Origin: Gammaproteobacteria bacterium
GTDB lineage: Bacteria > Pseudomonadota > Gammaproteobacteria > JAPPPA01
Reading direction: 5' to 3'
Length of the DNA stretch: 64,000 nt
Assembly (NCBI GenBank): GCA_030425645.1
Contig: JAUHZK010000005.1
Span: forward strand, 1 to 64,000
The translations under genes were made by a program, and so were the position numbers. Below, piece by piece: positions 1-64,000 of this stretch. The notes beneath the pieces were generated by a model that had not been told where the DNA came from, searched no databases, and saw nothing but the letters and a program-made list of their open reading frames with translations. Position 1 is the first letter of the stretch. Each line of letters begins with the position of its first letter.

Positions 1-108
1 GAGTACATCGAGATGTTTTATAACCCTAAACGGCGTCATACTTATAATGATCGCGTTGCGCCAAACGTAATCGATCAACAGTATTTTTTAAAGCAGGAAA
101 GTGTCTAG
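1..108 (+). CDS. IS3-family transposase (OrfB), C-terminal fragment cut by window edge
   Basis: Thirty-five residues read in frame from base 1 to a TAG stop. They contain the pattern EYIEMFYNPKRRH, which is typical of the DDE-transposase C-terminus of IS3-family OrfB proteins, followed by a Y-N-D motif and a short tail. The integrase core with its catalytic DDE residues lies upstream of the window. The gene would mobilise the insertion sequence; whether it is intact cannot be judged. Confidence 0.75.
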   Translation, partial: EYIEMFYNPKRRHTYNDRVAPNVIDQQYFLKQESV

Positions 109-126
109 GAACCCTAGGCCTTACCA
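1..126 (+). mobile_element. IS3-family insertion sequence, 3' end only
   Basis: The window opens inside an insertion sequence. The reading frame to base 108 is the C-terminal tail of an IS3-type transposase, and the following bases run to a CA dinucleotide near 126, where the sequence switches to a disrupted TM2-like gene. IS3 elements typically end in CA, so the right end is placed at about 126. The left end and the rest of the element lie outside the window. The exact end is inference because the matching inverted repeat cannot be seen. Confidence 0.6.
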
Positions 127-127
127 G

Positions 128-190
128 AAATCCCAACCACCCAAACCCAGAAAACAACCAAAGTAAGTATGCAACGCCTTTTGACTTCAT
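128..190 (-). pseudogene. TM2-domain-like membrane protein, 5' fragment truncated by the IS
   Basis: Reading leftward from an ATG at 190, with a good AGGAG ribosome site just upstream, 21 codons give MKSKGVAYLLWLFSGFGWLG and F. This resembles the start of TM2-domain proteins, which normally continue with HRFYLG. Here the frame runs into the insertion-sequence end at about 126-127 and loses that motif. The remainder may survive on the far side of the IS. The call rests on a short similarity judged by eye. Confidence 0.45.
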
Positions 191-287
191 AATTTAATCA
201 CTCCTGTTTAAAAAAGATCACTACAAGGTCTTATTAGACACTCTATATAAATATTATCATATTGATAACTTTATTTTCATTTTGAAT

Positions 288-593
288 ATGGATAGGCAAC
301 AAGTTCTAAGTGATTCTTTCGCGATGGAACTTAGGCCCAATAAAGAAGACTTTGGTGAAGCGATACGCGCCTTACGCAAAGCAAAGGACATAACCCAAGA
401 AACGTTGGCTGCAGACACAGGAATGGCAGCCTCTAACCTATCACTCTTGGAGTCCGGCACACGACAGCCGAATTTAGACAAAATTGTGAAGCGCGCGAGC
501 GCCTTAGAGACGGAGCCATCTGAACTTTTACGATTAGCAGAAGCCCATGCAGCTGGCCAGCTCGCACTGGAAGTAACGGTAAAACCTAAATAA
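288..593 (+). CDS. XRE-family helix-turn-helix regulator
   Basis: A small protein of about 100 residues with one Cro/C1-type helix-turn-helix, roughly residues 20-75 (LRKAKDITQETLAADTG, then SNLSLLESGTRQPNLDKI). Such proteins are usually dimeric repressors or antitoxin-like regulators. Several starts are possible: TTG at 282, ATG at 288, and ATG at 324 just before the domain. No strong ribosome site decides between them. The 3' end overlaps the converging C39-like gene by 8 bases, so the two may be linked functionally. The target is unknown. Confidence 0.75.
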   Translation: MDRQQVLSDSFAMELRPNKEDFGEAIRALRKAKDITQETLAADTGMAASNLSLLESGTRQPNLDKIVKRASALETEPSELLRLAEAHAAGQLALEVTVKPK

Positions 594-1056
594 GCAGCTT
601 AGGTGCTGCTAGGTCTATACATATGTAATTGGAAGGTCGCTTGCTATGAGAATAGCGCTTGGAACGATCTGCTCGCACATCGCCGTTTAATATCTCCCCG
701 TGTTTCGGGTCTAATATCAAAAACCGCCCTGCACTCTTTAACGCCACCACCCAATGGAAGTTACCACAGGCCTTACGGTGAACTCCTACTATCGCAACAC
801 CGCCAATATCGTCCCAGCACTTGGATCGTTTTATCTTGGCGTTGATACCTAATGCTAAAAGTAGCTTAAGGAGCTGGTTAGCACGCGTGTAATAGTATTG
901 AGAACGACTGCCACGCCTCGATTGCCTTACAAATAAGGCCTTAACGGTTTCATAGTTTTGATTGGAGGTCATCGCTACGCAGGCTAATCCACACCCTGTC
1001 GAATCTTCTTGCCGAATTAACCGGACGATAGGTTGAACCTGCGAAGCTGCGTTCAC
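586..1056 (-). CDS. C39-like (bacteriocin-processing-type) cysteine peptidase domain protein
   Basis: The protein carries RQEDSTGCGLACVAM, which matches the Q...D-C-G-x-A-C active-site region of peptidase C39 and related papain-like domains. HWVVAL and ILDPKHG about 75 residues later supply the expected His and Asp. C39 domains cleave double-glycine leaders, but no ABC transporter, transmembrane segment or precursor peptide is seen here. A GTG at 1056 shares one base with the TAG stop of the upstream RadC-like gene and has AGGG at a suitable distance, so coupled translation is likely. An upstream ATG at 1089 is the alternative start. The function in this setting is not known. Confidence 0.65.
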   Translation of the reverse strand: MNAASQVQPIVRLIRQEDSTGCGLACVAMTSNQNYETVKALFVRQSRRGSRSQYYYTRANQLLKLLLALGINAKIKRSKCWDDIGGVAIVGVHRKACGNFHWVVALKSAGRFLILDPKHGEILNGDVRADRSKRYSHSKRPSNYICIDLAAPKLLI

Positions 1057-1550
1057 TACATCAACCCTAACTCCGCAAACGACGCACAATCAGGCTCACC
1101 AACCACAATGTGGTCAATCACCTTTACATCAACAAAACCCAAAGCGGCTGAAACATGCTGCGTAAGCGTAATATCGTGCTTACTGGGGGTGGCGTCACCC
1201 GATGGGTGATTGTGGGCTAATACAGCTGCTGAAGCGTTTTCAGCTAGTGCCAGTTTCACTACTTCACGTGGATGCACTGACACATTAGCAATTGAGCCAC
1301 TGAACAGCTCCACATAGCTTAGAAGCTGATGCTTACTATCCAGTAATAAGCAACTAAACGTTTCACGCTCCAAAAAGCGCATACGTGGCTGTATGAACGC
1401 TTTGCAAGCAGCTGGGCTATTTAACACTGTTTTATCAGCGTGACGTGATTGCACCAACTGGTGCGCCATTGAAAGTATCTGAGATGCGCTAACTGGGCCG
1501 GTGACCCTATACATTCCAAGTTGTTTATCCAACTCAAAAAAGCTACGCAT
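1056..1550 (-). CDS. RadC-like JAB/MPN (JAMM) domain protein
   Basis: A 164-residue protein with the JAMM metal motif: a Glu in YVELFSGS, then AHNHPSGDATPSKHD (H-x-H, x7, S, x2, D). RadC-family proteins of this size are common on plasmids and genomic islands; the family's old link to DNA repair is not supported, and its biochemical role is unsettled. The usual N-terminal helix-hairpin-helix is not apparent. The gene is coupled to the C39-like gene. A TATAAT box ends 7 bases before the ATG and no ribosome site is visible, which suggests a leaderless message. Confidence 0.8.
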   Translation of the reverse strand: MRSFFELDKQLGMYRVTGPVSASQILSMAHQLVQSRHADKTVLNSPAACKAFIQPRMRFLERETFSCLLLDSKHQLLSYVELFSGSIANVSVHPREVVKLALAENASAAVLAHNHPSGDATPSKHDITLTQHVSAALGFVDVKVIDHIVVGEPDCASFAELGLM

Positions 1551-1557
1551 ATTGCAA

Positions 1558-1588
1558 ATTATATCATAATTATCAGATACTTAATCAA
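1558..1588 (-). promoter_or_regulatory. Candidate sigma70 promoter of the radC-like gene (leaderless)
   Basis: On the minus strand TTGATT (1583-1588) and TATAAT (1558-1563) are separated by 19 bases, and the ATG at 1550 begins 7 bases after the -10 box. The predicted transcript would start at or next to the start codon. The surrounding stretch 1551-1784 is AT-rich and shows no other gene. Confidence 0.45.
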
Positions 1589-1784
1589 TTATTCATACGC
1601 CACCAATTAAACACTGATGGATAGCTAACAGAATATTGCACGACAAGTAGAAAAAAGTGTCCCTCCTAGAGTAGAAGGCCAATACACCCACAAATGGCAA
1701 AAGAAAACTGCGTTGTAAAATTAAAGGGTGTAAAAAACCTCCGAAAATAACTCAGTCTCAAAAGCAATCACTACACGCAACTTC

Positions 1785-4700
1785 TTAACGTTCTAGTAAC
1801 CAACGACAGCGAATCCAATACAAAGCCGGCAATACAATCATTGATAACAGCGGCGCGGTTAACATGCCACCTACCATTGGTGCCGCAATACGCTGCATCA
1901 CTTCTGAGCCGGTGCCGCCGCCCCAGAACAAAGGCAGCAGACCAGCGATGATTACGGTCACCGTCATTGCTTTTGGTCGCACCCTGAGCACTGCACCATC
2001 ATGAATAGCCTTTTTGAAACCCTCGGCAGTTGGGTTGGACGATTTGGCTCGATACTGATTTACCGACTCGTTGAGGTAGATCAGCATGACTACACCGAAC
2101 TCGGCGGCAACACCGGCTAAGGCGATAAAACCGATACCGGTTGCCACTGACACGGAATGCCCAAGCAGGTAGATCAGCCCTACTCCGCCAGCCAAGGCAA
2201 ATGGCAAGGTGCTCAAAATCATTAGGGGTTCAGCCCAATTACCAAAAGTGGCATATAACAGCAGCAAAATGATCAGCAGAGTCACCGGCACCACCAGTTG
2301 TAATTTGGCCTTTGCACGTTCCATATACTCGAACTGACCAGACCACGTGAGTGAATAGCCTGCCGGGAGCTGTAGCTGTTCTGCGAGAAATATTTTGGCA
2401 TCAGTGACATAACTACCGACGTCTATATCGGCAATATCCACAAACACAAAACCAGTTGGCCTTGCGTTCTCGCTTTTGATCATGGGTGGGCCATCGTCAA
2501 CGAAAACACGGGCAACATCTTGCAGTTTTAGTTGTTGGCCTTGTGCGGTGATGACTGGCAAGTTTTGGATGTCATAGATCGACTCGCGGTTTGCACGGGG
2601 ATAACGCACGTTAATAGAGAAACGTCGCAATCCTTCAACGGACTCCGACACATTAGCACCGCCGACCGCCGCTGCCACGACTTGCTGAACATCGGCTATA
2701 TTGAGTCCATAACGGGCTGCTGCGGCACGATCAATATCCACCACCACATAACGTCCGCCTGCGGAACGCTCGGCGTAGACTGATGCAGTACCCTCTACCT
2801 GCGGCAGTAAGGTTTCAATGTCTGTTCCAATGGCTTGAATGACATCTAGATCAGGGCCAGAGATTTTAATGCCGACGGGCGTTTTAATCCCGGTGGCCAA
2901 CATATCAATACGGGTTTTAATCGGCATCACCCACGCATTGGTCACGCCGGGCAAATCGACACGAGACTTAATCTCCGCCCGGATTTTTTCAATCGTCATG
3001 CCCTCTCGCCATTCCGACTCAGGTTTGAAGCGAATCACGGTCTCAATCATGGTCAATGGCGCGGGGTCAGTAGCGGTATCCGCGCGGCCGATTTTGCCGA
3101 ACACTTGGCTGACTTCTGGTACCGATTTAATCAGTTTGTCGGTTTGCTGAAGCAGCTGGGAGGCTTCACCAATAGACAGCCCAGGGCGTGTGGTTGGCAT
3201 ATACATCCAATCGCCTTCGTCTAACGGCGGCATGAACTCTGACCCTAGCTTTGAGGCTGGATAAAGTGACAGCAACATCACCACTACCGATGCGCTTACA
3301 AACCACCATGGGTGTTTTAAGGTCAACTTGATGACCGGCTCGTATAGCCACTGCAACGCGCTGTTAATTGGGTTTTTATGCTCGGGCACAATGTTGCCGC
3401 GAATGAGATAACCCATTAATACCGGCACCAAGGTAATAGACAACGCAGCACCAGCGGCCATCGCCCACGTTTTGGTATAGGCCAGCGGTGCAAACAAACG
3501 TCCCTCTTGCGCCTCCAATGAGAAAACCGGCAAAAAGCTTAGGGTGATAATCATGAGCGAGAAAAACAGTGCCGGGCCGACCTCTATGGAAGCCTTTGTC
3601 ACCAGCTTCCAATGCGGGGTTTTGCCATCGTCGTGCTCAATGTGTTTGTGGACGTTCTCAATCATCACGATGGCCGCATCCACCATCGCTCCAATCGCAA
3701 TTGCGATACCGCCCAAAGACATAATATTGGCGTTAAGGCCCTGCCAACGCAGAATCATCAGGGCCGCCAATACGCCCAACGGCAACACTACGATAGCCAC
3801 TAAGGCCGAGCGCAAATGGAAAAGAAACAAAGCGCAAACCAAAGCCACTACTAAAAACTCTTCCAGTAGCTTGATGTAAAGATTGCTGACGGCGCGATTA
3901 ATCAGCTCGCTGCGGTCGTAGGTTGGCACAATCTCAACGCCTTCTGGCAGGCTGGCTGACAGCGCTTCAATTTTGGTTTTAACGCCATTAATCACTGCCT
4001 GAGCATTCTCGCCGTAGCGCATCACGATAATACCGCCAGCAACTTCACCTTCCCCATCTAGTTCGGCGATACCGCGCCGTAGCTGAGGGCCAACGTTAAT
4101 GCGGGCAACGTCAGACAGAGTGACCACCACCCCTTGTGAATTCGTCATTAATGGAATTTGGCGTAGCTCATCCATGCCCTGTATATAGCCAGTGGCTCTG
4201 ACCATAAATTCGGTTTCGGCCATTTCGATGACCGAGCCACCGACTTCTCCGTTACCACGCTTTATCGCACTGGTAACGTCTGCAAGGCTAATGCTGTAAT
4301 GGCGCAGCAAATCTGGTTCAACCGTCACTTGGTATTGCTTCACCATGCCGCCCACGCTGGCCACTTCTGACACGCCGGGCAAAGATTGCAATTCGTATTT
4401 CAAGAACCAGTCTTGAATGGCGCGTAGCTCAGACAAATCATGGCGGCCGGTTCGATCTACCAAGGCGTACTCATATACCCAGCCAACACCGGTTGCGTCT
4501 GGCCCTAATGCTGATGATGTCCCTTCCGGAAGACGCGGCGTGATCTGGCTGAGATATTCCAACACGCGAGAACGCGCCCAGTACGGGTCTGTACCATCCG
4601 CAAAAATGATGTAAACAAAGGAGTCACCAAAGAAAGAAAAACCGCGCACTGTTTCCGCTCCTGGCACCGACAACATAGCCGTAGTGAGCGGGTACGTCAC

Positions 4701-4892
4701 CTGTTGCTCCACCACTTGCGGCGCTTGGCCTGGGTAGCTGGTTTTCACAATAACTTGCACATCAGACAAGTCCGGAATCGCGTCTACCGGCATGCTGCGA
4801 AGGTTTAGCCAACCAAACACAGTGAGCAACACCGCAGCTATCAGCACCAAACTACGGTGCTGAATAGATTTTTGGATAATGCTATCGATCAT
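1785..4892 (-). CDS. cusA: CusA-type copper/silver RND efflux pump
   Basis: A 1035-residue inner-membrane RND transporter of the heavy-metal-efflux class. It would use the proton gradient to export Cu(I)/Ag(I) through a CusCBA tripartite channel. The three methionines that form the Met triad of E. coli CusA have clear counterparts in WMYMPTT, PLTMIET and IDMLATG, which separates it from CzcA-type Zn/Co/Cd pumps. Membrane segment 4 reads GAMVDAAIVMIENVHK, with the Asp and Glu of the proton relay. The start overlaps the cusB stop by 11 bases. It is the last gene of the distal operon; no obvious terminator was found downstream. Confidence 0.92.
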   Translation of the reverse strand: MIDSIIQKSIQHRSLVLIAAVLLTVFGWLNLRSMPVDAIPDLSDVQVIVKTSYPGQAPQVVEQQVTYPLTTAMLSVPGAETVRGFSFFGDSFVYIIFADGTDPYWARSRVLEYLSQITPRLPEGTSSALGPDATGVGWVYEYALVDRTGRHDLSELRAIQDWFLKYELQSLPGVSEVASVGGMVKQYQVTVEPDLLRHYSISLADVTSAIKRGNGEVGGSVIEMAETEFMVRATGYIQGMDELRQIPLMTNSQGVVVTLSDVARINVGPQLRRGIAELDGEGEVAGGIIVMRYGENAQAVINGVKTKIEALSASLPEGVEIVPTYDRSELINRAVSNLYIKLLEEFLVVALVCALFLFHLRSALVAIVVLPLGVLAALMILRWQGLNANIMSLGGIAIAIGAMVDAAIVMIENVHKHIEHDDGKTPHWKLVTKASIEVGPALFFSLMIITLSFLPVFSLEAQEGRLFAPLAYTKTWAMAAGAALSITLVPVLMGYLIRGNIVPEHKNPINSALQWLYEPVIKLTLKHPWWFVSASVVVMLLSLYPASKLGSEFMPPLDEGDWMYMPTTRPGLSIGEASQLLQQTDKLIKSVPEVSQVFGKIGRADTATDPAPLTMIETVIRFKPESEWREGMTIEKIRAEIKSRVDLPGVTNAWVMPIKTRIDMLATGIKTPVGIKISGPDLDVIQAIGTDIETLLPQVEGTASVYAERSAGGRYVVVDIDRAAAARYGLNIADVQQVVAAAVGGANVSESVEGLRRFSINVRYPRANRESIYDIQNLPVITAQGQQLKLQDVARVFVDDGPPMIKSENARPTGFVFVDIADIDVGSYVTDAKIFLAEQLQLPAGYSLTWSGQFEYMERAKAKLQLVVPVTLLIILLLLYATFGNWAEPLMILSTLPFALAGGVGLIYLLGHSVSVATGIGFIALAGVAAEFGVVMLIYLNESVNQYRAKSSNPTAEGFKKAIHDGAVLRVRPKAMTVTVIIAGLLPLFWGGGTGSEVMQRIAAPMVGGMLTAPLLSMIVLPALYWIRCRWLLER

Positions 4893-6405
4893 GATTCATA
4901 TCCTTATGGTTCATATGATCATGATCTATGCCTTGCTGACTCATCGGCTCTGATTCGGTCGATGCCTGATCTTCAGCGTTACCAGCCGGCTCAATAAATG
5001 TCAGCAGCCAATCGCCGTCCAAGTTTTCTTGGATACGAAAACGCACACGGTCTTCTTTGTTAAATGGCATTAAGTTGATGTCGCGTGCGACTTCAAAAAC
5101 CATATTCATGCTTGGCCAACCCAGAGATTCAATCTCGTCATGAAATAAGCGGATTTGTCCACGGCGAGGGAATCCCCAAATGCTGCCGGTACCTTCTGCT
5201 GCTCTAGCTGCAGTGAGGCGCTCAAGCGCCTGCTGCCCATTCGCCTCAGAGTCCAGTAAGAACTGACCAGATGTCACTACTCGATCACCCGCATCTAGGC
5301 CTTCGACAATCACTACCGAAGTGCTCGACTCGGCACCAAGGCGCACGGGTTTTACCGTAAATTGGCCATCACCTCGGGCCACCACCACGCGATCGCCATC
5401 ACGCATGCGAATAATGGCGTCGGTGGGCAGCTGCAAAGCTTCAGCTTGAGTTGAGCGAATCGCCAAACGAGCAAACATACCTGCTCGTAGTTGTCTGGCA
5501 GGATTGGCCACGATTGCTCGTACTTTCACCGTTCGGGTCATTCGCTCCAGTTCTGGATATATGTAATCCAGCTTGGCTTCCACCGTCTCGTTTGGAAACG
5601 CCGCCAACGACACCGTAACCACATCACCGACGGATAAATTCGCCGCATCGGTTTCTGGCAAGAAGGCTTCGACCCAAACTTGATCGGTATTCACCACTGT
5701 CGCGATTTCGGTCTTTGGCGTCACATAGCTGCCCTTGGCCACAGCCAATGACAACACCACCGAGTCACGTGCTACGCGATGTTCCACCAATCGTTGCGTT
5801 TTACGCTGGCTTCTAAGTTGTTGAACTTGTGTGTCACTCAACCCCAGCGCCAGCAAGCGACGCTGACTGTTATTGATCTGCACCCGATTACCAGAGCGTA
5901 AGGCTTGCAAGTACTCCTCTTGAGCCGTGACCAACTGTGGCGCATATAAGCCGAACATTAACTCGTTAGCGGCGATGCGTTGGCCAACGCTACTCAGCTC
6001 GAACGTTTCCAACCAACCCTCTGCGCGTGCGTAAACCTTGCTGATTTGACTGCCATCCCAAACTACCTCGCCAACCGCAGAAACGTCTTTCACCCAAGGT
6101 TGAATAATGGCTTCTGTGGTTTTCACGCCCAAGTTTTGGGTGGTCGCAGCGCTAATCGTCACACTGTTTTCTTCTGCCGTTTTCTCACCGGCATACACCG
6201 GTACCAGATCCATGCCCATCGGCGATTTGCCCGGTTGGTCGCGACGAAAATTGTCATCCATGGGCGCAACCCAGTACAAAATTTCAGGTTCGCCGTTGGC
6301 ATTGCCCGATGTGCTGTTTGTGTCGATTGGTGCCTGATGAGCGCCCCAATAACCGAGCCCGATACCAGCCAGCAACACAACTGGAAATGTAAATTTGATA
6401 TTCAT
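4882..6405 (-). CDS. cusB: CusB-type periplasmic adaptor with N-terminal metal-binding and C-terminal CusF domains
   Basis: A 507-residue membrane fusion protein linking the CusA pump to the outer-membrane channel. It has an N-terminal signal/anchor, then a heavy-metal-binding motif near residues 43-70 (YWVAPMDDN, KSPMGMDLVPVY) whose methionines match the CusB metal-loading site. Barrel-sandwich and coiled-coil segments fill the middle. A C-terminal CusF-like domain at about 415-475 has FHDEI, LGWPSMNM and the expected His, Trp and two Met ligands. The tail is rich in His and Met (DHDHMNHKDMNHDR). In E. coli CusF is a separate protein; here chaperone and adaptor are fused. Confidence 0.9.
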   Translation of the reverse strand: MNIKFTFPVVLLAGIGLGYWGAHQAPIDTNSTSGNANGEPEILYWVAPMDDNFRRDQPGKSPMGMDLVPVYAGEKTAEENSVTISAATTQNLGVKTTEAIIQPWVKDVSAVGEVVWDGSQISKVYARAEGWLETFELSSVGQRIAANELMFGLYAPQLVTAQEEYLQALRSGNRVQINNSQRRLLALGLSDTQVQQLRSQRKTQRLVEHRVARDSVVLSLAVAKGSYVTPKTEIATVVNTDQVWVEAFLPETDAANLSVGDVVTVSLAAFPNETVEAKLDYIYPELERMTRTVKVRAIVANPARQLRAGMFARLAIRSTQAEALQLPTDAIIRMRDGDRVVVARGDGQFTVKPVRLGAESSTSVVIVEGLDAGDRVVTSGQFLLDSEANGQQALERLTAARAAEGTGSIWGFPRRGQIRLFHDEIESLGWPSMNMVFEVARDINLMPFNKEDRVRFRIQENLDGDWLLTFIEPAGNAEDQASTESEPMSQQGIDHDHMNHKDMNHDR

Positions 6406-6416
6406 TAGGATTGTCC

Positions 6417-7715
6417 TTAGTGCTGAGTCGTAGTCGCGGTTGCGTGGCTATTGAACTCGTGTAACTGGCGGCCTGCTAATTGCTCTATTTCGGCCAAAAT
6501 CATGAAGCGATCGGCTTGGTGCCTGCGTAATTGCATCGCTGCTTTTTGGTAATCGGTGATCGCGGCCGTTACCGTGTCGAAGTCGCTAATGCCATTGGCA
6601 TAGTCTTGCTGTGCGGCTTGCTGGCTTTGTTTGGCCAAGGGCAGCAATTGTTCTGTGTACAGTGCTTCAATGTGCAGATGTTCTTGATAGCGCGACAACT
6701 GTGAGGCTAATTGCTCTTTTAACGCCAATAACTTGGCTTGCGCATCAAGTGCCAGCTTTTGTTTGTTAGCCATTGCGGCGGCAACACCATGACGCCGCTT
6801 GCCCTGATCAAAAGGAAGATTTAACCCTAAGCCAACCTGCCAGCGTTTTTCCTCTGGATCTAAGGTGCCAACATGCGCAACCTCGGCCACAAAATCTGGA
6901 TAACGTTCGCGCTTGGCAAGGCTTAAACGCGCCTCAGCAGCGATAACCAAGTCAAGCGCCGCCAGATAGGCCGGGTGTTGTTCCAGCGATGTAAGAAGCT
7001 CTTCGTCTTTAGGTATTGCAGGCATTGCCGGCATTGCAGCAGGCGCCAATACAGGGTTCTCTAGCGGCCGGTTTCTAAGTTGGTTTAACTGAATCGCCAA
7101 ACGCTGCCCTTGCTGCTGCAAGGTGACTCGCTGATGTTGCGCATGCAGTAAACGCATTTCGCTTTGCAGAGCATCCTGCTGCTTGCCCTGACCGTTTTGA
7201 TAACGGCTATTGGCCGAACGGGTTAAAAGCTCAAAACTGCTGACAATGGTTTCATTAATGCTGAGCGCTTGATTTACATACCACCACTCAGCCCAGTTAT
7301 GGCTGGCCTCAAGTGCCAGTTCGCGTTGAAACGCAGCTACGGCATTAGCCGTGGCGCTGGCGGTGCTATCTGCATTTTTTCGGCTGGCCGCTAGCTTCCC
7401 AAACCAAGGCAGTGCCTGCGATATTTTGATGTTCTCGCGACTACCCAGCGAGCTGCCTGCTGTTTCTGGAGCAATCCCAAACATTAGTCGAGGGTCGGCC
7501 AAACGCCCTTGGGTAGCCGCCATCTCCGCCGTCCCAGCGCTATGCTCGTAAGCCGACGCGAGCGCCAAGTTTTCTGCCGCTACTTGCTCTAACAGTCGTT
7601 GAGGGGACAGTCGGTCGCCCTCTGACGCCATGCCAAGCGTAGTCACCAGACACGCTGCGAAGAGAACGGTTAGCCGTTGAGCAGACCTAATAAAGTCTAA
7701 AAATAAAGTGAACAT
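6417..7715 (-). CDS. cusC: CusC/CzcC-type outer-membrane efflux channel
   Basis: A 432-residue TolC-family outer membrane factor with a signal peptide (LTVLFAACLVTTLGMAS) and the two repeated long-helix regions typical of the family, rich in Gln, Ala and Leu. It should form the exit duct of the CusCBA complex. It sits 11 bases before cusB and 61 bases after the small CzcI-like gene, the same order and spacing as in the neighbouring czc operon. The cusC name is given by operon context; the sequence alone says only CzcC/CusC-like. Confidence 0.85.
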   Translation of the reverse strand: MFTLFLDFIRSAQRLTVLFAACLVTTLGMASEGDRLSPQRLLEQVAAENLALASAYEHSAGTAEMAATQGRLADPRLMFGIAPETAGSSLGSRENIKISQALPWFGKLAASRKNADSTASATANAVAAFQRELALEASHNWAEWWYVNQALSINETIVSSFELLTRSANSRYQNGQGKQQDALQSEMRLLHAQHQRVTLQQQGQRLAIQLNQLRNRPLENPVLAPAAMPAMPAIPKDEELLTSLEQHPAYLAALDLVIAAEARLSLAKRERYPDFVAEVAHVGTLDPEEKRWQVGLGLNLPFDQGKRRHGVAAAMANKQKLALDAQAKLLALKEQLASQLSRYQEHLHIEALYTEQLLPLAKQSQQAAQQDYANGISDFDTVTAAITDYQKAAMQLRRHQADRFMILAEIEQLAGRQLHEFNSHATATTTQH

Positions 7716-7776
7716 TTTCCATACCTAGTTGAGTCGATCCGCAAAACGCGGACGGATTAATCCGAGGGACTTAGAA

Positions 7777-8172
7777 CTAGCGTATGGGCGGGCGGTATAG
7801 TGAACTGGCAGTAACTGCTGCCCACTGAGAGGCAGCGAAATCGAGAACCCGATTGCCGTCAACGATCGGCCATGACCGTTGCACGCTGGGTAGCGTGAAA
7901 GTTAGCGATTGGCAGAAGTCATCACATTGGCAGCCGTCGTCGCAACAAGCCATGCTCGCCATTGCTGGCTGCTGAACCTGCTCAACAGCTGATTCAAGCG
8001 TTTGGCTCTGATGACAAGGCGGGACATCTTGCTGAACCGCTTGCTTAACCGGGATGACAACTGGACTAGGGCTGTTATCAACAGGCGCTGACATACTGGC
8101 CGCACTCGCCTGCACCCAACCGGAGGTAAGCAAGGACAGTAGTAACTGCAATGTGATAACAATTCGTAACAT
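7777..8172 (-). CDS. CzcI-like small periplasmic Cys-rich metal-operon protein
   Basis: A 131-residue secreted protein with a clear signal peptide (VITLQLLLSLLTSGWVQASA), a Cys-rich core (ACCDDGCQCDDFCQS) and a terminal YRPPIR. The R-P-P-I ending recurs in the equivalent first protein of the czc operon and is typical of CzcI/DUF2946-type proteins. A role in periplasmic metal sensing or buffering is inferred; the family is poorly defined. It is the first gene of the cus operon, about 20 bases downstream of the start site predicted from the MerR-type promoter. Confidence 0.6.
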   Translation of the reverse strand: MLRIVITLQLLLSLLTSGWVQASAASMSAPVDNSPSPVVIPVKQAVQQDVPPCHQSQTLESAVEQVQQPAMASMACCDDGCQCDDFCQSLTFTLPSVQRSWPIVDGNRVLDFAASQWAAVTASSLYRPPIR

Positions 8173-8198
8173 AGTCAGATCATAGCTGATTTAAAGCC

Positions 8199-8230
8199 AT
8201 TCTAAACCCTATAGCTAGGTTTAGGGTCAA
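8199..8230 (-). promoter_or_regulatory. MerR-type promoter/operator of the cus operon (20-bp spacer)
   Basis: On the minus strand TTGACC (8225-8230) and TAGAAT (8199-8204) are separated by exactly 20 bases. That overlong spacer is the hallmark of MerR-activated promoters, where the regulator untwists the DNA. A dyad fills the spacer at 8206-8227 with half-sites ACCCTA and TAGGGT around a 10-base centre. A near-identical arrangement lies before the DUF3703 gene at 15338-15369. Confidence 0.8.
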
Positions 8231-8241
8231 GAGGCGTGTCT

Positions 8242-9135
8242 CTACGCTTTAATCCGCAAAATCCGAATCGCGCCACTCAATACGATAAGCGCAATAATGA
8301 ACCCAATAATTAAGTCTGGGTAATGCGAGCCACTCCACGCAATCAGCCCGCCGGCCAAAATCACACCGGTGTTGGCGATGACATCGTTGGCCGAAAAAAT
8401 CCAACTGGCTTTCATATGCGCGCCGCCGTGCCGGTTTTTAGATACCAAGAGTAAACACCAGACGTTGGCAATCAATGCGACAAAGCCCATGCCCATCATC
8501 AATGTAGATACGGGTTCGCTGCCATAAAGGAAGCGCCTCACGACTTCGCTTAAGGCGCCGATAACAAGCGCTAACTGGAGCCAGCCTGATAGATGGGCCG
8601 CGCGCAGCTTGATTGAACTGGCCCGCCCCACCGCATACAAGGCAATGCCGTATACCGCTGCGTCGGCGAACATATCTAAGGAGTCCGCGAGAAGACCCGT
8701 GGATTGGGCCTGCCAACCCACTGCAAATTCGACCAGAAACATCACGGCATTAATGCCAAGCAACCACTTCAATATGCGGCTTTCTTGGTCAGCGCTGCTG
8801 GAACTGTCGATGACGCTATCGATGTCGCTGGGATTGGCTTCACTACTACTGATCAGCTTTCCACCTAAGCCGGTAGATTCAATACGCTCAGTAACGGCGC
8901 TTTCATTGTCGGCGTGAAAGACCTGAACCCGGCGCTGGCTTAAATCACATGTGGCCACTACCGACGGTTGTAAATCGTCTAGCGCCATCCTGATCATGCT
9001 TTCTTCAGCCATGCAGTCCATTTTTGGCACCGAGTATTCACTCACATGAGTAAGGGAATCGCGACTGACTGAGGATACGTCAGTAACCTTGCTTGATTGG
9101 CTACTACCGCAGCTTCCAGAACATTCTGAGCTCAT
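8242..9135 (-). CDS. Cation transporter, CDF-like, with N-terminal HMA-like domain
   Basis: A 297-residue protein. The N-terminus is Cys/Ser rich, followed by an HMA-like segment around residues 30-85 (PKMDCMAEESMIRMALDDL). About six membrane segments of the cation-diffusion-facilitator type follow. The first metal site is LADSLDMFADA; the second reads SANDVIAN, where many CDF proteins have H-x3-D. I recall that N-D form from a distinct short 'cation transporter' subfamily. It starts 4 bases after czcA and ends the czc operon. It probably moves Zn or Co from cytoplasm to periplasm, but the direction and metal are inferred. Confidence 0.75.
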   Translation of the reverse strand: MSSECSGSCGSSQSSKVTDVSSVSRDSLTHVSEYSVPKMDCMAEESMIRMALDDLQPSVVATCDLSQRRVQVFHADNESAVTERIESTGLGGKLISSSEANPSDIDSVIDSSSSADQESRILKWLLGINAVMFLVEFAVGWQAQSTGLLADSLDMFADAAVYGIALYAVGRASSIKLRAAHLSGWLQLALVIGALSEVVRRFLYGSEPVSTLMMGMGFVALIANVWCLLLVSKNRHGGAHMKASWIFSANDVIANTGVILAGGLIAWSGSHYPDLIIGFIIALIVLSGAIRILRIKA

Positions 9136-9139
9136 GTTT

Positions 9140-12100
9140 TTATCCTTCTAATATTGTGTTTGCTGGGGCGCGAGCGGCATCGGGCCGATTGCGATAAAGC
9201 CAATGATACAAGGTGGGCAACACAAGCAAGGTGAGCAGCGTGGACGAGATAATGCCGCCGATAACCACCGTAGCCAATGGCCGCTGCACCTCAGCCCCGG
9301 TGCCAGTATTCAAAGCCATGGGTACAAACCCCAAGCTAGCGACCAAGGCAGTCATCATCACCGGGCGTAAGCGAGTTAATGCACCGTCAATAATGGCCAT
9401 GTACAAGTCACCTTTCGATTGCCACAGCTCGCGGATAAAGCTCAGCATAACCAAGCCGTTGAGCACCGCAATGCCGGATAAGGCGATAAAGCCAATACCG
9501 GCGGAGATAGACAACGGCATATCACGTAGCCACAGGGCTAGCACGCCGCCAGTGAGAGCCAACGGTACGCCGGTAAAAATAATTAAGGCATCTTTAAGGG
9601 AGCTAAACGCCATCACCAGCAAGCCTAAAATGATGATCAGCGTAACCGGGACCACAATGCCTAACCGCTGAGAGGCCGATTGCAGTTGTTCAAATGTACC
9701 GCCGTAGGCCAGCCAATAGCCCGCGGGCAACGTCAGCTCGGAATCAACACGGCGCTGAACCTCGGCCACGAACGAGCCCAAGTCACGCCCACGCACATTG
9801 GCGGTCACCACCACTCGCCGCTTACCATTTTCGCGGCTGATCTGCGCGGGTGACAACTGCTCTTCTAACCGTGCCACTTCTTTCAGCGGCACATAGCCCC
9901 CGTCGGGCAGCGCAATAGGTAGTTGCGACAGGTAGGCTAAATCCTTTCTCAACGGTTCTGGCAAACGCACCATTAGTTCAAAACGGCGGTCGCCATTGAA
10001 GATTAGCCCAGCTGACTCGCCGCCGACGGCTGCGGCCACCACATCTTGCAGCTCACCCACACTCAAGCCATATCGCGCTACCGCTGTCCGGTAAGGAATC
10101 ACATTCAGCACGGGCAAGCCGCTTACCTGTTCAACCCGCACATCGGCAGCGCCCTCGATGCCGTTCATTAGCGACGCAATAGCTTCTGCGGATTCCAGTA
10201 ACACTGACAAGTCATCACCAAATACTTTCACACCGAGATCCGCACGAACGCCAGATATAAGCTCGTTAAAGCGTAGTTGAATGGGCTGCGAAAACTCATA
10301 GTTATTGCCGATCAAGGTTTGTAACTTGGCTTCCATTTGTTCTGCCAATTCAGCTTTTCTCAACCACGGGTCTGGCCATTCATCAGCGGGTTTTAGCATC
10401 ACATAGCCGTCACCGATGTTAGGCGGCATCGGGTCTGTAGCCACTTCGGCGGTACCAACACGGGCAAAGACAGTTTTAACCTGCGGGAAACTTAAAATTT
10501 CTTTCTCCACGGCTTGCTGCATGGCCACAGACTGCTCAAGCCCGGTGCCGGTTACTCGCAGCGATTGCACTGCTAAATCACCCTCGTCTAACTGCGGCAC
10601 AAACTCCCTACCCAGAGTGCTAGCCAGCCACAGGCTGACCACCAGCAATGCCACAGCTGCTAAAAGCACTAAGGCTTTGGCGCGTAGCGCCCAGGTCAAT
10701 ATTGGGCGATACAGCGCCTTGGCTTTTTGCATTACGGCATTTTCTTTTTCCGCCACAGGCGCGGTCATAAACGCGGCAATGGCTGCTGGTACTAGCGTGA
10801 CTGACATCACCATGGCAGCTAATAATGCCATCACCACGGTCGCGGCCATTGGGTGGAACATCTTTCCTTCAATGCCCGTCAGGCTGAAGATGGGGATATA
10901 CACCACCGTGATAATGCCCACGCCAAACAAGCTGGGGCGGATGACTTCACTAGTAGCGTTATAAACAACCTCAAGACGCTCTTTCAGCGGCAGCGTCTTG
11001 CCCGCCTGTTGGGCTTCACTTAAACGTCGGATGGCGTTTTCCACCACAATCACAGCACCGTCCACAATCAAACCAAAGTCCAACGCGCCTAGGCTCATCA
11101 AGTTAGCAGAAACGCCGGTGCGCACCATGCCGCTGATGGTGGCTAACATTGCCAAGGGGATCACCGCTGCGGTAATTAAAGCTGCGCGTATATTGCCTAA
11201 CAATAAGAACAACACCACAACCACCAACAAGGCACCTTCAAGCAGGTTTTTCTGCACGGTTGTGATGGCTTTATCAACCAGTGTGGTGCGGTCGTAAACC
11301 GGATTGGCCATCACGCCGCTTGGCAAGCTACGGTTAATCACCGCCAGCTTATCGCCCACTGCCTGCGCCACGCTGCGAGAGTTTTCCCCTAGCAACATCA
11401 TGGCCGTGCCCAACACGGTTTCTTTGCCGTCCTTGGTAGCCGCGCCCGTGCGTAGTTCTTTGCCAATGGCCACATCGGCTACGTCTTGAATACGCACCGG
11501 TGTGCCGTTAACGGTTTTTATCACGACATTTTCTATCTCGGCAATCGACGCTAATTGCCCCGGCGACCGCACCAGCAGTTGTTGTCCATTACGCTCGATA
11601 TAACCGGCGCCGCGATTGTCGTTGTTGTTTGCCAGTGCGTTTCGTATATCGTCAAAGCTCAGTTTCCAAGTCAGCATTTGCACGGGGTTCGGCAGCACAT
11701 GGTATTGCTTGTTAAAACCGCCAATGGTGTTGACCTCGGTCACGCCCGGCACCAAGGCGAGTTGTGGTTTGATAATCCAATCTTGTACTTCGCGCAGCGC
11801 CATGGCGTCCCAAGGTTCGCCATTCGCTTGCTGGCTGCCCGCTTTGGCTTCTACGGTGTACATAAAAATCTCACCCAAACCCGACGCTATTGGCCCCATT
11901 TCTGGCTCTAGACCCGGTGGTATTTGGCTGCGAATTTTACTGAGCCGCTCGTTGAGTAAGTTGCGGGCAAAGTACAAATCGGTGCCCTCTTCAAAGACCA
12001 CAGTAATTTGCGACAGTGCATAACGTGACAAGCTACGGGTATAGGACAGCCCCGGTAATCCAGCCAAGGCGGTTTCGATAGGAAACGTCACCCGCTGCTC

Positions 12101-12283
12101 GGTTTCTAACGGCGAGTAACCCGGTGCGGTTGTGTTGATTTGTACCTGCACGTTGGTGATGTCCGGCACGGCATCTATCGGTAGTTTTTGATAACTCCAG
12201 AGGCCAGCGCCGATGATGACAAAACACAGGCTTAAGACTAACCAGCGGCGCTCTACAGAGAACCGCAACATTGAATCAATCAT
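9140..12283 (-). CDS. czcA: CzcA-type heavy-metal RND efflux pump
   Basis: A 1047-residue RND pump of the heavy-metal-efflux class. Membrane segment 4 contains DFGLIVDGAVIVVEN, which matches the D-x5-D-x6-E proton relay of CzcA. The methionine triad of CusA is absent (FVPQLDEGDLAVQSLRV at the equivalent region), so Zn, Co or Cd is the expected substrate rather than Cu or Ag. It is preceded by czcB (12 bases) and followed by the CDF-like gene. The protein should take metal from periplasm or cytoplasm and pass it through CzcBC to the outside. Confidence 0.92.
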   Translation of the reverse strand: MIDSMLRFSVERRWLVLSLCFVIIGAGLWSYQKLPIDAVPDITNVQVQINTTAPGYSPLETEQRVTFPIETALAGLPGLSYTRSLSRYALSQITVVFEEGTDLYFARNLLNERLSKIRSQIPPGLEPEMGPIASGLGEIFMYTVEAKAGSQQANGEPWDAMALREVQDWIIKPQLALVPGVTEVNTIGGFNKQYHVLPNPVQMLTWKLSFDDIRNALANNNDNRGAGYIERNGQQLLVRSPGQLASIAEIENVVIKTVNGTPVRIQDVADVAIGKELRTGAATKDGKETVLGTAMMLLGENSRSVAQAVGDKLAVINRSLPSGVMANPVYDRTTLVDKAITTVQKNLLEGALLVVVVLFLLLGNIRAALITAAVIPLAMLATISGMVRTGVSANLMSLGALDFGLIVDGAVIVVENAIRRLSEAQQAGKTLPLKERLEVVYNATSEVIRPSLFGVGIITVVYIPIFSLTGIEGKMFHPMAATVVMALLAAMVMSVTLVPAAIAAFMTAPVAEKENAVMQKAKALYRPILTWALRAKALVLLAAVALLVVSLWLASTLGREFVPQLDEGDLAVQSLRVTGTGLEQSVAMQQAVEKEILSFPQVKTVFARVGTAEVATDPMPPNIGDGYVMLKPADEWPDPWLRKAELAEQMEAKLQTLIGNNYEFSQPIQLRFNELISGVRADLGVKVFGDDLSVLLESAEAIASLMNGIEGAADVRVEQVSGLPVLNVIPYRTAVARYGLSVGELQDVVAAAVGGESAGLIFNGDRRFELMVRLPEPLRKDLAYLSQLPIALPDGGYVPLKEVARLEEQLSPAQISRENGKRRVVVTANVRGRDLGSFVAEVQRRVDSELTLPAGYWLAYGGTFEQLQSASQRLGIVVPVTLIIILGLLVMAFSSLKDALIIFTGVPLALTGGVLALWLRDMPLSISAGIGFIALSGIAVLNGLVMLSFIRELWQSKGDLYMAIIDGALTRLRPVMMTALVASLGFVPMALNTGTGAEVQRPLATVVIGGIISSTLLTLLVLPTLYHWLYRNRPDAARAPANTILEG

Positions 12284-12295
12284 TGCAGTGCCTCC

Positions 12296-13237
12296 TTAGT
12301 GTTCATGCGAGGCGCTGGATTTCTCCAGCTCGGCTTTCAGCAAGTAGCTGTTACCGACGGCATAGCGATCACCGACATGAAGGCCAGCAGTCACTTCACT
12401 GAAATGGGCATCACGGCGGCCAATGCTAACGTCCACCACCTCGAACCCATGCTCGCTACGTACAAAGACCACGCGCTCGCCGTTGACTTGGTGGATGGCG
12501 TCATTGCGCACTGCCAAAGGCACGGTAAAGGTGTCGGTTACTACATTCGCTTGCACCAAGAGCCCCGGTGTCCAGCGACCATCGCTGTTGTCTAGCGGCA
12601 CATGCGCCATCACGGTGGGCTGTGAGTCCGATCCGGGATTTAGAAAGCGAATGGTTGACTGAGCTGATCGCGGCCCGGCACTCAGCGTGACGCTTTGGCC
12701 ATTCTTCACGCGGTCGGCATCCTGCGGAAATACGCTGAGCACAGCCCATAGCTTGCCAAAGTCAGCAATCGTCATCAGCGCTGACTCGCCTGCAAACTCG
12801 CCCTTGTTGGCATGTAAATCCACCACCGTTCCGCCAATAGGCGCTTTGATGGTGTAACGCTTAAGGCTGTCGTTCGCCTCGACCACTAAGAGCTCTTGCC
12901 CCTGCTTAACGGTGTCGCCCAAGCTAGGGGCTACTGACATAATTTGACCTGAGTAGCGCGCTTTTACATGGCTTACACGCTGCGGGTCGGGTTCGGTTTT
13001 ACCGAACAATGTAGCTGTGATAGTGAGCTCCGCCGGCGCCGCCTTTTCCAGCGTTATTTCAGCCTTTTCAATCGCAGCATTCTCCAGCTCCAGCTCTCCC
13101 TCTTCATGGTCGTCATGGCTTTTTTCGGTTGGATACTCTTCGTGATCGTCATGGTCATGAGGTGCCGCTGTCGCCGGGGCTGTTAGCACGGCCAATAGGA
13201 TTAAGGTAAGTAGAGTTTGATTAAATGTAAGGTTCAT
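12296..13237 (-). CDS. czcB: CzcB-type periplasmic adaptor, His-rich N-terminus
   Basis: A 313-residue membrane fusion protein with a signal peptide (LTLILLAVLTAPATAA) followed at once by a His/Asp/Glu-rich stretch (PHDHDDHEEYP, SHDDHEEGELEL) likely to bind divalent metal. A lipoyl-like barrel-sandwich portion (SHVKARYSGQIMSVAPSLGD and later IKAPIGGTVVDL) and beta-barrel segments follow. It is short for the family and has no CusF domain, unlike the cusB product of this island. It sits between czcC and czcA with gaps of 12 bases each, indicating one transcript. Confidence 0.88.
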   Translation of the reverse strand: MNLTFNQTLLTLILLAVLTAPATAAPHDHDDHEEYPTEKSHDDHEEGELELENAAIEKAEITLEKAAPAELTITATLFGKTEPDPQRVSHVKARYSGQIMSVAPSLGDTVKQGQELLVVEANDSLKRYTIKAPIGGTVVDLHANKGEFAGESALMTIADFGKLWAVLSVFPQDADRVKNGQSVTLSAGPRSAQSTIRFLNPGSDSQPTVMAHVPLDNSDGRWTPGLLVQANVVTDTFTVPLAVRNDAIHQVNGERVVFVRSEHGFEVVDVSIGRRDAHFSEVTAGLHVGDRYAVGNSYLLKAELEKSSASHEH

Positions 13238-13249
13238 GGCGATTCTCCG

Positions 13250-14554
13250 TTAGTCATCGCTATGTGGGGCGCTATCTGGGCCGATTTGGCCTAACAAACG
13301 CTCCAGCTCAATATTGATTTGATGGCTGCGCGTAGCGGCTTCCAACACTCGCTGCTGTGACACCATCAAGCCGCGCTGTTCGGCGGCTAGCTCAGCAAAG
13401 CTATAGCGGCCTCGGTTGTAAGCGCGTTGTGTTTCCTCAAACGCTCGCTGTCTGAGCGGCACGGCGGTATCGCGCAGCGAGCGTACTTCGGCGTTACTTG
13501 CTTCTAGCTGCGCATTGAGCGCCTGCAAACGCTGCTTAAACCTCCATACCGCGACATCGCGCTGCTGCTGTATACGTTGGCCCTCTAGCTGGCTTTCAGC
13601 TTCCGCGCCCTGATTACGGCGTGTAGAAAACAGCGGGATTTCCAAACCGAGTGAGAACGCTGTGTCGTCTGTGTCTGCAAAATGGCGCGCACCTACCCGC
13701 CAGCCCCAGTCGCTGGCACCCTCTGCTCGTACGCCTTCAGTTACAGCGGTTTGGAGTGCTATTTGTTGAGTGAGTAATGCGACCTGTGGGCTGCCTTCGG
13801 CCAGCTCGTCTATGTTGATCGAGCCAAGTGCTGTCGGCAGTTGAAGGAGCTTGGCCGCTACGTGGAAGTCGTTGTCTCCTTTTAGCGACCAAAACGCGGT
13901 GAGGGTACGGCGCTGAATGGCTAATTCAGTTCTCACGGTTGCCAGTTCGGCTTCATGCTCGGCAACCGCCGCTTTGATACGCAAAAGCTCCGCATCGGGC
14001 GCTGCCCCTGCTTCAACACGCTTGCTCACGTCTTTTTGAATACGTTGCTGCAGGGTAAGAGCCGCTTGCTTGATAGCCAGCTTCTCTTGTGTGGCTGCAA
14101 CCTGAATAAACTGTTGTGCCACATCGGCAGCGAGATTGATGACGGCTTGCTGGCGTTGTAACTCAGCGTGACTCATCTGCTGCGCCACAATCTCGCGCCT
14201 AGCCGCACGCTTGCCGCCTCGTTCCAGTACGGAGAATAGGCTGAGTGTGGATTCGGCGGCATCGGTACCGCTAAAACTGCCTGAGCCAGCAACGTTTTCC
14301 AGCTCAACGCCAAGATTAATAGCTGGTCTTAACGCTGCGGTTTGTTGTTGCGCCCGCAAACTGTCGTATCGCAACGGATACTCTCGCATTGACGGGTTTA
14401 AATCGATGGCAAGCCGAATGGCATCACTTAGCGCCAACGCTTTATCCTGACTATAAGCGGGGCCGGCAAGCGTTAGCGTCATGGCTACTGCGACGACGCA
14501 CCGCGACAGGGAATGGCCGAGCATAACGCTCAACCGCAAGGGTTTTGGAATCAT
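13250..14554 (-). CDS. czcC: CzcC-type outer-membrane efflux channel
   Basis: A 434-residue TolC-superfamily protein with an N-terminal signal (VVAVAMTLTLAGPAYS) and two similar alpha-barrel halves with long Gln/Ala/Arg-rich helices (for example EAESQLEGQRIQQQRDVAVW). It should form the outer-membrane conduit for CzcA/CzcB. It lies 12 bases ahead of czcB and 61 bases after the CzcI-like gene. The name follows operon position and the CzcC-like length. Confidence 0.85.
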   Translation of the reverse strand: MIPKPLRLSVMLGHSLSRCVVAVAMTLTLAGPAYSQDKALALSDAIRLAIDLNPSMREYPLRYDSLRAQQQTAALRPAINLGVELENVAGSGSFSGTDAAESTLSLFSVLERGGKRAARREIVAQQMSHAELQRQQAVINLAADVAQQFIQVAATQEKLAIKQAALTLQQRIQKDVSKRVEAGAAPDAELLRIKAAVAEHEAELATVRTELAIQRRTLTAFWSLKGDNDFHVAAKLLQLPTALGSINIDELAEGSPQVALLTQQIALQTAVTEGVRAEGASDWGWRVGARHFADTDDTAFSLGLEIPLFSTRRNQGAEAESQLEGQRIQQQRDVAVWRFKQRLQALNAQLEASNAEVRSLRDTAVPLRQRAFEETQRAYNRGRYSFAELAAEQRGLMVSQQRVLEAATRSHQINIELERLLGQIGPDSAPHSDD

Positions 14555-14615
14555 TGAATTGTCCTGATTGAATGAAAAGTCGCACTAGACCCAACGTCAG
14601 TGCGCGCTAGTCGAA

Positions 14616-14960
14616 TCAGGCAATCGGGGGTCTAAACGGCGTTAGTGGAGTTTGAGTAACCCAGCGGCGTTCGTAGCGGCTGATACCAAGCTGTGGAGAT
14701 AGGGTGTTATCAGTTACCGACCCACACCACGCCAAAGCGTTAAGGGAAAGATGGCAGCACTGGGAACAGTGAGAGTCAGCAGCATGGTCGCCTGCCGCCT
14801 CATGGCTCGTTTCTTGGTGATGTTGATGATGGCTTTCAGCTTCACCGCTACTGGCACTAACATGCGTATCAGCGGCTACTGGAGACACTTCAACTGCCTC
14901 GGCAAACCCGAAGCTTAGGGTTGCCAATATCAATAGCAGATGAAGTGACTTATAAAGCAT
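14616..14960 (-). CDS. CzcI-like small periplasmic His-rich metal-operon protein
   Basis: A 114-residue secreted protein. The signal peptide (LLLILATLSFGFAEA) precedes a His-rich region (ESHHQHHQETSHEAAGDHAA) and a short SHCSQCCHLS motif that could bind zinc-like metals. It ends TPFRPPIA, nearly the same tail as the first gene of the cus operon, although that protein is Cys-rich rather than His-rich. The matched position, signal and tail suggest paralogous accessory proteins tuned to different metals. The function is inferred from CzcI-type proteins of metal operons. Confidence 0.6.
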   Translation of the reverse strand: MLYKSLHLLLILATLSFGFAEAVEVSPVAADTHVSASSGEAESHHQHHQETSHEAAGDHAADSHCSQCCHLSLNALAWCGSVTDNTLSPQLGISRYERRWVTQTPLTPFRPPIA

Positions 14961-14964
14961 GCGC

Positions 14965-15330
14965 CTAGTTTACCTTGGCCTGCTCAATAATTTCTTGATG
15001 TTCGGTAGAAAGCGGCATAGGACGAAATGGACTGACATTGGCTCCGCCAGTATTGCCTTGTGGCACGAGGCCGATAGCCGTTTTGGTGAACGCACCAACA
15101 ATTCTAAGCATCTGACCAGCGATTTCTTTAAGGCTCCTGTTTCTCAAGCCCCACAACAGCATTAGGCCGTGTACTTTGGTGTGCCAATAAGTGGATTCCT
15201 GACCCAGCACATGAGCATTTTCAAGATGTTTGAATTCCTGCGTGACCAAACCCTGTTGGCGCGCAGCAACAGCAGCATCGAGTTCCGCCTGCACATGTGG
15301 CGCAATGTTCTTAGTAAATGTAGTCATCAT
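14965..15330 (-). CDS. DUF3703 family protein, first gene of the czc operon
   Basis: About 121 residues matching the DUF3703 pattern seen in metal-resistance loci: FKHLENAHVLGQESTYWHTKVHGLMLLW, then RSLKEIAGQ, PQGNTGGANV and FRPMPL (quoted in parts). Its role is unknown; the conserved His residues (HLENAH, WHTKVHG) could bind metal. An ATG at 15339 is excluded as start because it overlaps the -10 box. The tandem ATG codons at 15330 and 15327 are the first available, and lie so close to the predicted transcription start that the message would be almost leaderless. It is followed 4 bases later by the CzcI-like gene. Confidence 0.75.
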   Translation of the reverse strand: MMTTFTKNIAPHVQAELDAAVAARQQGLVTQEFKHLENAHVLGQESTYWHTKVHGLMLLWGLRNRSLKEIAGQMLRIVGAFTKTAIGLVPQGNTGGANVSPFRPMPLSTEHQEIIEQAKVN

Positions 15331-15337
15331 GCTGCGC

Positions 15338-15369
15338 ATTCTAAACCCTAAAGCTAACTATAGAGTCAA
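15338..15369 (-). promoter_or_regulatory. MerR-type promoter/operator of the czc operon (20-bp spacer)
   Basis: On the minus strand TTGACT (15364-15369) and TAGAAT (15338-15343) are 20 bases apart, with a dyad at 15345-15366 (half-sites ACTCTA and TAGGGT around 10 bases). The layout matches the cus-operon promoter at 8199-8230. It lies immediately downstream of the merR gene, so a single regulator could act on both sites. Confidence 0.8.
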
Positions 15370-15372
15370 GGC

Positions 15373-15798
15373 TTAATTTACCGACAGTGATTTCTCTACT
15401 TCGTCAGCGTTCAGTGCTTCAATAATTGGGCAGCTCTCTACACAGCCCTCACCGGAACATAAGTCGCTCAAATTTGAAAGCGCTGTTCGCACGCGCTCTA
15501 AATCGGCAATACGCTCTGCGATCAAAGATATTTTGCTATCGGTTAACTGCTTTACTTCTGACTTATCAGCGTCTTTGCTATCTGAAATCGCCAGCAAGTT
15601 CCGGATTTCATCAAGCGTAAAACCCAGCTCTTTAGCGCGGCGGATAAAACGAAGCCGTTTGACTGCAGCACTTGAATACTGTCGGTAGCCCGACGCCGTA
15701 CGTGCAGGCTCTTCAAGCAACTTTTCTTTTTCGTAATAGCGAATAGCTTGGACACTGACTTCGCAGGCTTTTGCTAATTTTCCAATGCTTAAATTCAT
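15373..15798 (-). CDS. MerR-family metal-responsive activator
   Basis: A 141-residue MerR protein. It has an N-terminal winged helix (IGKLAKACEVSVQAIRYYEK, then TASGYRQY), a long dimerisation helix, and a metal loop with Cys114, Cys119 and Cys123 in CSGEGCVESCPII. By alignment to CueR, Ser80 sits where CueR has Ser77 and ZntR/PbrR-type proteins have Cys. That residue favours a monovalent-ion sensor, but the extra loop Cys is unlike CueR. A good ribosome site (GGCAGGTGA) precedes the ATG. It probably activates both MerR-type promoters in the window. The inducer cannot be fixed from sequence. Confidence 0.85.
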   Translation of the reverse strand: MNLSIGKLAKACEVSVQAIRYYEKEKLLEEPARTASGYRQYSSAAVKRLRFIRRAKELGFTLDEIRNLLAISDSKDADKSEVKQLTDSKISLIAERIADLERVRTALSNLSDLCSGEGCVESCPIIEALNADEVEKSLSVN

Positions 15799-16190
15799 TC
15801 ACCTGCCTAACTAAAAGATTGCCAAAGAACATCTTAAGCTTAATCACTATAACCCTGACAGCAATTGCTTCGATCCTGCATAGAGCTTTGAGGGTGAACA
15901 AACCGAGGGGCGGGCAGAAGCCAACGTATCAAAGGTCTAAGACATAACAAACCATAATTCCCGGTTCCTAACGACTCGGACATCACCTTTGAGGTACACC
16001 GGAAACAACATACGGCTTCAGAAATCGTCGGTGGCACAGTCACAGACTAAGATTTAGTACCAAATTTAGTACCAAACTCATTCAGCCTAGTTACAAACAA
16101 CAACAAAAAAGAAAGCTAAAAACCCCATACTATGATTGATGTTGTTAGGGCTCAGTTGTACCGAGTAGCAGCTAGTTTTTGCGCAAATTT
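15799..16190. other. Intergenic region, merR upstream and island-edge sequence
   Basis: No convincing gene lies here. The part next to 15798 must hold the merR promoter, but I cannot pick clear boxes. At 16053-16076 the 12-base unit TTTAGTACCAAA occurs twice in perfect tandem; its TACCAAA part resembles the GGTACCAAA at the 3' end of the adjoining tRNA remnant, so it may be a recombinase arm site or decayed attachment sequence. Confidence 0.4.
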
Positions 16191-16247
16191 GATTCAAAAT
16201 CCCCCGCCCTAAAAAGCGTGCCGGTTCGAGTCCGGCCTCTGGTACCA
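16191..16247 (+). repeat. 3' half of tRNA-Leu(CAA): attachment-site remnant at island edge
   Basis: The sequence matches a leucine tRNA from the last bases of the anticodon 5' stem to CCA: anticodon loop TTCAAAA (anticodon CAA), TCCCC stem, a long class II variable arm, T arm GCCGG-TTCGAGT-CCGGC, acceptor strand CTCTGGT, discriminator A and encoded CCA. The 5' half is missing, so this is not a functional gene. Integrases commonly use the tRNA 3' half as att core, which makes this the distal attachment copy of an island whose intact tRNA would lie left of the window. Confidence 0.8.
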
Positions 16248-16252
16248 AATAC

Positions 16253-16286
16253 AAAAAAGGCCCTAGTTTTTGCTAGGGCCTTTTTT
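16253..16286. terminator. Bidirectional intrinsic terminator after the tRNA-Leu remnant
   Basis: A 14-base arm at 16253-16266 pairs with 16273-16286 (AAAAAAGGCCCTAG / CTAGGGCCTTTTTT) around a 6-base loop, giving a U-run on both strands. It was probably the terminator of the original tRNA-Leu transcript and now also serves the leftward oxidoreductase gene ending at 16293. Confidence 0.85.
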
Positions 16287-16292
16287 ATTTCC

Positions 16293-17585
16293 TTAACGCT
16301 GCTTTCTTAGCTTTCTGTATCGCAAGCCAATTCGATATTCGTCGCGGAAGTGTTCGAATAACGCCCGCCAGGCACCGAGGTTTGGTCGTACTGGTTTCTG
16401 TTCCGCTATCGCAACAATTTGGCGGTAGAACCAAGCCACGCCGGCTTGGGCATTCAGGCCTTTAATGCTGTCGATACGGCTATTGGGGCCAAGCCAACCG
16501 TTGCCTAGGCGTAGTTCGTGCTCAACTTCTGAGGCACGGTCGGTATTGCCTTCAATCAACCGCGCCACTACGTCAGGTTGCGAGCACAGTGGCCGCGCGA
16601 GGCCAATTACATCGACCTCTCCCGCAGCGAGGGTTTTCTTCATTAGCTCACGAGAACGGAAACCGCCTGTGACGGCAATTGGCATTTTGCAGGCACTGCG
16701 AATAGCGCCGGTGTATTCCAAGAAAAAGGCTTCGCGCTTAGCAGTACTTTCTCGCAGCTGCTCGCCTGAGGCATCGGTATCGTTTTCTTCACCAAACAAG
16801 GCCCGGCGCTCATAGGTGCCGCCGGATAGTTCTAATAGATCAACGCCGGCTTCATCTAACCACGCAGCTACCTGTTGGCTTTCTTCTAGGCTAAAGCCGC
16901 CTTTTTGGAAGTCTGAAGAATTGAGTTTGACCGCTACTGGGAATTTCGGCCCCACGGCCTCACGCACAGCGGCAACCACAGCGAGCAGGAAGCGAGCGCG
17001 GTTTTCTAAACTGCCACCCCATTTGTCGGTGCGTTGATTGGTAATTGGCGACAGGAACTGACTAATAAGATAACCATGCGCGGCGTGGACTTGCACGCCG
17101 GTAAAGCCGGTTTCTTTGGCAACACTGGCAACATGCGCATAGCGCTCAATAATGCGAGGGATTTCACCCGCCGTCAGCGGCCGTGGTTTACCAAAATTAC
17201 CCATTAGGCTGAGCTGCACATCAGACGGCGAAACCGGCTGGTTAGTCACAATGCGTGCACATTGACGGCCGGGGTGGGAAATCTGCATCCACAGGTGATT
17301 GCCTGCCGCAGTGCCTGCTTTGGCCCAAGCGCGCAGTGCATCTTCACCACCGTTGTCGTCAATAATCACATTACCCGGACGTTCTAGATAACGATGGTCA
17401 ACCATCACATTGCCGGTTAACAAGATACCCGCGCCACCTTCTGCCCATGTGCGATAGAGGTTTTGATGGCGTTCGGTGGCATTACCCGCAGGCGTTGCCA
17501 AACCCTCGGTCATCGCAGACTTTAGAAAACGGTTGGGGATGGTAACGCCACAAGGCAGTGTTAATGAGTCTCCTAATTGCGGCAT
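16293..17585 (-). CDS. NADH:flavin oxidoreductase / old yellow enzyme family
   Basis: A 430-residue FMN-dependent TIM-barrel enzyme. It contains the family signature VQVHAAHGYLISQFLSP around residues 165-180, with the paired histidines that contact the substrate, and late phosphate-binding elements (GGFRSRELM, IGLARPLCSQPD). It resembles the N-terminal half of 2,4-dienoyl-CoA reductases but has no C-terminal FAD/NAD domain. It probably reduces an activated alkene; the substrate is unknown. The DUF4126 gene starts 12 bases upstream in the same direction. Confidence 0.85.
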   Translation of the reverse strand: MPQLGDSLTLPCGVTIPNRFLKSAMTEGLATPAGNATERHQNLYRTWAEGGAGILLTGNVMVDHRYLERPGNVIIDDNGGEDALRAWAKAGTAAGNHLWMQISHPGRQCARIVTNQPVSPSDVQLSLMGNFGKPRPLTAGEIPRIIERYAHVASVAKETGFTGVQVHAAHGYLISQFLSPITNQRTDKWGGSLENRARFLLAVVAAVREAVGPKFPVAVKLNSSDFQKGGFSLEESQQVAAWLDEAGVDLLELSGGTYERRALFGEENDTDASGEQLRESTAKREAFFLEYTGAIRSACKMPIAVTGGFRSRELMKKTLAAGEVDVIGLARPLCSQPDVVARLIEGNTDRASEVEHELRLGNGWLGPNSRIDSIKGLNAQAGVAWFYRQIVAIAEQKPVRPNLGAWRALFEHFRDEYRIGLRYRKLRKQR

Positions 17586-17597
17586 ATCTCTATCTTC

Positions 17598-18248
17598 TTA
17601 GCTTTGAGGTGGCAGTGCGTTGTCTTCGGCCACGGGTTCATCTTTGCGTCCGAACAGGCGGCCAATGGCGCGAAATACGGCTTTCAGACCACGCCAAATT
17701 TTGGGTAGTAGCCAGATCATTAAGACGATAAAAACCAATAACGCCAATAAGAACCAAACCGGGTGGTTTAAGGCTGTCCATAAACCGCCAATTACCATCA
17801 CGTCTTCGGTGATAGAAGCGGTCCAATTGGTGACTGGTTCTGGCGAGGTATTAATCAGCGCCCGGGTACCCGCCTTAGTGGCGTGAGCACCGGCGGCCAA
17901 ACCGCCACCCATAATCGCAGCGGCAGTTTCCATGGCGACGTTAACATCGCCCACAGCGCCGGCGGCGAGCATGGCCCCAGCGGGAATACGAATGAAGGTA
18001 TGCAGCCCATCCCAGGCCGTATCTACGCCGGGAATTTTGTCGGCAAAAAACTCAACCAAGTACATCAGCCCGGCGGCGCCAAACACCAGAGGATTAGCCA
18101 AAATTTCTAAATCGGGCGGCAAGTTAATCTCGCCATTCATTGCCAGCCAGCCCAAAGTGGCCATCGCCGCATACAGGTTAATACCGCTAGCCCATGCTGC
18201 TCCCATGGTTAGCGACAAGGTCGCGATCAGTGCTTCGTAATTTTCCAC
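17598..18248 (-). CDS. DUF4126 integral membrane protein
   Basis: A 216-residue membrane protein beginning with several hydrophobic segments (SLTMGAAWASGINLYAAMAT), followed by the Gly/Ala-rich IPAGAMLAAGAVGD and MGGGLAAGAHATKAGTRAL, and a last strong segment (WFLLALLVFIVLMIWLLP) before a basic tail. This pattern is that of DUF4126. No biochemical function is established. The gene lies 12 bases upstream of the old-yellow-enzyme gene and is probably co-transcribed. Confidence 0.8.
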   Translation of the reverse strand: MENYEALIATLSLTMGAAWASGINLYAAMATLGWLAMNGEINLPPDLEILANPLVFGAAGLMYLVEFFADKIPGVDTAWDGLHTFIRIPAGAMLAAGAVGDVNVAMETAAAIMGGGLAAGAHATKAGTRALINTSPEPVTNWTASITEDVMVIGGLWTALNHPVWFLLALLVFIVLMIWLLPKIWRGLKAVFRAIGRLFGRKDEPVAEDNALPPQS

Positions 18249-18350
18249 AAGCTAATACCTAATTTACTCAAGCGTAATAGTAGGACAAAGCCGAACGAAA
18301 AAGTTTATAGATTTTATACGCACGCCAACCGTGGCAAGGCACCCACAAAA

Positions 18351-18380
18351 AAAGGCCCTGCAGAAGTCTGCAGAGCCTTT
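18351..18380 (-). terminator. Intrinsic terminator of the serine hydrolase gene
   Basis: The arms AAAGGC...CTGCAGA (18351-18364) and TCTGCAGA...GCCTTT (18367-18380) form a hairpin with one mismatch, followed on the minus strand by seven T residues. It lies 25 bases beyond the stop of the leftward gene at 18406. Confidence 0.8.
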
Positions 18381-18405
18381 TGGGCGTTAACCGTGGCCAA
18401 GAAGC

Positions 18406-19932
18406 TTACTGGGCAACGCTCTCTTCTAAGAAAGTGCCGACGGCATTCATCATGGCTTCCCACTCTTTAGGTGCCATGCTTTCGCCGGGGTCGTTACCAA
18501 AACGTACACCAACTAAATTAAGCGAAGGTGCCACGCCAACCCGCTGGTGACCATAGCCAGCCGCGGTGTAGTTACCAGACTCTTCGCCACCCCAATGCGG
18601 CCACATATAGCCACGCGGGCCGCCGCCATTGGCTTTGTCGTAGTTATGAGAAGCCTCTGTCCAAGCCTCTGGTACAACTTGTGTGCCATCGACTGTGCGA
18701 CCACCGTTGCGGAACAATTCACCAAAGCGAACCATGTCACGTGTTGTTGCCATTAAACCCATAGAGGCAAACGTATTGCCTAGGCGGTCTGTCATTACTA
18801 GGGCGTCATCCTGCATACCTGCCGGCTGCCAAAGCTTTTCCGACAAAATCTCGGCGTATTGCTTGTTGTATAAGTTCTCTAGCAACCAAGCCAACATTTG
18901 GCAGTCGCCACTGTTATAACGGTAATGATGGCCTGTTGGCGAAACACGGGTAAGCTTCAGCAGGTACTCGTCGCGGGTCATGCCGTAAAGGCCATTACTG
19001 TGATAATCGGCACCCATTAATACCAACTGCTCTGGCTGGTGTACCGGCACGTCAACCCAGTAGGTGCCCGACTCCATCTGTAATAGATCCTCAATACTGA
19101 CACCTTCCCAAACGGTTTCAGCCGCTTCCGGAACGTATTTTTTGATTGGATCGTAAATAGAATCGACTAAGCCCTCTTCAACCGCAATACCAATCAAGGC
19201 AGTCGTTACCGACTTGGTCACTGACCACATATGCGGGCGTGTTTGGGCGTCAAATCCGTTTTGGTAAGCCTCGTAGATAAAGTTACCGTTGTGAGCAAAA
19301 GCGATTGAGTTAGTGGAGCCGCTATTCATGAAATCTTCTACCGTGCGGGTGCGGCCATTGATTTCATAGGTCACCTGACTCAGGTCAATCTTGGCTTCAG
19401 GCATATCAGCTGCCGCCGGATCCGCCTTAACCACTTCGGTTGGCAGTATCACAATTACCGTAGTGGCATCGACAGGTAGCAAGATGATTGAAACTTCACC
19501 GTCTTGCGTATCTTCTAACAAACGGGTCGGCTGTGAGCCGCTCAGCAGAAGGTCAGCACGATCAGCCAGCAAGTCATCCAGCGCACCTACGCCGTGTACA
19601 AACTCACTTGGGTTTTTGTAATAACGGCCCGCATGCATTGCCACTACATCACCCAAACCGTCTGGCAATGTTGTTAGCGCTGCTTGAATAGAATCAGGAT
19701 CTGACGGCAGAGAATGCATGCCACTGCGCTCGACCATGTAGCGTAGTTCTTCCGCCAGAATCACACCTTCATTAGGCGGTTCAGATGTCTCCGTTACCGG
19801 CGGCTGCTCTGGCGTCTCTCCATCGGTGGCGTCTTTATCGTCTGCCCCAGAGCCAGACGACCCTTGGCACGCAGCCAAAACAATTACCGCAAACATCGCC
19901 AACAAGCGATTTCGCCACATCAAAAGATCCAT
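18406..19932 (-). CDS. Beta-lactamase-fold serine hydrolase, lipoprotein
   Basis: A 508-residue exported lipoprotein with lipobox FAVIVLAAC near residue 22 and a low-complexity acidic linker after it. The C-terminal two-thirds is a class C beta-lactamase/esterase fold: SVTKSV supplies S-x-x-K near residue 240 and RYNSGDC supplies Y-x-N. The unusual N-terminal extension of about 200 residues has no recognised domain. Members act as esterases or peptidases on small substrates or cell-wall peptides; here the substrate is unknown. The gene appears to stand alone, with its own terminator. Confidence 0.8.
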   Translation of the reverse strand: MDLLMWRNRLLAMFAVIVLAACQGSSGSGADDKDATDGETPEQPPVTETSEPPNEGVILAEELRYMVERSGMHSLPSDPDSIQAALTTLPDGLGDVVAMHAGRYYKNPSEFVHGVGALDDLLADRADLLLSGSQPTRLLEDTQDGEVSIILLPVDATTVIVILPTEVVKADPAAADMPEAKIDLSQVTYEINGRTRTVEDFMNSGSTNSIAFAHNGNFIYEAYQNGFDAQTRPHMWSVTKSVTTALIGIAVEEGLVDSIYDPIKKYVPEAAETVWEGVSIEDLLQMESGTYWVDVPVHQPEQLVLMGADYHSNGLYGMTRDEYLLKLTRVSPTGHHYRYNSGDCQMLAWLLENLYNKQYAEILSEKLWQPAGMQDDALVMTDRLGNTFASMGLMATTRDMVRFGELFRNGGRTVDGTQVVPEAWTEASHNYDKANGGGPRGYMWPHWGGEESGNYTAAGYGHQRVGVAPSLNLVGVRFGNDPGESMAPKEWEAMMNAVGTFLEESVAQ

Positions 19933-20154
19933 TAGGTTTCCTCCAGCGTTTAGCTATTTAGAATAGTTATAAAGCTGGTAACTTAATGGGTTCTTCAAAA
20001 CTATTCAATATAGCTGGCCAACAGTTTCGATTTGGCTAACCTAGCGCTCTGGTGCCGCGCGATTATCTCGCCAGTGGTTGACGATAAGCTGTAAACGAAA
20101 AACCGCCTTATAAGCCAGCGTTAGAGAAAAGGCAGGATCACGCTTGCGCTAAGC

Positions 20155-20640
20155 TCAACACCATAGGTATAGCGACAGCGCCGCTATAGTAAAACTGTCG
20201 GTTATGCCACCAGCGGTAATCATTTTTTTAACTTCCGTCGGCGAAGCAAGCATGACCCTTCCTACCTCATCACCAACAGTATTTGCCGGCTCTACATCGC
20301 CCAAATCAACTGTATATAGATCAACTTCAGAATCTAGTACCGCGCCGTTTGGAGCGACCTTCCCCAACTGACGTAGATTTCGCGGGTCTGCGACATAGCC
20401 AGTTTCTTCGCGTAATTCTCTAGCTGCCGTCTCTATACTTAATTCACCAGCCTCACCATAGCCTCGCGGCAATTCAATCATGTGCTTACCAATCGCTGGA
20501 CGGTATTGCTCAACTAGCACAATCGCGTCGTTCACTATGGCCAGAATCACCGCGCCATTACTAGCGTTGTGTTCCCGCATAAAATGAAAGCCGTCACTTT
20601 CGACAATGGCAAACCAATGATTGCGATATACGACATTCAT
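20155..20640 (-). CDS. Nudix hydrolase (ADP-ribose-pyrophosphatase-like)
   Basis: A 161-residue protein with a complete Nudix box (G-x5-E-x7-RE-x2-EE-x-G, read as GYGEAGELSIETAARELREE and TGY), preceded by ELPRG as in ADP-ribose-type Nudix enzymes. It should hydrolyse a nucleoside diphosphate linked to another moiety; the substrate is not deducible. Its start overlaps the stop of the upstream unknown gene in an ATGA arrangement, so the two are translationally coupled and may act together. The stretch 19933-20154 next to it shows no gene. Confidence 0.85.
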   Translation of the reverse strand: MNVVYRNHWFAIVESDGFHFMREHNASNGAVILAIVNDAIVLVEQYRPAIGKHMIELPRGYGEAGELSIETAARELREETGYVADPRNLRQLGKVAPNGAVLDSEVDLYTVDLGDVEPANTVGDEVGRVMLASPTEVKKMITAGGITDSFTIAALSLYLWC

Positions 20641-21575
20641 TTCAGTTCAACCCCCATAAATCTGGCCATCATCGGATACATGCCAAACCAATTACGACGG
20701 CTCAAATATCTAAAGCCCTTCTCACTCAATTTGTCTTCTACATAATTGCAGGCTTCATCAGTTAGATATTTGACGATATCTTCGATCCCAAAGGTGTGGA
20801 TGAATTGAAACAGTTCAAGCGGGAAGGAAATTAGGGAAATTTCTTTCCTTAGTGCCCGTAGCCCAACAGTACCCTCCATTAACACCCCGGGCACACCCGG
20901 CAGAACATTAATATTGTCGTGAATAAAAGCTTCGTTATCCACTGTCAGCACGCGACTGTAAGCCGGATCGAGTATTTCCCTCTTAAACGGCTCAGCGTCA
21001 CCCTGCACATGTTGACTGAAAAAGGCATTAACGCCTTCGTACCATTCCGACCGAGACACCCAGCCCGCCGCCTTCTTTTCAAAAGCAACATAGCTCGATT
21101 TGTTAGGGAAATACTTAACTATGGAACTAGCATCCAACCCCTGGGGCCCATAGATTTCATCGCGTAACGCCGTTGCCGGTTTATTGAGGCCTACCGTACA
21201 GGCCGAAATCGCATCCAGATTGAACTGAACCCGCCGCAACCGCTCAACCAATTCTGTAACTTCGCTATTCGTGAGTTCTTGTTTGCTTTTTCCACCCAAA
21301 CTCGAAAACAAGAACGTTTCAGGCAACGCGTCATAGTAATCAAGCACAGTCATTGACGACTCTAGGCCAAAGCCACGAACAATAAACTTGCCGGCGCCCT
21401 CTTCATTTAGATATTTACAGGCTGCGCGATCGCCTAAAAAACCAAATGTACTGTTGTTATCTACCAAGACGTTAGGGCTAACAACAACGCCATCTGCGAA
21501 CGCTAATCCCATCATCACTCGTTTTTTAAGCTCAAGCCGACTTAGTTGTCTGACAGAGTCACAGTTGCTCAACAT
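20637..21575 (-). CDS. Unrecognised 312-residue protein coupled to a Nudix hydrolase
   Basis: I do not recognise this protein. It is soluble, with no signal peptide or membrane segment, and mixed alpha/beta in look. Distinctive stretches are GLAFADGVVVSPNVLVDNN, KYLNEEGAGKFIVRGFG and LFQFIHTFGIEDIVKYLTDE. The ATG at 21575, with GAGAAG upstream, is preferred to a TTG at 21596. Its stop overlaps the Nudix start by 4 bases. Position just outside a tRNA-Phe attachment array and the pairing with a nucleotide-processing enzyme raise the possibility of a nucleotide-linked accessory system, but that is speculation. Confidence 0.65.
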   Translation of the reverse strand: MLSNCDSVRQLSRLELKKRVMMGLAFADGVVVSPNVLVDNNSTFGFLGDRAACKYLNEEGAGKFIVRGFGLESSMTVLDYYDALPETFLFSSLGGKSKQELTNSEVTELVERLRRVQFNLDAISACTVGLNKPATALRDEIYGPQGLDASSIVKYFPNKSSYVAFEKKAAGWVSRSEWYEGVNAFFSQHVQGDAEPFKREILDPAYSRVLTVDNEAFIHDNINVLPGVPGVLMEGTVGLRALRKEISLISFPLELFQFIHTFGIEDIVKYLTDEACNYVEDKLSEKGFRYLSRRNWFGMYPMMARFMGVELK

Positions 21576-21807
21576 GAGCTTCTCTTTGAACAGCAAGCTA
21601 TCTCACCCGAATAAACCTAATTGCCACAAGCTTCGCACAAAATTAATTCAACAATCTACGACACTCAAAACTGGAAATACAAAAGCTCGCAGCGCTAAGC
21701 AGCATCAAACCGCCATTAACGAAAGTGGGGACACAAGAGAAATACAATGCAACACGGAAGCGTGACAACCATCCCGAAGATGGAGATCTATGCGGCAAGA
21801 AAAAGAA

Positions 21808-21852
21808 TGGTGGCCCGGGACAGAATCGAACTGCCGTCACACGGATTTTCAA
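21808..21852. repeat. tRNA-Phe 3'-end copy (outermost attachment site)
   Basis: Forty-five bases identical, except one T/A change at 21837, to the 3' portion of tRNA-Phe at 29899-29943. The copy stops inside the anticodon region at ATTTTCAA. The 45 bases to its right (21853-21897) are also close to the right flank of the second copy (22926-22970), with 4 differences by eye, so the left ends of two related elements are present. Confidence 0.9.
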
Positions 21853-21987
21853 CAAGCATTTAACTGTACTTCAATGCACCCTAGCGCACCTTGCCAACCC
21901 GTCAAAACACTCTATTAAATGCTGGCGATGACACAACGGGAAAACCGATGAGATTGATTAAATATCACCAGATGATAATATAAGGCA

Positions 21988-22347
21988 ATGAAAGACGCTG
22001 GAATTCGAACACTACTAGAGCTAGATGGTTCAATACTGGAACTAGGGCAAGGCTACTGGGCCAAGATTGACGCGAAAGAAACCGCTGCCGACACCAACAG
22101 GCCGCACGGCATTCGATACTCACTCAGTTTGCACTCCCCTAGCGGCAAGCGCCTTTTAGGTTATGACAATGCTCATGCAGTCAAACCGCCAAAGAAATTT
22201 AAATATGCCGGTCAGCGCTATCCATATGACCATAAACATGCGCATGCTGCCGATAAAGGGCAACTCTATGAATTTAAAGATGCCAGCCAATTAATGGCTG
22301 ACTTTTGGGATGACGTTAACAACTATCTCGACAAGGTGAAACCATGA
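21988..22347 (+). CDS. DUF6516-like protein, putative toxin partner
   Basis: A 119-residue soluble protein with HGIRYSLSLHSPSGKRLLGYDNAHAV and KYPYDHKHAH-like text (residues YPYDHKHAHAADKG), the pattern of DUF6516 proteins that are usually encoded next to a winged-helix partner. It contains several His that could be catalytic or metal binding. The stop overlaps the next start by 4 bases (ATGA). Such pairs have been proposed to be toxin-antitoxin modules; here that is inference. They are the only genes of the small att-flanked element, consistent with a stabilising cargo. Confidence 0.65.
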   Translation: MKDAGIRTLLELDGSILELGQGYWAKIDAKETAADTNRPHGIRYSLSLHSPSGKRLLGYDNAHAVKPPKKFKYAGQRYPYDHKHAHAADKGQLYEFKDASQLMADFWDDVNNYLDKVKP

Positions 22348-22703
22348 AACGACTACCGACTATTCGAATTGGCATTGCTTCTCGGAAAGAAATACAAGAA
22401 CGCACGCTTGCTATTGCTAAGGGCGACTACACACCCCAAAAAGACGAACCTAAAGTATGGTTTACATCAATGAAATCACTGGCAGAGGTTTTGAGCGAAG
22501 ATAACCGTGCACTACTACGCGTGATTCGGGAACAACATCCGGAATCCATTGGCGAGCTAGCCGAGCTAACAGGACGAGCCCCTAGCAACGTGTCTCGCAC
22601 ACTTAAGACAATGAGCCGCTACGGGTTTGTTACAACAGAACGCGTAAGCCGGAATGTGCGCCCAGTTGCCAAAGTTCAAGACTTCGAAATCAGAGCTGCT
22701 TAA
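22344..22703 (+). CDS. HVO_A0114-like winged-helix DNA-binding protein, putative antitoxin/regulator
   Basis: A 119-residue protein whose second half is a MarR/ArsR-like winged helix (SIGELAELTGRAPSNVSRTL, KTMSRYGFVTTE). The N-terminal half contains VWFTSMKSLAEVLSEDNRAL, typical of the HVO_A0114 family paired with DUF6516. It probably represses its own operon and, if the pair is a toxin-antitoxin module, would be the antitoxin. It ends 15 bases before a 17-base fragment of the tRNA-Phe att sequence. Confidence 0.65.
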   Translation: MKRLPTIRIGIASRKEIQERTLAIAKGDYTPQKDEPKVWFTSMKSLAEVLSEDNRALLRVIREQHPESIGELAELTGRAPSNVSRTLKTMSRYGFVTTERVSRNVRPVAKVQDFEIRAA

Positions 22704-22718
22704 GACGAAAGGAAAAAG

Positions 22719-22735
22719 TGGTGGCCCGGGACAGA
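22719..22735. repeat. Partial tRNA-Phe att fragment
   Basis: TGGTGGCCCGGGACAGA, the first 17 bases of the tRNA-Phe 3' copy, occurs here and then diverges. Its left flank (GAAAAAG) resembles that of the outermost copy. It looks like a decayed or truncated fourth attachment site inside the small element. The 145 bases to the next full copy hold nothing I recognise. Confidence 0.6.
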
Positions 22736-22880
22736 GCCGAGCGCAGCGAGACAACAGCGCACAGCACTGGTCATCGAACATCAAGCAAGTGGCTCAATGC
22801 CACGCCGATTGCTTCCAGTTCGCTTCAAACAACAGGAAAGACTTACCCGACAGTGGGCGTTCAAACATTTGGAAATAAAA

Positions 22881-22925
22881 TGGTGGCCCGGGACAGAATC
22901 GAACTGCCGACACACGGATTTTCAA
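22881..22925. repeat. tRNA-Phe 3'-end copy (middle attachment site)
   Basis: Forty-five bases identical to 29899-29943 of the intact tRNA-Phe gene. Identity extends leftward by nine more bases (GAAATAAAA, 22872-22880 against 29890-29898), giving a 54-base perfect direct repeat that flanks the 7-kb element. Like the outer copy it stops within the anticodon loop. Confidence 0.92.
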
Positions 22926-23118
22926 CAAGCATTTAACTGTACTTCAACGCACCCAAGTGCACCTTGCCAAACAACCAATTGCACTGACTTGACCGCCACT
23001 TACTAATTTCCGTTAGCAGGCTCACTATGTGAGCCTGCACTACTGGATACTTGCTCCATCTTCAAGAACCTTTTTTGCAGATAAAAAACTGGACACATTG
23101 AGGCCGTTACGCTGCATG

Positions 23119-23205
23119 TATAATATTTTGCGAACCAATTGAGGCAGCTCGCACAAGCTAGCATCGGCCTAGCCAGCTAAAAAAACGAGGAAAGAAAGAA
23201 AAATT
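23119..23205 (+). promoter_or_regulatory. Candidate promoter and ribosome site of the R-M operon
   Basis: A perfect TATAAT at 23119-23124 lies about 80 bases before the first methyltransferase; a -35 is weak (TTGAGG at 15 bases or CATTGA at 17). GAGGAAAGAAAG precedes the ATG at 23206. The leader contains GCTAGC and GGCTAG-type inverted repeats that could be an operator. No controller-protein gene is present, so methyltransferase autoregulation is possible. From 22926 to this promoter no gene is seen. Confidence 0.45.
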
Positions 23206-24150
23206 ATGGATGTTATTTCACTGTTCTCTGGAGCTGGCGGCTTGGATTTAGGGTTAATTCAAGCTGGCCACAAAGTTATTTGGGCAAACGATAATGACCC
23301 GGATGCGGTGGAGACATACGCCAGAAACATCGGCAGTCACATCACACTGGGCAGCATTACCGACATTCATGAAAACTCCATTCCCTATGCTGATGTTGTG
23401 GTGGGCGGCTTCCCTTGCCAAGGCTTTTCTTTGGCTAATTTAAAACGTTTCGAAGACGATGAAAGAAACAGATTGTATTTAGATTTTTATCGTGTCATTA
23501 AGGCCAAAAAACCTAAGTATTTCCTTGCAGAAAATGTGCGCGGCATACTTAGTCTAGCCAACGGCACTGCAATCCAGAAGATTGAATCCGATTTTTCAAA
23601 AGCAGGCTACAGAGTACAAGTTAAGCTATTTAACGCCTCAGAGTTTGGAGTACCTCAGAATAGATGGCGTGTGATTATTGCTGGCACACGAAAGGATTTA
23701 CCAACAGGTCATGATTATGTTTACCCCGACACCACCCATGGAGGTAAAGGCCAACCCGAAAAAGTAACTATTGGTCAAGCTTTAGCCGGGATTCCGGAAC
23801 CAGATAGCGAACACTGCCTCGAAAATCATATTTATTCAAAATATAAAGTGACAAATAGAAACTTCACCGGCCACCGGAGGACTGACCCCAATAAGCCCTC
23901 TCCCACAATACTAGCTAGGGGAAATGGAAAGGGCGGCGTTTGCGCAATACAACACCCCTTGAATCACCGACGCATGTCTGTCCGCGAGTCGGCAACAATT
24001 CAAACATTCCCTCAAGATTTTATTTTCGTTGGGAAAATGAACTCATGCTATAGGCAAGTAGGAAACGCTGTACCCGTTAAGTTTGCTGAAAAGCTGGGAG
24101 AGCAACTCGCAGCTCTAGAAGTAAACAACATCAACAAAGGTGCTGCATGA
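23206..24150 (+). CDS. DNA (cytosine-5-)-methyltransferase, first copy
   Basis: A 314-residue C5 methyltransferase with motifs in canonical order: I (LFSGAGGLDLGL, residues 5-16), IV (GGFPCQGFS, catalytic Cys near 73), VI (AENVRGI), VIII (QNRWRVIIAG), IX (RRMSVRESATIQTFP) and X (QVGNAVPVKFAEKLG). The region between VIII and IX is short and includes GHRRTDPNKPSPT. It should protect one strand or one site of the cognate restriction target. Its stop overlaps the second methyltransferase start by 4 bases, and the two proteins are clear paralogues. Confidence 0.93.
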   Translation: MDVISLFSGAGGLDLGLIQAGHKVIWANDNDPDAVETYARNIGSHITLGSITDIHENSIPYADVVVGGFPCQGFSLANLKRFEDDERNRLYLDFYRVIKAKKPKYFLAENVRGILSLANGTAIQKIESDFSKAGYRVQVKLFNASEFGVPQNRWRVIIAGTRKDLPTGHDYVYPDTTHGGKGQPEKVTIGQALAGIPEPDSEHCLENHIYSKYKVTNRNFTGHRRTDPNKPSPTILARGNGKGGVCAIQHPLNHRRMSVRESATIQTFPQDFIFVGKMNSCYRQVGNAVPVKFAEKLGEQLAALEVNNINKGAA

Positions 24151-25127
24151 AGGTCGTTAGCTTATTCTCCGGCGCTGGTGGTTTCGACCTTGGCCTAATA
24201 GCGTCCGGTCACGAGATAGTGTGGGCAAATGACATTTTTCAGGATGCCGCTGACACCTATGAAAAAAACATCTCTGCGCATATTGATCGTAGAGACATAA
24301 GGGAAATACCTTCTAGTGATATACCCGATGCTGATCTCATTGTTGGGGGGTTCCCCTGTCAGGGTTTTTCAGTGGCCAACTGGAAACGAACTACCGATGA
24401 TTCGCGTAACTTTCTCTATCGAGAAATGGCTCGAGTAATAAAGGATAAACAACCTAAATATTTTCTGGCAGAAAATGTAAAAGGGTTAGCCTCGATGGAG
24501 AAAGGAGCTGTACTAGAAGCAATTAAAAAAGACTTTCGCAACCTAGGCTATACAGTCAATCACTGCATCCTCAATGCGGCGGACTACGGAGTACCGCAAG
24601 CTAGGATGAGATTATTTATTCTGGGCGTAAGACAAGATGTTGAAAATAACATCCAGTTCCCACCAGCGGCGACTCACTCAAAACCAGAAAAAAATACCGA
24701 GCAAAAATTAAAATCGTGGGTGACTGTCGGTCAAGCTCTATCAGAGATACCCGAGCCTGAAACGTTACATAACTTATCGAATCACACCGGGTCGAAATAT
24801 AAGCTGCGCTTTAATGGACATATTGGTCATAGACGAATTGATCCTGATAAGCCATCACCCACAGTCACCGCGCGCGGCGATGATAAAGGCGGTGTTGTAG
24901 TGTTACATCACCCCGGAAATCACCGCCGTATGACTGTGAGAGAATTGGCTACTGTCCAATCATTTCCTCTTAATTATGAATTTTGTGGTCCTAATAGTTC
25001 TGCCTATCGCCAAATCGGAAATGCTGTACCACCGGTCTTAGGAAAAGCTCTTGGGTCTATTTTTACAGCAATCGAAGAAGATACCGATAGCGTCCAAGTT
25101 CCGACAAATGATGAGGTTGCAGCTTGA
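24147..25127 (+). CDS. DNA (cytosine-5-)-methyltransferase, second copy
   Basis: A 326-residue C5 methyltransferase, complete and with all core motifs: LFSGAGGFDLGL, GGFPCQGFSVAN, AENVKGL, PQARMRLFILG, RRMTVRELATVQSFP and QIGNAVPPVLG. Its target-recognition stretch (GHRRIDPDKPSPT, then ARGDDKGGV) closely resembles that of the first enzyme. Two intact paralogous m5C enzymes in one operon suggest an asymmetric target whose two strands need separate methylation. That is inference; the target sequence is unknown. Overlaps of 4 bases on both sides show a tightly coupled operon. Confidence 0.93.
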   Translation: MKVVSLFSGAGGFDLGLIASGHEIVWANDIFQDAADTYEKNISAHIDRRDIREIPSSDIPDADLIVGGFPCQGFSVANWKRTTDDSRNFLYREMARVIKDKQPKYFLAENVKGLASMEKGAVLEAIKKDFRNLGYTVNHCILNAADYGVPQARMRLFILGVRQDVENNIQFPPAATHSKPEKNTEQKLKSWVTVGQALSEIPEPETLHNLSNHTGSKYKLRFNGHIGHRRIDPDKPSPTVTARGDDKGGVVVLHHPGNHRRMTVRELATVQSFPLNYEFCGPNSSAYRQIGNAVPPVLGKALGSIFTAIEEDTDSVQVPTNDEVAA

Positions 25128-26359
25128 TACCAACAAAACCATTCCCAGAATTCAAATGGCGTTGGCTCAGCACAACACCAACCGAGGGTTTACTAGTACC
25201 ACCCGTTTTTTTAGGTGTCCTTCGTGCTCTGGCGACCCACGAAGGCGTTGCACCGAGCAGCCCTGAACTGCTTGAAAGCTTAGCTAAGGTGCAAGCAGAC
25301 ACCAATACGGGAGTAAACCTTGTCCGTACTCCTGATAGAAATCTAATTAGAAACTCTGGACAATACTGGAAAGGCACTGGACTTATTAAACCCCAAAGTG
25401 GTGTTATCCAGCTATCGAACTTGGGTTGGCAGGTTGCCACAAGCGAGCTATCCCAAGACGAGTTTGCAGCACTAATAATCCATCAAACAGAACTCCCCAA
25501 CCGGAATACCTTCCCTGAAGCGCTATACCAAAAGTGGCTCGACGCCGGAATTAGGGTAAAACCCTTTGTCTTAATACTCGAGGTTATTACTTGCCTTGGA
25601 AAAGAAGCGGGAGATTCTCAGGCTTATATTACTGAGGAAGAGTTAGTCAAAATAATTGTTCCGCTTTCTGGAAATTCGCAGCCACCTTCAGTGCATGCTG
25701 AACATATCATTGAACACCGTAATGGCAACCTAAATTTATCTGCTTGGCCTTCATGTTGCGAAGCAGCAAATGACAAACGAATGGCGCGAGAATTCTTGTA
25801 TTTCTTAGCTAACTACGATGTTTGCGCCAAAAATATTGTGGATGAGGAACTCAGGTACTGCTTGACTGCGACATCACAGATTGCGTCTATATCGGACCTA
25901 GATGTTGCAACAGATCAAGATGCTTTAAACACTGACGATGGAGCAGCAGATGCTGTTGAAAGAACACGTCATTCTGAATTACCTTCGATAATAGAACGTC
26001 AGAGAACAACCACGACAGTTATCAACCGACCCAACCAATCTAAATTTCGCAAAGAAGTCCTTACGCACGCTGACAATATTTGTGTAATCACTGGAGATAC
26101 AATTCCAAAAGTATTAGAAGCCGCCCACATAATTCCGGTTACCCATGGGGGTACTGATAACTTAGACAACGGGTTTTGTATGCGCGTAGACATTCACCGC
26201 CTATATGACTCGTCGTTAATACGTATATTACCTAATGGAACCATTAACGTATCTAGCTCCGTTAGATCAAGCCCAGGCTACTCAAGCCTACCAAGCAGCA
26301 TAACTATTCCTGCACACGTCAACCCTGCAAATATGGAATGGCGGAACAGTTATTGCTAA
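25124..26359 (+). CDS. HNH restriction endonuclease (putative, R-M partner)
   Basis: A 411-residue protein with a C-terminal HNH_2-type nuclease at about 310-375: ICVITGDTIPKVLEAAHIIP, then HGGTDNLDNGFCMRVDIHRL, giving the His-Asn-His triad. The N-terminal 300 residues are not recognised but include HAEHIIEHRNGN and a Cys pair (SCCEAAND), possibly part of target recognition. Translation starts at TTG inside a TTGA overlap with the methyltransferase stop. Position directly after two m5C methyltransferases makes it the likely restriction enzyme. Cleavage site and type (II/IIS) are unknown. Confidence 0.8.
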   Translation: MIPTKPFPEFKWRWLSTTPTEGLLVPPVFLGVLRALATHEGVAPSSPELLESLAKVQADTNTGVNLVRTPDRNLIRNSGQYWKGTGLIKPQSGVIQLSNLGWQVATSELSQDEFAALIIHQTELPNRNTFPEALYQKWLDAGIRVKPFVLILEVITCLGKEAGDSQAYITEEELVKIIVPLSGNSQPPSVHAEHIIEHRNGNLNLSAWPSCCEAANDKRMAREFLYFLANYDVCAKNIVDEELRYCLTATSQIASISDLDVATDQDALNTDDGAADAVERTRHSELPSIIERQRTTTTVINRPNQSKFRKEVLTHADNICVITGDTIPKVLEAAHIIPVTHGGTDNLDNGFCMRVDIHRLYDSSLIRILPNGTINVSSSVRSSPGYSSLPSSITIPAHVNPANMEWRNSYC

Positions 26360-26468
26360 ACCTGCTTCCCTGTTCGGAAAACAGCACACAATATTGATTC
26401 CTCTTTGCCGTGGCACTATCGGCTATTACCCTCTCGCGGGCCCTAACTTAAGAAGGAGTCGGTAGTTA

Positions 26469-27260
26469 ATGAAAAACAGCCACGCACAAATAATTCTCGA
26501 CGATTTAGCGGCAAACCTTCACAAATACCATAAGCACTTAAAAGAAAACGACAATTTTTATCGCGATCTTCAAGCGTGGCTGAAGCAACTCGCTCCTGAA
26601 AAACAGGCTTATTTGTTCGATCAATTTGTTCCGTGGCATCAGTGGTATGAGCTCCCATTTATAACGGCTTCATTACCCCTTCTAGAGTTTGGTCATGTAC
26701 TCAACAAAGTACCTAAAATAGACGTTAGAGCGCCTCACACTGGTTTAAACAACCTCATCCAATCAGCCACATTTGATCAACCAAAAGACGAATGGGAAGC
26801 TCTAGATATGCTTCGGTCAATACTTGGCCCACTGTACGTAAATCTATATAGCCTGAAGTCGATGTCGTATTACGGCCTTCCAATTCAGGAACTGGTTGAG
26901 ATCGGTTCGCCAGAGTCACTTTTAGCCGCGATAACAATTGATCCAACTGTTTCAGGCTGCACGCCTTTCATAAAATTGCTTTCTGTTGCTACCGCTCTAA
27001 ATGATCAGAAATTCATAAATGCGTACAAGAAGGCCCTGTCGGGGCCTCACAAGAACCGGGGCATGCGGAAGGATGTACGGCTCATGGATGTAATTCTTCA
27101 GGACTCATACTCAGCCATTGGGGAAAATTTCACTGACTCAGCAGCCACTAAACTTTTGATAGACGAACTTGGGATATATAACACCGATGAAGACCCTGTT
27201 GCTGCTCTAAAGCAGTCACGTGTCAACTGGGCAAAAGAACGCAATAAAATAAAACGCTAA
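26469..27260 (+). CDS. Unrecognised 263-residue protein in the R-M element
   Basis: I do not recognise this protein. It is predicted soluble and largely helical, rich in aromatic residues near the start (NDNFYRDLQAWLKQLAP, FDQFVPWHQWYELPF), with no nuclease, methylase or helix-turn-helix motif visible. It has its own ribosome site (AAGGAG, 8-12 bases upstream) and a 109-base gap after the endonuclease gene, so it may be expressed separately. The context between a restriction enzyme and Rep allows an accessory defence role, a replication role, or simple cargo; none is demonstrated. Confidence 0.7.
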   Translation: MKNSHAQIILDDLAANLHKYHKHLKENDNFYRDLQAWLKQLAPEKQAYLFDQFVPWHQWYELPFITASLPLLEFGHVLNKVPKIDVRAPHTGLNNLIQSATFDQPKDEWEALDMLRSILGPLYVNLYSLKSMSYYGLPIQELVEIGSPESLLAAITIDPTVSGCTPFIKLLSVATALNDQKFINAYKKALSGPHKNRGMRKDVRLMDVILQDSYSAIGENFTDSAATKLLIDELGIYNTDEDPVAALKQSRVNWAKERNKIKR

Positions 27261-27300
27261 TTTTGTTTTATCGATCGCCAGTAGCCTGTGCCTAAATATA

Positions 27301-27330
27301 CGTGCTCCTTTCACAAAAAATCGGAGCATG
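27301..27330 (+). promoter_or_regulatory. Hairpin sequestering the rep ribosome site
   Basis: CGTGCTCC (27301-27308) can pair with GGAGCATG (27323-27330), one G-U pair included, around a 14-base A-rich loop. The right arm contains the GGAG Shine-Dalgarno of the Rep-like gene, whose ATG is at 27333. Folding would hide the ribosome site, so translation of Rep may be controlled. Confidence 0.5.
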
Positions 27331-27332
27331 AA

Positions 27333-28667
27333 ATGTCCCAACAATCTGACACTCAAAAAAACCAGCCGCAGCGAGAGACGCAGCGGCAGGCAGAGCCAGC
27401 CCGCGCGCCTCGCGCTGAGGCAGGTGCGCTGGCTAGTAACACAGCACCTGCAAATTGCAGTAATTACCCTTTTAAGGTTTTAAGACAGGGAATAGATAGC
27501 CTTTATCTGTCATTCCCCGGTAAGTTGCACTCTGATCGAGAAATAGAGCTTTCAGAACTTAAGCGACTTGCTCAGTCAGCAGATGAAAGCAACAAGGCCT
27601 TGGCGGTCTTTGATTTGGACGGCCATCAGTTTGAAGTCTCTGATCGCGGCTGGGGTAAGTTCAAATACGTTCTGCAAGATAGCTATCAACTAATTAAGGT
27701 TTCTTCTGCTTCGGCAAAATCTTTGCCGCTAGCAACCACCCAAGTCAGTGCCAATTGGCTAGCAATGGAAAACGTGCAGCAAATCATTGAAGAAACCGCT
27801 TCGATCATTTCCGAGTTGGGCCAACTAGAAGATCAAGCCCAAGTTTCCCGCGCTGACATTTTCGTCGACTTTGTAGCGCCCTACGGGCTGCATGACTGGG
27901 ATGAAAACTCGTGGGTTACACGCGCACTGCAAAAATCACGCTATAGCATCGGCAACATTCCCACGGGTTGGATGATCGGTGCCGGTGGTATTCGATCGGC
28001 TCGTTTGTATGACAAAACAGAAGAGATTAAAAAGAGCGGTAAGGAGTACCTGAAAACACTGTGGGCTGAAAACGGCTGGGACGGCGAATGCCCGGTTTAC
28101 CGATTGGAGTTCCAGCTCAAGCGCGAAGCACTAAGAGAGCATGATGCTGCCACCCCTGACAAACTGCTTTCTCGCCTTGGCGTGTTATGGGAGTACGCCA
28201 CTCAAGAATGGTTAAGGCTCACCCTTCCAAGCGATACAGATCAAACCCAAACCCGTTGGCCTAACCACCCCATGTGGGAAGAGTTAAGCGAGGTTGAGTG
28301 GCTAGGTACTGAGTATGCCGATCGCAAGCCTGTAACACTTAACGGCGCGCCTAGTATGCAAACGCTATCTCGCCAGATATTGGGGGCTGTAACGTCTCAC
28401 ATGGCCGTAGAAACCATCTACGACCCAGAGGCGGCTGTGGATTCTCTATGGGTAGCTACTCGCAAGCATCATCTGCTCAATAACCTAGCGGGCGACAAAC
28501 CACTAGAGGACTGGATGCTAGACCGAGCCGCTAACAAAGCACGTAAGTTTGGGCTGCCTTATAACAATGCTAGCGAACAGGCTCGGAAGATAACCGGCGC
28601 CGCCATTCGCCGCGCATATGAGAAGGATATGGGCAATGGACACCGTACCAACGACACTAACCCTTAA
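27333..28667 (+). CDS. Rolling-circle-type replication initiation protein (Rep_trans-like)
   Basis: About 444 residues. After a charged, low-complexity N-terminus, the body reads like plasmid/phage replication initiation factors: GIDSLYLSFPGK at the start of the domain, VSRADIFVDFV in the middle, and ARLYDKTEEIKKSGKEY followed by CPVYRLEFQLKREALREH, where the Tyr and acidic residues resemble the nicking region of Rep_trans proteins. It may let the element replicate after excision. The ATG at 27333 is chosen over a GTG at 27288 because GGAG precedes it. Family placement is by eye. Confidence 0.65.
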   Translation: MSQQSDTQKNQPQRETQRQAEPARAPRAEAGALASNTAPANCSNYPFKVLRQGIDSLYLSFPGKLHSDREIELSELKRLAQSADESNKALAVFDLDGHQFEVSDRGWGKFKYVLQDSYQLIKVSSASAKSLPLATTQVSANWLAMENVQQIIEETASIISELGQLEDQAQVSRADIFVDFVAPYGLHDWDENSWVTRALQKSRYSIGNIPTGWMIGAGGIRSARLYDKTEEIKKSGKEYLKTLWAENGWDGECPVYRLEFQLKREALREHDAATPDKLLSRLGVLWEYATQEWLRLTLPSDTDQTQTRWPNHPMWEELSEVEWLGTEYADRKPVTLNGAPSMQTLSRQILGAVTSHMAVETIYDPEAAVDSLWVATRKHHLLNNLAGDKPLEDWMLDRAANKARKFGLPYNNASEQARKITGAAIRRAYEKDMGNGHRTNDTNP

Positions 28668-28956
28668 GGAGGCGGCAGAATGGTTACACATGTCTCCAGC
28701 GGTCTTATGTCGCAAGGCTCGCGCGGGTTTAGTGCCCGCCGCGAAACCCGGCAAGCATTGGATATTTTTAGCAGACGATCTTGCCGCCTACGTTCGATCC
28801 CTCTACCCTGCTTCTCGGCAGGTGCCGCTTGGGTGCAGCGATAAGGAGAAAAACTTATGGCTATTTACCAACGCGGAAAGACTTGGTGGGTTCACTTCGT
28901 CGCCCCAAACGGGGAACGAATACGCCAAAGCACTGGGACTGCCGACCGACAACTAG
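28636..28956 (+). CDS. HTH_17/excisionase-type DNA-binding protein
   Basis: About 106 residues with an excisionase-type winged helix: LTLKEAAEWLHMSPAVLCRK, then AKPGKHWIFLADDLAAYVRS. The tail (AERLGGFTSSP, EYAKALGLP) resembles that of short helix-turn-helix proteins I associate with small integrative elements, so the whole frame appears real. It starts inside the rep gene (overlap of 32 bases) and its last 100 bases overlap the integrase gene. It probably acts as recombination directionality factor or regulator of the integrase. Confidence 0.7.
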   Translation: MDTVPTTLTLKEAAEWLHMSPAVLCRKARAGLVPAAKPGKHWIFLADDLAAYVRSLYPASRQVPLGCSDKEKNLWLFTNAERLGGFTSSPQTGNEYAKALGLPTDN

Positions 28957-29873
28957 CCGAGGAATATCACGACCGACTTAAAACGCGGTACTGGGAAATT
29001 CAGCGGCTAGGCGTCAAACCCGAACGATCATGGCAAGAAGCTGTGGTTCGGTGGATAGAAGAGACGGATCACAAGGCCGACCATCACAACGATGTGGCAA
29101 AACTCCGGTGGCTAGACCAACATCTAGGCCACCTGAACTTGAGCCAGATTAAACGTGACGTAATCGACAAGGTGGCCGCCATTAAGCGTGAGGAATCGAG
29201 CGCTTCAACGGCGAACCACTATCTAGCACTCATCAGATCCATTCTGAGACGCGCTAGAGACGATTGGGAATGGGTCGACCATGTGCCTAAGGTTCGGCTT
29301 TTTCCAGTATCTAATCGCCGTGTGCGATGGATTACCAAGGATGAAGCCCGCGCCCTACTCTTTGAGCTACCGACACACTTGCGTGACATGGCAGCGTTTA
29401 CGTTAGCCACTGGGTTAAGGCAGTCCAACGTGTCGTACTTGAGATGGGATCAAGTGGACATGGAAAGGTGTACGGCGTGGATTCACCACGACCAAGCAAA
29501 AGCTCGACGAGCGATTGCAGTCCCACTTAACGGTGACGCATTGTCAATTTTGCGCCGCCGTAAAGGCCAGAATGCTGAATGGGTATTTACCTATAACGGC
29601 AAACCGGTCGAGCGTTGTTCTACCAAGGCATGGTATGCCGCGTTAGAGCGCGCAGGAATAGAGAACTTCCGGTGGCATGACTTACGCCACACTTGGGCTT
29701 CTTGGCACGTTCAGGCTGGAACCAGCATGCAAGAGCTTATGGAGCTTGGAAGCTGGCGTTCTTTTGAGATGGTGCATCGGTACGCACATTTGGCTTCTGA
29801 CCACTTACTAGAAGCCGCTATGCGGATCAATGACACAAAATTGACACAACCCCGCTTAGTCAGCGGTTTGTAA
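28857..29873 (+). CDS. int: Tyrosine recombinase / integrase
   Basis: A 338-residue phage-type integrase. The catalytic domain has the first Arg in TLATGLRQSNVSYLRW (about residue 180), HDLRHTWASW with the H-x-x-R pair, and the nucleophile Tyr in HRYAHLA. The usual second His before the Tyr is replaced in ELGSWRSFEMVHRYAHL. A strong AAGGAG precedes the ATG. The gene ends 25 bases from the intact tRNA-Phe and should catalyse integration at its 3' end, recombining the 45-base copies listed here. Confidence 0.9.
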   Translation: MAIYQRGKTWWVHFVAPNGERIRQSTGTADRQLAEEYHDRLKTRYWEIQRLGVKPERSWQEAVVRWIEETDHKADHHNDVAKLRWLDQHLGHLNLSQIKRDVIDKVAAIKREESSASTANHYLALIRSILRRARDDWEWVDHVPKVRLFPVSNRRVRWITKDEARALLFELPTHLRDMAAFTLATGLRQSNVSYLRWDQVDMERCTAWIHHDQAKARRAIAVPLNGDALSILRRRKGQNAEWVFTYNGKPVERCSTKAWYAALERAGIENFRWHDLRHTWASWHVQAGTSMQELMELGSWRSFEMVHRYAHLASDHLLEAAMRINDTKLTQPRLVSGL

Positions 29874-29898
29874 ATTTCGGTAAATCATTGAAATAAAA

Positions 29899-29974
29899 TG
29901 GTGGCCCGGGACAGAATCGAACTGCCGACACACGGATTTTCAATCCGTTGCTCTACCAACTGAGCTACCAGGCC
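29899..29974 (-). tRNA. tRNA-Phe (anticodon GAA)
   Basis: A 76-base gene with encoded CCA. Acceptor GGCCTGG pairs with CCGGGCC (one G-U), D arm GCTC/GAGC, anticodon stem ACGGA/TCCGT with loop TTGAAAA (anticodon GAA), and T arm GGCAG-TTCGATT-CTGTC. The gene is intact although its 3' 45 bases are the attachment core of two elements to the left. It is transcribed toward the integrase. Confidence 0.97.
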
Positions 29975-30087
29975 ATCTGGTGCGTCCGCGGATGGACGTC
30001 TTTGAAGAGCGCGCTATTAAACGGATTTGACGGTTTCAAGTCAAGGTGTTTTTTGCGCTTAAGGTGTGTTTGTGTAGTTTTTGGGCA

Positions 30088-30131
30088 AAAAGAAGGCGGC
30101 TGGGGCAAAACCCACAGCCGCCTTTCTTTTT
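30088..30131. terminator. Intrinsic terminator after cytochrome c4 (bidirectional)
   Basis: Arms GAAGGCGGCTG (30091-30101) and CAGCCGCCTTTC (30114-30125) form a strong hairpin; A-runs and T-runs flank it on both sides. It lies 19 bases past the stop of the leftward cytochrome gene and separates it from the tRNA region. Confidence 0.85.
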
Positions 30132-30149
30132 TAAGGCTTTACTAAGTGC

Positions 30150-30764
30150 TTAGTGAAGGCCTTGGATGTATGAAGAAACCGCGTCGATATCTTTGTCTGA
30201 CATGTAACGGGTCACGCCCATCATGATGTCAGCCTTAGGGTTAACACGTTGTTCTTTACGGTAAGCGTATAGCTGGGCACGAACGTAATCTTCATGCTGA
30301 CCAGAAAGCGCTGGGTAGTTTGAACCAGGGTTACCTTCGCCTTGCGGGCCGTGGCAACCAATACACGCTGGGATGCTGGCTTCTTTGTCGCCACCACGGT
30401 AAATCTGCTCACCACGGTGTACTAGGGTCTCGTCAGCCGCGCCCACTTTAGGGGTTTGCGCTGAGTAGTAAGCAGCGATATCCGCCATGTCTTGGTCGCT
30501 CAAACCAGACGCCATGCCTTTCATGACAGCGTTATCACGCTCGCCAGATTTGAAGTACTGCAGCTGGGCTACAACATACTTAGCGTTTTGACCGGCCAAT
30601 TTAGGGTTACTAGACAGTAGGCTATTGCCATCAACACCGTGACAACCCGCACAAGCGGCAGCCTTGGTTTTACCGGCTTCAGCGTCGCCGTTTACGAAAA
30701 CATCAGCCTGAGCTGAAGAAAAAATGCCTAGAGTTGCGGCGGTAGCCAGCAGTAACCGTTTCAT
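30150..30764 (-). CDS. Cytochrome c4, diheme
   Basis: About 204 residues with a signal peptide (KRLLLATAATLGIFSSAQA) and two heme c sites, CAGCHG near residue 38 and CIGCHG near 135, each followed by distal methionine regions. The duplicated fold is that of cytochrome c4, a periplasmic electron carrier to cbb3-type or other oxidases. The start at 30764 is chosen because the signal peptide begins there and GGGAG lies upstream; frames extending to 30848 add an unlikely leader. It diverges from engB, the arrangement also seen in pseudomonads. Confidence 0.9.
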   Translation of the reverse strand: MKRLLLATAATLGIFSSAQADVFVNGDAEAGKTKAAACAGCHGVDGNSLLSSNPKLAGQNAKYVVAQLQYFKSGERDNAVMKGMASGLSDQDMADIAAYYSAQTPKVGAADETLVHRGEQIYRGGDKEASIPACIGCHGPQGEGNPGSNYPALSGQHEDYVRAQLYAYRKEQRVNPKADIMMGVTRYMSDKDIDAVSSYIQGLH

Positions 30765-30898
30765 CGGCAACGCTCCCATGGGTTTAGAATGACTGACTGC
30801 GATTAATACAAACCATATGTATACGCAGCTATTTTTAGCGGTGCTCATTGTACACTAAGCCTGCTTTTCCCCAACACCCAATACAGAAATTCGTTTGC

Positions 30899-31522
30899 AT
30901 GTATAACCCATTGCAGTCTGCTGCTTTTCAAACTAGCGCCGCTAAAGTCAGTCAATGCCCAACCGACCAAGGTTTTGAGGTCGCTTTTGCCGGCCGCTCT
31001 AATGCCGGCAAGTCCAGCGCCATTAATACGTTAACCAATCAACGCGCGCTAGCTCGCACCAGTAAAACCCCTGGGCGCACTCAGTTGATTAACTTTTTTG
31101 CGATTGACGATGAACGCCGACTGGTAGATTTACCGGGCTATGGCTACGCCAAAGTGCCGGAGCATATGAAAGACGAATGGGGCAAAACCATTGATAACTA
31201 TTTGCGCCAACGAGAGAGTTTGCAGGGTTTAGTTCTAATGATGGATGTACGCCGACCGTTAACCGACTTTGACCAACAGATGTTGGACTGGTGCGCACAT
31301 ACCGGCTTAGAGGCACATTGCCTGCTAACTAAGGCTGATAAATTAAAGTTCGGCAAGGCTAAATCTCAGTTGCTTGGCGTGCAGAAAGAGCTGCAACGCT
31401 ACGATGGCTTGGTTACCGCGCAATTATTTTCATCCCTAAAACGCACTGGCTTAGATCAAGCTTTCGCGCGCATCGGCGGCTGGTTGCAGATAGAAAAGCC
31501 AGCCACAAAAGGCGAGGCATAA
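30899..31522 (+). CDS. engB: Ribosome-assembly GTPase EngB (YsxC/YihA)
   Basis: About 207 residues, close to the 210 of the E. coli protein. GTPase motifs are complete: G1 [10 protein letters not shown]2-region Thr in SKTPGRTQ, G3 DLPGYG, G4 TKAD, and a Ser-containing G5 (FSSLKR). EngB takes part in assembly of the large ribosomal subunit. The ATG at 30899 is chosen because the conserved N-terminus starts there; an upstream TTG at 30848 gives an unlikely 17-residue extension. It converges with polA across a structured intergenic region. Confidence 0.93.
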
Positions 31523-31554
31523 AAAAAACCCGATGACTTTGAGCCACCGGGTTT
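31521..31554 (-). terminator. Intrinsic terminator of the engB-polA intergenic RNA
   Basis: AAACCCG (31526-31532) pairs with CGGGTTT (31548-31554), extended by TG/CA inside, and the minus strand continues into eight T residues at 31528-31521. It points leftward, so it ends the polA-strand transcript rather than engB. Confidence 0.8.
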
Positions 31555-31743
31555 GAATCACTTCACCTCGTCTTGGGGACCAAGGTGAGCCCGCTCTGGG
31601 AGGAAACGGGCGAGTGGTAGGAGTCACCACTCAGTACTCTCTGACCGGATGTCTGGCAACAAGTTCCGGTATGTAGAGAGCTGCACAGCGTTGCAGGGCT
31701 AAAGATAGTTAACCAAAGCGTTTTGCTCCAGCGCCTTCTGACC
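31521..31743 (-). ncRNA. Candidate structured sRNA between engB and polA (Spot 42/ErsA position)
   Basis: Five hairpins almost touch one another: 31681-31696, 31637-31680, 31612-31632, 31589-31611 and 31563-31588, followed on the minus strand by an intrinsic terminator (arms 31526-31532 and 31548-31554) and eight U. In the minus-strand RNA the loops read GACUCCU and UUUCCUCCCAGAG, pyrimidine-rich and complementary to Shine-Dalgarno sequences. Spot 42 in E. coli and ErsA in Pseudomonas occupy the same gap on the polA strand. A promoter may be TTGGCC (31773-31778), 17 bases, TATTAA (31750-31755). The 5' end is uncertain and no sequence similarity to Spot 42 is claimed. Confidence 0.6.
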
Positions 31744-31837
31744 AACCGATTAATAACAGCGACAAGCGGTTAGGCCAATTTTAAAATCAATGACTTAACA
31801 AGCACCATCGACCGCCGAGTGCGCTACTTTGAAAAAA

Positions 31838-34585
31838 CTAGTGCGCTTCGTCCCAGTTATCCCCTACGCCAGCCTCTGCTACCAATGGCACATTTAAGTT
31901 AGCCGCAGATTCCATTACCTTTTTAATGTCAGCCGTGGCCTCGGCGACTTGGTCTTGGCGAATTTCAAATACTAATTCGTCGTGCACCTGCATGATCATT
32001 TTGCAGTCATAGTTACTGGTCGGTAGCCACTCGTCTACATCAATCATGGCGCGTTTAATAATATCGGCTGCGGTACCCTGCATTGGCGCATTAATCGCTG
32101 TGCGCTCCGCGTGCTGACGACGAGCGCCGTTGCGAGAGTTAATCTCAGGCAAGTACAAGCGCCGCCCCATTAAGGTCTCCACGTAGCCATTGTCTTTAGC
32201 GCTAGCGCGGGTTTCATCCATATAGCGTTTCACACCCGGGTAACGCTCAAAATATAGATCCACATACTCTTGCGCCTCGCCACGGCCAACACCTAGCTGC
32301 TTGGCAAGGCCAAAGGCAGACATGCCGTAAATCAGACCAAAGTTAATCGCCTTGGCAGCACGGCGGCGCTCGGTGGGCACGTCCTCTAGCGGCAAGCCGA
32401 ATACTTCGGCAGCCGTGGCGGCGTGGATATCACGCCCCTCAGCAAAGGCATCTAGCAAGCTTTGGTCACCCGACAGGTGCGCCATGATGCGCAGCTCAAT
32501 TTGGGAATAATCCACCGCCACCATTTTGTAGCCGTCTTCTGGCACAAAGGCTTGGCGCACGCGGCGGCCTTCTTCGGTACGAATTGGAATATTCTGCAAA
32601 TTAGGGTCAGTGGAAGACAGGCGGCCCGTGGCAGCCACTGTCTGGTTATAGCTGGTATGTACGCGGCCGGTATTGGTATCAACCTGTTGCGGCAACTTAT
32701 CGGTATACGTCGACTTCAACTTACTTAAACCGCGATGCTCAATAATCAGCGCGGGTAAGGCGTAATCTTGCGCCAGCTCTTGCAGCACATCTTCCGCAGT
32801 CGACGGCTGCCCTTTCGGGGTTTTACGAATGACCGGAATGCCCTGCTTTTCGAACAGAACTTCTTGCAGCTGCTTGGGCGAACCCAAGTTAAATTCGCAG
32901 CCAGCCTCTTCAAAAGCCTTGCGCTCTAGCGCCGCTAACTTGTCAACGATCTCGGCACTGTGCTCAAGCAAAATGCGGCTATCCACCTTCACGCCGGTAT
33001 GCTCAATGCGCTCCAGCACCGGTGCCAGCGGTAGCTCCAGCTCCTCGTAGACACGGCGCATACCGTCTTCCGACTGCAGCTGCGGCCAGAGTTGCTGGTG
33101 CAGCTGCAACGTCACATCGGCGTCTTCAGCGGCATAAGGGCCGGCCGTTTCAATCTCAATCTGGTTAAAGGTTTTTTGTGCCTTACCTTTGCCAGCAATG
33201 GCTTCAAATTTAACTGTGCTGCGGCCCAGATATTTCAGGGCCAAGGTATCCATATCATGGCGGCCGCCACCGGCATTCAGCACATAACTTTGCAACATGG
33301 TGTCGTGCTCAAAACCTTGTAGGCGAATGCCGTGATTTTCCAGCACGTGCATATCGTATTTCAGGTGCTGCCCGACTTTTTTCACGTCAGCGTTTTCTAG
33401 TAAGGGCTTGAGCTGCGCCAGCACAGTGTCGCGATCTAACTGCTGCGGCGCGCCTTCGTAATCATGCGCCAGTGGCACATAGGCCGCTTTGCCAGCCTCC
33501 ACCGCAAAGCTGACACCAATAATCTCGGCTTGCATATAGTCGAGGGAGTTAGTTTCGGTATCAAAAGCCACCAGCTCGGCAGTTTCCAAACGCTTTAGCC
33601 AAGCATCTAACTCAGGCTGTTCAAAAATAATGTCGTAGTCGCCGTCGGCAACTGGCAATGGCGTAGCCTCGGTAGACGCTTCCTCGCCACCGGCGGTCTG
33701 TGCAACCAAGCCAAAGTCCGGCAATTCATCACCTTGGCTTTTGCTAAGTGCGTCACGCAGCCAGGTTTTAAACTCCATTTCTTTGTAGAGGTCTACCAAC
33801 TGGTCCCAATTGGTTTCGGCCTGCGTACAAAGCTCCTGCCACTCCGGCAGCTCGACATCGAGCTTAATGGTGGCTAGCTCATAGCTCAGCGGCAGCTGAT
33901 CAAGTGCACCACGTAAATGCTCGCCAATTTTGCCGCCCATATTTGGCGCCGCTGCCATCACGCCTTCAACATTTTCAAACTGTGCTAGCCATTTAGTGGC
34001 CGTTTTAGGGCCGCATTTAGGCACGCCGGGAATGTTATCGACGCTGTCACCGACCAAGGCTAACCAGTCGATAATTTGATCTGGACGCACACCAAACTTT
34101 TCTACCACGCCGGCCGGATCCATGGTGGTATTGCTCATGGTGTTAACCAATGTGACTTGGTCATTCACCAGCTGCGCCATATCTTTGTCGCCGGTAGAAA
34201 TCAGCACATCATGGCCAGCGTCACCGGCAATCTTGGCTAGCGTGCCAATCACGTCGTCAGCTTCAACACCGGTTTCCATAATCAATGGATAACCTAATGC
34301 CTTCACAATTTGATGCAGCGGTTCAATCTGCACACGCAAATCGTCAGGCATAGCCTCACGGTTAGCTTTGTATTGATCGTATAGCTCGTCTCGGAAGGTT
34401 TTGCCGGGGGCGTCAAACACCACGCCTAAGTAATCTGGCTGAGTTTCGTCAACCAGCTTCTTCAGCATATTAACCACGCCATAAGCGGCGCCGGTGGGCA
34501 GCCCCTTGCTGTTAGTTAATGGTGGCAGCGCGTGGAAGGCGCGAAACAAATAAGACGAGCCGTCGACAAGAACCAACTTAGCCAT
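31838..34585 (-). CDS. polA: DNA polymerase I
   Basis: A full-length 915-residue polymerase with all three domains: N-terminal 5' nuclease (VDGSSYLFRAFHAL, STGDKDMAQLV), central 3'-5' exonuclease with intact acidic site (VAFDTETNSLDY near 340), and polymerase domain with motif A DYSQIELRIMAH and motif C QVHDELVFE. It processes Okazaki-fragment ends and fills repair gaps. The start lies 3 bases from the lysA stop, so the two are probably one transcript, an arrangement unlike the usual lysA-dapF. Confidence 0.97.
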   Translation of the reverse strand: MAKLVLVDGSSYLFRAFHALPPLTNSKGLPTGAAYGVVNMLKKLVDETQPDYLGVVFDAPGKTFRDELYDQYKANREAMPDDLRVQIEPLHQIVKALGYPLIMETGVEADDVIGTLAKIAGDAGHDVLISTGDKDMAQLVNDQVTLVNTMSNTTMDPAGVVEKFGVRPDQIIDWLALVGDSVDNIPGVPKCGPKTATKWLAQFENVEGVMAAAPNMGGKIGEHLRGALDQLPLSYELATIKLDVELPEWQELCTQAETNWDQLVDLYKEMEFKTWLRDALSKSQGDELPDFGLVAQTAGGEEASTEATPLPVADGDYDIIFEQPELDAWLKRLETAELVAFDTETNSLDYMQAEIIGVSFAVEAGKAAYVPLAHDYEGAPQQLDRDTVLAQLKPLLENADVKKVGQHLKYDMHVLENHGIRLQGFEHDTMLQSYVLNAGGGRHDMDTLALKYLGRSTVKFEAIAGKGKAQKTFNQIEIETAGPYAAEDADVTLQLHQQLWPQLQSEDGMRRVYEELELPLAPVLERIEHTGVKVDSRILLEHSAEIVDKLAALERKAFEEAGCEFNLGSPKQLQEVLFEKQGIPVIRKTPKGQPSTAEDVLQELAQDYALPALIIEHRGLSKLKSTYTDKLPQQVDTNTGRVHTSYNQTVAATGRLSSTDPNLQNIPIRTEEGRRVRQAFVPEDGYKMVAVDYSQIELRIMAHLSGDQSLLDAFAEGRDIHAATAAEVFGLPLEDVPTERRRAAKAINFGLIYGMSAFGLAKQLGVGRGEAQEYVDLYFERYPGVKRYMDETRASAKDNGYVETLMGRRLYLPEINSRNGARRQHAERTAINAPMQGTAADIIKRAMIDVDEWLPTSNYDCKMIMQVHDELVFEIRQDQVAEATADIKKVMESAANLNVPLVAEAGVGDNWDEAH

Positions 34586-34588
34586 GGT

Positions 34589-35842
34589 TTATACCTGCTC
34601 TCCGGCCCATAGGCTTTCAATGCTCTCGCGCTCACGCACGACGCGCACGCTGTCGCCTTCGACTAACAGTTCTACTGGACGTGGTCGGCTGTTGTAGTTG
34701 CTGGCCATCACAAAACCATAAGCGCCAGCCGACATTACCGCCAACACATCGCCCGCTTCTAATGCCAGCGCCCTGTCTTTAGCGAGAAAGTCGCCGGTTT
34801 CGCAAACCGGGCCGACCAAATCCCACTGTTCAGTCGGCTCATTTTCATTCGCTTGCACCGGCAGCACTTGGTGCCAACCTGAATATAAGGCCGGACGAAT
34901 CAAATCGTTCATAGCCGCATCAATCAGAGCAAAGTTTTTATGCTCGGTCGGCTTTAAAAATTCAACCGTGGTTAATAGGCAGCCAGCATTACCCACAATA
35001 CTGCGGCCCGGTTCCATCACGATCTCAAGCTCACGACCTAGTGCATGCGCATCCAAGCGCGCCAACACGGCTTGCGCATACTCATCAGCGGAAGGCGGCA
35101 CTTCATCGTCATAGCAAATCCCTAAACCGCCACCAATATCAATATGCTGCAAACGAATGCCTTGCTCAGCCAAGCTATCAATCAAAGCTAGGACTCTATC
35201 TAAGGCATCTTCAAACGGCGTGACTTCGGTTAGCTGAGAACCAATATGGCAATCGACACCAACCACGTTAATACATGCCATTGCCGCAGCGCGCGCATAG
35301 ACCCGCGGGGCTTCGTTGATATCAACGCCGAACTTGTTCTCTTTTAGGCCGGTAGAAATATAGGGGTGCGTCTGCGCGTCCACATCTGGGTTTACCCGCA
35401 GCGAAACCGGCGCGCTAACGCCCATCTGTTCAGCAACAGCGTTAATGCGATCCAACTCAGGCTCAGACTCCAGATTAAAACAGTGAATACCCGCCTCTAG
35501 CGCTTGGCGAATCTCGGCAACCGTTTTGCCGACACCCGAGAACACAACCTTATTAGCATCGGCCCCGGCCGCCAGCACTCGTGCCAACTCACCGCCGGAA
35601 ACAATATCAAAGCCACTACCAAGATCAGCCAGCAACTTCAGCACGGCCAAATTAGAGTTGGCTTTTACGGCGTAACAAATCAAATGCGGACGACTGGCAA
35701 ACGCTTTGTCCAGAGACGACCACGCACTTTCGATCGCAGCGCGCGAATATACATAGGCGGGCGTTCCGTGCTGCTGAGCCACATCGGCTAGGGCCACCTC
35801 TTCAGCAAAGAGCTGACCGTTCTTCGTTTCAAAAAAATTCAT
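34589..35842 (-). CDS. lysA: Diaminopimelate decarboxylase
   Basis: A 417-residue PLP enzyme of the alanine-racemase/ornithine-decarboxylase fold that makes lysine from meso-diaminopimelate. PLP lysine lies in CYAVKANSN near residue 60, the His/Gly PLP-phosphate loop in DIGGGLGI, EPGRSIVG follows, and the catalytic Cys of the partner subunit is in GPVCETGDFL. It follows lptM in the usual order, but polA rather than dapF comes next. Confidence 0.96.
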   Translation of the reverse strand: MNFFETKNGQLFAEEVALADVAQQHGTPAYVYSRAAIESAWSSLDKAFASRPHLICYAVKANSNLAVLKLLADLGSGFDIVSGGELARVLAAGADANKVVFSGVGKTVAEIRQALEAGIHCFNLESEPELDRINAVAEQMGVSAPVSLRVNPDVDAQTHPYISTGLKENKFGVDINEAPRVYARAAAMACINVVGVDCHIGSQLTEVTPFEDALDRVLALIDSLAEQGIRLQHIDIGGGLGICYDDEVPPSADEYAQAVLARLDAHALGRELEIVMEPGRSIVGNAGCLLTTVEFLKPTEHKNFALIDAAMNDLIRPALYSGWHQVLPVQANENEPTEQWDLVGPVCETGDFLAKDRALALEAGDVLAVMSAGAYGFVMASNYNSRPRPVELLVEGDSVRVVRERESIESLWAGEQV

Positions 35843-35871
35843 TCTAGATCTATTCAGATTTGGCGCTGCAG

Positions 35872-35988
35872 TTAGCCCTGAGACTGCTCGGTTTCGGCGG
35901 CAGATTCAGCTTCTGGAATCACTAAATCACCTTTCAATCCACAGGCAGACAAGGCGCAAAAAAGCAATACAAGGGATAGCAAACGCAT
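35872..35988 (-). CDS. lptM: LptM/YifL-type small lipoprotein
   Basis: A 38-residue lipoprotein: signal MRLLSLVLLFCALSAC with lipobox L-S-A-C, then GLKGDL as in LptM/LppL proteins, and an acidic tail. LptM (YifL) assists maturation of the LptD lipopolysaccharide translocon in enterobacteria and is commonly encoded just before lysA, as here (29 bases before). An in-frame ATG at 36003 is possible, but the signal peptide fits the ATG at 35988. Confidence 0.85.
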   Translation of the reverse strand: MRLLSLVLLFCALSACGLKGDLVIPEAESAAETEQSQG

Positions 35989-36039
35989 AGTTATTCGTAG
36001 CATAGTAATGTCAATAATCGACCATTATAAGGGCGAACC

Positions 36040-36651
36040 ATGACCGGCCTCAGTCTGATTGCGTTATTTGTTGGAATTCCCGCCGCTTGGTTAGCCTTAG
36101 GCGGCATCAAACACCTTTTTCAAAGGCATTTAATTCGCGCCGGCGTACAAGGTGGCTTTGGTTTAGGTCTTGCCGGTATCGCCGCGCTAACCGGTTCTCT
36201 GGGGCTGAACGTATACGGCTATCAACGCCTTACCTGGGAAGCACCCATTGCAGAAGTACATGTCATCCAAGCGCTTGACGATGGCTGGCTAGTTACATTG
36301 TCCGAAACCAATAAAGCCCCTCAAGAGTTCCTACTCGCTGGTCAACAATGGCGGCTAGAGGCTGAAGTGATCAAATGGCACAGCTGGGCCAATGTTTTGG
36401 GCTTAGACAGCCAGTACCGGCTTGAGCGCTTAAGTGGCCGCTATGCAGACGTTGCCGACAGCCGCCGTCTACGCGGCAGTGCTTATGACTTAACCGCAGA
36501 CGACTCGACGCTGCTCGACCAAATCCCCAGCCGCTGGCGTCCTTGGGTAGATACCGAATATGGCGGCGGCGTGTATATGCCGCTAGACGCTGGCGCTCGT
36601 TATCGCATTGCCATCACCCAAACTGGCTTGTTGGCGCGCCTTGTCCCCTAA
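36040..36651 (+). CDS. Uncharacterised membrane-anchored protein (203 residues)
   Basis: Two hydrophobic segments near the N-terminus (LSLIALFVGIPAAWLALGG and GFGLGLAGIAALTGSLGLNV) precede a soluble part of about 140 residues, probably periplasmic, rich in Trp and Tyr (DDGWLVTLSE, WRLEAEVIKWHSW). Similar proteins have been labelled multidrug efflux pump in databases, which the size does not support. The gene diverges from lptM. Function unknown. Confidence 0.65.
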   Translation: MTGLSLIALFVGIPAAWLALGGIKHLFQRHLIRAGVQGGFGLGLAGIAALTGSLGLNVYGYQRLTWEAPIAEVHVIQALDDGWLVTLSETNKAPQEFLLAGQQWRLEAEVIKWHSWANVLGLDSQYRLERLSGRYADVADSRRLRGSAYDLTADDSTLLDQIPSRWRPWVDTEYGGGVYMPLDAGARYRIAITQTGLLARLVP

Positions 36652-36764
36652 GGCACAGCTCGACCCCGCTAGCCAGAGCGCGGCGGTGGCTCTAGAATAA
36701 CCGTCAAAACCAACCATAACTTGGCGAGCAGCCTCAGCTAGAGACTATCGCCTAGGATCACAGC

Positions 36765-38012
36765 ATGTTCGAAACTGTTATTCAGACGGCCTCTGAGGCT
36801 TTTAGCGCCAACCCTTGGGCGTTTATTGCTATCCCCTTTATTAGCGCCATTGTCGGCTGGACCACCAATGTAATCGCACTAAAGATGATGTTTATTCCGA
36901 TTGAATTTATCGGCATTAAACCGTTTTTAGGTTGGCAGGGCATTGTGCCTAGCAAGGCCAAGAAAATGGCCAGCATTGCTTGTGACTTGATGTTGGAGCG
37001 TTTGGTGAATGTGCGCGAGGTTTTCCAGCGCCTAGACCCAGACCGCATTGCCAAAGACCTAGAACAACCACTACTGACCATGACCAAAGACGTGGTCGAC
37101 AACGTTATGGACAGCTACCAACCCGGCCTTTGGGAAGGTATGCCTCAGGTAGCCAAAAACCGCATCTACAAAAACGTTCAGAAAGAAACGCCAGCGATTG
37201 TTTCTGGGCTGATGGAAGAAATGAAAAACAACATCGAAAATATTTTCGATGTGAAAAGCATGGTGATTAACAACTTAATGCGTGACAAAGAGTTGTTGAA
37301 CCGAATCTTTTTAGAAACCGGCGAAAAAGAATTCGTCTTCATCGGTCGCTCTGGCGGTTACTTTGGTTTTGCCTTCGGCATTATTCAGGCCATCGTTTTT
37401 CTGTTCTGGCCAAACAACTGGGTGCTGCCAATCGCCGGTTTATTAGTGGGTTATCTAACCAATTGGATTGCCCTAAAAATGATTTTCTTGCCACAACAGC
37501 CAAAGAAATTTGGTCCAGTGGTGGTGCAAGGTCTATTTCATAAACGTCAGAAAGAAGTCTCGGCTGATTACGGTGCCCTGATTGCCGATGAAATTTTGAC
37601 TCCAGCCAATATGATTGAAGAAATCATCAACGGCCGCCTGTCAGACAACTTGATTGATTTGGTCACCCGTCATGTTAAGGCCGCGGTTGACGAGCAAGCG
37701 GGCATTACCAAGCCGTTTGTTGTACTCGCCGTTGGCGGCGGTGCTTACAAGGGCATGAAAGAAGCTGCGGTGGCGACCTTTGTGTCTAACATTCCCGAAG
37801 CATTGCGACATATTGAAGGCTACGCGCAGGATGCGATGGATGTGAAAAACACCATTATTGATCGCATGCAGCAACTCACCCCTGAGCAGTTTGAAGGTCT
37901 CATTCGCCCCGCCTTCGAAGAAGATGAATGGATGTTAATCACGGTGGGGGCAGCACTCGGTTTTGGTGCGGGTGTGGCCCAGCTAGTGCTTATGTTTGGC
38001 GGTTCTTTATAG
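36765..38012 (+). CDS. DUF445 family membrane protein
   Basis: A 415-residue protein. A membrane segment at about 17-50 contains FISAIVGWTTNVIALKMMF, and a second copy of this motif occurs near 225 (GLLVGYLTNWIALKMIFLP); a third hydrophobic segment closes the protein. Duplicated G-W/Y-x-T-N-x-I-A-L-K-M motifs define DUF445. No function is established. The 36652-36764 gap before it shows no gene. Confidence 0.85.
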   Translation: MFETVIQTASEAFSANPWAFIAIPFISAIVGWTTNVIALKMMFIPIEFIGIKPFLGWQGIVPSKAKKMASIACDLMLERLVNVREVFQRLDPDRIAKDLEQPLLTMTKDVVDNVMDSYQPGLWEGMPQVAKNRIYKNVQKETPAIVSGLMEEMKNNIENIFDVKSMVINNLMRDKELLNRIFLETGEKEFVFIGRSGGYFGFAFGIIQAIVFLFWPNNWVLPIAGLLVGYLTNWIALKMIFLPQQPKKFGPVVVQGLFHKRQKEVSADYGALIADEILTPANMIEEIINGRLSDNLIDLVTRHVKAAVDEQAGITKPFVVLAVGGGAYKGMKEAAVATFVSNIPEALRHIEGYAQDAMDVKNTIIDRMQQLTPEQFEGLIRPAFEEDEWMLITVGAALGFGAGVAQLVLMFGGSL

Positions 38013-38039
38013 GCAAACCGCGCCAAGCCTGAGGCGAGC

Positions 38040-38312
38040 ATGAACCCGAACACCCTGGCAATTGGCCTGTTTTTGTTTGGCAGCGGCCTCACCCTAGGGC
38101 TAAGCGCTCTGGTGCTTGGACTCACATTATTTAGAGACGACAGCCGCCAACCGAGCGGCGAGCAAGACCCTCATCGCTTCTGGCTGGAACGTTGGGTGCG
38201 AACCCAAAAACCTGAATACCAGCGCTTTAGCTACTTGGTCATCAGCAGTGCAATGCTGCTGTGTTTAGCCGGTAGCGTATGGATGCTATATCAATCCGCT
38301 TATGCCGCCTAA
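38040..38312 (+). CDS. Small two-segment membrane protein, unknown
   Basis: A 90-residue protein with two transmembrane helices (IGLFLFGSGLTLGLSALVLG and ISSAMLLCLAGSVWMLY) and a charged loop between (HRFWLERWVRTQ). I do not recognise the family. It follows the DUF445 gene by 27 bases and may be in its operon. Good coding character and a plausible GAGGCGAGC ribosome site support it. Confidence 0.6.
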   Translation: MNPNTLAIGLFLFGSGLTLGLSALVLGLTLFRDDSRQPSGEQDPHRFWLERWVRTQKPEYQRFSYLVISSAMLLCLAGSVWMLYQSAYAA

Positions 38313-38444
38313 ACTAACTGTCGACCATGCCGGTTGAATCCCACGGCTGAACTCCGCACTACTTTTTTCTACGTATCAGCATGAAACCACCGCGACTTTC
38401 TGTAGTCTGTAGCTACATCAAGCGTAGAACTAGAGGGGCACAGC

Positions 38445-39173
38445 ATGATACTCAGCAGACTTAAACCACAGTTAATTCTCCCAATTTCATTATTGGCGTT
38501 GCTGTGCCTACCGCTTACCAGCCAGGCCGAAGACGAGCAGCCAAGCATTAATGTCTCTGGTGTCGGCGAGATTAGCGCTGCCCCCGATAAGGCGATGGTG
38601 TCGGTTTCCATTGAATCCCGACGCAAACGTATTCAAGAAGCGCGCGACGAGGTTGCCGCGGTTATTGGTCGCACCCTTGCGGTGACTGACTCTCTGGATA
38701 TCGACCGCAAATACGTCAACACCAGCGCCAGCACCATTCGCCCTGAGTATCGTTACGACAACGGCAAACGCAGCTTTCAAGGCTATTACGTTTCACGTCA
38801 GGTACTCATCGACCTGCGCGACCTAGACAACATTGGTCCGCTCACAGAAAAGCTATTGGACGCCGGTATCAATAACGTGTCACCGCCCAGCCTCGGTTCT
38901 ACTAAGGCAGCCGACTTAAAACGCCAAGCTTTAAAGCGCGCCACCGAAGACGCCAAACGTAATGCGCAAATTATTGCCGAAGCGCTGGATGTCAAAGTCG
39001 GCAAGCCCATCAGCGTAAACGCGCATAGCAATAATCACCGCCCAACACCGCGGCCAATGATGATGAAGTCAGCCGCCTATGCTGACGCTGAGTCATTCAG
39101 CCCGGCGGAAACCTACGAAACCGGCGAAATTCGTTTTAGCGCTAACGTCAATGCACGTTTTTCGATTGAATAA
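38445..39173 (+). CDS. SIMPL domain (DUF541) periplasmic protein
   Basis: A 242-residue exported protein with a signal peptide (PISLLALLCLPLTSQA) and a SIMPL/DUF541 domain: INVSGVGEISAAPDKAMVSV at the start, then repeated beta-alpha units (YYVSRQVLIDLRDLD, GINNVSPPSLGS). E. coli YggE, a member, is linked to oxidative-stress physiology; a role here is not predictable. A terminator at 39239 follows. Confidence 0.85.
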   Translation: MILSRLKPQLILPISLLALLCLPLTSQAEDEQPSINVSGVGEISAAPDKAMVSVSIESRRKRIQEARDEVAAVIGRTLAVTDSLDIDRKYVNTSASTIRPEYRYDNGKRSFQGYYVSRQVLIDLRDLDNIGPLTEKLLDAGINNVSPPSLGSTKAADLKRQALKRATEDAKRNAQIIAEALDVKVGKPISVNAHSNNHRPTPRPMMMKSAAYADAESFSPAETYETGEIRFSANVNARFSIE

Positions 39174-39238
39174 TTAAGCCCTAGTACCAGCTAGAAGTAC
39201 AACTAAAGCAACCGTTTAGAAAACACGTAAAACATTAG

Positions 39239-39267
39239 CCCGGCAGACCCAACTTTGCCGGGTTTTT
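39239..39267 (+). terminator. Intrinsic terminator after the SIMPL gene
   Basis: CCCGGCA (39239-39245) pairs with TGCCGGG (39256-39262), followed by TTTTT. It lies 66 bases after the stop at 39173. Confidence 0.85.
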
Positions 39268-39343
39268 CCTTGAAAATATTTTGGTTCGGGTTTCGGCCCT
39301 AGAAGGATTACTCATTTGTGTTCATTTTCTTCCCGAAGGCCGA

Positions 39344-39560
39344 GTCTATTTTTGAGGCATCAAAAATAGACGAAAAAATGCTTTACCCACCGCGCGGCCG
39401 CTTCGCGGTTCCTTGCGCTACTCGCAAAATCGAGCGCCTGCGGAACTCGCTACGCTCAAACAGGCCGCAGGCTCAATCTCGATTTTACTCCGTTGCTCAG
39501 CCGCACAAAGGGCAAAATACTGCTAACCAACTTTCCGCTCGCCCTGAGCTTGTCGAAGGG
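39344..39560. repeat. Cluster of structured intergenic palindromes
   Basis: Three palindromic units occupy the gene-free stretch before the esterase. One is a perfect 12-bp stem with a 4-base loop (GTCTATTTTTGA at 39344-39355). A larger stem has arms AAAATCGAGCGCCTGCGG (39426-39443) and CCGCAGGC...CTCGATTTT up to 39486. The third is CCCTGAGCTTGTCGAAGGG at 39542-39560, a form widespread in proteobacterial intergenic regions. They look like dispersed REP-type non-coding elements, not genes. Confidence 0.6.
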
Positions 39561-39639
39561 TAGCCGAGCATATCTTCAACACCTTTACTGAACCCCGGTA
39601 CAATCGGCGCCTTTGTCATTCTCAGAAAGACGCCGAATC

Positions 39640-40308
39640 ATGGATTACCCACTCAACCCTGTTGTTTTAAACGCACCCGGAAAACACACCGCTACAGTTA
39701 TTTGGATGCACGGCCTTGGTGCCGATGGCAATGACTTTGTGCCGGTAGTACCCATGTTGGGTCTGGCTGCTGATCACGGCATTAAGTTTATCTTTCCCAA
39801 TGCACCACAACGCCCAGTGACTATTAATGGCGGCATGGTTATGCCAGCTTGGTACGACATTTTGGGTGTTGATTTTGGCAGCCAACAAGATGAACAAGGC
39901 ATACGTGGTTCACAGGCCGAAATTGAAAAAATTATCGCTGCTGAGATTGCCAACGGTATTCCAGCAGAGAGAATTGTCTTGGCCGGTTTTTCGCAGGGTG
40001 GCGTAATTGCGCTACATACGGGCCTACGCCAAGGCAAACAATTGGCGGGCATCCTGGCGTTATCAACCTATCTAGCCTTGCACGACAAACTGAGCGACGA
40101 AGCCAATCCGGCCAACCAGAACACACCTATCTGGATGGCCCATGGCAACTACGACCCAGTCATCCCCTTCCGCTTTGCCGAGCAATCGCGCGACCGTTTG
40201 CAACAAGTGGGTTATGAGGTGGAATGGCATGCCTACCCGATGGAACATCAGGTGGTAATGGAGCAAATTAGCGAGATTGGTATTTGGCTGCGTAAAGTAC
40301 TACCTTAG
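39640..40308 (+). CDS. Alpha/beta hydrolase, carboxylesterase/phospholipase family
   Basis: About 222 residues with the carboxylesterase-II layout: WMHGLGADGNDF oxyanion region, nucleophile elbow GFSQGG near 115, Asp in GNYDPVIPF near 170 and His in PMEHQVVM near 203. These enzymes hydrolyse short-chain esters or lysophospholipids. The ATG at 39640 is preferred to a TTG at 39613 that adds nine residues without similarity. Confidence 0.88.
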   Translation: MDYPLNPVVLNAPGKHTATVIWMHGLGADGNDFVPVVPMLGLAADHGIKFIFPNAPQRPVTINGGMVMPAWYDILGVDFGSQQDEQGIRGSQAEIEKIIAAEIANGIPAERIVLAGFSQGGVIALHTGLRQGKQLAGILALSTYLALHDKLSDEANPANQNTPIWMAHGNYDPVIPFRFAEQSRDRLQQVGYEVEWHAYPMEHQVVMEQISEIGIWLRKVLP

Positions 40309-40339
40309 CTGTACCACCCCAATCGTGCCGGAGATACAA

Positions 40340-40756
40340 ATGCTTAACAAAATCATATTTGCCGCAGCCGCGCTGGTAGTTAGCCAAGCCGCTGTCGCGA
40401 CCGACTTAAGCAGCCCCTCGCCAGCCGGGGCCAGTACCTATTTTATTAGCCCGCAAGATGGCGACACGGTTGGCGAAACCTTCACTGTTAAATTTGGCTT
40501 ACGAGGCATGGGCGTGGCTCCCGCCGGCGTCGAAAAGGCTAATACCGGCCACCATCACCTGATTGTTGATGACGAATTACCCGCACTCGACCAACCCATG
40601 GGTAGTAACGTTAAACATTTTGGCGGCGGCCAAACCGAAGCCAGCATCGCCCTGCCTAAGGGCAAGCACACGCTACAGCTAATCCTAGGTAATCACCTGC
40701 ATGTGCCGCATCAGCCACCGGTGACTTCAGAAAAAATTACCATCACGGTCGAATAG
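40340..40756 (+). CDS. DUF4399 periplasmic protein
   Basis: About 138 residues. A signal peptide (NKIIFAAAALVVSQAAVA) precedes a DUF4399 domain with TYFISPQDGDTV, GVEKANTGHHHLIVDDE and LGNHLHVPH. The His clusters (GHHHL and HLHVPH) suggest metal binding. Function unknown. The ATG at 40340 with CCGGAG upstream fits the signal peptide. Confidence 0.82.
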   Translation: MLNKIIFAAAALVVSQAAVATDLSSPSPAGASTYFISPQDGDTVGETFTVKFGLRGMGVAPAGVEKANTGHHHLIVDDELPALDQPMGSNVKHFGGGQTEASIALPKGKHTLQLILGNHLHVPHQPPVTSEKITITVE

Positions 40757-40783
40757 TTAGCCATAAAGGCAGGTCTAGCCAGG

Positions 40784-42622
40784 CTAGGCCATAAGCCGTT
40801 GGTAGAAAGCCAGCTCGGCCTCTAGCGTGGCCACCAAAGTTTCTTGTTTACGAAAACCATGGCTTTCGCCGCTAAATTCATGGTGCTCATAAGTGATGCC
40901 CTTCTCAGCTAAGGCGTCGACCATTTTCTGAGCCTGATTGGGCGGCACAATTTTGTCGTCCAGCCCCTGAAAAAAGATCACCGGGCAGTTTAATTTCTCC
41001 ACCGAAAACAACGGCGAACGTTTGGAATATTCGTCTTTATGCGTTTGATAAGGCCCAATCAACTGATCACCATAACGGGCTTCAAACTTATGCGTATCAT
41101 CCAAAATCGCTTGCAAATCACCAATGCCGTAATAGCTGGCGCCAGCGCTGAAACAATCATGAAAAGTGAGCGCCGCCAACACCGTGAAACCACCAGCACT
41201 AGAGCCAGAAATAAACAAACGCTGCGGGTCTACACGGCCTTGTTTAACTAAGGTTTCTGCACCGGCAACGGCGTCGGCAACGTCCTTAATCCCCCAATGG
41301 CCGTATAGGCTGCGACGATACTGACGCCCATAACCAGTAGAGCCACGATAGTTCACATCCAGCACCGCAAAACCGCGGCTGGTCCAGAACTGATGCTTTA
41401 ACTCTAATGCTGTACTGGTAGCGGCCGAAGGGCCGCCGTGACAGCGCACCATCAGGGGTGGCGAACCCTCTGCAGCGTTAACATCGGGGTTATTCGGGGG
41501 GTAATACAGCGCATAGGCTTGCTCGCCCTCGGTGCTGTCAAAACATAGGCTTTCTGGTGTCGATAGGTAGTCAGCCGCCACCGGCAGCTGGCTCGCGGTT
41601 GCCAAGGTTTGCCACTCACCGCTGTCGAGTTGGATACGTATCACTTGGCAGGGCGTGTCAGCCGCGCCGGCCAACAATAGCGCCTCGCTGCCCTCTACGC
41701 GTAGCTGTTCTAACCACGTAAATGGCAACGGAATATATTCCGCGTGTTGCACGCCCACTTTGGCCAAGCGCCACATGCCACCGCTGCTAAACAGACCCAA
41801 AACGTCTTCGTCGTTGGCCGCCCAGGTGGACATATTGAAGTTCCACAGCGGCAATCCACACTCAGCCTGCTCTTGGCTAAGCTGGCCCTGCCGGTTGTAT
41901 AGATTCCACCAATTATCGTGATCAGCGGTCCATAGCAGTTCGCCACTTGGCGTCCATTCGGCTTGAAAAACACTAGCCCCATCATCCAGCACTCGAGACG
42001 CTAACGGCAAACCACGCGAGTCCAATTCAGCTAATCGCAACTCGGTATTGTCCCAAGGCATATTGGGCTGCTGCCATTGCAACCAGCTCAAATGCCGACC
42101 ATCCGGGCTCACCCGCGGGTAGGCATAAAAGTCTGCGCCCTCGGCTAGGGTAGTTAATTGCCCTTGGGTGACATCAATCGCCACCAGCAAATTTTCAATC
42201 GATTCAGTGGTATGGCGTTCAGCAACCGCAAGCACGCGGGCGCGAGCACCGTCCCAGTGCAAATCGGCAAAGCGCAAGTCGGCTTGATGGTAAATCTTCA
42301 CCGGATCACCGCCCTGCAATGGCACCCGAAAAACGGCTTGGTCTTTGGCGTTAACAAACCAGCAAAAGCCACCTCCCAAACAAAAAGCGCCGCCACCGTA
42401 CTCATGTACCCGGCTGCGCGCATCATAAGGCGCGGGGAACAAGTCTTTCTGAACGCTACCATTGTGGCTGACCACGACCGTCCGCCCTGCTTCCTGCGGG
42501 CGGCATTCTGACCAATAAGCAACGCCGTCAAGCAGAGCCGTTTGGCCATAACGCAGGCTAGCGCTGGCGACTTTCTCGGCGCTTAGCGGCGATTCCCAAA
42601 AACCGTACTGTTGCTTGTTCAT
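40784..42622 (-). CDS. S9 family prolyl-oligopeptidase-like peptidase
   Basis: A 612-residue protein: a beta-propeller-like N-terminal part (repeated W-D-N/D strands, residues 1-350) and a C-terminal alpha/beta hydrolase with RCHGGPSAA, nucleophile in GSSAGGF near 458, Asp in GLDDKIVPP and His in GESHGF. It cleaves oligopeptides, probably cytoplasmic as no signal peptide is seen. The start shares one base with the stop of the NRDE gene (TAATG), so the two are translationally coupled. Confidence 0.88.
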   Translation of the reverse strand: MNKQQYGFWESPLSAEKVASASLRYGQTALLDGVAYWSECRPQEAGRTVVVSHNGSVQKDLFPAPYDARSRVHEYGGGAFCLGGGFCWFVNAKDQAVFRVPLQGGDPVKIYHQADLRFADLHWDGARARVLAVAERHTTESIENLLVAIDVTQGQLTTLAEGADFYAYPRVSPDGRHLSWLQWQQPNMPWDNTELRLAELDSRGLPLASRVLDDGASVFQAEWTPSGELLWTADHDNWWNLYNRQGQLSQEQAECGLPLWNFNMSTWAANDEDVLGLFSSGGMWRLAKVGVQHAEYIPLPFTWLEQLRVEGSEALLLAGAADTPCQVIRIQLDSGEWQTLATASQLPVAADYLSTPESLCFDSTEGEQAYALYYPPNNPDVNAAEGSPPLMVRCHGGPSAATSTALELKHQFWTSRGFAVLDVNYRGSTGYGRQYRRSLYGHWGIKDVADAVAGAETLVKQGRVDPQRLFISGSSAGGFTVLAALTFHDCFSAGASYYGIGDLQAILDDTHKFEARYGDQLIGPYQTHKDEYSKRSPLFSVEKLNCPVIFFQGLDDKIVPPNQAQKMVDALAEKGITYEHHEFSGESHGFRKQETLVATLEAELAFYQRLMA

Positions 42623-43392
42623 TATTGTTCAGTCGCAAATTGCTCTTGCGCAAATCCATCCAGTTCGCCAGATGCTTGAAAGCGGCTCTCGCTAAATTCA
42701 TAACGACCGTCTTCATTCAAGGTAAACACCGTTGTGGCCCGTGTGCCGTAGGCCGGGCTAACGATAAACAGGCTGCTCAATAACTTTTCCCACTCAATCG
42801 GCACACCGGTCTGCGGCAAGGCCTCGTCAGGTGCCTGCCGGCGATCCCCCATCAAACCACGCAAGACATCAAACTCCACATCTTCTGCGGTGACAACGGT
42901 TTCAAAGCGCCGTTTTCCAAGGCGCACCTTGGGCCAGTCCACATCCAACACCGCATTGCTAAGCCCATATAAACCCGCCGGTAGTTGCTGCACTTTCGGC
43001 TCGGGCGCGGTCGCGCTACCAAAGTAGAAAAGCTCTTCGGCGTCACCAAATAAAAGATTAAAACCGTTATAGCGCTGGCTGTTTTGCTCCAAATGCTGAC
43101 AAAAATCAGCGGCTTTTTGCCCTTCCAACCAGGCTTTAACTAAGCCGCCACGACTTTGTGCCTGCGGGTTATCGGCACTTGGGTTACGGAAGTTAGTCAG
43201 CACCGCAAATCGACCACTTTTAGCCACCCCTAACCAACTGCCACCGTCTTTTTCATCACGGCCACCAAACCACACACCACCCTGCTGCCAATGCGCGGCT
43301 GATGTTGGGCGTTGATGAAATTCATCGCGGTTAGAGGCCACTATCAGTGGCAAGTCCTGACGGATTTTCCAAGCCAGAAAGACGGTACACAT
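42622..43392 (-). CDS. NRDE/TANGO2 family protein
   Basis: A 256-residue protein beginning MCTVFLAW and containing the family motif VASNRDEFHQRPT (N-R-D-E) near 20-30, followed by GGRDEKDGGSWLGV. A free N-terminal Cys after Met processing is characteristic of the family. A role in heme handling has been proposed for eukaryotic TANGO2; the bacterial function is unclear. Coupled to the S9 peptidase gene. Confidence 0.85.
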   Translation of the reverse strand: MCTVFLAWKIRQDLPLIVASNRDEFHQRPTSAAHWQQGGVWFGGRDEKDGGSWLGVAKSGRFAVLTNFRNPSADNPQAQSRGGLVKAWLEGQKAADFCQHLEQNSQRYNGFNLLFGDAEELFYFGSATAPEPKVQQLPAGLYGLSNAVLDVDWPKVRLGKRRFETVVTAEDVEFDVLRGLMGDRRQAPDEALPQTGVPIEWEKLLSSLFIVSPAYGTRATTVFTLNEDGRYEFSESRFQASGELDGFAQEQFATEQ

Positions 43393-43482
43393 ATGAAACT
43401 ATCGTTTTAAAATTTGAGTGAACTGAGTTAGGAAGCGCTTTTTGGTATTATGCCGCGCTTTTCTCGGCCACGGCGAACCCCA

Positions 43483-44805
43483 ATGGTGCAACAACAAAAC
43501 CCACAAACATCCTCTGCTCCGCATCTTGTGATAGTGGGCGCTGGTTTCGCAGGGCTCTATGCAGCCAGCAAACTAGGCAATACAGATTACCGCATTACCG
43601 TGGTCGACAAGCGTAATCATCACTTGTTCCAGCCGTTGCTGTACCAAGTAGCTACTGGCACCCTTGATGCCTCAGACATCGCTACGCCAATCCGCTCAGT
43701 ATTGCGTAAAAACAGCAACACCACGGTGTTGCAGTCGACGGCCAGCGATATTGACCCTGAACGCAAAGTCCTTATTCACGAGGGCGGCGAGCTGAGTTAT
43801 GACAAGTTAGTGGTAGCCACCGGCGTTAAACACCAATACTTTGGGAATGACCAGTGGAATGCCGAGGCACCCGGCCTTAAAACCGTTGATCACGCGCTTG
43901 AGATTCGGCGCCGAATTTTGACCGCGCTTGAGAACGCCGAATTGGAAAGCGATGCTGAAAAACGCGCGGCCTTGATGCGCTTTGTGGTTGTCGGCGCCGG
44001 CCCTACCGGCGTGGAACTGGCCGGCACCATCGCTGAACTGTGTCATAAAACCTTGGTTAAAGATTTCCGCAATATCGATCCACGTGATTGCGAGATTTAC
44101 CTAATCGAAGGCGCTGCTCAAGTATTGCCGCCCTACCCCAAAAGCTTGGGCGATGCAGCACAAAAGTCACTCGAAGACTTAGGCGTTACCGTGCTTAAAC
44201 AAGCTATGGTGACGAATATTGAACGCGCCAAGGTTACCCTTAAAGCTAACGACAGCGAACAACAACTAAACGCCGATACCATTCTATGGGCGGCTGGTGT
44301 TAAAGCCTCTAAGTTTGGCCAAGCACTTTCTAAACGCACTGGCGTAGAACTAGACCGTGCGGGCAAAGTGAAAGTGAATGCTGATCTCTCGCTGCCGAAT
44401 CACCCCGATATTTTTGTGGCGGGCGATTTGGCTTGTTTTGAGCATCAGGGCGACGCGCCCCTGCCAGGCGTTGCACCTGTTGCCAAACAACAAGGCAGCT
44501 ACCTCGCTAAGCGCCTCAAGAACGAGCGCCTAGGTAAAACCACAGCGGCATTTAAGTACAACGACCAAGGCAGCATGGCCGTTATTGCCGTTAACCATGC
44601 CGTTGCCAACGTCTATGGCTTCAAATTCAAAGGCCCTATCGCCTGGTTCCTGTGGGCTTTTATTCATATCTTCTATTTGGTAGAAACCGATAAGAAGATT
44701 CTGGTATCGGTGCGCTGGTTATCTAAATACATTCTACGTAAGCGCGGCGTTCGCCTGATCACTGGCGGCCCATTTGCGAGAACGCGCGAAAACATTCAGC
44801 AATAA
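43483..44805 (+). CDS. ndh: Type II NADH dehydrogenase
   Basis: About 440 residues with two dinucleotide folds: FAD-binding VIVGAGFAGLYAASKLG near the start and NADH-binding VVVGAGPTGVELAG near 180, then FAGDLA near 310. The C-terminus has amphipathic/hydrophobic segments (AWFLWAFIHIFYLV) for membrane attachment. It transfers electrons from NADH to quinone without pumping protons. An in-frame ATG at 43450 exists, but a TATTAT box overlaps it, so the ATG at 43483 is preferred. Confidence 0.9.
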   Translation: MVQQQNPQTSSAPHLVIVGAGFAGLYAASKLGNTDYRITVVDKRNHHLFQPLLYQVATGTLDASDIATPIRSVLRKNSNTTVLQSTASDIDPERKVLIHEGGELSYDKLVVATGVKHQYFGNDQWNAEAPGLKTVDHALEIRRRILTALENAELESDAEKRAALMRFVVVGAGPTGVELAGTIAELCHKTLVKDFRNIDPRDCEIYLIEGAAQVLPPYPKSLGDAAQKSLEDLGVTVLKQAMVTNIERAKVTLKANDSEQQLNADTILWAAGVKASKFGQALSKRTGVELDRAGKVKVNADLSLPNHPDIFVAGDLACFEHQGDAPLPGVAPVAKQQGSYLAKRLKNERLGKTTAAFKYNDQGSMAVIAVNHAVANVYGFKFKGPIAWFLWAFIHIFYLVETDKKILVSVRWLSKYILRKRGVRLITGGPFARTRENIQQ

Positions 44806-44942
44806 GGCGCTTATGCGCCGCGGCCACGCTGGGGAACTTTAGCGCCCCCAGCGTGCCTCTCTATGTACTTGCCTAAGCCAGCACTATTACATTTATGTGC
44901 AGCTGGACTACACTTGGTAAGCGGGACACAGAGAGAAAAATT

Positions 44943-46469
44943 ATGCGCTTAATACGCAACAGCCTAATTTTAATGATGGCGCTGGGCATGTCGGCCACAG
45001 CCATCGCGCAATCGGCACCGGGACTGCAGCAGCTCACCACGGCAATTAGCGATAACGACGTTATTTCGCTTGGCGTTTTTCACGACCTAGATAAGCAAAT
45101 CGCCGCTGCCGAAGCCGATCGTCGCGCGGCCATGCTTATCGCCGTTAACCGCAGCGTGGACTTTGATTTAGCCGATGGTAGTTGGCAGCCGCTTAACAAC
45201 GGCAAGCAGCTTTGGCGCTTGGTGTTGGAGTCACCTGATGCGGCTTCTATTAGCCTGCAGTTTTCCGATTTTGCTTTGGCAGAAGACGCCCAGCTATGGC
45301 TGTATTCGCCGGATGGCGACAGCCAGCAAGGCCCTTATGGCGCTGAACAAGCCAACGCCTTAGGCGAATTTTGGAGCCCAATCGTACAAGGCGACACCGT
45401 TGTGCTGGAGTTAGAAACGTCCCAGCCACAGGCTAATAATCTCGTTATTTCAACCTTGGGCCACGGCACTAAAACCTGGTGGCGAGAAGACGGCAGCATC
45501 AGCACCAAAGCGGCTGGTAGCTGCCATATCAATGTTGCTTGTTCGGCCGGCAACGGACACAGCACCAAAATTCGCGCCACAGCGCGTATCACTTACAACA
45601 CGCTGGCAGGTGGTTTTGTCTGTTCTGGCACCTTGCTAAACAACACGGCCCAAGATCGCCGCGCGTTCTTCCTCACCGCTAACCACTGTATTAGCAATGG
45701 GCTTGAAGCGCTGAGCGCGACCACCTATTGGCAGTATCAATCCAATGACTGCAATAGCAATGTTCCGGCGAATACCAATCAAACCGTTTCCGGTGCCACG
45801 CTACGGGCAACATGGGCAACCAATGACTTCACTTTGTTAGAGCTGAACGGATTGCCGCCTGAACGTTTTAACCCCTATTGGAGCGGCTGGGACTTGTCTA
45901 CTAGTAACTTTGGTAGCGGCGTTACCGTGCACCATCCGGCGGGCGACGTTAAGAAAATCAGTATTGATACCGACCCACTCAGCATCCGCCCCGGTTCATC
46001 GAACCCGCTGGATGCCACCAACGCTGCTGGTCGTTATGTACATGTCGAGAGATGGGAAGTGGGTACCACCGAAGGCGGCTCCTCGGGCTCCGGTATTTGG
46101 AACACATCTAACCACCTAGTCGGCCAGTTATCGGCGGGTAGTGCCGACTGTAATTCACCTGACGGCCAGGACTTCTACGGCTGGATTGGACAAGCTTGGG
46201 CAGGCGGCGGTAATGCCCGCTCTCGACTGCAAGACTGGCTAGCACCCGGCAACCCTAACGTCGTCCGGCTAGCGGGCTGTGACCACTACAACGAAAACTG
46301 TGGCGACAGCGGCGACACCGGCACCCCGCCTGCAGCCGATGACCCAGCCCCAAGCACACCCGAAAACAGCGGTGGCGGTGGTGGCGGCGGTTCTAGCCTT
46401 GGGCTAATCCTGCTGACGCTGATGTTGCTTCGCAAACGCGTTGCTCTAGCGCTAACAGCTCGGATTTAA
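44943..46469 (+). CDS. Secreted trypsin-like serine protease with GlyGly-CTERM-like tail
   Basis: About 508 residues. A signal peptide (LILMMALGMSATAIAQ) precedes a pro-region, then a lysyl-endopeptidase-like domain with His in FFLTANHCI, Asp in TNDFTLLEL and Ser in TEGGSSGSGIW. Several Cys pairs suggest disulfides. The tail is a Thr/Pro/Asp linker, a Gly run, one hydrophobic helix (SLGLILLTLMLL) and basic residues, the layout of GlyGly-CTERM sorting signals cut by rhombosortase. The start at 44943 has GAGAGA upstream. Its last 77 bases overlap the opposing ogt gene. Confidence 0.85.
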   Translation: MRLIRNSLILMMALGMSATAIAQSAPGLQQLTTAISDNDVISLGVFHDLDKQIAAAEADRRAAMLIAVNRSVDFDLADGSWQPLNNGKQLWRLVLESPDAASISLQFSDFALAEDAQLWLYSPDGDSQQGPYGAEQANALGEFWSPIVQGDTVVLELETSQPQANNLVISTLGHGTKTWWREDGSISTKAAGSCHINVACSAGNGHSTKIRATARITYNTLAGGFVCSGTLLNNTAQDRRAFFLTANHCISNGLEALSATTYWQYQSNDCNSNVPANTNQTVSGATLRATWATNDFTLLELNGLPPERFNPYWSGWDLSTSNFGSGVTVHHPAGDVKKISIDTDPLSIRPGSSNPLDATNAAGRYVHVERWEVGTTEGGSSGSGIWNTSNHLVGQLSAGSADCNSPDGQDFYGWIGQAWAGGGNARSRLQDWLAPGNPNVVRLAGCDHYNENCGDSGDTGTPPAADDPAPSTPENSGGGGGGGSSLGLILLTLMLLRKRVALALTARI

Positions 46470-46911
46470 TCGACTCACCACCGAAATAACCTGTTAACTT
46501 GCCATTGGCGCCAATCACCCGATGGCAAGGCACAATAATCGGTACCGGGTTACGACCATTGGCCGCGCCTAACGCGCGCACCGCCTTAGGCCGGCCAATC
46601 TGCTGTGCCAACTCGCCGTAGCTACAATGCGTGCCGTATGCAACCGTTTGTAGCGCCGCCCATACTGCCTCTTGGAAATCAGTACCCTGCAGGTCTAGCG
46701 CCAGATCGAAATGGCGACGCTCGCCAGCAAAATACTCTGCCAGTTGGATCTTGGCAGCATCAGCGACGCTGTCATCACGCTGCCAGTCGGCAGGAAATGG
46801 CCGCAGCTCAAGCTGGCTAGGCAAGGCCAAACGACGAATACCCTTGGCACTAACAGCAACTGCGATTTGCCCTAACGGACTTGGCATAAGTGCGTATTTA
46901 ATTTCCGACAT
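46393..46911 (-). CDS. ogt: Methylated-DNA-[protein]-cysteine S-methyltransferase
   Basis: About 172 residues with the suicide-enzyme active site VPIIVPCHRVIG (acceptor Cys in PCHR), preceded by FQEAVWAALQTVAYG and the DNA-binding helix ALGAANGRNP. It removes methyl groups from O6-methylguanine. The ATG at 46911 is used; frames extending to 47031 read back into the alkA gene without similarity. It overlaps the Ada-AlkA gene by 14 bases, so the two repair functions are one operon. Confidence 0.93.
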   Translation of the reverse strand: MSEIKYALMPSPLGQIAVAVSAKGIRRLALPSQLELRPFPADWQRDDSVADAAKIQLAEYFAGERRHFDLALDLQGTDFQEAVWAALQTVAYGTHCSYGELAQQIGRPKAVRALGAANGRNPVPIIVPCHRVIGANGKLTGYFGGESIKSELLALEQRVCEATSASAGLAQG

Positions 46912-48406
46912 CTTTTTTCTCCAACACTTCAGCCGTGTAGTGACGCCATAACAGCAGTGCGGCGTAGGCACGCCAAGGCTGCCATGGCTCCGACAAAGCC
47001 AGTAATTCCTTTTCAGTAAATTCTTTACCAATGACCAAACCGCGCCGCAGAATCAAATCCCCGGCCGGGAACGCGTTGGGATCTAACAAGCCACGCATGG
47101 CCATATAAGCAACCGTCCAAGGGCCAATACCCTTAATGGATAGCAAACGTTGCCGCTGTTGCTCTGGGTCAGCCGTTTCAAAATCTAGCTCGCCCGAATG
47201 AAACCCCGCTGCTAAGGCCTTGATGGTCTGGATGCGACGGCTGGTAATACCCAGCCCGTCTAAATTTGCATCTAACAAATCCTGCGGCTCAGGGAAACTA
47301 TGGCTGAGTCCGGGGCGTTGTAGCTCCGTTGGCAAAGCCACGCCAAAGCGCTCAACAAAACGGGTAACTAAGGTGATGGCAGCCTTAACGGAAATTTGTT
47401 GGCCCAACACCGCCCTCACGGCCACCTCAAACGGTGACCACACACCGGGCACCCTTGTCCCTGGCCAGCGCTGCCAAAGCGGATACATATCCGCCGCCTG
47501 CTGCTGCCAAGCTAAGCCAATCGCCTCAGGGTTTGCATCTAAATCAAACAAACGCCGAAGCCGCGGCACTAACTGCGCCAGATAAGGCAACAGGCTTTCG
47601 GATACAGCTACGTTTAACTCTTTTTCATTACGCTGTGAAACCGATAAATGCCCAAACACCCATTCGCCGGACGGATCACGCAAACGCACAACACGTTCAT
47701 AGTGACTGTCTGTCACCCGCTCTACCGTTGGCAGCGAGCGCGCCTTTAGAAAATTAAGCAAATGCGGCCAATCCAGCGGCGGCCTAAACTGAAGCCGCAG
47801 CGTCAAGACATCATTGGGCAGCGACGCCTGTGCCGAGCGCCGACGAAATAAACTAGGTGAAATACCCCAGCGCGCTTTTACTGCCGCATTAAAACGCCGC
47901 ACGCTCCCGAAGCCCGAAGCCAAGGCGACTTCGGTTATCGGCAAGCCGCTGTCCTGCAATAATTGCTTAGCCAAATGCAGACGCCTGACCTGCGCAACCT
48001 CATTGAGACCAACGCCCCAGCGCTGTTGATAAAGGCGGCGTAAGTGCCGTTCCGAATATCCCATTTTCGACGCCAGTGTCGCCAAGCCCAGTCGATCCAA
48101 AAAGCCTTCGTCAACCAAGCGGCTAAGGCGATCTGTGACCGCGTCACTGCTGTGCCAGTAGCGCTCAGCAGGCGCCAACTCGGGGCGACAACGTAAGCAG
48201 GGGCGGTAACCCGACGTGCTAGCCGCAGCCGCTGACGCATAAAAGGTCACGCCTTTACTCGCCGGCGTTCTTGCTGGGCAAATTGGCCGACAATAGATAC
48301 CGGTACTATGAACAGCGGTAAAGAACTGCCCATCAAAGCGGGCGTCTCGCGCCTTCAGTGCTCGATAGCAACTGTCGTGATCTAGCTCGGTAGTCGTGTT
48401 TTCCAT
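46898..48406 (-). CDS. Ada/AlkA fusion: alkylation-responsive regulator and 3-methyladenine glycosylase
   Basis: A 502-residue multidomain protein. Residues 1-85 form an Ada-type zinc domain with four Cys (IYCRPIC, PCLRC), which in Ada accepts methyl groups from phosphotriesters. Residues 90-195 form an AraC-type helix-turn-helix pair (LATLASKMGYSERHLRRL, ITEVALASGFGSVRRFNAA). The C-terminal 300 residues are AlkA-like, with the hairpin LLSIKGIGPWTVAYMAMRG and catalytic Asp in FPAGDL. It probably senses methylation damage, activates its operon with ogt, and excises alkylated bases. Confidence 0.92.
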   Translation of the reverse strand: MENTTTELDHDSCYRALKARDARFDGQFFTAVHSTGIYCRPICPARTPASKGVTFYASAAAASTSGYRPCLRCRPELAPAERYWHSSDAVTDRLSRLVDEGFLDRLGLATLASKMGYSERHLRRLYQQRWGVGLNEVAQVRRLHLAKQLLQDSGLPITEVALASGFGSVRRFNAAVKARWGISPSLFRRRSAQASLPNDVLTLRLQFRPPLDWPHLLNFLKARSLPTVERVTDSHYERVVRLRDPSGEWVFGHLSVSQRNEKELNVAVSESLLPYLAQLVPRLRRLFDLDANPEAIGLAWQQQAADMYPLWQRWPGTRVPGVWSPFEVAVRAVLGQQISVKAAITLVTRFVERFGVALPTELQRPGLSHSFPEPQDLLDANLDGLGITSRRIQTIKALAAGFHSGELDFETADPEQQRQRLLSIKGIGPWTVAYMAMRGLLDPNAFPAGDLILRRGLVIGKEFTEKELLALSEPWQPWRAYAALLLWRHYTAEVLEKKDVGN

Positions 48407-48486
48407 AGCCGCATCATAGCCGCTAATAGAAACAAAACTAGCCGTTTTCGGACATCAACATTAGGGCCACTCTGGCAGCGCTAGAC

Positions 48487-50310
48487 CTATTCTGCTTGAG
48501 CCTGCCGCCGCAGCAACCACAACACCGCTACCGCCACCAACAAACCCAAAGAAGCCAATGGGGCGACGCCTAAGGCAAACGGGTTATTGCCAAACAAGCC
48601 CAACGGCACCGCCAAACCGATACCCATTAAGGCCTCACCGGTAATTAGCCCCGCCGCTAGCAACAAGCCACCATCAGCCTTTCGGGACTGGGAAGCCTTG
48701 GCAGCCACCGAACCAATAGTGCCATGCACTGACCACGCCACTACCCCACCAAAGGCCAGCGGCACAGCCATTTCTAGGGGCAAATAAATACCCACAGCAA
48801 CCGCCAAAACGGGTGCTCGCCACTCTGAACCTCGGCGCTGCAAATACAGGTCAAAGGCAATAATGGCAGCGCCCAAGACGGCACCAATAGCCACCATCGG
48901 CCACGGCAGACCACCCTCAATCACGCCTTTGGCAACCGACGCCATTAATACCGCCTGCGGCGCTGGCAGCTCACCACCAGCGCCAAACCCATAGGCCTGA
49001 TACAACAACTGCAGTACCGGCGCCATCACTAAGGCCGCCGCCAACACACCCAGTATTTGCGCAATTTGTTGCCGCGAAGGCGTGGCTCCTAGCAAAGCCC
49101 CCGCTTTTAAGTCTTGCAAGGTATCGCCAGCAATGGCCGCTGCACAGCAGACCACCGCGCCCACCATCAACGCTGCTGGCGCACCGACTGAGAGGCCTGA
49201 GGCCTGCATTAGTAGCACCAGTAACGACGCCAGCAGAATGGTGCCAATGGTCATGCCAGAAACCGGGTTATGCGAGGAGCCAACAACACCGGCCATGTAG
49301 CCCGCTACCGCCGCGAATAGAAACGCTGCCAGCAACATGAGCAAGGCCAGCGGCACACCCGCCGCTATTGAGCCAACACTACCGCTGTAAATAGCAGAGA
49401 TCGCAACACTAACAAGACCGAGCAAACCTAACAGTAGCGGCCGCGGTAAATCATCAGCATGGGTGTCGGCCAATGATGCCAAAGCATCCTTTATACGGCC
49501 GGCCAAGCTCAACAAAGTCCATAAGCCGCCAACCGCCATGGCGCCGACACCTAAGAAACGAATTTGACTGTTCCAGATGGTCCAGGCGGCTTTTGCCGGA
49601 TCCCCCTCAGGGCTACCCATTAATACCCCATACAACGGGATCGCCAACCACCAGCTGATCACTCCACCAGCCAGTACCAAAAGGCTGATATTGAGACCAA
49701 CGATATAACCCACACCCAATAAGGCTGGCGACACATTGCCGCCGACATAAACCACGCTCTGACCAAAGCGCGAGGCAGTTTCAATAATCACCGTCCAGAG
49801 GCCAAGCCCGGTCTGCGCGAATTTAATAAGCGCTCCCACCACAGCGCCTAGTAATAGGGTTTTCACACCTTGGTTATCAGCGCTGTCATGCCCTGCTTCC
49901 AGCACCGTAGCGGTCGCCGTGCCTTCTGGAAACGGTAGCGGACTGTCCAACACCAAGACTCGACGTAGCGGGATCACAAACAGTACGCCCAGCAAACCAC
50001 CGGCAGCCGTTAAGGCCAAGGTCCAACCGTAGTCGAACCCTTGCCATGCCCCCAATAACACCAACGCTGGCAAAGTAAATATCGCGCCCGCAGCCAAGGC
50101 TTCACCGGCCGATGCAGCGGTTTGCACAATGTTATTTTCGCGTGGGTTGCTGTTGCCCAATAGCCTAAGCAAGGCCATGGACAGCACCGCTGCGGGTATC
50201 GACGCCGATACGGTTAGTCCTACCATTAATCCTAAGTAGGCGTTTGCAGCGCCCAAAACAGCAGCCAGTGCAAGGCCAAGAAGAACCGCTCTCAGCGTTA
50301 GTTGTTTCAT
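48487..50310 (-). CDS. OPT-family oligopeptide transporter
   Basis: A 607-residue integral membrane protein with about 14-16 hydrophobic segments. The first part carries the OPT signature (AVLGAANAYLGLMVGLTVS) and a conserved NPRENNIVQTAASAGE motif; SSHNPVSGMTIGT follows further on. Members import peptides or metal-chelates. The substrate is not deducible. It follows the GMC oxidoreductase by 19 bases, probably in the same transcript. Confidence 0.88.
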   Translation of the reverse strand: MKQLTLRAVLLGLALAAVLGAANAYLGLMVGLTVSASIPAAVLSMALLRLLGNSNPRENNIVQTAASAGEALAAGAIFTLPALVLLGAWQGFDYGWTLALTAAGGLLGVLFVIPLRRVLVLDSPLPFPEGTATATVLEAGHDSADNQGVKTLLLGAVVGALIKFAQTGLGLWTVIIETASRFGQSVVYVGGNVSPALLGVGYIVGLNISLLVLAGGVISWWLAIPLYGVLMGSPEGDPAKAAWTIWNSQIRFLGVGAMAVGGLWTLLSLAGRIKDALASLADTHADDLPRPLLLGLLGLVSVAISAIYSGSVGSIAAGVPLALLMLLAAFLFAAVAGYMAGVVGSSHNPVSGMTIGTILLASLLVLLMQASGLSVGAPAALMVGAVVCCAAAIAGDTLQDLKAGALLGATPSRQQIAQILGVLAAALVMAPVLQLLYQAYGFGAGGELPAPQAVLMASVAKGVIEGGLPWPMVAIGAVLGAAIIAFDLYLQRRGSEWRAPVLAVAVGIYLPLEMAVPLAFGGVVAWSVHGTIGSVAAKASQSRKADGGLLLAAGLITGEALMGIGLAVPLGLFGNNPFALGVAPLASLGLLVAVAVLWLLRRQAQAE

Positions 50311-50329
50311 TAATTAAACCTAGATAGCT

Positions 50330-51940
50330 CTACGCAGCCGCCGTAACAGGGCCATTCATCTCTTCAGCTAATTTGGAAGCCAACTTAGCCACCAAGCCAT
50401 AAATTGATAGTTGCGGGTTCGCGCCAATGCTGCTCGGGAATAACGAACCGTCTAAGACCGATAAGTTGTCCAAGCCGTAATAATTGCCGAGGCTATCGCA
50501 GACGGCTTCGCCGGCCTTACCCATTTGGCAGCCGCCCATTAAATGAGCCGTAAACAAGGTTGTTTTAACTGGTTCGTAAGCCAAAGCATCCAAGCCTTGC
50601 TTGGCCTCGGCCCAAGAACGCCAAGGGCGCGCATCTAAATGCGAGGCCAATACAGATTTGGCGCCGGCTGCGAACTGCGCCTCAACGGTGCTCGACAGCG
50701 CCGCCTTAATACCGTCCCAAACGTAATCCGTAAATTCATAATCCAGCACCGGGTAACCGGCATCATCTACCGTTACGGTTGCACCCTGGTTTTGCGGATT
50801 GAACCCATCTCTCAATAAGGAAATGGCACAACTTGAATGCTTAAGCTGGCTTACGCGTTTAAATAAATCACTACCATAGCCGCCCAAGACGGTCGACATC
50901 AAACCCGGCAACATCGGCGCAATTTCTATTTTGTAGCCCATTTTCCCGGCCACACCATCGCGCCATAAGAATTCATTCGAATAGGTTGATTGTGGTGCCC
51001 CATGCCAACCGTCAATGGGCACATCAAACTCGGCCACTGAAGCCGGTACTGGATGCACAAAAGTGCGTTTACCAAGTAAACCAGATGGGTCGGGTGCCTG
51101 TGAATGCAATAACAGCGCTGGCGTATTAATAGCACCCGCAGCCAAAATATAACGGCGCGCTTTGACATTAAAGGTAATGCCGTTCGGACGGCGGTTGTCG
51201 TCGCCAATACCGTTAACCAACAAGCCGGTCACGCGTTCGCCTTGCTGCAAGACCTTGGCAACCCGCGCGTTATGAACCAGCGTCGCGCCATTGTCCAAAG
51301 CAGCTGGAATGGTTGTGACCAACATCGACTGCTTAGCATTACTAGGACAGCCCTGACCACAGTAGCCAATATTCCAGCAGCCTTTAACATTGCGATGAAT
51401 AATGTCCCAATGCCAGCCGAGTTTTTCACAGCCCTTTGCCAGCATCTCATTATTAGCATTCGGCGGCACCGGCCAACGATGAATATTGAGGCGTTCTTCC
51501 ATCCGCTTAAACCAAGGCGCCATCGTGTCGGCATCCACGCCCTCAACACCATGCACGTCGGTCCAATGTTTTAATGTTTGCTCTGGCGTGCGGAAACTGG
51601 TGGTCCAGTTCACCACCGTGGTGCCACCGACCGCACGGCCCTGCATCACGGCAATCGCGCCGTCCTTGGTCGCTCGCGAAGCGCCCTCTTGATAGAGGTC
51701 ATTCCAACCTCGCGCTTCATCCATATCGGCAAAGCTATTAGAACTTTTAAGCGGCCCGTCTTCTAACAGCAAAACCCGTAAACCAGCGGCCGCCAAAATC
51801 TCTGCGGCCGTACCGCCGCCGGCTCCTGTACCAACGATGGCTACATCCGCTTCTAAAGTGAGGCCATGTTCAAGGCGGCCGCCGTGGCGCACATCCCAAC
51901 CACCCGTAATACCAACGCTAATCGGATCAACAACAGCCAT
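50330..51940 (-). CDS. GMC-family FAD oxidoreductase
   Basis: About 536 residues. FAD site VAIVGTGAGGGTAAEILAAA near 30-50 and a distal LLLEDGP strand; GRAVGGTTVVNW is the GMC signature. A Cys-rich stretch (GCWNIGYCGQGCPSNAK) resembles cholesterol-oxidase/alcohol-dehydrogenase-like members. The C-terminal HLMGGCQMG and SLFPSSIGANPQLSI contain the catalytic-region residues. It oxidises an unidentified alcohol or sterol. ATG 51940 follows GGAGG and is chosen over 51973, which runs into the upstream gene. Confidence 0.9.
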   Translation of the reverse strand: MAVVDPISVGITGGWDVRHGGRLEHGLTLEADVAIVGTGAGGGTAAEILAAAGLRVLLLEDGPLKSSNSFADMDEARGWNDLYQEGASRATKDGAIAVMQGRAVGGTTVVNWTTSFRTPEQTLKHWTDVHGVEGVDADTMAPWFKRMEERLNIHRWPVPPNANNEMLAKGCEKLGWHWDIIHRNVKGCWNIGYCGQGCPSNAKQSMLVTTIPAALDNGATLVHNARVAKVLQQGERVTGLLVNGIGDDNRRPNGITFNVKARRYILAAGAINTPALLLHSQAPDPSGLLGKRTFVHPVPASVAEFDVPIDGWHGAPQSTYSNEFLWRDGVAGKMGYKIEIAPMLPGLMSTVLGGYGSDLFKRVSQLKHSSCAISLLRDGFNPQNQGATVTVDDAGYPVLDYEFTDYVWDGIKAALSSTVEAQFAAGAKSVLASHLDARPWRSWAEAKQGLDALAYEPVKTTLFTAHLMGGCQMGKAGEAVCDSLGNYYGLDNLSVLDGSLFPSSIGANPQLSIYGLVAKLASKLAEEMNGPVTAAA

Positions 51941-51942
51941 TT

Positions 51943-52530
51943 TTACGCCTCCGCTACCGCTTGCACCGCCCAAGCCGGCGGGCCGGGATACTGGCTATGA
52001 ACTTGGCTCTCTTCAAGGCTGAAATAAGCCGCGGTAATAAACTTCGTCAGCGCCTTATAACCAACATTAAAAAGCTCAAATGACGAATCGCGCCAACGGT
52101 CGAGAAATGCGCCCACTTGTTCCGAATCGGCATCTGCCCAGGAGGCCGACAAGCCGGTCGTTAGCCACCGGGTGACCCGCATATTTAATAGATCAAACAA
52201 CTGGTAAACCATTTTTCGACCAGCTGGCTCTAGGTTATAGGCCAGTTCATCTACTCTCAGTAAAACTTTGTCGAGTATCAGATCCGCCTTTGTCTCGGTC
52301 ATTGCTGGCGCCAGAACAACCGGTGTAATCGCAGTAAACAGAAGCACGTCTGCAGGGCGTAAATAACGATAGCCTTGCGCACTGTGCACGGCACTACCAC
52401 CGCAGCCAACCAAACCAGCGCTAGTACCCACCACCGTTAGTGCCGTGGCGCTGACCGCCCCTAGCTTTAATCCGGAACCTAAAAATTCGCGGCGATCTAA
52501 GCTCACCACTGTCTCTGCTGCTCGCTTCAA
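51943..52530 (-). CDS. Tat-exported gluconate-2-dehydrogenase-subunit-3-like protein
   Basis: A 195-residue protein with a twin-arginine signal (SLDRREFLGSGLKLGA) ending in a lipobox-like LVGCGG. The body is helical (LLFTAITPVVLAPAMTETK, KMVYQLFDLLNM). Such proteins are small partners of GMC dehydrogenases and are thought to help export or electron transfer; that role is inferred from the 2-base spacing to the GMC gene. Confidence 0.75.
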   Translation of the reverse strand: MKRAAETVVSLDRREFLGSGLKLGAVSATALTVVGTSAGLVGCGGSAVHSAQGYRYLRPADVLLFTAITPVVLAPAMTETKADLILDKVLLRVDELAYNLEPAGRKMVYQLFDLLNMRVTRWLTTGLSASWADADSEQVGAFLDRWRDSSFELFNVGYKALTKFITAAYFSLEESQVHSQYPGPPAWAVQAVAEA

Positions 52531-52645
52531 CGCATTGCCCCTGTTGTTATCAAACGGGTTGTTTTTATAGCTAGCAGCCTACCGAATTTATGCGGCGTGA
52601 CAAGGGGCAAATGTGGCCGACTCGCTTGTATTAGCCCATCAAGTA

Positions 52646-52664
52646 AATGATAATTATTCTCAAT
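52646..52664 (+). promoter_or_regulatory. Fur box upstream of feoA
   Basis: AATGATAATTATTCTCAAT is a close match to the 19-bp Fur consensus GATAATGATAATCATTATC-type repeats and ends 21 bases before the feoA start. Iron repression of the feo operon is therefore expected. Confidence 0.75.
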
Positions 52665-52684
52665 TACAGATAAGCATCCCGTTC

Positions 52685-52918
52685 ATGTCTACAACACTTG
52701 CTGAGCTTAGCGTCGGTAGCCGCGCCACCGTCACTGGTTTTCTTGAAATAAACGCCCACGTGCAACGCATCATGGCCCTAGGTTTAGTGGTCGACACCCG
52801 CGTAGCGGTAACACGTAGAGCACCAACAGGCGATCCAATTGAATTAGACGTGCTGGGTGACCGCCTCTCCATCCGTAACGAAAACGCCAAGCAAATCCTA
52901 GTAGAGGCCAAGTCGTGA
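52685..52918 (+). CDS. feoA: Ferrous iron transport protein A
   Basis: A 77-residue SH3-like protein typical of FeoA (TLAELSVGSRATVTGFLE, RIMALGLVVDTRVAV). It acts with FeoB in Fe(II) uptake. The ATG at 52685 is chosen because the conserved N-terminus starts there; the longer frame from 52613 would include the Fur box. Its stop overlaps the feoB GTG start. Confidence 0.93.
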   Translation: MSTTLAELSVGSRATVTGFLEINAHVQRIMALGLVVDTRVAVTRRAPTGDPIELDVLGDRLSIRNENAKQILVEAKS

Positions 52919-55083
52919 ATCAGGCCAGACCTCGTATCGCCGTTGTCGGTAACCCCAACACCGGTAAATCAACGCTTTTCAACTGCCTTACAGGAATGCG
53001 GCAGAAGGTCGGTAACTATCCCGGCGTTACCGTTGAGGAACATGTCGGCTTAGCCCGCTTAGGCAATACCGAGGTCGAACTGGTCGACGTGCCCGGCACC
53101 TACAGCCTAGCGGCGCATTCTCCCGACGAGATGCTAGCGATTGATTTGTTAACCGGTAGCTTAGAAGGTTACTCGGCGCCAGACGCGGTACTCATCGTTG
53201 TAGACGCTAGCAACCTCCGTCGTAATCTGTTTTTTGCTACTCAAGTATTAGAGCTCGGCCTACCAAGCCTCGTTGTACTCAACATGAGTGACGTTGCGCA
53301 GAGCAAAGGCCAACAGGTTAATGTTGCGGCGCTACGTCGGCTGCTACAGGTAAACGTTGTCGAAGTTTCTGCGCGCAGCGGCAACGGCCTCGCGGGCCTA
53401 AAGAAAACGCTAGCTGCATTGCTTAACGACAACGCCCAATCTAGAAGCCAGATCAACTTACTACCGGAAGTACAGCAAGCCGCGGAGCAGCTAAGCCAGC
53501 AACCGGCCTTTGCAGATTGCAACCGCATTAGCATTGAGCGCGCTCTACTCGACTGCGATAGCTATGCCGCCCAACGTATCGTTGATCAAAACAGCAGCGC
53601 AGCCCAGCAGTTGCAGAATGCCCAAAACGAATTACAGGCCAGCAATCAGCAAACGCCATTGGCGGCACTAGAAGCTCAACGCCGCTACAGCTGGATCGAC
53701 AAGCACATCAACAGCTTGGTTAATCCATTAAAACAACAGCAGCGCAGCCTCGCCGACCGACTCGACGAAGGCTTAGCTCGGCCCCTGATTGGCAGCCTTG
53801 GGTTTATTGCCGTGATGGCAACCGTTTTCCAAGCTGTTTTCGCTTGGGCCGTGCCCTTTATGGACTTGATCGACGGCGGCACCAGTGCCGTTGGTGGCTG
53901 GCTAGGCGCACAGCTACCAGATGGCGCGCTGAACAGCCTATTAGTCGACGGCGTCATCGCCGGCGTCGGCAGTGTGATTATATTTTTGCCGCAAATTTTG
54001 ATCCTGTTTGCCTTTATCTTGCTGCTAGAAGATATCGGCTATATGGCGCGAGCGGCGTTTATGATGGATCGCTTAATGCGCTGGTGCGGCCTCAGTGGCC
54101 AAAGCTTTATCCCCATGCTGTCGAGCTTTGCCTGCGCCGTGCCCGGGATTATGGCGACACGCGTTATCCCTGAACGTAAAGATCGCATCGCCACCATTCT
54201 CGCCGCGCCCTTTATGACCTGCTCAGCTAGGTTACCGGTGTACGCGCTGCTCATCGGCGCCTTTGTGCCACACAAAACGTGGCTCGGCGGCCTGGTTAAT
54301 CTGCCGGGATTAGTACTACTCGGGCTTTATTTCTTAGGCATCTTTGGCGGAATTTTCACCGCTTGGTTATTTAAGAAAACCCTTTTACGCGGCCCAACCC
54401 CGCCGTTTTTGTTGGAACTACCACCCTTTCGCAAACCTAATTGGCGCTCCTTCCTTATCAACCTCAGTGAGCGCGCAATCATTTTCCTACGGCGTGCCGG
54501 TGGTGTGATTTTCGCGGTGACCATTATTGTTTGGGGAGCCACCTACTTCCCTCGCAATGCCGACTTAGAATCACAGCGCGACACGCAACTTGCCGCCCTA
54601 GCGGCACAGCAACTAGACGCCATTGCACTAGAACAGGCCAGCACCGACATTGAGAACCAATACGCCGCGGCGCATTTAAATCAATCGCTACTCGGGCGCG
54701 CCGGCCATGCGGTAGAGCCGATATTCAAACCATTAGGTTGGGACTGGAAGGTTGCCGCCGGTGTTTTAGCATCATTCCCCGCCCGCGAGGTAGTGGTAGC
54801 CGTGCTTGGCACCATCTACGCAGTAGGTGCCGACGCCGATGAAACCGACCAAACCCTGATTGACCGCCTCCGCAGTGCCACTTGGCCAGACGGGCGACCA
54901 GTATTTACTATCGGCATGGCAATTGGCTTATTAGTGTTTTACGCCTTCTGCCTGCAGTGCATGGCTACCGTGGCCACCATGCGCCGCGAAACCGGCGGCT
55001 GGCGCTGGCCGCTGATCGCTTGGACCTATATGACCGCGCTTGGTTATGTCGGCGCGCTACTTTGCTACCAATTGATCGGCTAA
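52915..55083 (+). CDS. feoB: Ferrous iron transport protein B
   Basis: A 722-residue inner-membrane protein. The N-terminal G domain has GNPNTGKST (G1), DVPGTYSL (G3) and NMSDVAQ (G4); a helical GDI-like region follows, then the membrane part with two Gate motifs (YMARAAFMMDR, SCARLPVYALLIGAF and LQCMATVATMRRET near the end). It drives Fe(II) uptake. It starts at GTG, overlapping the feoA stop in GTGA. The operon is probably Fur controlled. Confidence 0.95.
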   Translation: MNQARPRIAVVGNPNTGKSTLFNCLTGMRQKVGNYPGVTVEEHVGLARLGNTEVELVDVPGTYSLAAHSPDEMLAIDLLTGSLEGYSAPDAVLIVVDASNLRRNLFFATQVLELGLPSLVVLNMSDVAQSKGQQVNVAALRRLLQVNVVEVSARSGNGLAGLKKTLAALLNDNAQSRSQINLLPEVQQAAEQLSQQPAFADCNRISIERALLDCDSYAAQRIVDQNSSAAQQLQNAQNELQASNQQTPLAALEAQRRYSWIDKHINSLVNPLKQQQRSLADRLDEGLARPLIGSLGFIAVMATVFQAVFAWAVPFMDLIDGGTSAVGGWLGAQLPDGALNSLLVDGVIAGVGSVIIFLPQILILFAFILLLEDIGYMARAAFMMDRLMRWCGLSGQSFIPMLSSFACAVPGIMATRVIPERKDRIATILAAPFMTCSARLPVYALLIGAFVPHKTWLGGLVNLPGLVLLGLYFLGIFGGIFTAWLFKKTLLRGPTPPFLLELPPFRKPNWRSFLINLSERAIIFLRRAGGVIFAVTIIVWGATYFPRNADLESQRDTQLAALAAQQLDAIALEQASTDIENQYAAAHLNQSLLGRAGHAVEPIFKPLGWDWKVAAGVLASFPAREVVVAVLGTIYAVGADADETDQTLIDRLRSATWPDGRPVFTIGMAIGLLVFYAFCLQCMATVATMRRETGGWRWPLIAWTYMTALGYVGALLCYQLIG

Positions 55084-55086
55084 GCC

Positions 55087-55308
55087 ATGCCTAGTGGATT
55101 TCAAGAATGGCTAAGTTTGGGGCTAGTCGCGTTTACGGTCGGCGTCCTGCTTGGGCGCTGGCTGTCAAAACGTAAACAAAATACAAAAAACGCAGCGTGC
55201 GGTGATTGCCCACAATCTGAAAGCCCCAATAAACAGTTTAAGAACATCCCTATAAACGTTGTTAACAAAGGCTCTCACAAGGATCATGACAACGGCCGAA
55301 ACAATTAA
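55087..55308 (+). CDS. FeoB-associated Cys-containing small membrane protein
   Basis: A 73-residue protein with one transmembrane helix (WLSLGLVAFTVGVLLGRWL), a basic stop-transfer region, and AACGDCPQ with a C-x2-C pair, as in the short proteins encoded after feoB in many bacteria. It may take the place of FeoC. It starts 3 bases after feoB. Role inferred from position. Confidence 0.7.
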   Translation: MPSGFQEWLSLGLVAFTVGVLLGRWLSKRKQNTKNAACGDCPQSESPNKQFKNIPINVVNKGSHKDHDNGRNN

Positions 55309-55339
55309 GTCATGGAAAGTAACCTAAAGCATTAGTTTT

Positions 55340-55375
55340 TTGGCACAATAAATGCTGATAACACTATGTTGTCAG
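55340..55375 (+). promoter_or_regulatory. tetR promoter with overlapping palindromic operator
   Basis: A near-perfect dyad, CTGATAACA (55355-55363), CTA, TGTTGTCAG (55367-55375), has a single mismatched pair. A possible -35 TTGGCA (55340-55345) and -10 ACTATG (55363-55368) are 17 bases apart, so the dyad covers the promoter and would suit autorepression by the TetR protein that starts at 55387. Confidence 0.6.
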
Positions 55376-55386
55376 ATTAAGAGATC

Positions 55387-56130
55387 ATGAGACCTATGCC
55401 AGCCACTCGCACGCCAGCACGTAAACGCACGCCAAATAAGCGCCAGAAGCTTGGCGCTGCTGCCGTTAAAGAATTTGCCAAAAACGGCATCACCCATACG
55501 GCAATCACCAAAATTACCAAACGTGCGGGCGTTGCTACCGGTACGTTCTATTCCTACTACCAAGACAAAGAAAGCTTGTTTGAGGAAGTGCTGGCTGAAC
55601 ACTTTGCACATGTCATTGACGAGCTAGAACAAGGCCGTAACAAATTGCAGCGTGGCGACAAATACACCGACGTACCCGCTCAGATTGGAGCGATCAGAGG
55701 TTTATTTGACACACTTATTCGAGTCAACACTGACAACAAAGACTTGTTTATCGCTTGGTATCAGTACGGCTATGGCCATACCAAGGAAATTGACGAGCTG
55801 ATTCGTAACCACCTAAACCAATTAGAAGCCATGTCGATGGATGACATGGAACGCAGTGGCACCATTTCGGTTGATGATATTCCCGTACTGGCGCAGTGCG
55901 TGATCAGCCTGTGCTTGGGCATGAGCCAACATATCATTACCACCGGCTCGCCTAGCGTTGAAGACGCCGTACTCTACGTCATGCGCTTTACGATCGGTGG
56001 CCTAGCCGATTACATCGGCCAGGGTGAAAACGCCGTCAAAGCCGCGCAACTTCTGTCGGGCTTTATGCAAATGTCGGCCGACAAGCAAAAAGCCGAGCGC
56101 GAAGCCGCCAAAGAGGCCCAGTCCGATTAA
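55387..56130 (+). CDS. TetR/AcrR-family transcriptional regulator
   Basis: A 247-residue repressor. The N-terminal helix-turn-helix (KLGAAAVKEFAKNGITHTAI, TKITKRAGVATGTFYSYYQD) follows a basic arm, and the rest is the helical ligand-binding domain. A palindrome upstream suggests autoregulation. Targets may include the adjacent sulfotransferase and membrane cluster, but that cluster carries a different dyad, so the link is unproven. Confidence 0.88.
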   Translation: MRPMPATRTPARKRTPNKRQKLGAAAVKEFAKNGITHTAITKITKRAGVATGTFYSYYQDKESLFEEVLAEHFAHVIDELEQGRNKLQRGDKYTDVPAQIGAIRGLFDTLIRVNTDNKDLFIAWYQYGYGHTKEIDELIRNHLNQLEAMSMDDMERSGTISVDDIPVLAQCVISLCLGMSQHIITTGSPSVEDAVLYVMRFTIGGLADYIGQGENAVKAAQLLSGFMQMSADKQKAEREAAKEAQSD

Positions 56131-56157
56131 ATGTCGGGCTAGACGTAGGCCTAATCG

Positions 56158-57288
56158 CTAGCGGCGAAAGCCGTAATGCTCAAACAAGTCAGCCGCTTGC
56201 TCGGCGATATCCGCTTCGCTTAGACCGAAGTCCGCCAAACTGTAACTGTGACTACTACGATATTGGCGCGATTGCGCTACTTCTGCAGCTAACCATTGCT
56301 GATACTCATCGCTCATTGGCACACCAAACTGATCGTAAATACGATTGACCACCTCGGCCGGCTCAGCAATCAAGTCTTCGTAACGAACCTCTAAATAGCG
56401 GTCTGCCGGCAGCTCTTTCTGCAGCTCCAACATATAGCGGTAATATTCAATCAGTAGCGTGGCAATCTGGCCGGTGTAGGCCGGATCTTTTACCTTCTCT
56501 GGCGAATGCACTGACCAAGGCACGGTAAACATCGAGATCATTGAGGCAATCGCCTCATAAGGGTGCCGCACCAAATGCACAATACGCATATCTGGCGTCA
56601 CTTCTAGCTGTGTCCGCAAACGGCCAATCGCTAAGGCGTTCTTTGCTAGCAAGGTTTTGTCGGAGCCAGTTGCATACGCATGGCGTTGTAGATTTTTTAG
56701 GTAATACTGACCAAGCCGCTGACGGCGCGGTTCCTCAAGCTGGTCAACAAAACGCAGATCTTCGATCTGATTCAACCAAGGAAATAACAACAAGGCTGCC
56801 GGTGTCATCAGGCTGTACACCCAATACTGCTCGTCCTCTTCAGACTTTGCTAAGCCGGTGGCATGGATGCCATCCCAGCCGCCAAAGGCCTTACCTTCTA
56901 GCTTGGCTATTAACCGCTGAAACGGACTACCAAGTTTACCGTCTAGCTTGCCCAGGGCGGCAAACAGCTTGTACAGGGCAATTGAGGGAAAAATGGTGTG
57001 ATACAGCTTAATCCAAGAAAATTGCTGATCGGCACATAACATCCGGTGTAGGAAGGTAGTGCCCGAACGTGGCGTAGCCAAAATATAAATTGGTGCTGTC
57101 ACTGGTGTGCTGTTCCAGCTAGGAAAGAGCAAATAATCGAGCAACCTAAAAGGCAAAATCACCAGCATAAATAGCATTGTCAAAAACAAAAAAGACAATG
57201 AAACGAAAGCGTGCTTGAAGCTGAAATTGCCCTTGCGAAAAATAGATCGCAGCATTTTGGCAAACATTTGCCAATCAAATGGAATCAT
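56158..57288 (-). CDS. Sulfotransferase family protein, membrane-anchored
   Basis: A 376-residue protein. N-terminal hydrophobic segment (FVSLSFLFLTMLFMLVILPF), then the PAPS 5'-phosphosulfate loop ILATPRSGTTFLHRM near 70-85 and the 3'-phosphate region HLVRHPYEAIAS near 235. It resembles Stf3-like sulfotransferases acting on lipids or sterols. The acceptor is unknown. It lies 36 bases after the small membrane-protein gene at 57325 and is probably co-transcribed with it. Confidence 0.85.
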   Translation of the reverse strand: MIPFDWQMFAKMLRSIFRKGNFSFKHAFVSLSFLFLTMLFMLVILPFRLLDYLLFPSWNSTPVTAPIYILATPRSGTTFLHRMLCADQQFSWIKLYHTIFPSIALYKLFAALGKLDGKLGSPFQRLIAKLEGKAFGGWDGIHATGLAKSEEDEQYWVYSLMTPAALLLFPWLNQIEDLRFVDQLEEPRRQRLGQYYLKNLQRHAYATGSDKTLLAKNALAIGRLRTQLEVTPDMRIVHLVRHPYEAIASMISMFTVPWSVHSPEKVKDPAYTGQIATLLIEYYRYMLELQKELPADRYLEVRYEDLIAEPAEVVNRIYDQFGVPMSDEYQQWLAAEVAQSRQYRSSHSYSLADFGLSEADIAEQAADLFEHYGFRR

Positions 57289-57324
57289 AAGTTGCTCGAG
57301 TGTTAGCGAGTAAATTAACGGAAA

Positions 57325-57840
57325 TTAAGAGCGAGGCTGCGCCGCAACATCAGTAGCGGGCTCTGCTAAGGCGACTCGGCGCATATTATGCGCCACCATC
57401 CAAAAGCCTGCTGGTGCAATCACCACGGTGACTAGAACAGATCCCCAAGGGTTGGCGGTACCCTCTAGGTTATGCAACACCGCTACCCCTAGCACCGCTA
57501 GCGCTGACGGGCCAAGGGTTGCACACAGCATAGGAGGCAATAAGCGAAAACTGGTTTGCACACACAGGTAACGACAAAAACGGGTCAATAGCCCCGCAAT
57601 TAAAGCTGTCCATAAAGCCTGCTTGCCACCGGCCAACAAGGCGCTAAACCAACCGTAAGGCAGGTTAACGGCCGCCACCATCGTCCCCATAAACAACGCC
57701 CCACCCAAGGCCGCCATCCACTCAGCCCCGCGGTGCCAAAGCCGATCAACTCGACTAACAGCACTCGGTTCCTGAGCGGTATCGCGGCCTGGATGACACG
57801 CTGTTTGCTTGGAGGAGGAAGCCATCGTAGCGTTTCCCAA
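57325..57840 (-). CDS. Four-segment membrane protein, unknown
   Basis: A 171-residue protein with about four hydrophobic segments (MAALGGALFMGTMVAAVNLP, LLPPMLCATLGPSALAVLGV, WGSVLVTVVIAPAGFWMVA) and a charged N-terminus. I do not recognise the family. It precedes the sulfotransferase gene. A TGAAT-N4-ATTCA dyad lies about 150 bases upstream of its start (57992-58010). The stretch 57841-58024 shows no convincing gene. Confidence 0.65.
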   Translation of the reverse strand: MGNATMASSSKQTACHPGRDTAQEPSAVSRVDRLWHRGAEWMAALGGALFMGTMVAAVNLPYGWFSALLAGGKQALWTALIAGLLTRFCRYLCVQTSFRLLPPMLCATLGPSALAVLGVAVLHNLEGTANPWGSVLVTVVIAPAGFWMVAHNMRRVALAEPATDVAAQPRS

Positions 57841-57991
57841 ATTACTGGTTATACAAAGGACAAGAAGTGGAGCTGATTACCGACAAAACTGGCATCCTGC
57901 ATTTGTTTGCCCGGTAACCATCAACACAACTAACAGCCATCTCTAGCCGCATATAAATGCCCTTGCTACCGAAGCCTTCGATTCCCATATT

Positions 57992-58010
57992 AATGAATAT
58001 GAATTCAATT
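57992..58010. promoter_or_regulatory. AATGAAT-N4-ATTCAATT dyad, copy 1
   Basis: The block AATGAAT, four bases, ATTCAATT matches exactly (apart from the N4) a block at 59823-59841. The core TGAAT-N4-ATTCA is a perfect dyad. It lies upstream of the 57325-57840 / sulfotransferase transcript and may bind a regulator shared with the MMPL gene. Confidence 0.45.
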
Positions 58011-58024
58011 GCAACACTGCACAA

Positions 58025-59137
58025 CTAGAATCGCAGCCCTAAGCCGGCCAGCCAGTACTCACGCACTCCCCAACCAACTTCAAGCTCAATATTAATATTC
58101 GGCGTTAGCGTAATAAGTGAGCCCGCCAAGTAATTCCATGGCTGTTCTTCGGTTAACGTCACCTCAAAATCAAGCTTTACCGCCTCATTAATCACTGGCA
58201 CGGAGTTCAAGGTGTCGCCAATCAAGTTGCCAACCAAATCCCCTACCACTGGCAGGTCGCGAATAAGGTCAAGCTCGCCTAGAAAATCAGCGCCGTTAGA
58301 CTGCACAGCCACCCGCGTTACTTCGAGATGAAGACCACCGACCCAGGCAGTTAGCCACGGCGATACAATCCAACCCACACGCGGATTCAACACATGGGAA
58401 TCAGACTGAATGGTAAAGCCTTGGGCAGAGTCCAAATCAGTCTCAGTTTTTACCTCTGTCCAAGTCGCGAACAAACGTTGGTAACCAATAGCGACGGTAT
58501 AACCTAATCCGACGGCCTTGCCGTAGTACTGAACGTCAAACAGCGGAATATCTACCTGCGGCACCGTTAGCAAACCGCCCAATAGATCGGTCAAAGGATT
58601 ACCTGAAGAGAGCTGTTGCTCGGGGATCTTAATATCCACCGATACGTCACCTTCAACTTCACCGTACAGCACAAACACATTAAAAATGGGCAACAACCAC
58701 GCATCGGCACGTATGCTTTTTTGTACAAGGTAGTTGGGAATATCAACTTCCACATCGGTCAAACCCTGCAACAGCGGGAAGAAGTCTGGAATGCCCGACA
58801 GCGGCACACCCAAGGCATCGACACCGTGAATCTGAAAATCCGTCAGCTGGATATCCTGAGTCTGGGTAAAAATCCCTGGCGTAATGCCGTAGGGCAATGG
58901 CGGCTTAACGCCTTCGGGCAGTCCCTCGGCGATGTAGGGGTGGGAACCAAATAGCGGGAAAATGTGGCCCGGCGTAAACAGATAGTCCAAATGATCAATA
59001 TCATTAGCAAGGCTTTCATCTAGCTTTTCGTTCGCCTCTGGCTCGGCCGCCGAGTCAGCCTCAGCAGCGTCCTCGGCAACAGCCGGCAGCATCCATAGGA
59101 AACCCAGGAGCATCAGCGCTGAGCGTGTAGTTTTCAT
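58025..59137 (-). CDS. Putative outer-membrane beta-barrel protein, unknown
   Basis: About 370 residues with a signal peptide (TRSALMLLGFLWMLPAVAE), an acidic linker, and a body rich in alternating strands, ending in AGLGLRF with the terminal Phe typical of outer-membrane proteins. A motif such as LFPLFGSHPYIAEGLPEG is distinctive, but I cannot name the family. The ATG at 59137 fits the signal peptide; the frame extends to 59173. It follows the DUF2147 gene by about 26 bases. Confidence 0.65.
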   Translation of the reverse strand: MKTTRSALMLLGFLWMLPAVAEDAAEADSAAEPEANEKLDESLANDIDHLDYLFTPGHIFPLFGSHPYIAEGLPEGVKPPLPYGITPGIFTQTQDIQLTDFQIHGVDALGVPLSGIPDFFPLLQGLTDVEVDIPNYLVQKSIRADAWLLPIFNVFVLYGEVEGDVSVDIKIPEQQLSSGNPLTDLLGGLLTVPQVDIPLFDVQYYGKAVGLGYTVAIGYQRLFATWTEVKTETDLDSAQGFTIQSDSHVLNPRVGWIVSPWLTAWVGGLHLEVTRVAVQSNGADFLGELDLIRDLPVVGDLVGNLIGDTLNSVPVINEAVKLDFEVTLTEEQPWNYLAGSLITLTPNINIELEVGWGVREYWLAGLGLRF

Positions 59138-59163
59138 CATTTGCATCAATCTAAAGCTAGCGG

Positions 59164-59715
59164 CTATGGCCAAGTCTCTGGGTGCTCAAAGCGGTTAGGG
59201 AAAGTCGGCATCGCCGCACGTTGGTTGTCGCTCAACTTGTGCCACTCTACGCTACCGCCAAATACGGGCAGGCCGATAAAGCCTCTGAGTTTTAGCACCT
59301 CAGGTTCAGGCAGCGTAATCTGGCATTTGTAGATTTTACCGTTCAACACGTTAAACACGCGCCCTTCAACCCAGGTATCGGCCTCGTCGAAGGTTAGACC
59401 AACCAGAATGTCGACGCCCAAGCTAGCGGCATGTTTGTAGGCTTTGGCCTCTCTGCGGTTTTCCCAAGGAATCTCCATTGGCGCTTCTTCTAGCCACCAA
59501 TCAGTTGACTCCCGGCCCGCCCAGATGACTTTGCCACGATATTCGCCATCGGCTTTATAAAAGCGCACCACCGCGTCGCCCGTATTCACCATCCAGTCGC
59601 CAACAATATCGTCGGCATTGGTTTCAGTAGCCGCGAAACCGGGCTGCGAAATAAACACAGCAAACACGCTCACTACCAACAACAGTTTCGAAAACAACTG
59701 TTTCAATTTACTCAC
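59164..59715 (-). CDS. DUF2147 exported protein
   Basis: A 183-residue protein with a signal peptide (LLLVVSVFAVFISQPGFA) and a DUF2147 domain: IVGDWMVNTGDAVVRFY, YRGKVIW, and GRVFNVLNGKIYKCQITL with LRGFIGLPVFGGSVEW near the end. Function unknown; members are periplasmic lipocalin-like folds. It leads the leftward transcript with the outer-membrane protein, and diverges from the MMPL gene. Confidence 0.85.
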   Translation of the reverse strand: MSKLKQLFSKLLLVVSVFAVFISQPGFAATETNADDIVGDWMVNTGDAVVRFYKADGEYRGKVIWAGRESTDWWLEEAPMEIPWENRREAKAYKHAASLGVDILVGLTFDEADTWVEGRVFNVLNGKIYKCQITLPEPEVLKLRGFIGLPVFGGSVEWHKLSDNQRAAMPTFPNRFEHPETWP

Positions 59716-59822
59716 TCTCCACCTCTGGTCGCTTTTAGCGATCTTTCTTTATAGGCCAAAAATAAATTCACAGAAAGGACTTACGTCACTTCGGCGCACA
59801 TATTAAACTGCCGCTAATTAGA

Positions 59823-59841
59823 AATGAATTTATATTCAATT
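59823..59841. promoter_or_regulatory. AATGAAT-N4-ATTCAATT dyad, copy 2
   Basis: Second copy of the block at 57992-58010. It ends 3 bases before the ATG of the MMPL gene and lies about 110 bases upstream of the divergent DUF2147 gene. Binding here could block MMPL translation start or transcription. The regulator is not identified. Confidence 0.45.
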
Positions 59842-59844
59842 TAA

Positions 59845-62214
59845 ATGCCAATTATCAGCAAAATACTACCGACCGTCACGCAGAAACCTAAGACCACCCT
59901 ACTGCTAAGCTTACTGCTTGCGGTAATTTGCAGCAGCGGCCTCACGCAATTAACACCCAATAACGACTATAAAGCGTTTTTTCAGCCAGACGATCCTTGG
60001 TTGCTCGCCTCTGAAAATATTCAGGACACCTACACGCGCGACCAAAACATTATGTTGGTGGTTCGCAACCCCTCCCAGGACTTGTTCACCCAAACTGGCA
60101 TGCAGTGCATATGGCAAGCCACGCAAACAGCTTGGGAACTACCTTTTGTCACCCGCGTAGACTCGATCGCCAACTTCCAACATAGCGAAGCCGTCGATGA
60201 CGACTTATTTATTCGTGACTTAATTGAAGAAGAGCCTCTGATGGCGGGGCTTAGCCAAGACTATATTACCCGTAGCAAAGCTGCCGCGCTGAACGAACCA
60301 CAGCTAGTTAATCGCCTCATCTCACCTGACGGTCACACCGCGGGGGTTAACCTCACCCTGCATTTCCAAACCGAAGACAAGGCGGAAATTGCCGCCGCCG
60401 CACAAGCTGCCCGACAGTGGAATCAAGCCCTAGAAAAACACTGCCCCGAAACCACCCGGAAACTCGCCGGCATTGTGATGACCAACGAAGCAATCGCCAA
60501 CGCTAGCGAACATGACATGCTAGTGCTTGGCCCCATCATGTTCACCATGATGGTAATAATGATGGCCTTCCTGTTCCGCTCAGTTAGCGCCGTAATCGGT
60601 TCGGTGCTGGTTATTGTGCTATCGATCACCAGTGGCCTCGGCCTAGCCGGTTGGCTGGGTTACGAAATGACGCCGACCCTCGCCATTGCCCCCACCATGA
60701 TGATGACAATGGCTATCGCCGATTGTGTACACCTGGTTAGCGGCATCCGTGATGCACGCGTGCGCCAACCGTTGGTTCCCGCGATTTTGACCGGCGTTAA
60801 ACTGAATGCCTTACCAATCACCATTACCTCGTTGACGACCGCCATTGGCTTCCTCGGTATGCGCGTAGCCGACAACCCGCCCATTGTGCATCTCGGTACC
60901 GTCGCCGCCATTGGCGTGACTGCGGCCATGATTTATTCACTCACCCTACTACCGGCTTGGCTAACCCTCACCAAAGCTTCGCTTTCAGCGCAGCCAGAAG
61001 GTCGCAGCAGCGCGCTAGTTACGCTGGGCAACTGGGTGATTAGTCAGCGCCGCATCATCATTGTCGTGACGCTGGCATTAACAGCTTTCATGGCCTGGTC
61101 AGCGACACGCAACCAAGCCACCGAAGACCTCGTTAAATACTTCAAAAAATCCACTGAGATTCGTCAAGCAACGGAGTTTTCACTAGACCACTTAACTGGC
61201 ATGTATCAAATTCAGTTCTCTTTAGCGACAGGCGAAAGCAACGGCATTGCCGACCCTGACTACCTCAGCACGCTAGACGAATTCTCGAAATGGTTTATGC
61301 AACAAGAAGGCGTATTACAAGTCAGCCACGTGGCCGATATTGTTAAACGCCTTAACCAAAACATGCATAGCGACCAAGACGAATGGTACCGAGTACCAGA
61401 AGCTCGCAACCTCGCTGCACAATATCTTCTGATGTACCAGATGTCGCTGCCCTTTGGCCTTACATTAGAAAACCTAGTGACTGCTGATTTTGACGCCAGC
61501 CGCTTCGTTGTCACACTAGGCCGCGTTGAATCTGCGCAAATCCGCCAGCTCGAGCAAGACGCTTACGAATGGCTGCAAGTTAACGCACCGGAACTGGCCG
61601 TTAACGGCGACATGCAAAATCGCGGTGCCGGCCCCGCCATGATGTACGCACACACAGCATCGAAAATTAGCGGCACCATGACCAAGGCCACCTTTGTCGC
61701 GCTATTAGGTATTTCTATCTTGCTGTGTATCGCACTACGCAGCCTAGGCTGGGGCCTACTCAGCATGATCCCCAATATCGTGCCAGCGATTATGGCCTTT
61801 GGTATCTGGGGCTGGGTAAACGGCCATATCAGTATGACCGTGGCGATGGTTTCGACCATGACACTAGGTATTGTGGTCGATGACACCGTGCACTTTCTAA
61901 GCAAATATTTGCATGCCCGGCGTCGCTTCCAATTCAGTCCTAAACGCGCCTTAGACTATGCGTACTCAACCGTTGGCGTTGCCTTGGTTATTACCACGGT
62001 AGTGCTAGTGAGCGGATTTGCCGTGATGTCACTGTCACCGTTTGAACCAAGTGCGCGGATGTCCGAGCTGGCGCTCATCACAATCACCACGGCGCTAATA
62101 TTTGATCTGCTATTTTTGCCTGCACTGATCGCCACGGTAGACCGAGCGAAAGCCAAGGTAACCGACGATCAAGTCGACGAAACGGTTAAGCCAGAGGCAT
62201 CCATCGCGTTATAG
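59845..62214 (+). CDS. MMPL/RND-superfamily transporter
   Basis: A 789-residue membrane protein with two clusters of six helices, each after one large periplasmic loop, as in MMPL/HpnN-like lipid transporters. TM4-type motifs are APTMMMTMAIADCVHLVSG in the first half and GIVVDDTVHFLSKY in the second. The likely cargo is a lipid or hydrophobic molecule. No ribosome site is seen before the ATG. The 3' end overlaps hisI (opposite strand) by 46 bases. Confidence 0.85.
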   Translation: MPIISKILPTVTQKPKTTLLLSLLLAVICSSGLTQLTPNNDYKAFFQPDDPWLLASENIQDTYTRDQNIMLVVRNPSQDLFTQTGMQCIWQATQTAWELPFVTRVDSIANFQHSEAVDDDLFIRDLIEEEPLMAGLSQDYITRSKAAALNEPQLVNRLISPDGHTAGVNLTLHFQTEDKAEIAAAAQAARQWNQALEKHCPETTRKLAGIVMTNEAIANASEHDMLVLGPIMFTMMVIMMAFLFRSVSAVIGSVLVIVLSITSGLGLAGWLGYEMTPTLAIAPTMMMTMAIADCVHLVSGIRDARVRQPLVPAILTGVKLNALPITITSLTTAIGFLGMRVADNPPIVHLGTVAAIGVTAAMIYSLTLLPAWLTLTKASLSAQPEGRSSALVTLGNWVISQRRIIIVVTLALTAFMAWSATRNQATEDLVKYFKKSTEIRQATEFSLDHLTGMYQIQFSLATGESNGIADPDYLSTLDEFSKWFMQQEGVLQVSHVADIVKRLNQNMHSDQDEWYRVPEARNLAAQYLLMYQMSLPFGLTLENLVTADFDASRFVVTLGRVESAQIRQLEQDAYEWLQVNAPELAVNGDMQNRGAGPAMMYAHTASKISGTMTKATFVALLGISILLCIALRSLGWGLLSMIPNIVPAIMAFGIWGWVNGHISMTVAMVSTMTLGIVVDDTVHFLSKYLHARRRFQFSPKRALDYAYSTVGVALVITTVVLVSGFAVMSLSPFEPSARMSELALITITTALIFDLLFLPALIATVDRAKAKVTDDQVDETVKPEASIAL

Positions 62215-62564
62215 AAACAGTTATTACGATTGGTGTGGCAAGCCGGGCCGGTTTGATTTACGAGTAGCAACAGCGTATCGCCGTCACAGTCAGTGCGCAT
62301 TTCTACCAGCTTCTGCACATGGCCAGATGACTCACCCTTGCGCCAATAGGTTTGCCGCGAACGCGACCAGTAACACACTTGGCCAGTGGCTAAGGTTTCT
62401 CGAATACTGGCTTCGTTCATCCACGCCATCATCAACACTTCTTTGGTAGCCGCTTGCTGAGCAATCGCGGGAATCAAACCATCAGCGTTGTACCGCAACG
62501 CGGCCAAAGTTTCATCTAAGGTGCGCTGGGTACCGTCTGGCGCTTCTTCGAGTAATTTGAACAT
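62169..62564 (-). CDS. hisI: Phosphoribosyl-AMP cyclohydrolase
   Basis: A 131-residue enzyme of histidine biosynthesis that opens the adenine ring of PR-AMP. Family motifs are AWMNEASIRETLATG, YWSRSRQTYWRKGESSGH and the zinc/Mg site RTDCDGDTLLL with CHT and NCFY further on. No hisE domain is fused. It overlaps the converging MMPL gene at its 3' end. It stands apart from other his genes in this window. Confidence 0.93.
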   Translation of the reverse strand: MFKLLEEAPDGTQRTLDETLAALRYNADGLIPAIAQQAATKEVLMMAWMNEASIRETLATGQVCYWSRSRQTYWRKGESSGHVQKLVEMRTDCDGDTLLLLVNQTGPACHTNRNNCFYNAMDASGLTVSST

Positions 62565-62587
62565 ACTGTGTATTTATTGAAGGCCGC

Positions 62588-63331
62588 CTAAGATTGACGA
62601 CGAGTTCGGCTAAACAAAAACGCATTGTAGCCTAAGCCAGCCACCGCCAGCGCAACCACAACGGCGGGTCCAGCGGGCAAATCCAAATTCACTGATAGCG
62701 CAAACCCAAGCACGTAACCAACTACCCCAATGCCCCAGGCACTGCGCAGCCGACGGCTAGCAAGGCTAGGCAACACCAAGGTTGCGAATACAAGGTAGAG
62801 GCCGATCATTTGTACCGACGATGTCACCACAAGTGAAAAAAGCAGGTAAAAACCACGCTGCCCGCCCAGAAACCATAACCCCAGCACGGCGCTGTAAAGC
62901 AACGCTACCGGCCACAAATCAGCCCAGCCCAACCACAAGATTTGACCCGACAGCAGGCGACTAATGTGTTCAGACGCATGCGGGTCTTGGGCCAACAACA
63001 GCAACACTACCGACGCCGCTACAACATAGACAGAACCGATAATAGCTTCTTGTCGCTGCGGGTAACGCGTCTCGGTCCAAGCTAAGCCAGACGCTGCCAC
63101 CAAAGCCGCCGCCACCGCAAACAGCTGCATTAACCAGCTACCCTCAAAACCGAGCAACACCGCGACAATAACGCCCAAAGCCGCCATCTGTGCGATGGTC
63201 AGGTCAATAAAGATAATGCCGCGTCGCAAAACCTCCTGACCAAACACCACATGCGTCAGCACTACCATCAGCCCCGCCGCAAAAGGCGGCAGCAGCCAAT
63301 GGTAGTTGTGCCAAAGATCGTACATGGTCAA
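62588..63331 (-). CDS. Metal (zinc-type) ABC transporter permease
   Basis: A 247-residue inner-membrane protein with about eight helices of the ABC-3/ZnuB family (VLRRGIIFIDLTIAQMAALG early, LVFATLVLPSLAS later). It would carry Zn or Mn from the adjacent binding protein across the membrane. It follows the binding-protein gene by 4 bases. The ATPase gene is not in the window and may lie beyond the right edge. Confidence 0.85.
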   Translation of the reverse strand: MTMYDLWHNYHWLLPPFAAGLMVVLTHVVFGQEVLRRGIIFIDLTIAQMAALGVIVAVLLGFEGSWLMQLFAVAAALVAASGLAWTETRYPQRQEAIIGSVYVVAASVVLLLLAQDPHASEHISRLLSGQILWLGWADLWPVALLYSAVLGLWFLGGQRGFYLLFSLVVTSSVQMIGLYLVFATLVLPSLASRRLRSAWGIGVVGYVLGFALSVNLDLPAGPAVVVALAVAGLGYNAFLFSRTRRQS

Positions 63332-63335
63332 GACG

Positions 63336-64000
63336 TTAGCGTGCTGCTAACAGGCGATCAATACTGATTTGGAACAAAGAATACAAATCCTCTGCACCCT
63401 CAGCACCTGGTGAAAACGGCAGCACGACAGCGGGACTATTTAGCTTACGCGCCAAGCGTTCAGCGTTCTTAGTCGGCTGCGCAGCCGTGGTAAGCACCGC
63501 TAATACCGACTGACCTTCCAACAAATTATGTAACTTCTGTACATGTTTAGCCGAAGGTGGAACGCCGGGTTTCGGCTCTAGTGTCGCCAATCGTTGCAGC
63601 CCCAGCCACTCCGCAAAGTAGCTAAAGTTCTTGTGGTACGCCACGTACTGCAGCCCTTTAAGCGGCGCTGCTTGTTGCTCCCACTGCTCAATGGCGAGCG
63701 CCCAACGCGCCGCAAAATCAACAAAACGTTGGCGATAGTGATGGCTATTTTCAGCATCAACAACCATCAACCGGTCGCGCAACACTTCCGCAATTTGCAG
63801 CAAACGATGTGGATCCAAATGTACATGCGGGTTACCCCCGGCATGCACATCACCCATACTACGCGTGACTTTTTGCAGTACTTCCAGTCGTTCTACTTGT
63901 TCAGCTGCCATTAGATGACCAGGCTGATCCGCTTGAATACGAGGATTGCCGGCCTGTCGTAACAGTACCGGTAACCAACCTACTTCCATTTCAGCGCCTG
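63336..64000 (-). CDS. Metal ABC transporter substrate-binding protein (ZnuA-like), cut by window edge
   Basis: The C-terminal two-thirds of a cluster A-I binding protein. GNPHVHLDPHR has the His ligand typical of ZnuA-like proteins, YVAYHKNFSYFAEWLGL supplies a second His, and KPGVPPSAKHV follows. The frame stays open through the right edge (residues before MEVGWLPVLL), so the N-terminus and signal peptide are missing. A zinc or manganese importer is the best reading. Confidence 0.85.
   Translation of the reverse strand, partial: GAEMEVGWLPVLLRQAGNPRIQADQPGHLMAAEQVERLEVLQKVTRSMGDVHAGGNPHVHLDPHRLLQIAEVLRDRLMVVDAENSHHYRQRFVDFAARWALAIEQWEQQAAPLKGLQYVAYHKNFSYFAEWLGLQRLATLEPKPGVPPSAKHVQKLHNLLEGQSVLAVLTTAAQPTKNAERLARKLNSPAVVLPFSPGAEGAEDLYSLFQISIDRLLAAR

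Follow-up and report, generated by a model that had tools for sequence, protein, structure and literature searches.

A predicted Type II restriction-modification cassette with two m5C methyltransferases and a BpuJI-like HNH nuclease, carried by an integrative element at tRNA-Phe

Among the described enzymes closest to the system presented here, the nuclease domain of BpuJI is of the PD-(D/E)XK kind, Nt.BspD6I is not an HNH enzyme, and the nuclease of Eco31I/BsaI is an HNH enzyme. BpuJI is a Type IIS restriction endonuclease with an asymmetric recognition sequence (PMC9240713), and the nuclease domains of Type IIS enzymes are usually HNH or PD-(D/E)xK (PMC10201449). Nt.BspD6I, the large subunit of a Type IIT enzyme, has an asymmetric target and works with a small second-strand subunit (PMC4081073). 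Type IIA and Type IIT enzymes with asymmetric sites usually have two methyltransferases, one per strand; some Type IIP systems also have two methyltransferases for one palindrome, but these are rare (PMC4081073). The Eco31I/BsaI system (GGTCTC) is of Type IIS and has two methyltransferases for one asymmetric site (PMC10810934). The locus described below is likened to it by description and differs in the size of these enzymes, which are 314 and 326 residues long, compared with 396 and 546 in Eco31I (PMC10810934). Two further groups bear on the comparison: VcaM4I and TagI, which are modification-dependent HNH endonucleases, and the NgoAVII-type systems, which have one methyltransferase, a PLD-domain nuclease and a Z1 N protein (PLD nuclease plus ATPase).

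The window, a 64,000-nucleotide stretch of a gammaproteobacterial contig, contains at 23206-26359 on the + strand three open genes in the order M1-M2-R, with an overlap of 4 bases at each junction in the open reading frames:

23206..24150, + strand: M1, m5C DNA methyltransferase, 314 aa, ATG start (PF00145, E 1.4e-75; recognition stretch YKVTNRNFTGHR...RRM)
24147..25127, + strand: M2, paralogous m5C DNA methyltransferase, 326 aa, ATG start (PF00145, E 6e-79; recognition stretch YKLRFNGHIGHR...RRM)
25124..26359, + strand: R, predicted restriction endonuclease, 411 aa, TTG start (HNH_2, E 2.2e-11; AlphaFold model)

In agreement with the initial annotation, which had described a restriction-modification operon of two paralogous m5C methyltransferases and an HNH nuclease, PF00145 and HNH_2 are both matched at full length. 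Both methyltransferase genes are complete, as had been proposed, with each protein matching PF00145 at full length. The proposed TTG start of R, within its own 4-base overlap, is credible because the orthologs begin with MIPxKPF from an ATG at the same residue, inside the same overlap. These overlaps make coupled translation of M1, M2 and R probable, R being the last gene. Around the operon, no sigma-70-like promoter or terminator was found above shuffles, and a search for regulatory RNA found none.

M1 and M2 score 255 and 266 bits against PF00145 (curated cut-off 22) and 229 and 251 against TIGR00675 (cut-off 100.65). The PCQ, ENV, QxRxR and GNAVP motifs are kept in both enzymes and are present in 16 of 16 aligned sequences; with a full-length domain above the cut-off, both proteins therefore belong to the m5C DNA methyltransferase family. 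They are the only PF00145 genes found in the 2.75-Mb genome. The two are 52% identical overall and 60% identical over a 45-residue recognition stretch (27 of 45 residues), which bears out the similarity noted earlier between their target-recognition stretches. The closest methyltransferases outside the family in annotated collections, of the NgoAVII type and others, are 41–42% identical; their recognition stretches align poorly, and no specificity could be read off from them.

A scan with R that covered a single genome for each species yielded eight loci encoding relatives of R, 46–53% identical in the best segment, of which seven extend to the C-terminus of R and one is a contig-edge fragment. 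The contigs are labeled Alphaproteobacteria, Methylovulum, Candidatus Scalindua, Methylococcaceae (two), Acidobacteriaceae, Desulfocapsa and Legionella; these are metagenome-assembled genomes, and the host label of short contigs is to be taken with care. The M1-M2-R order is the same in all seven contigs that hold DNA upstream of R, which are assigned to four phyla, and the eighth contig starts at R. Methyltransferases and nuclease are thus encoded and inherited together in the window and in seven contigs, as in a Type II system, and chance is excluded because the whole cassette is conserved across phyla. The genes flanking the cassette vary from contig to contig, which suggests that the three genes move together. 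In the Legionella contig (L039, 8275-8306), R is frameshifted while M1 and M2 are open, which may be an error of sequencing or may reflect decay or nuclease loss. Plasmids and phages gave no full-length R, only matches to its HNH part; a single-protein scan of viral contigs gave no relative, and class- and phylum-wide genome samples gave no full-length R except that of the window.

Across the seven contigs, M1 of the window is 68–70% identical to its orthologs and M2 is 61–64% identical to its own, both over the full length. In a tree of the cassette M1s and M2s with five outside methyltransferases, the M1s form one clade and the M2s another (support 98/97 and 98/98). Each clade includes every host, so the duplication that gave rise to M1 and M2 is older than the spread of the cassette; the sister relation of the two clades has a weaker support of 82/81 and rests on few outgroups. 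Within the recognition stretch, mean identity is 93% among the M1s and 86% among the M2s, compared with 52% between M1 and M2. Because the stretches are individually conserved and differ to this extent from each other, each enzyme probably keeps its own fixed target, and the two targets are probably different but related.

In R, HNH_2 (PF13391) covers residues 320-366 (E 2.2e-11, 43.9 bits, curated cut-off 21), and seven R proteins all keep H335, N349 and H358, which places it among the HNH endonucleases. An AlphaFold model was built from nine cassette sequences. The model is usable (pLDDT 75, pTM 0.74) and of middling confidence, with low-confidence stretches at 70-80 and 261-264. It predicts a recognition domain at residues 1-276 and an HNH nuclease domain at about 296-411. 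In the PDB, Foldseek ranks the recognition domain of BpuJI (E 1e-5) and Nt.BspD6I (E 3e-5) highest. In VIA-align, residues 1-276 superpose on the BpuJI recognition domain (PDB 2VLA) with Z 16.0 over 244 residues (rmsd 4.0), and the recognition part superposes on Nt.BspD6I with Z about 15; generic winged-helix proteins and FokI give a background of about Z 6. The N-terminus of R is thus predicted to fold like the DNA-recognition domain of BpuJI and like Nt.BspD6I, although at 13–14% and 11–12% identity, respectively, a shared fold need not imply the same binding mode. The earlier statement that the N-terminus is unrecognized therefore stands for sequence profiles and no longer holds for the predicted fold. 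BpuJI_N (PF11564) is matched at 13.5 bits, below its cut-off of 25, in one of eight members; because only the fold is similar, R is called BpuJI-like and is not placed in that family. Unlike BpuJI, R carries an HNH nuclease domain. This part (299-411) superposes on VcaM4I and TagI with Z 9.9 and 9.7, and its profile match to VcaM4I has an E value of 7e-7.

Taken from the sequence, the gene content, the intact motifs, the conservation and the clades make the cassette a well-formed relative of known restriction systems, namely a predicted two-methyltransferase Type II system, and not a fundamentally new one. It is likely to be a Type IIS-like cassette with an asymmetric target, in which M1 and M2 serve one strand each and R cleaves unmarked DNA. 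Each strand of the site would be methylated at cytosine-5 by its own enzyme, one strand by M1 and the other by M2. The BpuJI-like winged-helix recognition domain would read the unmethylated site and the C-terminal HNH domain would cut; incoming unmarked DNA would be cleaved because R reads the site in its unmethylated form. A single asymmetric site, with its two different strands, would call for just such distinct yet related fixed targets of M1 and M2. The initial annotation had proposed such a target with one m5C enzyme per strand, and this proposal gains two independent supports, the conserved recognition stretches of M1 and M2 and the domain resembling those of BpuJI and Nt.BspD6I. Strand-specific methylation is still something we infer, as are cleavage, cleavage outside the site and a defense role. 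In the model of R, the domains for recognition and cutting are separate, which is compatible with cleavage at a fixed distance beyond the site.

An unlikely alternative is that the target is a palindrome or close to symmetric, in which case M1 and M2 would act on the same or overlapping sites, either at different cytosines or with one enzyme backing up the other. The homology of the two recognition stretches, at 60% identity in the window pair, would fit such a target, as would the rare Type IIP systems with two methyltransferases of one specificity (PMC4081073). However, each stretch is nearly frozen and the two differ at the same positions across phyla, a pattern that redundancy is not expected to preserve, and the recognition domain of R resembles those of asymmetric-site enzymes. 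It is improbable to a greater degree that M1 and M2 have two unrelated targets, with one enzyme paired to R and the other serving as an accessory epigenetic or anti-restriction enzyme. Although separate conserved recognition stretches alone do not place both enzymes at one site, the strict gene order and co-occurrence in seven of seven contigs speak against this, and the stretches are homologous rather than unrelated; this explanation is given the least weight of all.

The structural matches raise another reading, in which the activity of R would depend on modification (Type IV-like) or require a certain methylation state, as with VcaM4I, TagI and EcoKMcrA. The closest structural matches of its HNH domain are indeed modification-dependent enzymes. 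This likeness is limited to the HNH domain, however, and the N-terminal part matches BpuJI instead. In addition, R is accompanied by a fixed pair of m5C methyltransferases in all seven contigs, an arrangement that would turn an m5C-dependent nuclease against its own cell unless it read another pattern. A modification-dependent R is accordingly held to be quite improbable, slightly less so than unrelated targets for M1 and M2. The reading preferred here remains that of an asymmetric site with one methyltransferase per strand.

A setting absent from the initial annotation is that M1-M2-R is the cargo of an integrative element of ~7.0 kb at tRNA-Phe, the remaining features of which are as follows:

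22872..22925, no strand: attL, left boundary of the element, repeating the 3' end of tRNA-Phe with its adjoining bases (54 bases identical with 29890-29943)
26469..27260, + strand: element protein of no confident family, 263 aa (G001 element: 28% identical counterpart at the corresponding position)
27288..28667, + strand: probable plasmid-type replication initiator, 459 aa (26% identical to a pTHEBA.01 protein across 267 aa; 91% identical copy in G001)
28618..28956, + strand: HTH_17 excisionase-like protein, 112 aa (PF12728, E 5e-9; PHROG excisionase, E 1.6e-5)
28857..29873, + strand: tyrosine integrase, 338 aa (PF00589, E 3e-27; PHROG integrase, E 5e-60)
29899..29974, - strand: tRNA-Phe(GAA), the integration site, whose 3' end forms attR (ARAGORN, Rfam)

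The 459-aa protein is probably a replication initiator because it is related to the only large protein of pTHEBA.01, a 1,724-bp plasmid. It lies in a chromosomal element and has relatives on 1.7–1.8-kb plasmids of Mesotoga and Synechococcus. In the one congeneric genome compared (G001), the same backbone occupies the same tRNA-Phe, with the Rep, excisionase-like protein and integrase 91%, 87% and 87% identical. The cargo slot there holds, instead of M1-M2-R, an AAA_21 ATPase and an RloB protein that match the AbiLi and AbiLii models (L055, reverse complement, 3024-4969). An integrase next to a tRNA gene, direct att repeats and a same-site relative of different content are thus all present, and the AbiL-like pair on the same backbone indicates that the restriction-modification cassette is an exchangeable, probably defensive, cargo. 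The cassette would travel as part of this element. The 263-aa protein at 26469-27260, which adjoins the Rep gene, is just 28% identical to its congeneric counterpart, compared with 87–91% for its neighbors.

Further att-like copies lie outside the left end of the element. The tRNA-Phe att repeat recurs 1.07 kb beyond the copy at 22872, as a second copy of 99 bases that is 94% identical to it (region 21799-22882). Between these copies are a TumE-like toxin gene (21988-22347) and an HTH antitoxin-like gene (22344-22703), and the stacked copies with this pair between them give the site the look of a stacked hotspot. A third, partial copy is found at 22713-22740, just outside attL, with 16 bases exact (GGTGGCCCGGGACAGA). 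Farther out, between the neighboring core gene and the att copies, 19932-21799 contains two genes, one NUDIX-like and the other, of 319 aa, with no family; similar DNA is absent from the same place in the congeneric genome.

Two features of this locus are less usual: the predicted architecture of R, BpuJI-like with HNH, and an element that swaps its cargo. A search of open-access papers found no fusion of BpuJI with an HNH domain. It is a tentative proposal, on balance somewhat doubtful, that R represents an undescribed architecture in which a BpuJI-type reader of asymmetric sites is fused to an HNH nuclease and has an as yet unused specificity, in a fixed three-gene cassette that has spread across phyla and is carried here by a small family of tRNA-Phe elements that swap defense cargo. 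If the asymmetric-site reading is true, the cassette would provide two strand-specific m5C enzymes and possibly a new Type IIS-like specificity, which could be put to use as tools. For the question of how m5C methyltransferases read related sequences, the two recognition stretches, homologous and frozen, offer a clean natural comparison. The element, finally, is a compact platform for defense cargo that swaps modules at one tRNA.
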